Source: a virus. From it: 27,246 bases of DNA. Each line of letters begins with the position of its first letter. Position 1 is the stretch's first letter. A program made the position numbers and the translations under genes. The stretch spans positions 1 through 27,246 of IMG/VR virus record IMGVR_UViG_3300037961_005784. One strand, written 5' to 3'. Shown piece after piece: positions 1-27,246 of the stretch. The notes beneath the pieces were generated by a model. The model was not told the origin of the DNA, searched no databases, and worked only from the letters and a program-made list of their open reading frames with translations.

Positions 1-208
1 TACTAAAAATACCTCCTAGTATACCTGCCCCAGCGGCGGCTATTGCGAATGGATTTGCCATATTTTTTGTTGTATTTGTTATTGTTGTTGTTGGTCTATT
101 ATAATAAGTTAACGTAGTGCCTTTTATAGGTGGAAGAGGTGAATAAGCTAAACCCGCCATCCTACCTGTACCAACTCTTTTTTGTGGTGTTCTTGATTTA
201 GGATTCAC
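1..208 (-). CDS. Partial virion-type protein, possible ejection/internal protein (3' end outside window)
   Basis: An open frame runs from a GTG at 206-208 to the left edge of the window, so only the N-terminal part is visible. The GTG overlaps the TAG of the preceding gene by one base (TAGTG), which matches the packing style of the region. Two in-frame ATG codons, at 158-160 and 59-61, are alternative starts. From the last ATG the protein would begin MANPFAIAAAGAG, an Ala/Gly-rich hydrophobic N-terminus of the kind I associate with phage internal virion or ejection proteins. From the GTG it would carry an extra 49-residue Pro/Thr-rich leader. Its place directly after the tail muzzle genes supports a virion role. 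The function is inferred from position and the N-terminal character only, and the true start is undecided. Confidence 0.55.
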   Translation of the reverse strand, partial: MNPKSRTPQKRVGTGRMAGLAYSPLPPIKGTTLTYYNRPTTTITNTTKNMANPFAIAAAGAGILGGIFS

Positions 209-1521
209 TATATTGTTATTTTATTAAAATTTGTTACAGTACCAAACAACTCTTCTTTTTTTGTTATTGTTTCATTTGTTGGCAAACAAAATGTTGCCTT
301 TAAAAAATTACCTTTTACTCCTGTTACACCTAAATTACTAGATATATCTGCATCATATACCTCTCCTTCTATACCAGGTGAGTTATTTTGAAAGTCTGCA
401 AAATATCTATTACCTCTTTTGTTAAATATAGATGCGTTTATATAAACGTTAGAAACTGTTGTTTCTGAGTTTGCTATATCTTCAGCTGAATCTAAATAAT
501 AATCATCTACTCCATTACTATCTCTATCATCAGTGTTTGTTTTTATATATTTTAATGCCCATTTTGGCGTTCCTTCATATGAAATATTATAAAATATATT
601 TTCTTCAACTGAGTTTTGATTTACAGAAAAAGTTACAGAACTTTCGTTTGTATTAGATCCGTAATATTGCCCATATGTTATACCACCCACTTTATCATAG
701 TGTTTCCATATGTTATTACCACTAAAAGTATAAAAATTATTAGTTAAACTAAAACCTTGATATGGTTTATAACTATGTCGACTAGTCCAACCATTTATGT
801 TATCACTAAAACTTACTGTTTCAAAAGAAGGTCCAGTTTGTACTGATATAATATAACTTTGGTGATGAGCATCAAAACTACCAACAATTCTTGTAGCTGT
901 TTTTAATTTATCTCTAAAAAAAGATCGCATACCATAATCTGATATAGGTGTTATTCCGTCTCCACCTCCAGCGCCACTTGATAATCTTAATACTACACCT
1001 CTGTTTTTATCAGAAAAATATTTTCTACTGCCATAGACAGCAAAACTTTCAGGATTTTTTGAAATACCATATCTACCTGTAAAAGGAACTATTTGACCGA
1101 TAACAACATTACTTGATGTTACAGCGCCACCACCTTCTGCATTAAATATAGCGTCTTTGTCTATTAATGCTTTACTAACTTTATCTTCTTGAAACACAAT
1201 TAAATTTGTTTCTTCTGCAAAAAGTTTTTGTATACTACCATTAGCTGAGTTAACAGATTTTGTTATTGGCTCTGCCATGGAAAATTGATTAGTGTTATTT
1301 ATAGCCGTTCTAGAATTAAAAACACCACTATATATCAAAGCATTTTTTCTTCTTTCTTCTTCAAATGATTCATCTATTATATATGCTTTTACACCAAGAT
1401 CTACAGAAACCTCATTAAAACCACCCTTTATTCTACTCTCCTCTATATGCCAAGTTTCAGATCCCTTACTACTCTTTATATAAAATGAATTAAAATAAGC
1501 TATGTCTATAGTTGTTGGCAT
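208..1521 (-). CDS. Muzzle-like tail protein, C-terminal part encoded as a separate gene
   Basis: A 437-residue protein. Residues about 23-50 (WHIEESRIKGGFN, then VDLGVKAYI) and the following stretch, with SGVFNSRTAINNTNQFS, AEPITKSVNSANGSIQKLF and LIDKDAIFNAEGGG, match my memory of the C-terminal half of the long tail muzzle/stabilisation protein in crAss-like and related marine phages. It is rich in Ser, Asn, Tyr and Gly, as expected for an all-beta virion protein, and has no signal peptide or membrane segment. It starts four bases after the stop of the 1229-residue muzzle-like gene, in a different frame, so the two probably assemble into one distal tail structure. A search against single-chain muzzle proteins would decide whether this is a split gene. 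Family assignment is from memory. Confidence 0.6.
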   Translation of the reverse strand: MPTTIDIAYFNSFYIKSSKGSETWHIEESRIKGGFNEVSVDLGVKAYIIDESFEEERRKNALIYSGVFNSRTAINNTNQFSMAEPITKSVNSANGSIQKLFAEETNLIVFQEDKVSKALIDKDAIFNAEGGGAVTSSNVVIGQIVPFTGRYGISKNPESFAVYGSRKYFSDKNRGVVLRLSSGAGGGDGITPISDYGMRSFFRDKLKTATRIVGSFDAHHQSYIISVQTGPSFETVSFSDNINGWTSRHSYKPYQGFSLTNNFYTFSGNNIWKHYDKVGGITYGQYYGSNTNESSVTFSVNQNSVEENIFYNISYEGTPKWALKYIKTNTDDRDSNGVDDYYLDSAEDIANSETTVSNVYINASIFNKRGNRYFADFQNNSPGIEGEVYDADISSNLGVTGVKGNFLKATFCLPTNETITKKEELFGTVTNFNKITI

Positions 1522-1525
1522 AATT

Positions 1526-4500
1526 TTATGAATAAACTGTTGTTGTTATAGTACTTCTTCTTACCATTTTTCTTACGCCTGGATATGCGTTATCAGGATC
1601 TGCAAATAAACCACTGTGTGATCCTACACCTATTATATATTCGTAATCAGCACCACCAATAGAAACAATAAAATTACTACTACTATTACCTACATATCCA
1701 GCCGCGCCAGGAGTATCATTAGCATGCGGTGCTATCCTTATAAAATAATCAACACCTGATGTATTAGCAGCATCTAATACTTTTTTACCAAAAGTTAACT
1801 CTGTGTTGTCACTTAAGCTTACTGAAGCTGATAATACAATTACACTTTGACTTGTTACTGTTTGCACTGTGGTATTTGCTGGTATACCAGTACCCGTAAC
1901 TATCATATCCTTTTCAACGTTGAAATTTGTAGAGTGTCCATCTATATTTATTGTAGCACTTGTAACAGCTCCATTTACTAAAGCTTTGCCACCTACAAAT
2001 ATTTGAGTAAACCTTTCATTATTTAAGAAATTAGTTCTTGCAGCGCTTGAACCAGCGGTGTTAACCAGTACATTATTACTTAATATATCTTCAAAATCAC
2101 TGTTACAATGACCATCTACATCGCTATAAGTTAAATCGTCTGGGCAAAAGTATTCTTGATATTTATCTCCTGGATCTTGTGATCCTTGACCACCATAACA
2201 CCTGTCGTAATAATTATATTTTGTTCCACTACATGTAGCGCTATACGGTACATTAATAACATCATCTTGTGCTTGACAAAGTGGAATAACAAGATCTCCA
2301 GCACCTCCAGCAGAAGCATTAGTTGTTAAACCACCAGTATCTGTTGCCCTTACAGTAATACTAACACCAGAAGCTGAAGCTGGTATACCAGGATTTATTG
2401 ATATCACACCTGAAGGACTAACATGTAATCTAGAATCACCAGTTATTTTAGAAAAAGTTAAACGTTCTGTTCTTAATGATGTGTTTGCACTACCATTATA
2501 AGCGTATATAGGTGAGCCACTAGCATTTATGGTTGCTATGGTACTAGTGGTATTTGGTGTAAAGCTTACACAGTTACCTGTAGCAAAACCTATTTCTGGG
2601 TGATCATTTGTTATTTCTATGGTTTTTTGTATATTATTAGCACCGTCTTGTGTAGTAGCCCTAAATGTAACATCATAAGTGTCTCCTGGTGATAATCTGT
2701 ATTCTTGTGCGTTTATAAGTTTCATTTTATGAACATCGGTATTACCTATTCTTTCTACAGAAAAATCAGCTTTGACATCATTTGTTTGACCATCTAACTC
2801 TCTCATTACACTATTAATAGTTATATCCAACGAATGAGCAGATGGTGTTAGTTGTGTACCATTAACATCAAAAACCTTAACTATAAACATATAACTATCA
2901 GCTGCTAAATCTTCTCTAAAATCATCGTCATCTGCATTATCAGCAAGGTTTCTTAAAACTAAACTACTTGGTATTACTCCACCTGCTTTTATTTTAGCGT
3001 TAAGATCAGATAAAAGTCCGCATGTAGATGTTTCATAAAATATATCAATTTTTGACTTAAACGGTTCTGTTTCAAAAACAGCTAATGCAGCAGCGTTTGC
3101 ACCATCATTACCTGCGTTAACACCATAATCACCTTTTATTTGCGAAAACAAATATTTTTTATCTGGATCATAAAATTCGTTTTTATCAGCTTCAGCCTCA
3201 ATACCAAAATCAGTTAAATCACCAATAGCTATAACAGAGTGTTTAGATGTTTGTATACCTGTTTGTCCGTTTTGTACTATACCAAATAAATTTACACTAC
3301 TTGTAGATAAATCAATATTAGAACCTTCAGTAACTTCGTCTCTTGGTACTTTATTTATATTATCACCATATATTGGAAAATAACCATAAGTGTCACCTGT
3401 AGATATATTGTTTCTTGTTTGAACATCATAAATTGTAACTCCAGGTGTATAAACGTTATAATATTCTTGTAAAGTTTGTTTTACAACCACTCTATATGAA
3501 TACCAACCTAATGGATTAGTAACAGACCATAAGTTTTCTTCCATAGGATCATTAAATGTTATTTTTAATGAATCACCATTTAAACTTATTTGCGATCTTT
3601 TATGTAGTATAGAAGATCTATGATCTTTAGACATTATAACTGGTGATTGTCTTCCGTACCTATCAGCTAAAACAACTCCAACAACATATGTTCTACTTTG
3701 TTTTAATGTATGTCTAGGTAATTGTTCATCTAAAAACTCATCTTGTTGATTTTTTGCACCAGCGCTGAGCTCATAATTTAAACCATTAGATGGTAAATCT
3801 TTACCTTGTACAAAATTACCATATATAATTCTGTTTCCTGCTACTTCTTGTGCAAGTGCTTTTACAGGTACGTTATCAAAAACCCTGTTTGTTTGTGAAG
3901 CAGGTAAAGTTTTAAATGGTTCTTCAGACCTATAAACGTAATAAAGTTCTTTACGTCTATCATTTACTCCACTGCTATACACGTTGTTTATATACGCTTT
4001 AAGTTTTGTTGAGCCAACAGCACCATTACTAATTGTTGTAACGTCTTTTCTTAAACCATCTATTTTGCTGCTTCTCACATCTATTACGTCTAATACTTTT
4101 ACAGCAATACTATCAGATTCTTTTAATAATATTTCTATTTCATCTATTAATAAATTAGCAGATGGATCTAATGTTGGAAGCATTATTTCTAACTCTAATT
4201 GGTTTATTTTATTTACAAATGTTGCTACCTCAGCTTCTTTATATGCGTCTGTTTGTAAAACATCTGTAAATGTATCTATTCTAGGCTCAAAAGCAACTTG
4301 AGTAAATGGCGCAAATATTGAATATGTATTATCATTAAACTTATACCTATAACTAAATCTAACAAACTTCTCTTTCATGTACTCATTATCAATAGTTGTA
4401 TCCGCCGTGTTTTCAATCATTGACCCAGATAATATAGTTAGTTTTTCACCGTTAGCAACAGTAACAGCTTCATCTAAAACTAAAGCTGTGCCAGATAATG

Positions 4501-5215
4501 ATGTTATTAAAACGTCATCATCTAAAGTATCATGCCTAACAGTAAATTTTTCACCACTGCTTATTGCTGTTTGCAACGCTGAGTTTGCAGCACTTATTGT
4601 AACGTTTGCACTATTACTAACAGCACCATTTACAGTTAATATATGTCTAGGTTGTAAAAATTTTGGAGCACAAAATGGAGCATATTTAGCAACACTAATT
4701 TTATCTTCTAAATATATATCATCATTATATCTACTTGTGTCTTGTACGTTAAAAACCCTTGGTTGATTAAAGTTATCTGTCCAAAACAAATAACCATCTA
4801 AAATATTAATACCATAAACAGGAAAAGATTTATTAAAGTTGAATCTGTAACTTTTAAAAACAACGCTTGTTGACTCAGTATCTTGATCGTATTTAATTAT
4901 TGCACATTTATTTGTGCTAGCTGCCCTACTATTTGTGTTTGCGTTGTTAAAATCAGTAACTAAATAATAAACGCATCTGTTTTCAAAATCAACAACGTGA
5001 CCAATAGCTGATGTTGTAGATAAAGTTGCATCTTCACCTGAAAGATCACTTGCTAATTTATTTGATATAACGTTTTCTACTACACCAACATCACCATTTT
5101 CAGATCTTGATACTTTTATATTAAGAGCATCTATATACTCTCCAGAAGGTATAATCCTGGGATCTAAATCTTTGTTCATTTTTCCTTGTATAAAGGAATT
5201 TTTACTTTCTGGCAT
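1526..5215 (-). CDS. Muzzle-like tail stabilisation protein with Ig/cadherin-like and Cys-rich insert
   Basis: A 1229-residue protein. The N-terminus (NSFIQGKMNKDLDPRIIPSG, then YIDALNI and DVGVVENVI, residues 6-50) is the signature I recall from the crAss-like tail muzzle/stabilisation family at the distal end of the short tail. Further family-like segments are YAPFCAPKF (178-186), the long middle region to about 700, and FYETSTCGLLSDLN (726-739). Residues about 785-980 look like one or two Ig/cadherin-type beta domains (ERLTFSKITGD, VSPSGVISI, SITVRATDTGG). Residues 980-1040 hold five cysteines in 58 residues. Residues 1070-1145 look like another small beta domain. The expected C-terminal part is absent here and seems to be the next gene. 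The ATG lies three bases after the stop of the connector gene. No catalytic motif is seen. Confidence 0.72.
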   Translation of the reverse strand: MPESKNSFIQGKMNKDLDPRIIPSGEYIDALNIKVSRSENGDVGVVENVISNKLASDLSGEDATLSTTSAIGHVVDFENRCVYYLVTDFNNANTNSRAASTNKCAIIKYDQDTESTSVVFKSYRFNFNKSFPVYGINILDGYLFWTDNFNQPRVFNVQDTSRYNDDIYLEDKISVAKYAPFCAPKFLQPRHILTVNGAVSNSANVTISAANSALQTAISSGEKFTVRHDTLDDDVLITSLSGTALVLDEAVTVANGEKLTILSGSMIENTADTTIDNEYMKEKFVRFSYRYKFNDNTYSIFAPFTQVAFEPRIDTFTDVLQTDAYKEAEVATFVNKINQLELEIMLPTLDPSANLLIDEIEILLKESDSIAVKVLDVIDVRSSKIDGLRKDVTTISNGAVGSTKLKAYINNVYSSGVNDRRKELYYVYRSEEPFKTLPASQTNRVFDNVPVKALAQEVAGNRIIYGNFVQGKDLPSNGLNYELSAGAKNQQDEFLDEQLPRHTLKQSRTYVVGVVLADRYGRQSPVIMSKDHRSSILHKRSQISLNGDSLKITFNDPMEENLWSVTNPLGWYSYRVVVKQTLQEYYNVYTPGVTIYDVQTRNNISTGDTYGYFPIYGDNINKVPRDEVTEGSNIDLSTSSVNLFGIVQNGQTGIQTSKHSVIAIGDLTDFGIEAEADKNEFYDPDKKYLFSQIKGDYGVNAGNDGANAAALAVFETEPFKSKIDIFYETSTCGLLSDLNAKIKAGGVIPSSLVLRNLADNADDDDFREDLAADSYMFIVKVFDVNGTQLTPSAHSLDITINSVMRELDGQTNDVKADFSVERIGNTDVHKMKLINAQEYRLSPGDTYDVTFRATTQDGANNIQKTIEITNDHPEIGFATGNCVSFTPNTTSTIATINASGSPIYAYNGSANTSLRTERLTFSKITGDSRLHVSPSGVISINPGIPASASGVSITVRATDTGGLTTNASAGGAGDLVIPLCQAQDDVINVPYSATCSGTKYNYYDRCYGGQGSQDPGDKYQEYFCPDDLTYSDVDGHCNSDFEDILSNNVLVNTAGSSAARTNFLNNERFTQIFVGGKALVNGAVTSATINIDGHSTNFNVEKDMIVTGTGIPANTTVQTVTSQSVIVLSASVSLSDNTELTFGKKVLDAANTSGVDYFIRIAPHANDTPGAAGYVGNSSSNFIVSIGGADYEYIIGVGSHSGLFADPDNAYPGVRKMVRRSTITTTVYS

Positions 5216-5218
5216 TAA

Positions 5219-6337
5219 TTAGTGTTTAATATGTTTAGATTTACCTCTTAAAACTTGTGTTATCTCTGGTAAATTAATTTCGTATAACCTTAATTTAGCA
5301 TGTCTCATAGCAGCTCTTTTGTCTCTTTTATACCTACCAACTATATATTCTGGTATGTTTGCCATTGTAGATAATATACCAAAAGCTACATATTTATATA
5401 TTGCTTCTTCAGCAAACTTATGTACTTTCATTTCAGCATCACTACCCATACTATCAGATACATATTTAATATTTACAAGTTTTGCATTTAATTCACTACT
5501 AAAATTAATAGTTCCTTTGTATTGATCTATTATATAAATTCCATTTCGATTCATTAAGCTCGGATCACCACCATATCTTTTACCTTGTTCTAATAATCTT
5601 TCTGCAGGAAAATCTTGATTATAAAAATAATCGTCATTACCAAAAGCGTGAGTTAGCTCTTCGTTATTAAATTCTTTAAATCTTTCGTTTGTTACTGATG
5701 TTGTCTTTATTAAGTTACCACTATTATCATAAGTATAGTTAAACTCATCATCTTGTGCTAAAGCCTCTGATGGTTTTGATGTTATACTGCCTTTAGGTAT
5801 AGGATGTTCAACACCAGCGTTATCTACCCAACAAACACCAATCATGCTTATAAAATCTTTTGGCATTGGCACTGACAATGTAGGACCAACTTCTATTTCT
5901 TGTATTTTTTCAACTTTTGTAATATCATAAGCAAACTCTTGAATACCTCTTTTTGTGTGAAACAAAACATCTCTTCTATTGGCTTTGTTTATTATTTTAC
6001 CATCACCAACATAAGAAAACATAAAGTTGTTTACCACATCGCTCAATGTTATATATCTATAATCTCCGTATAGCTTTAATCTTAATTCTACTGTTACAAT
6101 ATCATTATTTGCAAAAACATAAGAGTTTATAAAAGTTAAAACTTTTGAAGAGCTATTATAACTATAATTTGTACTGTCAACTACGATACCATTTTTATAC
6201 ACAAAAAAGTCACTAACGCTGGTTGGCATAGGATCAATAGTTGTTATAGTAAAGTTTTGGTCATCACCTGTATTCCATGTAAAGTTTTGTGAACCCGCAT
6301 AATACGATTGATCTGTTTTATTGTCTAGGAATCCCAT
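5219..6337 (-). CDS. Tail connector/ring protein (crAss-like neck family) with N-terminal beta domain
   Basis: A 372-residue protein. The part from about residue 95 onward (YITLSDVVNNFMFSYVGDG, RDVLFHTKRGIQEFAYD, LSVPMPKDF, NGIYIIDQYKGTINFSS, and the C-terminal TQVLRGKSKHIKH) closely follows a conserved head-to-tail connector family that I recall from crAss-like and marine Bacteroidota phages. The C-terminal helices contain a basic RYKRDKRAAMRHAKLRL segment. Residues about 15-92 form an additional Asn/Ser-rich beta domain (FTITTIDPMPTSV, FFVYKNGIVVD, NNDIVTVELRLK), reminiscent of the adaptor domain at the N-terminus of T7-type tail fibres. This suggests that it could dock a fibre to the neck. 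It lies between another neck-type gene (three-base gap) and the muzzle gene. The role is inferred from family and position. Confidence 0.7.
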   Translation of the reverse strand: MGFLDNKTDQSYYAGSQNFTWNTGDDQNFTITTIDPMPTSVSDFFVYKNGIVVDSTNYSYNSSSKVLTFINSYVFANNDIVTVELRLKLYGDYRYITLSDVVNNFMFSYVGDGKIINKANRRDVLFHTKRGIQEFAYDITKVEKIQEIEVGPTLSVPMPKDFISMIGVCWVDNAGVEHPIPKGSITSKPSEALAQDDEFNYTYDNSGNLIKTTSVTNERFKEFNNEELTHAFGNDDYFYNQDFPAERLLEQGKRYGGDPSLMNRNGIYIIDQYKGTINFSSELNAKLVNIKYVSDSMGSDAEMKVHKFAEEAIYKYVAFGILSTMANIPEYIVGRYKRDKRAAMRHAKLRLYEINLPEITQVLRGKSKHIKH

Positions 6338-6340
6338 TTA

Positions 6341-7099
6341 TTATATATTTTCTTTATTAAAAGTTTCTTGTTCTATTTTTGCCATACTTTGTATAACAAA
6401 AGGATCTTTTATAACAACACCTACATAAGATAAAACTTTTATAATAACGTTTGGCTCTTCACTTGGGTGTAGTTCAAAATTAACACTTGACGCAGAATCA
6501 AATTGTATAGAATTGTTTGGACCTGCTTGACTACTAATGTTCCAAGCTACAGTATCAGGTTTTTTAATGTAATATAAATTTAAATTACCAGTTAAAGTTG
6601 CTGGTAATATTTTTATTGCATTATCTAAATGCGCTGTGCCGCCAGTATTATCTGTTACTTGTTGCCTATAGAAAATAGGGTATGTAGTTGTTGGGTTAAT
6701 AAGTTTTGAAGATATTATATGAGGTAGTTCTGAAATATTTATTTCTTCAATTTCTGTGGAGTTATCGTCTTTATAAACAGAAACTAATTTATATAGATCT
6801 GTAATAGTATTTGTTAAGTTTATTTGATCATTTGTTGTGTCTATAGCTACTGTCGCTAATTTTAAAAAATGATCTATTTTTTCTTTTATATTTTTAGTTA
6901 CATCGCCATAATCATCGTTAGAACCTACAACGTTTGATTTGTTTAAGCTTCTATTGTAATCATAAAATGTTTTTTCTAGTATTTCTAATTGAGCTTGATT
7001 AGCTAATTTATTAAATTGTGCAGGAGTTAATTGTCCTCTTTGTTCTCTATTTAATATTGTTAATACTGTTTTATATACTTTGTCTACGCTTATAGCCAT
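6341..7099 (-). CDS. Head-tail adaptor/ring-type neck protein
   Basis: A 252-residue protein between a head-associated gene and the tail connector gene. The N-terminus (AISVDKVYKTVLTILNREQRGQLTP, then FNKLANQAQLEIL) is a helical segment of a kind I recall at the start of ring/adaptor proteins in marine crAss-like phages. The C-terminal segment FELHPSEEPNVIIKVLSYVGVVIKDP is a strong family marker in my memory. The middle is a mixed beta region. It ends two codons before the connector ATG and starts after a 58-base intergenic region holding a stem-loop. No enzyme motif is present. The exact position in the neck cannot be told from sequence alone. Confidence 0.6.
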   Translation of the reverse strand: MAISVDKVYKTVLTILNREQRGQLTPAQFNKLANQAQLEILEKTFYDYNRSLNKSNVVGSNDDYGDVTKNIKEKIDHFLKLATVAIDTTNDQINLTNTITDLYKLVSVYKDDNSTEIEEINISELPHIISSKLINPTTTYPIFYRQQVTDNTGGTAHLDNAIKILPATLTGNLNLYYIKKPDTVAWNISSQAGPNNSIQFDSASSVNFELHPSEEPNVIIKVLSYVGVVIKDPFVIQSMAKIEQETFNKENI

Positions 7100-7121
7100 G
7101 CTTATTGTATTATTTATATGA

Positions 7122-7156
7122 TTAGGCCACTTTACGCGGCCTAACCTTATAAAGTG
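7122..7156 (-). promoter_or_regulatory. Two mutually exclusive stem-loops between head and neck genes
   Basis: The 58-base gap between the 264- and 252-residue genes holds a perfect 7-bp inverted repeat, 7122-7128 with 7138-7144 (TTAGGCC/GGCCTAA, nine-base loop). A second perfect 7-bp repeat, 7128-7134 with 7150-7156 (CACTTTA/TAAAGTG), interlocks with it: its left arm sits inside the loop of the first. Zero-length linkers make simultaneous full pairing unlikely, so these are better read as alternative hairpins. No run of U follows on the minus-strand transcript, so a classic intrinsic terminator is not supported. RNA processing or a weak attenuator are possibilities. Confidence 0.4.
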
Positions 7157-7157
7157 A

Positions 7158-7952
7158 CTATTTTAGTCTTTTTTCTATTGTGCTGTAAACCTCTACACCT
7201 TCATCAGTTTTAAACCAAGCGGCCAAAGCTGAATAAGGGTTTTCATCAAATGGTACAACCATTAGTTTTTTACTATTAGATACCCAAACAAAAGTTCTTT
7301 GATCATCAGAAAGTTTTATAATGTTTTGTTCAACTGCTTTTAATCCAGTATTTCTAACATGTATATTTTCATCTTGAGCAAGTTCAAGAAACAAAGATGG
7401 ATTTTGTTTAGCAAAAACTAATAAATCTCTTTTTATTTCTTTTGATGTCATTTGAGCAACTTCACTACCAACGTTTACTCTAACTATAGCTTCTGCTTCT
7501 TCTACATCCATTTTTTGAGCAATTATTAAAGCTTCTATTTCATATTCAATGTCAGCTAATTCATCTTTTGCCTCTTCTACAGCGTCAAACTCTTCGTATA
7601 CCTCGTTTAAACCAGGGTGGTATAATGAAAGTAATTTTTGTAATGTTTGTTTTGATTTTGGCACCTGTAATGTTCCATCTTCAAAAGTTATGTGACCAAG
7701 TCTAGCATCACCTTTAAACTCGTCAACAAAACAAGATTTTTGATTTACAGCATATTTTAATTCTCTTTCATATCCTTTTTCTTTATCGAACCAAAATATA
7801 TTTTTACTTTTTATAGTAAATGTTAAGGGTGTTAAACCTTTTTTTAGGGTGTAAAGTCTGTCTTTTACTTCCCAGTTTGATTTTTGTTTTTTTGGTGGGG
7901 CAACCACTTTTGGTTCCTCAACAGCCACCTCTGCTATTTTCTTTTTTGCCAT
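7158..7952 (-). CDS. Conserved phage protein encoded next to the capsid gene, function unknown
   Basis: A 264-residue protein encoded directly downstream of the major capsid gene. It has a Lys/Pro-rich N-terminus, then a core with LTFTIKSKNIFWFD, YAVNQKSCFVDEF and ITFEDGTLQVPK. An acidic helical region follows at about 120-165 (EEFDAVEEAKDELADIEYEIEALI), and the C-terminus has VPFDENPYSALAAWFKTDEGVEVY. I recall this arrangement as a recurrent protein of marine Bacteroidota phages, found near the capsid gene, with no assigned function; a structural or head-completion role is a guess from position. The ATG is preceded by TAATATTATAT, an A/T-rich leader almost identical to that of the scaffold gene, and there is no Shine-Dalgarno. 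A hairpin lies upstream, between this gene and the capsid gene. Confidence 0.55.
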   Translation of the reverse strand: MAKKKIAEVAVEEPKVVAPPKKQKSNWEVKDRLYTLKKGLTPLTFTIKSKNIFWFDKEKGYERELKYAVNQKSCFVDEFKGDARLGHITFEDGTLQVPKSKQTLQKLLSLYHPGLNEVYEEFDAVEEAKDELADIEYEIEALIIAQKMDVEEAEAIVRVNVGSEVAQMTSKEIKRDLLVFAKQNPSLFLELAQDENIHVRNTGLKAVEQNIIKLSDDQRTFVWVSNSKKLMVVPFDENPYSALAAWFKTDEGVEVYSTIEKRLK

Positions 7953-7987
7953 GATATAATATTATTAAATAAAAAAAATGTAAAGCA

Positions 7988-8005
7988 GAGGCGCCGAAGC
8001 GCCTC
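7988..8005 (-). terminator. Hairpin with UUCG tetraloop after the major capsid gene
   Basis: On the minus-strand transcript the sequence reads GAGGCGC-TTCG-GCGCCTC, a perfect 7-bp GC-rich stem closed by a UUCG tetraloop. It starts 17 bases after the capsid stop codon. It is the most GC-rich short element in an AT-rich region. A run of eight T occurs about nine bases further on, at 7972-7979, instead of directly at the stem base, so termination may be partial or the hairpin may stabilise the capsid mRNA 3' end. Either role would raise capsid expression relative to the genes downstream. Confidence 0.65.
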
Positions 8006-8021
8006 GTCTCTACGTTATAAA

Positions 8022-9422
8022 TTATGAGAAGTTACCAAAGATTACGAAGTTATTCGCAGCTTGAGTTACTAAACATCTTTCTGATAAATAGTGAACTTCC
8101 ATTGCATCAAGTGAGCTAGTAGATGCTCCACCAACTGAACCTGTGATCCAAGTTTTTAGTTTTCTATCATCAGCTTCTGAAGCTCTATATCTCACGTGTA
8201 AGAAAGGTCTCTTGATGTTTTTACCAAGAACTTGATCATACACAGAAGATGTTCCAGCAGGTACTAAAATACCTGTAACATCAGAAGCAATTTCGCCTCT
8301 TGTAGAAGCGTCATTTAAATATTTCCAATCAGTTTTATAGAAGTCATAAGAACCTCTTCTAAACCCGTTGAATCCTAAATTTAATGCCATATCTTCTGAA
8401 TTATTAAATAATCCATAATCTAAACCACCAGTTGAGTGAGGGTTTAAACCTGCTAACATGTCATCAAAGTTAAGTGATAATTCTCTGTTTAAGAACATAA
8501 CGTTTTCTTCAATAGCTCCTTGCTTATCAAGCTTTTTAAGCATATCGTCGAAATCTGCTAAGTCTGTAGATGCAGAAGTCCCGTCTAAACCATCTTCGTG
8601 AATATGACCTCTATCTTTAATAGCAGCAAATAAACCTTCAGAACCTTTAATGCCCGTAAGATTTGTGTTGCTATTTTTTTCGATTTCAACCATAGTCATT
8701 TCTAAATAGTCATTGAATCTTTGTCTTGTATCACCTTCAGCTTTTAAGTACCATAAGAAACCTCCTTGACCAGACTCACCTGAAACTTCAACCCAACCAA
8801 TTTGAGCAGCATCAGATCCTGAGATCTCATACTTATCTTTCATGATAATAGGGTTGTTAGTGTAAGACTGGAAACTTGGTGTTACAGCTTCTAACATACC
8901 TAATTGTGCTTTTTTGAATTCTGAACCGAATACAAAAAGTTTAATTGCACCTGATGTTGTTGCAATACTTGAATCTCCTACAAGACCTGTTGCTCCTGCA
9001 TAACCTTTTACTGTTATCGAACTCGTGCTTGGTACTGCAGTAACTTGAGCTTTTGCAACATCAGTACCGTCAGATACTATAACTAACTGACCTACTCTAA
9101 TAGCATGATTTGTTAGTCCTGATATTGTGTTTGCACCGCTTGAGTCAGCTGCACAAGTACCTCCTGAATAAGATAAATGTAATCTTCCTTGCTCTGACCA
9201 TACAACTTGATCTGAGCTCATAGGCATTTCTGCGCCTACCATTGATAAAAATCCTCCAACCGATCTATTACCATACTTTTCTACTTCAGCTTCGTAAAGC
9301 TCTGGTAGGTATTGTTGTGCCCAACCAGCAGTAGCAGTCGCAGTAAAATCAACGTAATTAGAGGCTAATGTTTGTTTAACTGGAGCTGGAGTTGTAGTTC
9401 CGCTCCCTAATGAAATTGCCAT
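8022..9422 (-). CDS. Major capsid protein
   Basis: A 466-residue protein placed between the scaffold-like gene and the neck genes, as expected for a HK97-fold capsid protein. The N-terminal segment (residues 21-60: YVDFTATATAGWAQQYLPELYEAEVEKYGNR is the family-like part) leads into AEMPMSSDQVVWSEQGRLHLSYSG. Residues about 85-165 form a separable beta-rich insert (HAIRVGQLVIVSDGTDV, SSITVKGYAGATG) in the region expected for the E-loop, resembling a small surface domain. The rest is a mixed helix/strand core with Gly- and Asp-rich loops. The upstream leader is A/T-only with no Shine-Dalgarno. A strong hairpin follows the stop. The fold is inferred from position, size and recalled marine phage homologues. 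Confidence 0.82.
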   Translation of the reverse strand: MAISLGSGTTTPAPVKQTLASNYVDFTATATAGWAQQYLPELYEAEVEKYGNRSVGGFLSMVGAEMPMSSDQVVWSEQGRLHLSYSGGTCAADSSGANTISGLTNHAIRVGQLVIVSDGTDVAKAQVTAVPSTSSITVKGYAGATGLVGDSSIATTSGAIKLFVFGSEFKKAQLGMLEAVTPSFQSYTNNPIIMKDKYEISGSDAAQIGWVEVSGESGQGGFLWYLKAEGDTRQRFNDYLEMTMVEIEKNSNTNLTGIKGSEGLFAAIKDRGHIHEDGLDGTSASTDLADFDDMLKKLDKQGAIEENVMFLNRELSLNFDDMLAGLNPHSTGGLDYGLFNNSEDMALNLGFNGFRRGSYDFYKTDWKYLNDASTRGEIASDVTGILVPAGTSSVYDQVLGKNIKRPFLHVRYRASEADDRKLKTWITGSVGGASTSSLDAMEVHYLSERCLVTQAANNFVIFGNFS

Positions 9423-9446
9423 TTTTTAAAAATTTTGTTTTAATTA

Positions 9447-10610
9447 TTATTTTCTAAGTTTTATTCTAAGTTTTGAACTATCATCACCGCCTATTGCTCT
9501 TACTCTTAATCCACCAGCTTCAATATTCTGTGCACCCTTCCTGGGATCCATGTTAATATTTTTAGCCTGTAAAGACATGCTTTTTACAGCATCAGCTTTA
9601 CCTTGTTCATAAAAATGGTTCGCTATAGAATCAGCGTTTCTAGCAACATAAAGCGCCTTATGATACCCTTGGGCATCTTTCAGCATATTATTTTCATCTA
9701 AGAACATCTTAAACGCTTTTAAAACATCACTTTGGGCTTGCTTTGTCTCATTTACATCTTTTACATTGTATCTGTATCTGTTTTCACCTACTTTAAATTC
9801 AAAACCTTTGAATTCATTATTAAAAACATTATCAGTTTTACTTAAAAAATGCTCATTTGATTTTTGTTGCAGAGCAGTCAGTTCTTCCTGCTCTTTTTTA
9901 TAATTACTATAAAAATCTACAGCTTCTTTAACATCCGGAGACATTTTAGAACCTGATTTAATATCATTATAGTATTTTTGTTTCATGCTGGTTAAATGAT
10001 TTTTAGCACCAGCAACTTGTTCTTTGTAATTAAGTTGTTTTCTCTTAATATCTCTTTCACTATCAACCTCTTCATCAATTAAAAAACTATCTTCCATGAG
10101 AAAACTTATTTCATCATCACTAAGATGTGGTTTAGTTTGTTTATAATACTCTCTTAATAAAGCATTATCATCTAAATTATTGTAATCTACATTTAACTTT
10201 ACGTAATCTTCAAGTGATCCACCTGTTTCGGACATAAAATCAAGTAAATTTTTGACATCTTCAGGATATTCTAATTTTACTTCTTGTTTTTCTTCAACTT
10301 TTTGCTCGGCTTGCTCAACTTCTTGTAAGCTTTCTTGCTCTTGCACTTGTACGCCATCTTGTTCTTCGTTAATTAGTGTTATAGGTTCTTCGACCTGCTC
10401 TTGCACTGGCTCTTCAACCTTTTCTTCTGTTTTTTCTTCAACTACTGTTTCAACATTTTCTTGTTGAGTTTCGTTAATTTTATCTAGATCAACTTTATAA
10501 GTACCGTCATCTAATTTGGTACTTACGCCGGCTTTTTCTAATACCGCTTCTTCTTTTTCAGCTGCAGAAGGATTTTCATCTGCTACTGGAGTTACTTTTG
10601 TTTCTGACAT
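9447..10610 (-). CDS. Capsid scaffolding protein
   Basis: A 387-residue protein between portal and capsid genes. Residues about 35-115 are extremely rich in Glu, Gln and Val (for example EEPVQEQVEEPITLINEEQD) and probably disordered or coiled-coil. The middle is charged and helical, including a segment with KHPHLS-like spacing only in part (TKPHLSDDEISFLMEDSF) and long Lys/Glu helices. The C-terminus is short and basic (LRVRAIGGDDSSKLRIKLRK), the classic place for capsid binding in scaffold proteins. This acidic, helical architecture and the position immediately before the capsid gene indicate a scaffold that is expelled or degraded during maturation. No protease domain is visible. The ATG is preceded by an ATAATATTATATT leader shared with the 264-residue gene. 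Confidence 0.75.
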   Translation of the reverse strand: MSETKVTPVADENPSAAEKEEAVLEKAGVSTKLDDGTYKVDLDKINETQQENVETVVEEKTEEKVEEPVQEQVEEPITLINEEQDGVQVQEQESLQEVEQAEQKVEEKQEVKLEYPEDVKNLLDFMSETGGSLEDYVKLNVDYNNLDDNALLREYYKQTKPHLSDDEISFLMEDSFLIDEEVDSERDIKRKQLNYKEQVAGAKNHLTSMKQKYYNDIKSGSKMSPDVKEAVDFYSNYKKEQEELTALQQKSNEHFLSKTDNVFNNEFKGFEFKVGENRYRYNVKDVNETKQAQSDVLKAFKMFLDENNMLKDAQGYHKALYVARNADSIANHFYEQGKADAVKSMSLQAKNINMDPRKGAQNIEAGGLRVRAIGGDDSSKLRIKLRK

Positions 10611-10636
10611 AATATAATATTATAAAAATTAAAAAA

Positions 10637-13054
10637 TTATCTTGGCTCAAATTGTTCTAAACCAAAACCACCTAATGCGTCAAAACCTGCTGACTCAAAA
10701 TCTTTAGGCGGTTTACCAGTTTGTCGCTGGTTTATAAGCTCACTTTGTTGTGTAGCTTGTATTTTTGTTCGTTTGTCTTTACGATCTTCTTTGTATTGTT
10801 CTTTACTATTAATCACCTGTGTTTCCATTTGTTTAAGCCTCATATTAAGTTCAAACTCATGTATCATAAGTTGTTTTTTAAGTTCTGCTTCAGCTTGTAG
10901 CTTTTGCATATCAAAATTATGCTCAACTTCAGATAACTGTGCTTTACTTTGTGTAGACATTTGTTCTTTTCTCATATCTAGCTCTGCTGCTGCTTGTGCA
11001 GCTTGTGTATTAGATTGAGTTTGTGCTTGTATATTTTCAAGTTGCATTTGTCTATCAGTTTGGATTTTCTTCCTACGTCTTAGTTTTAGTAGTTGATTAG
11101 CAAGTTTTAGATTTTTTACTTCTCTTACGTCTATAGCATCTTCAAGTTCTATTTGTTGTTGCTGTATAGCCATTTGAATATTATTCTCTAAAATTTGTTT
11201 TTCTTCTTCATCTGGTGCTAATTGTAAAAATATACCAAAATCATGCAAATGTAATTCGTCTATTTCTTTTAAACTAGCAACATTAAATTTTCCTATACCT
11301 TGAACAAAAGCTTGTGTTGTACTACCATATTCTAAAACATCAGATATTCTTAATGATATTGCTTCAGCTGTTTTTAATGTTAAATATAAACCTGCTTGTA
11401 ATATATGTCTTGTTGCGGTATTTGAGTTGGCCGCTGCTATTTTTTGTAAACCTACAAGTGCATTTTTATCTGGTGTGCTACCATCTCTTGCTTCATTAAG
11501 TCCGGTTACATCTCTTATCATTTGTAAATAATAATTATAAGAGTTTATTAAACTAGATATTTTTTGTCCACCGTGGCCAGATTGTAATTCTTGCACAGGA
11601 GTTCTGCTATGATTATAATCTCCATCTTGTGTCATTGATCTACCAATTACAGAACCAGTTTGAAAATACATATTCAATGCTTCTTGTGGATTATAATTAG
11701 TTCCATTACCTAAATCTATTTCAGCAATACCATCAGCATCTAAATAAACACCATCAGGTACCATCCTAGATAAAACTTGTTGTAGTTTTAAATGAGTTAG
11801 CTGTATCATATCTGCGAAGCTAGTCATTCTACCAACTAAAGACTCTATTTTACCTTTATAAATTCTTGGAGCAACTATATTGTAACTCATTTGTACTTTA
11901 GTTGTATCGGCTTTAGGTCTTGTCATATTTTTAGCAAGTTGCCATTTTAACAACTTATTACTACCTATTATTTTAGCACCTTCATATAAAACCTCTATAG
12001 ATCTATTTACTTTTGAAAACCTTGATCTAGCATCTTTTGGTGGATTAAATGTGTCTGTTTTTTCTATTGCTTTATCTGCACCAGAAGAAGTTTGTTTTAT
12101 TTTATATACTTGGTTATTATAACTTTTATATTCAAAATATAAAACATAAACATAATTATTATCAGGTGAATCAGCACTAGCGTATGTTTTATTGTACATT
12201 AAAGAACTACTACCTAAACCTTCTATTTCTTTAATATCATCATCAGTTAACTCTGGATATTGTTTTTTTAAATCAATTAAATTAACTCTTTTAACTTCGC
12301 CTACATAATATATATCATCAAAATAAGGTGATTCAGTATAAGAATATACTAGATCAGATGGATCAACATATTCTAACTTTATACCCTCAGCTGTATTAAA
12401 ACTATTTTTTACAGCAGCAATACCTATAACAGCTAAATCATAATCTAATCTTTTCTTTAATAAATCATATTTATTATAATCAAAAACATTATTTATAGCT
12501 TCCTCCTCAGCAATTTCAATACTTTGTTTGTAATCTAGCTGCATGTGTAACTCTAACTCTTCTTGTGTTTCAGGCAAAGTTTCTATTGGATTATTATACA
12601 TGTTCAAACCAAATTGTTGTTGAACATTATCAAACAACTCTTTGTTTTGCATATCTCTTACTATAGAGTTAACATAATCAGTTCTTACGTCTATAGAAGC
12701 TTGATCTTGTGAATAAGCTTTTATATCATATAGTCTTTCACCTATACCATTTACAACTATATCTACAAATTTAGGTATAATAGGTACTGGTTTCCAGTCT
12801 AAATTAAGATAAGATAAATCACCATTAATTGATAACTCATCTTTATATTTTTGTATAGATTGCTCTCCTCTAGCATATAATCTTAATCTGTGAAATTGAT
12901 CTCTGTTTGCATAATATCTAACACTTCCACTTGATCTTTTAAACCATTCTGCTTCTATGCCTTTGGCAATTTCTAAGCCATACGCATTTGAAGATTTTTC
13001 TTTATCTGAAACTGCTTGACTTGGAAAGCGTCCTTTAGGTAATTGTTTTGACAT
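10637..13054 (-). CDS. Portal protein
   Basis: An 805-residue protein encoded directly after the large terminase, with stop and start adjacent (TAAATG). The core contains segments I recall from portals of marine and crAss-like phages: SLVGRMTSFADMIQLTHLKL, VPDGVYLDADGIAEID, GSVIGRSMTQDGDYN and YLQMIRDVTGLNEARDGS, the last being the long-helix/tunnel region. The C-terminal 150 or so residues form a long Gln/Lys/Glu-rich helical barrel or coiled coil (QMQLENIQAQTQSNTQAAQ and following). It would form the dodecameric DNA channel at the capsid vertex and dock the terminase and neck proteins. The length is large but usual for this group. Confidence 0.87.
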   Translation of the reverse strand: MSKQLPKGRFPSQAVSDKEKSSNAYGLEIAKGIEAEWFKRSSGSVRYYANRDQFHRLRLYARGEQSIQKYKDELSINGDLSYLNLDWKPVPIIPKFVDIVVNGIGERLYDIKAYSQDQASIDVRTDYVNSIVRDMQNKELFDNVQQQFGLNMYNNPIETLPETQEELELHMQLDYKQSIEIAEEEAINNVFDYNKYDLLKKRLDYDLAVIGIAAVKNSFNTAEGIKLEYVDPSDLVYSYTESPYFDDIYYVGEVKRVNLIDLKKQYPELTDDDIKEIEGLGSSSLMYNKTYASADSPDNNYVYVLYFEYKSYNNQVYKIKQTSSGADKAIEKTDTFNPPKDARSRFSKVNRSIEVLYEGAKIIGSNKLLKWQLAKNMTRPKADTTKVQMSYNIVAPRIYKGKIESLVGRMTSFADMIQLTHLKLQQVLSRMVPDGVYLDADGIAEIDLGNGTNYNPQEALNMYFQTGSVIGRSMTQDGDYNHSRTPVQELQSGHGGQKISSLINSYNYYLQMIRDVTGLNEARDGSTPDKNALVGLQKIAAANSNTATRHILQAGLYLTLKTAEAISLRISDVLEYGSTTQAFVQGIGKFNVASLKEIDELHLHDFGIFLQLAPDEEEKQILENNIQMAIQQQQIELEDAIDVREVKNLKLANQLLKLRRRKKIQTDRQMQLENIQAQTQSNTQAAQAAAELDMRKEQMSTQSKAQLSEVEHNFDMQKLQAEAELKKQLMIHEFELNMRLKQMETQVINSKEQYKEDRKDKRTKIQATQQSELINQRQTGKPPKDFESAGFDALGGFGLEQFEPR

Positions 13055-15265
13055 TTATTCTATTATTTTTGAAATGTAACCTTTATTATCGAATTTTTTA
13101 AACCCAAAATCTAATTTTTTTACTATTTTTTCTTGTTTAGGAGCGTATAAATGCCTATTACAAGCCATTATTGCTAATCCTGAGCTAATAGTAGCATCAA
13201 ATTTTGTTCTGTTTGTAATATTAAACTTTGACCAATCATTAAGAGTTTTATTAAAGTAAATATTACCATATGTGCCGTCTGATTTTAAACCTACATATTG
13301 TTGTATATAAGTTTCTATAGCCGCGGCATGCGCTTGTTTTATATCTTCACCAGTATTAGGTATACCACCTATTTCTTTTTCTGTTGTTGATAATTTATTA
13401 TGTGTTTTATCAGGTCTATTCATTGAGTAACCCCTGTAACCACGCCTTTTTAAATAATATAACAACCTTGGCTTGTTATTTTCTGCTAATATAGGCATAC
13501 CGTAAAACACTAATGCCATTAATATATCTTCAAAAAATATTTCTGCAGTTTGTGGTCTTGCAATATATTCTAAAAAAAATGTATTAGGCGGTGCATCTTC
13601 CATGCTGAATTTTGTTAATCCATGTAATGATCCTTTTGATCCTCTACCATCTACTGTACCAGATATATCGTAACTATCACAGCCAAAAGCACCAATGTGT
13701 TCGTTACCAGGATATTTAAAACCATTCCTTAATAAAACATTGTTTTGTAAATTAGGTGATGGTATCCATGATATTTCAAATCGACCATTTAAATCAGGAT
13801 AAAAGTTCACTATAGTATCTTTAATCCCATTTAACCACTGAAAATTACCTTTAGTAATATTACCAGAAGATCTCAAACCTTCATTATAGTCAATTTGTTC
13901 GTATATCTTAACTAAATTAAATATACTATTTTTTGTTTCATCTCTAAACGCGTGTTCTTCAGTTCTTGGGAATTGTCTATAAAATTCATTTAAAGCATCG
14001 TGACTATTTTTTAAGCCATCTGCTTCATTTTCCCAATGCTCGATAACTCCGACGTCGATGCTATCATTATGAGGTCCTGCAATTGGTTTTTCTGGTGTAT
14101 CGAACACAGGTATTCCATAAGTATCAATGTATCCCTCGTAGTTCCATTCCATAGGTATGAACAAACTATATAATCCAGAACGAGTTTGTCCGTTTTTATT
14201 TCTTTTTGTAACGTCTGAATCATAATATAATTGTTTAAAATTTTCACCACCTTTATCTAAAGCGTTAGATGTTGATCCCATCATACACTTACCAATAATC
14301 CTACTACCTAATCTTAATGTTGTTTTAGTTACTCGCCAGTTATTTAAAATGTTTTCTGGTCTTTCCCATTTACCAGCTTCATCATGTACAAGCAGTTGTA
14401 ATTTTTCACCATCATAACTGTTATCACCTGTATTCTTCCAATCAATAGTTGTATCTAATCCCGTTAGTTCCTCTGTTTTTTGTTTAGATAATATATTTCT
14501 TTTTGTAAACTTACTAGCTGGTACTCTATAAGCTAATTCTGTTTTTGGCCGATCCATACCATCTTGTATGGGTTTAAAGAAAAACGGGTAGTTGACTGAT
14601 ATTGGTACAACTTTATCTGTGAACATTTTTTTGGCGTCTGCACCAGACTTTGATAATATACCAAATCTTGCGTCTGAAGAGATAGTTGCTTGTCCAACTG
14701 TTTCTGAGCTGGCCATAAACGAAAATCCACTTCTTCTGTTTTTAAGGTAACACATCCCATAACATCTATCGTCTGCTTTACAGGCTTCCCAAAAAATGAA
14801 GAATAATCTGTTTGCTTCTCTAAACTCTGGCTTCCCAACATCAATCTTGGTCCATTGCAAGTACATATAATGAGAACCAGTGATATAAGTAATATTATCT
14901 TTGTTGCTGAACCAATAACCTTCGTCGCGTTTGGTAAATTCTCTATCAATATAAACATACCATTTATTTTTAAAATCATCTGGTAAATCTTTCCAATCAA
15001 ATATAGTTTTAATTTTTTCTAACTCTTTTGGATACTCATTTACCTCCCATTTATTATTTCCTTTTTCAATTTTTTTTGGTTGTTTTGGTAATGCAATTTT
15101 TAAATTCTGTATGCTATACACATCACCTATTTGTCCGGTTTTACTTATAACAATTACATCGTGTTCTTTATTATAGCCGTATTTCCAATATTTTTTCTTA
15201 TTTAACCTATGTATGGTTGTTTGTTTTATAGGTTTTATAATTTTATATAGGGATTGTTTATACAT
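13055..15265 (-). CDS. terL: Terminase large subunit
   Basis: A 736-residue DNA-packaging motor. The N-terminal part (YGYNKEHDVIVISKTGQIGD, residues 29-48) resembles crAss-like and marine phage terminases in memory. The ATPase domain has a deviant Walker A at 175-182 (KNRRSGFS, with no GK[ST]) and a Walker B with catalytic glutamate at 291-296 (LLVHDE), followed by KWERPENILNNWRVTKTTLR and a coupling segment MMGSTSN at 328-334. The C-terminal nuclease domain begins with GCDSYD, D530 being the probable first metal ligand, then ARPQTAEIFFED and further acidic residues. It acts with the portal and a small terminase subunit. The ATG lies three bases after the YkgJ-type gene. Confidence 0.92.
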   Translation of the reverse strand: MYKQSLYKIIKPIKQTTIHRLNKKKYWKYGYNKEHDVIVISKTGQIGDVYSIQNLKIALPKQPKKIEKGNNKWEVNEYPKELEKIKTIFDWKDLPDDFKNKWYVYIDREFTKRDEGYWFSNKDNITYITGSHYMYLQWTKIDVGKPEFREANRLFFIFWEACKADDRCYGMCYLKNRRSGFSFMASSETVGQATISSDARFGILSKSGADAKKMFTDKVVPISVNYPFFFKPIQDGMDRPKTELAYRVPASKFTKRNILSKQKTEELTGLDTTIDWKNTGDNSYDGEKLQLLVHDEAGKWERPENILNNWRVTKTTLRLGSRIIGKCMMGSTSNALDKGGENFKQLYYDSDVTKRNKNGQTRSGLYSLFIPMEWNYEGYIDTYGIPVFDTPEKPIAGPHNDSIDVGVIEHWENEADGLKNSHDALNEFYRQFPRTEEHAFRDETKNSIFNLVKIYEQIDYNEGLRSSGNITKGNFQWLNGIKDTIVNFYPDLNGRFEISWIPSPNLQNNVLLRNGFKYPGNEHIGAFGCDSYDISGTVDGRGSKGSLHGLTKFSMEDAPPNTFFLEYIARPQTAEIFFEDILMALVFYGMPILAENNKPRLLYYLKRRGYRGYSMNRPDKTHNKLSTTEKEIGGIPNTGEDIKQAHAAAIETYIQQYVGLKSDGTYGNIYFNKTLNDWSKFNITNRTKFDATISSGLAIMACNRHLYAPKQEKIVKKLDFGFKKFDNKGYISKIIE

Positions 15266-15268
15266 AAT

Positions 15269-15562
15269 TTAATTGTATTTTTTGAGATCTATTTTATAAC
15301 TCTCATCTAATCCTTCAATATCTATTAATTCGTGGCAAATTTTGGTTACTTCTTTAAAATATTCTTTTTTTGTTTGAAGTATGCTTTTTCCATGCATTTT
15401 ACTTACCCTACATATATCAGGTCTATCATCATATATAGAACAAATATTACCTATTAAGTTTGCACAACTACCATCTTTCTTTGTAGGTAAACCATATTTT
15501 GCTCCATTAATTTTACCGATAAATCTACAACAAGCTCCGCAACTAGAACATAAAAACTCCAT
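15269..15562 (-). CDS. YkgJ-type zinc/iron-chelating cysteine-cluster protein
   Basis: A 97-residue protein with the CxxCGxCC start typical of the YkgJ family: C5, C8, C11 and C12, followed by C33 (SCANLIGN), C41 (NICSIYDDRP), C51 (ICR) and C76. The spacing and the IYDDRPDICR motif match the family well. YkgJ-type proteins are proposed to bind zinc or iron; their biochemical role is not settled. Here it sits between a putative small terminase (TAATG overlap) and the large terminase, so a role linked to packaging or to late control is possible, but this is only context. Confidence 0.8.
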   Translation of the reverse strand: MEFLCSSCGACCRFIGKINGAKYGLPTKKDGSCANLIGNICSIYDDRPDICRVSKMHGKSILQTKKEYFKEVTKICHELIDIEGLDESYKIDLKKYN

Positions 15563-15834
15563 TACTTTGATCTTCTTTCAGCAAAACCTTTAAATGTGTT
15601 TTCTTTTTGTTCTACTGGTTTATTATCTAACAAAGCTTTTTCAGCCTCAACACGGTTTAATATCTCAAAAGCATCGAATATAGCTAGCTTTTTTGTCGCT
15701 GCTGCATTTTTTAATCTATCAGCTGAAACATCATCTTCTGTATCAACTATTTCTTCTTTAGCAACTTTTATAAGTTCATTAACCGCTCTGTAACCAGCTT
15801 GGATTATATTCTTTTTCGTTTCCTTTATATTCAT
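15562..15834 (-). CDS. Possible terminase small subunit
   Basis: A 90-residue, largely helical, charged protein (AGYRAVNELIKVAKEEIVD, then LKNAAATKKLAIFDAFEILN) with a Lys/Glu-rich C-terminus ending FAERRSK. I recall similar short proteins just ahead of the terminase in marine phages. Size, helicity and position suggest a small terminase subunit that binds DNA at the packaging site, but no clear helix-turn-helix can be assigned by eye. Its start overlaps the previous gene by 56 bases, and there is no later in-frame ATG. It shares a TAATG junction with the YkgJ-type gene. Confidence 0.45.
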   Translation of the reverse strand: MNIKETKKNIIQAGYRAVNELIKVAKEEIVDTEDDVSADRLKNAAATKKLAIFDAFEILNRVEAEKALLDNKPVEQKENTFKGFAERRSK

Positions 15835-16372
15835 ATTTAATACAAATTGATTTTATTGGTACTCTATAAAGTCTTTCGTTGTTTATTATAAATTCATATT
15901 CACTATCTGGTGTAAAACCTATAAGATCTTGTTTTTTAATATGTTTATTGTCAACATATTTTATAATACCCGTGTTTTCTTTTTCTTTATTTATGGAAAA
16001 CTTATCATCGTTTGATATCGGTTTAACAAAACAATATTCTTTTATAGGCTTCCATTCCGTTCTATGTCTGTAAGCAAATATTTGATCTAAATAAACAAAA
16101 TACATACCATCTACAAAACTACTGCTACTATCTTTTTCATTACCTCTAATATCATTAAACCTTCTAAAAACATTATGATGTACTATTATTTCATCACCTT
16201 GTTTTATAGGTGATTTAACGTTTATTGGGCAATGTATGACTTTAGCGTTTCTACTAACAAATTTATGATCTTGGATTTCAGTGTTTAATATAAAATCTTT
16301 ATCACCAATTTTTTTAGTATTATTATATCTTTTTTCTATAGGTTTTATTATAAAATAATATAAGCTTCGCAT
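15779..16372 (-). CDS. Tandem GroES-like (chaperonin-10 fold) protein
   Basis: A 197-residue protein that reads as two chaperonin-10-like modules. Module 1 (about 5-102) parallels the GroES encoded at 20218-20475: YYFIIKPIEKRYNN against YYIIIKKIKEEPKT, then FILNTEIQDHKFVSRNAKVI against LLITDDIKKDVRYSKGKVI, then SPIKQGDEIIVHHNVF against KGLKKDDIIYYNKHAG. Module 2 (about 112-180) repeats the later part: TGIIKYVDN, IKKQDLIGFTPDSEYEF and NNERLYRVPIKSICI against GKVISFGEE, LKKDDIIYYNKHAGHGIEF and DNKLFHVIKQQDVVV. Module 1 keeps a loop in the mobile-loop position; module 2 has a shorter one. This could be a second co-chaperonin, as in plant Cpn20, or a beta-barrel reused structurally. It joins its neighbour upstream by TAATG. 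Confidence 0.6.
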   Translation of the reverse strand: MRSLYYFIIKPIEKRYNNTKKIGDKDFILNTEIQDHKFVSRNAKVIHCPINVKSPIKQGDEIIVHHNVFRRFNDIRGNEKDSSSSFVDGMYFVYLDQIFAYRHRTEWKPIKEYCFVKPISNDDKFSINKEKENTGIIKYVDNKHIKKQDLIGFTPDSEYEFIINNERLYRVPIKSICIKYEYKGNEKEYNPSWLQSG

Positions 16373-16590
16373 TAATATTCTAAATTATATTCTATACTTA
16401 TAGCCATGTTTTTATTAAAATCTTTCCAAGGTAAAACATCTTGACCTTTTTTAATGAATATACTAAATTTTTCTTCTTTTTCTATTATATCACATATTTT
16501 GTGACCACCATATACTTCTTGTCCTACAGAATAATGCATGGCTGAGTCTTTGTAGTCTCTACCTACACTAATTTTTCTAATTAAATTCAT
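16372..16590 (-). CDS. Small conserved phage protein, function unknown
   Basis: A 72-residue protein with a predicted beta-rich core: KISVGRDYKDSAMHYSVGQ, then IEKEEKFSIFIKKG and VLPWKDFNKNMAISIEYNL. I recall very similar short proteins in marine Bacteroidota and crAss-like phages, always without assigned function. The C-terminal PWKDFN and IEYNL segments are the most recognisable. It lies between the holin-like gene (17-base gap) and the tandem GroES-like gene (TAATG overlap). No signal peptide, membrane segment or metal motif is seen. Confidence 0.6.
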   Translation of the reverse strand: MNLIRKISVGRDYKDSAMHYSVGQEVYGGHKICDIIEKEEKFSIFIKKGQDVLPWKDFNKNMAISIEYNLEY

Positions 16591-16607
16591 ATTCTATTTT
16601 ATTTGTT

Positions 16608-17069
16608 TTATTTTTTTAAAACAGATGTTACTTTTTCTCCACTACGTCCACCAAAATATGCTAATACAACTGCCATCATTACTTTTTCAAACGTGTCGTT
16701 CCATGTTTCACCTATATGAAATGGTATTGAATCAACACTATCAAGTAATCCAGCTAATGAAAATATAACAATACACCACACTAAAACTAGCGGGCGTACA
16801 TTTTTAGAAAGCCACGAGTCTGATTTTGAATCTGCTTCCCACCTTGAAGTTATAGCTTCCATCTCCTTATTTTGTTGCTCGTATATAAGTTGTTGTAATT
16901 TTATTTTATCATCAGCACTTACATCTGATTTACCTATTGCAGCTATAGCTTCACCAGGTGAAGTTACACCTTTAAGTACATTACCTAATGTTGGGTTAAC
17001 TATAGAAGCTGCTCCAAACAAAAGTTTACCAACTGTACTTTCTGCAAATTTTTTCTTTGGCTTTGACAT
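16608..17069 (-). CDS. Holin-like membrane protein (3TM holin type)
   Basis: A 153-residue protein whose C-terminal half matches the three-transmembrane holin type found in gene-transfer agents and many phages. It has the charged SRWEADSKSDSWLSKNVRP linker (75-93), a clear membrane segment at about 94-110 (LVLVWCIVIFSLAGLL), an amphipathic stretch, a second membrane segment at about 127-140, and a terminal GGRSGEK (140-146). The N-terminal 11-35 region is only moderately hydrophobic. It would form the membrane lesion at the end of infection. No endolysin is recognised beside it; the nearby HEGGH protein is the only peptidase-like gene in the window. Confidence 0.75.
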   Translation of the reverse strand: MSKPKKKFAESTVGKLLFGAASIVNPTLGNVLKGVTSPGEAIAAIGKSDVSADDKIKLQQLIYEQQNKEMEAITSRWEADSKSDSWLSKNVRPLVLVWCIVIFSLAGLLDSVDSIPFHIGETWNDTFEKVMMAVVLAYFGGRSGEKVTSVLKK

Positions 17070-17242
17070 TATTTTTTTAATTTAAATTGTTTATCGTATG
17101 GTACTAATCTATTTAAAGCTTCTCTTCTGGCTTGGCATCCACAAGGTACGTTTAAACCTTTTGAAACTTTATCTACAATGGTTTTAATACCTGTTGCTTT
17201 TGTTACTTTATGTATTGTATCTCCTAATCCTTTTGATTTCAT
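17069..17242 (-). CDS. 57-residue protein with CGC motif, function unknown
   Basis: A short gene I read directly from the sequence. The ATG at 17240-17242 overlaps the stop of the HEGGH gene (ATGA), and the TAA at 17069-17071 overlaps the holin ATG (TAATG), so both ends fit the tight operon. The product begins MKSKGLGDTIHKVTKATGIK and continues to a NVPCGCQARREALNRL segment (residues 31-46), ending in a basic KLKK. The GLGDTI..VTKATGIK and CGC..R pattern is one I recall from small proteins of several phage groups, of unknown role. The Cys pair could bind a metal, but two cysteines alone do not show that. Confidence 0.75.
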   Translation of the reverse strand: MKSKGLGDTIHKVTKATGIKTIVDKVSKGLNVPCGCQARREALNRLVPYDKQFKLKK

Positions 17243-18804
17243 TTTATAATTTTTTCTGGTTTAATGTTTTTAAATAAATTACTAAAAAATGTCCTTAATG
17301 GATCATTATTATCACCCCGGCTTGGATCAGTTTGCCTTGTAGTTGTTGGTATTTCACCTTTTTCATATTTATCTAAATTCTGATAAATATTTTGCATTGA
17401 CCAAGCACCATATTCCATGTCTATATCGTGATAATAATCATCTTTACCTGGTGTCTGAGTTTCTTTTTTAAATGTCATACCTAATATTGCATCTAATGAG
17501 GTTAAATAACTTGTATTAGCTCTAAACGCTGGGGCAAAAGGAGATCTATTAGGATTGTGTGGTGTACTTAAAAGACCTCTATAACCAGTGGCGTGGCCAC
17601 CTTCGTGAACTAGCAAACCCATAAGTGACGTATCGCTTTCATCCATTTGATGCGAATATTGACTAATAAAATTATCACCGGTATCAAGAAGCGGGTTTGT
17701 TTGATAATGTCCACCTCTACTTAAACTTGTGTAACCGTCATACTTATCTACAAAAATTCTATTGGTATTAGGATCATATTCAGCTTGAGTACCTCCAGAA
17801 CCATCTATTGTCCTTATACGAACGGGTGTTCTATAAGCATTATTAAGCATTTCTAGAACATTATAATTTTGAAAAGATCTTGGTTCATAATCATAATTTA
17901 AAGAGTCTGCATATATTGCGTCTTCATCACGCTCTCCACCTGTAACACTTGCCAAAACATCAGCCATTTGTCTTTTGCGATCTATAGGATAAAATCTACT
18001 ATAAACTTGTCTCATCTGTCCTAAATCACCTAATCTACCACTATAAATTGTTCTATATTTTTTTGGAGTATCTTCATCAGGTGTTCCTACATAAGGCGGT
18101 TGATCCATACCTATCATAGCTTCAGATTCTATATATCTAGTAGGATTATTATTTATTACTGTATCAAACTCTAAATTTTTATTTACTCTAGAAACTAAAG
18201 TGTCTATTCGTTCATCAGTAAAAACTTTATCTAAGCCGTATTGCATCATTCTACCTAAATTATAATCTACCTCATATCTATAAGGATATGTTGGGTCATT
18301 ATAAGAAACGTTTGGCTTTGGACCAGATGGATACTTACTTACTTCACCATATTGTTGTATAAATGGATTATTTTTCAAAAAACCTACCTTACCATTAAAT
18401 CTGTAATTTGACGGAACATACTGTCTTGTAAAAGTTTCACTTCTTTCAATACCTTCTTGTTTAAAAAAAGGAGCATATCTACGAGCAAGTTTAGCTCTAT
18501 TTTCTGGTTTTATTTTAAAATCAATATATTTATCACTAGAAGTAGTAAAAAACTCTTTATATTTTTCATATTCCTCTTTAGTAGGTTCTTTTGAAAAATC
18601 AATGTCATCAGAAAAATATACACTTTCACTTTCTTTTTGATTTATAAGTTCTTTAAGATTTGGTACTTTATCAAAGTTTGATGAATTAATGTTTGTTCTA
18701 TCTACATCAACATCTCTTGTTACAGGTTTATTTAAACTACTTCTAATTTTATTTAAAAGTGGATTAGAACTTTTATTTAAAAGTTTATTAATTGTAGGAT
18801 CCAT
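17239..18804 (-). CDS. HEGGH zinc-metallopeptidase-like protein
   Basis: A 521-residue protein with a zinc-peptidase motif H400-E401-G402-G403-H404 in LLVHEGGHATGYRG. H400 and H404 would be metal ligands and E401 the general base. A plausible third ligand is E464 in DIDMEYGAWSM, 60 residues downstream, in the E..AW arrangement typical of gluzincin-type enzymes. The region just before the motif (RIFVDKYDGYTSLSRGG) looks like the edge strand of that fold. The N-terminal 340 residues are Asn/Tyr/Pro-rich and not recognised. There is no signal peptide or membrane segment. It could cleave a virion or host protein, or serve in lysis or entry. It starts with TAATG overlap after a basic small protein. 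Confidence 0.65.
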   Translation of the reverse strand: MDPTINKLLNKSSNPLLNKIRSSLNKPVTRDVDVDRTNINSSNFDKVPNLKELINQKESESVYFSDDIDFSKEPTKEEYEKYKEFFTTSSDKYIDFKIKPENRAKLARRYAPFFKQEGIERSETFTRQYVPSNYRFNGKVGFLKNNPFIQQYGEVSKYPSGPKPNVSYNDPTYPYRYEVDYNLGRMMQYGLDKVFTDERIDTLVSRVNKNLEFDTVINNNPTRYIESEAMIGMDQPPYVGTPDEDTPKKYRTIYSGRLGDLGQMRQVYSRFYPIDRKRQMADVLASVTGGERDEDAIYADSLNYDYEPRSFQNYNVLEMLNNAYRTPVRIRTIDGSGGTQAEYDPNTNRIFVDKYDGYTSLSRGGHYQTNPLLDTGDNFISQYSHQMDESDTSLMGLLVHEGGHATGYRGLLSTPHNPNRSPFAPAFRANTSYLTSLDAILGMTFKKETQTPGKDDYYHDIDMEYGAWSMQNIYQNLDKYEKGEIPTTTRQTDPSRGDNNDPLRTFFSNLFKNIKPEKIIK

Positions 18805-19061
18805 TATTTTTCACCACATTTTTTACTTGGATTACTTACTTGAACCCAATTTTCTTTATTAAACCAATCACGTAATGTAGCACCTTTTTTTCTAGCTCCT
18901 TTTACATTTGACTTACTAGATCTTTTATACTTACCACCTTTAGCAGCTTTACGCTTAGCTCTAACTACTTTAGCTCTTTCAGCTTTACTCATAGATCTAA
19001 CTTTAGCAGCTGGTAAACATACTTTTTTAGTGCCACCACCTTTTATTTTTTTCTTAGGCAT
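18804..19061 (-). CDS. Basic small phage protein with LRDWF motif
   Basis: An 85-residue, Lys/Arg-rich protein with motifs VCLPAAKVRSMSKAERAKVV (residues 14-33), GKYKRSSKSNVKG (42-54), TLRDWFNKENWVQVSNP (62-78) and a final KKCG. These are recurrent in small basic proteins of marine phages and algal viruses in my memory, where the LRDWF block usually precedes the C.PA.K..SMS block; here the order is reversed. A DNA- or RNA-binding role is a guess from charge (about a third of residues are Lys or Arg). It overlaps both neighbours by TAATG. Confidence 0.65.
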   Translation of the reverse strand: MPKKKIKGGGTKKVCLPAAKVRSMSKAERAKVVRAKRKAAKGGKYKRSSKSNVKGARKKGATLRDWFNKENWVQVSNPSKKCGEK

Positions 19062-19210
19062 TACTTTTTACTTTTTTTTTTACCACCACCAAACTTAGAA
19101 GGTCCTCCAGCTTTAGTACATCTTACACCCCAACCAGAAGCATAAGCACTAGGCCATACCTTAAACTTTCTTTTTGCAGCAGCTTTGCAAGGTCCACTAA
19201 TTTTTCCCAT
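19061..19210 (-). CDS. 49-residue basic protein with KFKVWPSAYASG motif
   Basis: Read directly from the minus strand: ATG at 19208-19210, stop at 19061-19063, overlapping the next ATG as TAATG. The product starts MGKISGPCKAAAKRKFKVW, continues PSAYASGWGVRCTKAGGPSKF and ends in a GGGKKKSKK tail. The KFKVWPSAYASG block is a marker I recall from many small basic viral proteins of unknown function. Two cysteines (C8, C31) flank the motif. It lies in a chain of six similar small basic genes, which makes a real gene much more likely than a chance frame. Confidence 0.7.
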   Translation of the reverse strand: MGKISGPCKAAAKRKFKVWPSAYASGWGVRCTKAGGPSKFGGGKKKSKK

Positions 19211-19231
19211 TTTATTATTTTTTATCTTGTT

Positions 19232-19495
19232 TTAACATCTCCAACGTCTTCTAGCGGCTCTACCTCTTTCGCCTTTCCAACCTCTGGATCTAGCACAAAA
19301 AGATCGCCTTCTAGCAGCTCGTTTTTTTGATGGATTTTTTTCTGTTACAGCAGTTTTTAATTTACTACCAGGATTTTTCCTTCTATACTCTCTAACCCCT
19401 TTTTTAGTCATACCTGCACCTTCTTTTACAGTGCGAAAGTTTCTACCTTTACCTTTTGTAGTTTTTCTAGGTTCTTTTGACTTTTTTCTAGGCAT
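19232..19495 (-). CDS. Basic small phage protein, DUF6321-like
   Basis: An 87-residue, extremely basic protein: PRKKSKEPRKTTKGKGRNF, then GAGMTKKGVREYRRKNPGSK, LKTAVTEKNPSKKRAARRRS and FCARSRGWKGE. The G.TKKG...YR..NPGS.LKTAVT...P.....RRRSFCARS pattern is one I recall across marine phages and large algal viruses, catalogued I believe as DUF6321 (unverified). The function is unknown; the charge suggests nucleic acid binding or DNA condensation in the virion. It joins the preceding 35-residue gene by TAATG and ends 21 bases before the next start. The usual SFCARS core is intact. Confidence 0.7.
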   Translation of the reverse strand: MPRKKSKEPRKTTKGKGRNFRTVKEGAGMTKKGVREYRRKNPGSKLKTAVTEKNPSKKRAARRRSFCARSRGWKGERGRAARRRWRC

Positions 19496-19602
19496 TATTT
19501 TTTCTTTTTTCTTTTTAAAGCTACAAAATCCGCTCTTGTAATTTTATTATAAGGATGTGCGGCTCTTGCAATTTTTTTTTGTTTAGGACTTAGTTTTTTC
19601 AT
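19495..19602 (-). CDS. 35-residue basic protein (KLSPKQKKIA family)
   Basis: Read directly: ATG at 19600-19602 and TAA at 19495-19497, the latter overlapping the next ATG. The product begins MKKLSPKQKKIARAAHPYNK and ends ITRADFVALKRKKKK. The pattern KL..KQKKIA......NKIT.ADF..L is one I recall as a separate tiny family in marine phages. The start overlaps the stop of the preceding gene as ATGA. The function is unknown. The conserved non-Lys positions (ITRADF) argue that it is translated and not just A-rich sequence. Confidence 0.65.
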   Translation of the reverse strand: MKKLSPKQKKIARAAHPYNKITRADFVALKRKKKK

Positions 19603-19691
19603 TTTTTTTTCTTTCTTTTTTTACGCTTTTTTTTCTGTTCGTTTTTAGAAGCCCAAACAGCTTTTCTTTGCGCGGCGTTTTTGTATCCCAT
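19599..19691 (-). CDS. 30-residue basic peptide (QRKAVWASKNE)
   Basis: Read directly: ATG at 19689-19691, TGA at 19599-19601. The product is MGYKNAAQRKAVWASKNEQ followed by a Lys/Arg-only tail of eleven residues. AAQRKAVWASKNE is a motif I recall at the start of short basic phage proteins. Both ends overlap their neighbours (TAATG before, ATGA after). The tail is poly-Lys coded by an A-rich stretch, so its length may vary. The function is unknown. Confidence 0.55.
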   Translation of the reverse strand: MGYKNAAQRKAVWASKNEQKKKRKKRKKKK

Positions 19692-19762
19692 TACTTTTTC
19701 TTTTTCTTAGATTTTTTCTTGTATACTTTTTTTACCATTTTTGATTTTTTTCCGTAAGGCAT
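19691..19762 (-). CDS. 23-residue poly-lysine peptide (MPYGKK)
   Basis: Read directly: ATG at 19760-19762, TAA at 19691-19693. The product is MPYGKKSKMVKKVYKKKSKK plus three more Lys, more than half lysine. The MPYGKK start is one I recall from other tiny phage proteins. It opens the chain of six small basic genes, 18 bases after the stop of the winged-helix gene. It is short, so the main support is the exact TAATG overlap with the next gene and the shared composition of the chain. Confidence 0.5.
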   Translation of the reverse strand: MPYGKKSKMVKKVYKKKSKKKKK

Positions 19763-19780
19763 AATTTTAATTTTTAAAGT

Positions 19781-20221
19781 TTAACGATTTTTATCTTTAA
19801 TCATATCATCTAAAGCTTTATTGAACACTTTATCAGTATATGATTTGTTTTTGTAGAAAACGTTTTTGTTTGATATGGGTACGTCTTCTTGACCCAATAA
19901 TATTCTGTACACTCTATTAATGAGTTGTTTTGTTTTAAATGAAACGCAATATATACTGTATTTTATAGTAGTCCTATTTCTATTACGCCAAACATCGATC
20001 CAACCATTTTTTCTTAATCTTTCCCAACGATGCTTATCCCAACTATAAGTATATGTTCCGTCTTTAAAATCTTTTATTGTAAATCTATTTTTACAGTCTA
20101 AATATATAAGAAGTTCAAGATCTGCTTCTTTTAAATCATAAGTTTTACAAGCCCATTTTCTAATAATTCTGTAGTACTTAAATACTTGTAAATCTCTTAA
20201 ATCAGATGCAGAATTTATCAT
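19781..20221 (-). CDS. Probable winged-helix (MarR-like) DNA-binding protein
   Basis: A 146-residue basic protein. Residues about 29-110 fit a winged-helix layout: a helix DLKEADLELLIYLD (29-42), helices through WDKHRWERLRKNGWID (61-76) as the recognition-helix region, a wing RNRNRTTIKYSIYCV (79-93) and a closing helix TKQLINRVYRILLGQEDVP (97-115). The LRKNGWI..W.NR...IKY signature is MarR-like. I recall such proteins in marine phages. It could regulate late transcription. It overlaps groES by ATGA and is therefore probably cotranscribed and translationally coupled with the chaperonin genes. The target is unknown. Confidence 0.55.
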   Translation of the reverse strand: MINSASDLRDLQVFKYYRIIRKWACKTYDLKEADLELLIYLDCKNRFTIKDFKDGTYTYSWDKHRWERLRKNGWIDVWRNRNRTTIKYSIYCVSFKTKQLINRVYRILLGQEDVPISNKNVFYKNKSYTDKVFNKALDDMIKDKNR

Positions 20222-20475
20222 AACACCACAACAACATCTTGTTGTTTTATAACATGGAAAAGTTTATTATCAAACTCTATACCATGACCAGCGTGTTTGT
20301 TGTAATATATAATATCGTCTTTTTTTAATCCTTTAGTTTCCTCGCCAAAACTAATTACTTTACCTTTTGAATATCTAACGTCTTTTTTAATATCATCTGT
20401 AATTAAAAGTCCGTTAACTGTCTTAGGTTCTTCTTTTATTTTCTTTATGATTATATAATAATTAATTGCTTTCAT
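20218..20475 (-). CDS. groES: Phage co-chaperonin GroES (Cpn10)
   Basis: An 85-residue chaperonin-10; cellular GroES has about 97. The N-terminal strand YYIIIKKIKEEPKT is followed by a mobile loop with NGLLITDD (21-28), equivalent to GGIVLTG in E. coli, whose three hydrophobic residues dock on GroEL apical domains; here they are L-L-I. Then come GKVISFGEE (38-46), LKKDDIIYYNKHAG (50-63), GIEFDNKLFHVI (65-76) and the terminal strand DVVVVL. The roof-loop region is shorter than in E. coli. It starts inside the end of groEL (14-base overlap), the reverse of the usual bacterial groES-groEL order. The pairing with an adjacent groEL supports a working chaperonin set. Confidence 0.85.
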   Translation of the reverse strand: MKAINYYIIIKKIKEEPKTVNGLLITDDIKKDVRYSKGKVISFGEETKGLKKDDIIYYNKHAGHGIEFDNKLFHVIKQQDVVVVL

Positions 20476-22030
20476 TTACTCTTATATTACTTATCACACA
20501 ATCTGCAGATATTATAGTGTTAACAACACTTATTGCATTTTTTAAAGCAGTTTTTGTTACTAAAACAGGATCAATTATACCTGTTTTTATCATATCAACT
20601 ACTTCACCACTAACTACGTTAATTCCTTCACCAGATAATAATCCTTCATCATAATCATGATGTATACCTGCATTATCTAGTATTGTATAAAAAGGTGCTT
20701 GTATTGCTTTAAACAATATTTCTTCACCTATGTTTTTAGCTTTTAATGATTTCGAAGCATTAAATAAAGCAACACCGCCACCTGCTACAATACCTTCTTG
20801 TAAAGCAGCTTTTGTAGCATATATAGCGTCTTCAACTCTATCTTTTTTTTCTTTTAATTCAACTTTGCTATTTGCTCCTACTTTTATTATAGCTACAGAT
20901 CCAGTTAACATAGCTATCCTTTGTTCTAACTTTGTTTTTATAAACTGATTTTTTTCTTTGCTAATTTTGCTATACACACTTTTTATACGCTCGTCAACCT
21001 TTTCTTTTACGTTATCAACCGTTATAACAGTGTTTTTATTGTCCGTAACGGACTTTTTTGCTTCACCTAATACATCTGGTGATATTAAATCTAAATCATC
21101 ACCTAACTCTTCATTTATAACTTGCGCTCCGGTAAGTATCGCAAGATCTTCAATTGTATCTTGTTTTGTTGGACCGAAACCTGGTAAATCTACAACATTT
21201 ATTTTTATGTTACCTTTGACTTTATTCGTCAATAAAGCAGCCATTGGTTGTTGTTCTACACCAGCTACTATCAACAAACTCCTTTTTTGTTTTATAACAA
21301 ACTCACAAACACTTTGTATTTTACGGATACTAGGTATAGAAGAAGAAACTATCAGTACGTACGGATTATCTAGTTCTGCTCTACCTTTATCCTTGTCAGT
21401 TATAAAATGTGGCGATTTGAGTCCGCAATCTATTTGTGTGCCTTCGACAAACTCTAAATGAGTGTCAGCGGTCTCAGACTCTTCCATTAAGACTATACCG
21501 TCTTTTCCTACTTTTGAATAAGCTTGCGATATAACTTCCCCGAGAGCTTTGTCGTTATTGCAACTAATTTCTGCCACGTTTTGTAGCATAGTTCCTTTAA
21601 CTTCAATAGCTTTTTTGTCAAGATATCTTTTAATTTTTTCAAATCCATTTAAAATTCCTTGTTTTATTTCTCTTGTGTTATTATCTGTTTTCTCTTTATT
21701 TGCTAAATGCAAAAGAGAATCAGCAAGAACAGTAGCTGTAGTAGTACCGTCTCCTGCTTCTTTTACTGTATTTTTTGCAGCTTCTTTTATTAATGTTGCT
21801 CCAATGTTTTCAACTGGATCTATTAAAATTACAGACTCTGCTACAGTTACACCGTCTTTTGTTATGACTGGTTTACCTAATGCGTCTTCATATATTACGC
21901 ATTTTCCTGAAGCACCAAGGGTAGATTTAACTGCTTTTACTAGTTTATCTACCCCGTGCATTATCTTTTTGTTTGCATCTTTCCCGAAAGAAAGATTTTT
22001 TACTATCTCACTTGGGTTATTATATTCCAT
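20462..22030 (-). CDS. groEL: Phage chaperonin GroEL (Cpn60), possibly single-ring
   Basis: A 522-residue ATP-dependent folding chamber. ATPase residues are intact: TKDG with D59 (E. coli D52), GDGTTTAT with D94 (D87), VEDA with D401 (D398), GIVAGGG (413-419) and IIDP with D487 (D495). The apical groove is altered: L204, H208, Q239, C242, M263, L267 and T268 stand where E. coli has Y199, Y203, L234, L237, L259, V263 and V264; F209 is kept. The ring-ring contacts R452, E461, S463 and V464 are replaced by Y448, H457, D459 and Y460. The C-terminus stops at ISNIRVNESN, without the GGM tail. Correspondences come from alignment by eye. It is upstream of groES and likely folds phage virion proteins. 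The leader has no Shine-Dalgarno. Confidence 0.95.
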   Translation of the reverse strand: MEYNNPSEIVKNLSFGKDANKKIMHGVDKLVKAVKSTLGASGKCVIYEDALGKPVITKDGVTVAESVILIDPVENIGATLIKEAAKNTVKEAGDGTTTATVLADSLLHLANKEKTDNNTREIKQGILNGFEKIKRYLDKKAIEVKGTMLQNVAEISCNNDKALGEVISQAYSKVGKDGIVLMEESETADTHLEFVEGTQIDCGLKSPHFITDKDKGRAELDNPYVLIVSSSIPSIRKIQSVCEFVIKQKRSLLIVAGVEQQPMAALLTNKVKGNIKINVVDLPGFGPTKQDTIEDLAILTGAQVINEELGDDLDLISPDVLGEAKKSVTDNKNTVITVDNVKEKVDERIKSVYSKISKEKNQFIKTKLEQRIAMLTGSVAIIKVGANSKVELKEKKDRVEDAIYATKAALQEGIVAGGGVALFNASKSLKAKNIGEEILFKAIQAPFYTILDNAGIHHDYDEGLLSGEGINVVSGEVVDMIKTGIIDPVLVTKTALKNAISVVNTIISADCVISNIRVNESN

Positions 22031-22052
22031 TAAATTAAATTTTGTAAGTGGT

Positions 22053-22340
22053 TTATTTAAAAGTTTTAACTACCTTGGGTCCTTTTAAGTACTCAAGCTT
22101 TTTGTTATAATGTTCGATACTTCCATCAATTGCTGCCTCAGCACCATCTAATGTTTCTCTTCTTGTTACATCTTTCCATTGATCTTCAAGATCTCTGTAC
22201 TCTGCTTGATAATAACCGTTAGGTAGTTGAACAATACGCCAGTTCTTTTTTTCTGCGATTTGCTCCCAAAGCTTCCTGGTTTCTTGGGATACTCCTGCGT
22301 CACCTTGTGACCAAGAGTAGGTTTTATAATAAAATGTCAT
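22053..22340 (-). CDS. Small phage protein, function unknown
   Basis: A 95-residue protein, not recognised with confidence. It has an aromatic N-terminus (MTFYYKTYSWSQGDAGVSQE), a central WRIVQLPNGYYQAEYRDLED.W that looks like a short beta-hairpin, and a helical, charged remainder (DVTRRETLDGAEAAIDGSIE). The W/Y-rich hairpin after a helix resembles small phage proteins of unknown role. The stop is 22 bases before the groEL ATG, so it is probably cotranscribed with the chaperonin genes. No membrane segment or metal motif is seen. Confidence 0.6.
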   Translation of the reverse strand: MTFYYKTYSWSQGDAGVSQETRKLWEQIAEKKNWRIVQLPNGYYQAEYRDLEDQWKDVTRRETLDGAEAAIDGSIEHYNKKLEYLKGPKVVKTFK

Positions 22341-22367
22341 GGTTTTGGTATAAGGTTTTTATATTCC

Positions 22368-22637
22368 TTATTTTTTTGAATTATCAGGTTCTAAGACCTG
22401 TTCTTCAGATTCAACTGGTACGTAAGTACCATCTTGAATGTTTATTGAAACTTTACCATATTCTTTTTCTAAATTACTTTGTAGTTCATTAAGATTACTT
22501 TGTAAAGTTTGTGAAGCATGCAAAAGTTGATGTTTTTGCATCTCAATGTTACCTAATTGACTTGAAGCACTGTTAAGCTTCGCAACTAGATCTTGCAAGT
22601 TTTTTAATTCTTCCTCTGTTATTTTGTTTTCACTCAT
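22368..22637 (-). CDS. Small coiled-coil phage protein
   Basis: An 89-residue protein. Residues about 7-62 form a continuous predicted coiled coil with Leu, Ile and Gln at regular spacing (ELKNLQDLVAKLNSASSQLG, then EMQKHQLLHASQTLQSNLNE, then LQSNLEKEYG), followed by a short strand KVSINIQDGTYVPVE and an acidic tail. I recall the QKH.LLH and YGKVSINIQDGTY elements from marine phage proteins of unknown function. The coiled coil implies oligomerisation. It lies two genes upstream of groEL. A prefoldin-like role is tempting but not supported, because the central beta-hairpins and the second helix are missing. Confidence 0.65.
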   Translation of the reverse strand: MSENKITEEELKNLQDLVAKLNSASSQLGNIEMQKHQLLHASQTLQSNLNELQSNLEKEYGKVSINIQDGTYVPVESEEQVLEPDNSKK

Positions 22638-22692
22638 TTTTTTATTGAATTAATTATTATTTGGTTTTACTTAAAAGTTAAATATACTAAAT

Positions 22693-23019
22693 TTATTCTT
22701 CTTTTTTAGCAAAAGGTTGACTATAAGTTTTAGCTACTGGTGTTTTTAAAACTTCAATTTGATTTTTTAAATTTTCTTTCATTTTATCAACGTCCAGATT
22801 TTTTTCTAGCCAACTTGTAACATCGGTTTCTTTTAAACTTCCATATTCAATAAAATCATCTTTATCAAATTTAGGAGAATATGTACCAATCATATCTGTA
22901 GAATAATCTCCATCTATTGCTTGGTATGACCAATGGACCTGATTTATTACATCAGATTTACCTTCATGACTAATATGCGTATCTAACGCATTAATAGTCC
23001 ATTTATATGATATTGCCAT
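22693..23019 (-). CDS. Small conserved phage protein (DUF7936-like)
   Basis: A 108-residue protein: MAISYKWTINALDTHISHEG, then VINQVHWSYQAIDGDYS, IGTYSPKFD.DDFIEYGSL, DVTSWLEKNLDVDKMKENLK and a C-terminal TPVAKTYSQPFAKKEE. The YKWTI start, VHW strand, F..Y..L..E.V..W segment and final PVA...PF pattern match a small family common in marine phages, which I believe is catalogued as DUF7936 (from memory, unverified). The likely fold is a beta-sandwich with a C-terminal helix. It lies in the block after the appendage genes, so it may be a virion accessory. A 64-base A/T-rich gap precedes it, in which I see no clear promoter. Confidence 0.65.
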   Translation of the reverse strand: MAISYKWTINALDTHISHEGKSDVINQVHWSYQAIDGDYSTDMIGTYSPKFDKDDFIEYGSLKETDVTSWLEKNLDVDKMKENLKNQIEVLKTPVAKTYSQPFAKKEE

Positions 23020-23083
23020 ATTTTAAAATTTTTATATTATTTGTTATTATTAATATTACGTGTTTTTTATCTTTTTTATTTAA

Positions 23084-23383
23084 TTAACACGAGTCTACTG
23101 AATCTACAACACCTGTACCAGCAAAACCAGTAATAGTAAACTTAGTATTATTATCTAATCTATAAACTCCATTACCTAGTTTTGATGTACCACCTGAGTT
23201 TGTGTATACTGTATCATTAGCTACAGGTCGTGCACCTGAACCATCATGATAATAAGTTTGATTTAATGTCTGACTACAACCTATACTTACCTCAGCCACT
23301 GCTGAAGTAAAACTTGTTAAGGTTGAACAATCTTGATCGTAGCTATAAAAATCAGAAAATTGATAAGGAGTTGCTATTGGCAT
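23084..23383 (-). CDS. Small Cys-containing virion-type protein
   Basis: A 99-residue Thr/Ser/Gly-rich protein with no signal peptide. Residues 43-94 (TYYHDGSGARPVANDTVYTN, then GNGVYRLDNNTKFTI and GTGVVD) form a small beta module that is also seen in the neighbouring 171-residue protein. Cysteines at 19, 36 and 99 could form disulfides outside the cell. The composition and the position just after the S74 appendage gene suggest a decoration or fibre-associated protein. The start is the only ATG compatible with the 15-base gap to its neighbour. The function is inferred from context only. Confidence 0.6.
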   Translation of the reverse strand: MPIATPYQFSDFYSYDQDCSTLTSFTSAVAEVSIGCSQTLNQTYYHDGSGARPVANDTVYTNSGGTSKLGNGVYRLDNNTKFTITGFAGTGVVDSVDSC

Positions 23384-23398
23384 AATATATTTTTTTAA

Positions 23399-23914
23399 TT
23401 AACAACCACTACAACCACAATATATATCTACTACTCCACTGGAGTTTAATCCAAAATCAACACCAAAAGAATTGTCATTATTGCAAGATCGGTCATCATT
23501 TGATAACCCAGTCTGTGTTTGCATATAATAGCTTCCAGATCCATCGCCATGGGCTGGAGCCGCGGTTGTTAGGTCTGCATCACTATATACGGTATCACCT
23601 TCAGCTAAATCCTGAACGGTAGCCGCTTGAGAAGGATTTAAATAAAAAGTGTGCGTTGAAACTAAAGAGTTATTTACATATTTACCAACTTGTAAAAATG
23701 TTACATAAGAACTTCTACTTGCTGGGTTTGGATCACAACCAGTGTTAACAGCTGGATATGTATTACCAGAGGTTACTGCACCACCTGTATTGCCGCCGTT
23801 TACCAAGTTATACATGGATATAGGCCCAGTCACATTTCCGCTTCCATAGGTGCTATTTAGTCTTTCTTGCGCTATGTCCTGCATAGACAATGTTCCTGTT
23901 GCCGGTACTGCCAT
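23399..23914 (-). CDS. Virion appendage-type protein with Cys-rich C-terminus
   Basis: A 171-residue protein. The N-terminus (MAVPATGTLSMQDIAQERLN, then GPISMYNLVNGGNTGG, residues 1-45) is of a kind I recall at the start of marine phage tail or collar proteins (P.SG.LSM.DI). Residues 90-164 share a beta module with the 99-residue neighbour (GDTVYSD, then SGVVDIYCG). Cysteines are at 60, 144, 166, 168 and 171, the last three packed into YCGCSGC, a likely disulfide or metal site. It overlaps the stop of the S74 appendage gene as TAATG and so is probably translated with it. It may cap or attach the appendage; this is inference. Confidence 0.62.
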   Translation of the reverse strand: MAVPATGTLSMQDIAQERLNSTYGSGNVTGPISMYNLVNGGNTGGAVTSGNTYPAVNTGCDPNPASRSSYVTFLQVGKYVNNSLVSTHTFYLNPSQAATVQDLAEGDTVYSDADLTTAAPAHGDGSGSYYMQTQTGLSNDDRSCNNDNSFGVDFGLNSSGVVDIYCGCSGC

Positions 23915-26900
23915 TATTTAATTTGTTTTTTAAGTTCTTCTATTTCGGCTTTTAATTCTTTTATTGCTTCAAGTAATATTGGTGCTATACCTTGATGTCT
24001 CATTGAAAGCATACCATCTTTATTTTCTCTTACAAGTTCTGGCATTACTTTTTGTACATCTTGAGCAATAAACCCTACATCTTCTTTTATTTCTAATATA
24101 CTATCTGATGGTTTCCAATCAAATGTTACACCTTGTAATTTACTTACTTTATCTAAAGCTGACTCAATAGGTTTAATATTTTCTTTTAATCTTTTGTCAG
24201 ATGGAGATCCAAAAGCCACAACATCACCGAGCATAGTTAAAGCTCCAGAGCTATTAATAAGTGCGTGAGTAGTTGCAGCAGTTCTAATTTCCATTACATC
24301 ATTACTATGATCATATTCTATTTTTCCTCTATAAGCTGCTGTACCACCCGTACCATCACCAAATAATAAACTACCACTTGAACTTTGACCACTAATTATA
24401 GATATTCCAGTATTACCAGTGCTCTCAACAACTAAATTTCTACCATGGGAATTATATGACCCCGGATTTGTTACCCCAATACCTACATATCCATCATCTC
24501 CAATAAACATTAAACTTGAACCATCTCCATCTTTAAATTGAAAATTCCTGCTTGATTGGTCATTGTCTGAATCTATTGTGATGGCACCTGATTCTTTAAA
24601 TTTAATTTGTGCAAAATCTGCTACATTAAAATCTAAAGATGTTGCAGTAGCTAAAGATAAATTACCTGAACTGTCAATACGCATTCTTTCTGCACCATTA
24701 ACTCTAAAATTCATATAGTTGCTGGTATGATTATAAGTAATCCCACCTACATTATCATCGTCAGGGTCAGCAAAATAAATATTTGAACCTTGGTCGTTGT
24801 CAGCGGCTAAAGTCATTCCTGAAAAATCATTGCCTTCGTAAATAATTAAATCGTCAGCATTTGAATTATAACTAGTTGGATCAGTTGCTCCAATTAGCAC
24901 ATCTCCTGTACTATGAATTCTCATTTTTTCATTGCCATTCACACCAAACGTTAAACTTGTACTAGCTGTGGTTGTTTGTATAACTCCATTACCAGATGAA
25001 AAATTAAGTTCACCATTTGTTTCACTAATAGTTAAATCAGCATCAATTGTAGTTGCACCATTTAAATAAGTTGTGCCGTTATTATAAAAATCAAAACTTG
25101 CATTAAAAGCACCAACACCTAATTTTGAAATAAGTGCATTACCATTACAATGAAAAAGTTGGGATGGACTTGTAGTAGCTAAACCTAAATAACCATTTTT
25201 TGTAAGACGCATTCTTTCAGTTGCTGTAGTATTATTAGCTGCAGCTGTTGCCCATATTATTCTTGAACCAGCGCCACCATCCTCAGCTCTCATTGCCATT
25301 CTCGCACACCCTTTAGCACTATCTGATATAGCACCTGTCATGGGGTTTCTATTTATATCAAACTCATAGTTTGTTCCATCTGTGTTTATAAAACCATGTG
25401 CTCCCGATGCTTCATCTAATTCAATTACACCATCAACCGTTAATTTAGACCCCGGGCTTGCTACTCCAATTCCTACATTACCGTTAGTGTGGACTCGCAT
25501 ACGCTCTGTATATGAACCACCACCCATAAATTTTACAGCACCATTACCTGACCAACCATATTCTAAATCATTACTGTCGTTAACTCTCATCAAAGTTCTA
25601 ACGCTACCACCTGTATCTTTTGAACGATATTCAACACCTCTTTCAACTAAAATGTGTCCAGTGCCTATATGCAATGTATCACCTGGCGAAGTTGTTCCCA
25701 TTCCTACATTGCCAGCATTACTCATATAGATTACATTACTATTAAGACCACCTGCATTATTACCTGTATCAAACTGTAATCCACCATTGTCTAATCCTTG
25801 TATTCTACCTAAAGTACCACCAGGATTTGTAAAAGATATTAATGAATCTAACCCATCTGTTGTATTATGTAATTTTAAAATATCTTCATTATCGTCATGT
25901 ACCTCTAGTCTATAAGAAGGAGAAGTCGTTCCGACTCCAACATTTCCATCGTTTGTAACTGTAAATTTAGCATTGGCTTGTTCAGCTGTTGAATCAGTAT
26001 GGCTAGCTGTACTTTTAAATGCAACCATCCATTTATCAAAACTAGCAGCATAAGGTGTTCCTGTATACCACTCTCTATCTTCAGTTGTATTGTGCATAAA
26101 TACACCCGCTCCTCTTGCGCCACTTTGAGTTGAATTTAAAATTATTCTAGAGTTTGTATGGCTAGTGCTTCCATCTGAAGTTACATTTATTGTTGCCATT
26201 ACATCTAATGTTTGTGTAGGGCTTGTAACGCCAATTCCTACATTACCGGAGCTATCAATACGCATTCTTTCTGTACCACCATTATTAGCAAACCTAATAG
26301 TATCAGCAGCGCCTGCTTCGTTACCATGATTTGTGCTTATAAGTAAGTCTCCATCTGTATAAGAATATATAGCGTAATTACTATCATCACTATCGTTTAA
26401 TTTTAATTCAGGATGTGCCCCTGATATTTGTAATAAATCGCCATTAGTAGTAAGTTCTCCTGCAAAAGTTCCATTACCTGAACCATCTACAGTAAACTTT
26501 TCTGTGCCGTTATTTCTAAATTTATAACTTAAACCATCTGGGCTATTAAAATTAACAGCGCCGCCATCCATACCTATATGAACTTTTTGAGTATTAGCAC
26601 TTCTTTCAATAGTTAAACCACCATCAAAACCGCTATCATCTCCCTGTTTTATATGTAATTCAGAGCTCGGCGAATCTGTTCCAATTCCTATATTACCACT
26701 ATCCCTTATTACAAGCTTTTTATTAACACCTGAATCAGCAACTGCAAATAAAATATTAGCATCAGAATCATGCCCTAATAAAGCACCATATGAACCACTC
26801 CCATCATCATGTAAATCAATCCATACTTGATTATCACCTGATTCAAACCTAGCAACAACATTTGTTGTTGCATGATAACTATGTAATCTAAAAGCTGGTG

Positions 26901-27246
26901 AAGTTGTCCCAATTCCTACATTACCACCAGATGTTATACGCATTCTTTCAGTTAAACTATTCCCCCCAGTTGCTATTGCAAATGCCCCTAGTCCACTTGA
27001 ATTATCTTCATTTATAAATCTTATTTCAGATGAACAGAATAAATTACTTTCTCCTCTTTGCGCTCCAATACCTGCAAAATTTCCATTTGTGCCTCCTAAA
27101 TATAAAGATATTTTTCTACCGCTTGAATTTCCTTCTGTACCAACACTTAATAAATGGCTAGGAGCAGTAGTTCCAATTCCTACGTTTCCATCACCTAAAA
27201 TAGTCATGTGACTATCTGTTAAGTCTGCAGAATCATTATTATTAGA
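23914..27246 (-). CDS. Tail appendage protein with S74 intramolecular chaperone (5' end outside window)
   Basis: The visible frame is open to the right edge: upstream of the ATG at 27205-27207 it continues with thirteen sense codons (SNNNDSADLTDSH), so the true start is outside. Counted from that ATG there are 1097 residues. The body holds about ten degenerate repeats of GNVGIGTTSP...LH preceded by ERMRI, typical of trimeric beta-rich fibres. The C-terminal about 95 residues are a peptidase S74 chaperone: SDKRLKENI with S1003 and K1008 as the likely self-cleavage dyad, then GVTFDWK, DVGFIAQDVQKVMPELV, and a coiled coil. The chaperone trimerises the fibre and is then released by autocleavage. 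It probably carries host recognition. Confidence 0.85.
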   Translation of the reverse strand, partial: SNNNDSADLTDSHMTILGDGNVGIGTTAPSHLLSVGTEGNSSGRKISLYLGGTNGNFAGIGAQRGESNLFCSSEIRFINEDNSSGLGAFAIATGGNSLTERMRITSGGNVGIGTTSPAFRLHSYHATTNVVARFESGDNQVWIDLHDDGSGSYGALLGHDSDANILFAVADSGVNKKLVIRDSGNIGIGTDSPSSELHIKQGDDSGFDGGLTIERSANTQKVHIGMDGGAVNFNSPDGLSYKFRNNGTEKFTVDGSGNGTFAGELTTNGDLLQISGAHPELKLNDSDDSNYAIYSYTDGDLLISTNHGNEAGAADTIRFANNGGTERMRIDSSGNVGIGVTSPTQTLDVMATINVTSDGSTSHTNSRIILNSTQSGARGAGVFMHNTTEDREWYTGTPYAASFDKWMVAFKSTASHTDSTAEQANAKFTVTNDGNVGVGTTSPSYRLEVHDDNEDILKLHNTTDGLDSLISFTNPGGTLGRIQGLDNGGLQFDTGNNAGGLNSNVIYMSNAGNVGMGTTSPGDTLHIGTGHILVERGVEYRSKDTGGSVRTLMRVNDSNDLEYGWSGNGAVKFMGGGSYTERMRVHTNGNVGIGVASPGSKLTVDGVIELDEASGAHGFINTDGTNYEFDINRNPMTGAISDSAKGCARMAMRAEDGGAGSRIIWATAAANNTTATERMRLTKNGYLGLATTSPSQLFHCNGNALISKLGVGAFNASFDFYNNGTTYLNGATTIDADLTISETNGELNFSSGNGVIQTTTASTSLTFGVNGNEKMRIHSTGDVLIGATDPTSYNSNADDLIIYEGNDFSGMTLAADNDQGSNIYFADPDDDNVGGITYNHTSNYMNFRVNGAERMRIDSSGNLSLATATSLDFNVADFAQIKFKESGAITIDSDNDQSSRNFQFKDGDGSSLMFIGDDGYVGIGVTNPGSYNSHGRNLVVESTGNTGISIISGQSSSGSLLFGDGTGGTAAYRGKIEYDHSNDVMEIRTAATTHALINSSGALTMLGDVVAFGSPSDKRLKENIKPIESALDKVSKLQGVTFDWKPSDSILEIKEDVGFIAQDVQKVMPELVRENKDGMLSMRHQGIAPILLEAIKELKAEIEELKKQIK
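25465..27190 (-). repeat. Degenerate ~20-base repeats inside the appendage gene
   Basis: On the plus strand a short motif close to GTTCCAATTCCTACATTACC recurs near 25465, 25692, 25928, 26228, 26680, 26907 and 27170, at irregular intervals of about 230-300 bases. It is the DNA counterpart of the GNVGIGTTSP protein repeat on the minus strand. Because the bases stay similar as well as the residues, the copies may serve for recombination that changes fibre length. Irregular spacing and coding context exclude a CRISPR array. Confidence 0.7.

Follow-up and report, generated by a model that had tools for sequence, protein, structure and literature searches.

It has long been asked if chaperonins that depend on GroES must have two rings, and the evidence so far comes from engineered SR1 mutants and disputed mitochondrial data. 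The question is raised again by a chaperonin pair encoded in a 27,246-base virus record (IMGVR_UViG_3300037961_005784), the whole of which is referred to here as the window. A first-pass annotation of the window had claimed that its GroEL has lost the residues through which the two rings of E. coli GroEL meet. If true, a natural GroEL/GroES pair without the interface would answer the two-ring question directly, and the same pair would show how evolution overcomes the failure of lid release that halts SR1.

The window GroEL is a clear member of the group I GroEL/Cpn60 family. The ORF matches PF00118 (E = 1.6e-52, 179 bits against a cut-off of 34.3), with the Cpn60 domain spanning the whole protein, and phrog_5725 (E = 2.7e-136); the identity to bacterial GroELs is approximately 38–40%. 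With VIA-align, the best structural match to the GroEL model was 4ki8 (Z 44.3, 509 residues aligned, RMSD 3.7), where many group I chains, single- and double-ring alike, rank within a few Z units and ring number is not separable. The accompanying GroES ORF matches PF00166 with 44.8 bits, and a GroES is present at 52 of the 54 loci of relatives. The gene order is groEL-groES, the opposite of the groES-groEL order in E. coli. The 146 aa ORF that follows is likely to share a transcription unit with the chaperonin pair. The features of the locus are collected in Table 1.

Table 1. Chaperonin genes of the window and the sites discussed in the text.
Feature	Position	Strand	Basis or remark
GroEL (group I Cpn60), 522 aa	20462..22030	-	ORF and profile matches
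GroEL KEKTD (residues 112-116) at the helix D end; left ring-ring contact K105/A109, 1-residue deletion	21683..21697	-	
GroEL site of 7-residue deletion, loop before E. coli E434 (partner of K105)	20741..20761	-	alignment
GroEL Y448 codon; aligned with E. coli R452 of the right ring-ring salt bridge	20687..20689	-	alignment
GroEL residues 457-467, HHDYDEGLLSG: right-contact remnant, lacking E. coli helix 462-471; 4 residues deleted after Y460	20630..20662	-	
GroES (Cpn10), 85 aa	20218..20475	-	downstream of GroEL, 14-base overlap
GroES mobile loop (NGLLI), aligned with E. coli GGIVL	20401..20415	-	alignment
GroES site without the E. coli roof hairpin (~9 residues)	20329..20343	-	alignment
146 aa ORF, phrog_17028, function not known	19781..20221	-	start overlaps GroES end by 4 bases

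The register of the right ring-ring contact was obtained from HHalign, run on a phage-family profile against a bacterial GroEL profile, each built separately. E. coli R452, E461, P462, S463 and V464 pair with Y448, H457, H458, D459 and Y460, respectively. The window segment G455-I-H-H-D-Y460 faces E. coli G459-E-E-P-S-V464 and is followed by a 4-residue deletion. These are the pairs that had been claimed from an alignment by eye, with residue numbers that prove to be the real ones of the protein. The profile-profile alignment shows no shift at 448–460, which rules out an artefact of the by-eye register. R452 and E461 can be placed with confidence, with P446 and N453-A454-G455 serving as anchors. 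The pairing of S463/V464 with D459/Y460 is the least secure because the helix bearing S463 and V464 is missing, and MAFFT and HMMER put the gap 1–2 residues earlier than HHalign at this point.

The shortening extends beyond the window. The 457–482 segment has 20–22 residues in 33 of the 34 non-redundant family members versus 26–28 in 95 bacterial GroELs, a length change of 4–6 residues short as compared to 0 to +2. An AlphaFold2 model of the window GroEL (mean pLDDT = 86.8) contains a helix at 445–453 and no helix of at least 4 residues between 453 and 489, where the pLDDT is approximately 80. A bacterial GroEL that is 98% identical to E. coli was modelled alike as a control and presents helices at both 449–457 and 462–471; the window model has thus lost the ring-contact helix (E. 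coli 462–471). The site is altered beyond point changes; the first-pass annotation had overlooked the 4-residue deletion and the accompanying helix loss.

The left contact, composed of K105/A109 and the E434 loop, is likewise eroded in the alignment. E. coli K105 corresponds to K112, while A109 lands on T115/D116 with a 1-residue deletion, in agreement with the polar replacement of A109 that had been proposed. The end of helix D is shorter and polar, the loop preceding E434 is shorter by 7 residues in the HHalign alignment, and the C-terminal tail is also shorter. The staggered ring-ring contacts canonical for E. coli (R452-E461, S463/V464, K105/A109) are therefore not found in the window GroEL; these contacts are not universal in group I, being absent from mHsp60 (PMC7174398) and PfCpn60 (PMC7960994). 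With the helix gone from the model and the left contact and E434 loop eroded in the alignment, there is good support for the loss of the GroEL-type ring-ring interface, a loss more thorough than four point changes would have made it. A stable double ring in which some other, unrecognised interface has taken the place of the canonical contacts is improbable. Plasmodium Cpn60 offers a precedent, as it has a larger interface from a 26–27 residue insertion in place of the canonical residues (PMC7960994); however, the window GroEL has no comparable insertion, its contact segment, E434 loop and C-terminal tail are all shorter, and no conserved replacement surface was seen. An alternative contact on the base of the ring may still exist.

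Conservation at the interface was compared between the 34 non-redundant phage family members and the 95 bacterial GroELs, the latter a set centred on Pseudomonadota in which the cellular GroELs of Bacteroidota are represented by the reconstructed AFCB protein alone. The mean identity is similar in both sets (phage family 70%, bacterial 74%). At seven contact sites, the mean conservation in bacteria is 0.95 versus an equatorial mean of 0.73, while in the phage family it is 0.16 versus 0.71. The value of 0.16 was matched by at most 1 of 20,000 random equatorial draws, whose sites were unmatched for surface exposure. At 25 of the 240 positions near-invariant in bacteria, the phage family has become variable or has a deletion, and all eight tested contact positions belong to this set (hypergeometric P ~4e-9, with the caveat that neighbouring sites are not independent). 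Position 452 is occupied by H, K, A, Y or D in the family and position 463 by K, I, V, T or D. Judged by these alignments, the contact changes are not due to chance, as positions near-invariant in bacteria rank among the most variable of the family, and selective constraint is relaxed at the ring-ring interface across the whole phage family. The earlier argument from the SR1 positions stands insofar as all four are changed; it is weaker insofar as the residues vary freely and show no trend towards SR1-like letters.

The main rival to the single-ring reading is transient pairing. The empty chaperonin would consist of single rings, and two capped rings would join base to base as a football in the presence of ATP and the phage GroES, either by minimal contacts like those of mHsp60 or in a 1:1 register like that of phage EL. 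Human mHsp60 is without the GroEL salt bridges and, with ATP, pairs via S464-S464 and K109-E105 into double-ring footballs (PMC7174398). Phage EL gp146 also pairs without these bridges: it is a double ring without nucleotide, joined in a 1:1 register via unrelated residues, its rings separate in ATP, and it does not interact with E. coli GroES (PMC7185714). The EL gp146 segment at the right-contact site is longer, that of the window GroEL shorter. New contacts by Y448, H457 and Y460 are possible in principle. However, the contact sites vary freely across the family with no shared replacement contact visible. Transient pairing is a rather unlikely reading. The human mitochondrial Hsp60/Hsp10 pair is co-chaperonin-dependent with functional single rings (PMC7174398, PMC5575113) and resembles the window pair in its missing salt bridges; in contrast, it is an organelle system that makes footballs in ATP and the window GroEL is viral.

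The main ATPase residues tested are kept (T30, L31, G32, K51, D52, G53, D87, G88, T89–91, D398, G415, I454 and D495), while four others are changed (P33 to A, Y478 to I, A480 to V, A481 to V), so that an earlier statement that all were kept was a slight overstatement. The catalytic residues (D52, D87, D398, GDGTTT, GGG) are invariant in 34 of 34 family members. The D83-K327 salt bridge is retained in 34 of 42 members, where the two charges are exchanged (K/R-D), and R197-E386, the inter-subunit bridge of the GroEL closed state, is lost in the phage family; the roles of these bridges are general GroEL knowledge. The invariant catalytic residues and the mirrored D83-K327 pair show that selection acts on the protein. 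A decaying gene, already discounted in the first reading of the sequence, is ruled out by these two observations and the intact ORF. The common group I fold and ATPase would allow phage subunits to be incorporated into the rings of host GroEL, or to poison the host's chaperonin, with no role as a homo-oligomer; however, this is very improbable given an identity to bacterial GroEL of only ~40%, a dedicated GroES at 52 of 54 loci and the invariant catalytic residues.

The partnership of the window GroEL with GroES appears to be conserved, as the GroES mobile loop is glycine-hydrophobic and conserved among relatives. Throughout the family, GroES is without the roof hairpin that E. coli GroES has, and the phage lid is probably open at the top. 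T4 gp31 is likewise without a roof. The apical groove of E. coli GroEL binds both GroES and substrate. In the phage family, this groove carries L234Q and Y203H in 42 of 42 members and L259 to K in 26 of 42, and these polar changes may be read as weaker lid binding. SR1 captures GroES without release and has its function restored by weaker GroES binding, which is a requirement of a functional single-ring system (PMC5575113). Because SR1 traps GroES, a natural single ring would need weaker lid binding.

The preferred explanation, considered probable, is that the window encodes a group I chaperonin that depends on GroES, no longer has the GroEL-type interface and acts most likely as a single heptamer, or at most as a weak or transient pair that assembles and parts with nucleotide. 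ATP would bind at the equatorial site, which is conserved; the apical domains would then open, and the phage GroES would cap the ring via its conserved mobile loop. Hydrolysis would free the lid and substrate with no signal from a second ring. Turnover would require lid binding less tight than that of E. coli GroES on SR1, and the several polar changes of the groove would fit such binding. A missing interface, a more polar groove and a retained lid are together consistent with a single ring that sheds its lid once ATP has been hydrolysed. The single-ring state, weaker binding of the lid and a function in the folding of phage proteins in infected cells can be inferred.

A single-ring phage chaperonin is not in itself unusual, contrary to what had been supposed. 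OBP gp246 and AR9 gp228, which like the window GroEL are phage GroEL homologues, are single heptameric rings in solution and functional without a co-chaperonin (PMC9598537). OBP gp246 shares the loss of the right-contact segment (−11 residues), while the AR9 segment is of normal length. Segment length alone is therefore an unreliable predictor, and helix loss is ruled out as a sure single-ring sign. Both proteins are far more diverged than the window GroEL (Pfam Cpn60 scores of 49 and 71 bits, respectively, versus 179), which has an adjacent GroES gene and does not share their independence of a co-chaperonin gene partner. What would be new is a single-ring phage chaperonin that is coupled to its own GroES and near an ordinary group I GroEL in sequence. 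SR1, a laboratory construct of E. coli GroEL that traps GroES (PMC5575113), is altered at the same four positions R452, E461, S463 and V464; in the window GroEL, the contact helix itself appears to be gone, and the GroES and apical groove are changed as well. The single ring of the resurrected ancestral chaperonin ACI has been explained by changes at the same contact positions (PMC12696368).

Interface loss appears from sequence comparisons to recur in related marine viruses. The GroEL of Cellulophaga phage phi38:1/Callevirus, from similar viruses and ~39% identical to the window GroEL, also has a shortened right-contact segment. The lengths recorded were −10 in Cellulophaga phage phi14:2, −4 in Panino and −6 in Calle, possibly as independent losses. 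In a GroEL tree built with the contact columns removed, the window family forms one clade (support 99) and deletions of at least 4 residues need up to four changes; the number of independent losses is unsure because the Calle, Panino and phi14:2 branches are long. The GroELs of Flavobacterium immuto-type phages have a contact segment of full length and have lost R452, S463, V464 and K105. With six of eight contact positions relaxed (P ~2e-7) and no deletion, they form another family in which ring pairing may be weakened. The loss is not simply a viral property because R-E/D-S/A-V is kept in many GroELs from a Bacteroides phage DAC19 search and in that of a 735 kb phage. In marine Bacteroidetes virus group 2, GroEL is carried by 36 genomes (PMC5332604). 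In the literature searched, no statement was found on the ring number of the phi38:1/Callevirus or group 2 GroELs, nor was a report on the ring contacts of Bacteroidota phage GroELs found in its open-licence part. These patterns suggest that phages relaxed the ring interface more than once and that short-lived viral folding work may do without paired rings. A bolder form of the preferred explanation, in which an obligate single-ring GroEL with its own roofless GroES, a deleted pairing helix and a lid groove retuned for release is widespread in marine Bacteroidota podophage-type viruses, can be put forward only tentatively.

The large terminase of the window matches those of Manatee Spring phage ctfjg026 (62%) and Flavobacterium Elemovirus (46%), and also those of Cellulophaga phages; because of these matches, the host, a marine bacterium, probably belongs to Bacteroidota. 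A match to the crAssphage muzzle C-terminal domain at 208–1521 (-) is weak and below the cut-off (E = 7e-5), hinting at a kinship with Crassvirales-like podoviruses. The 1097 aa repetitive protein at 23914–27207 (-) ends in an endosialidase-type chaperone (Peptidase_S74) and is likely a tail fibre or spike. Two small proteins at 18804–19061 and 19232–19495 (-) are very Lys/Arg-rich, the second matching DUF6321. A 521 aa protein at 17239–18804 (-), adjoining a holin-like gene, has no family match and contains HEGGHATGYRG, which resembles a metallopeptidase motif. Adjoining the large terminase gene at 15269–15562 (-) is a small protein with a CxxCxxCC metal-chelating domain (PF03692).
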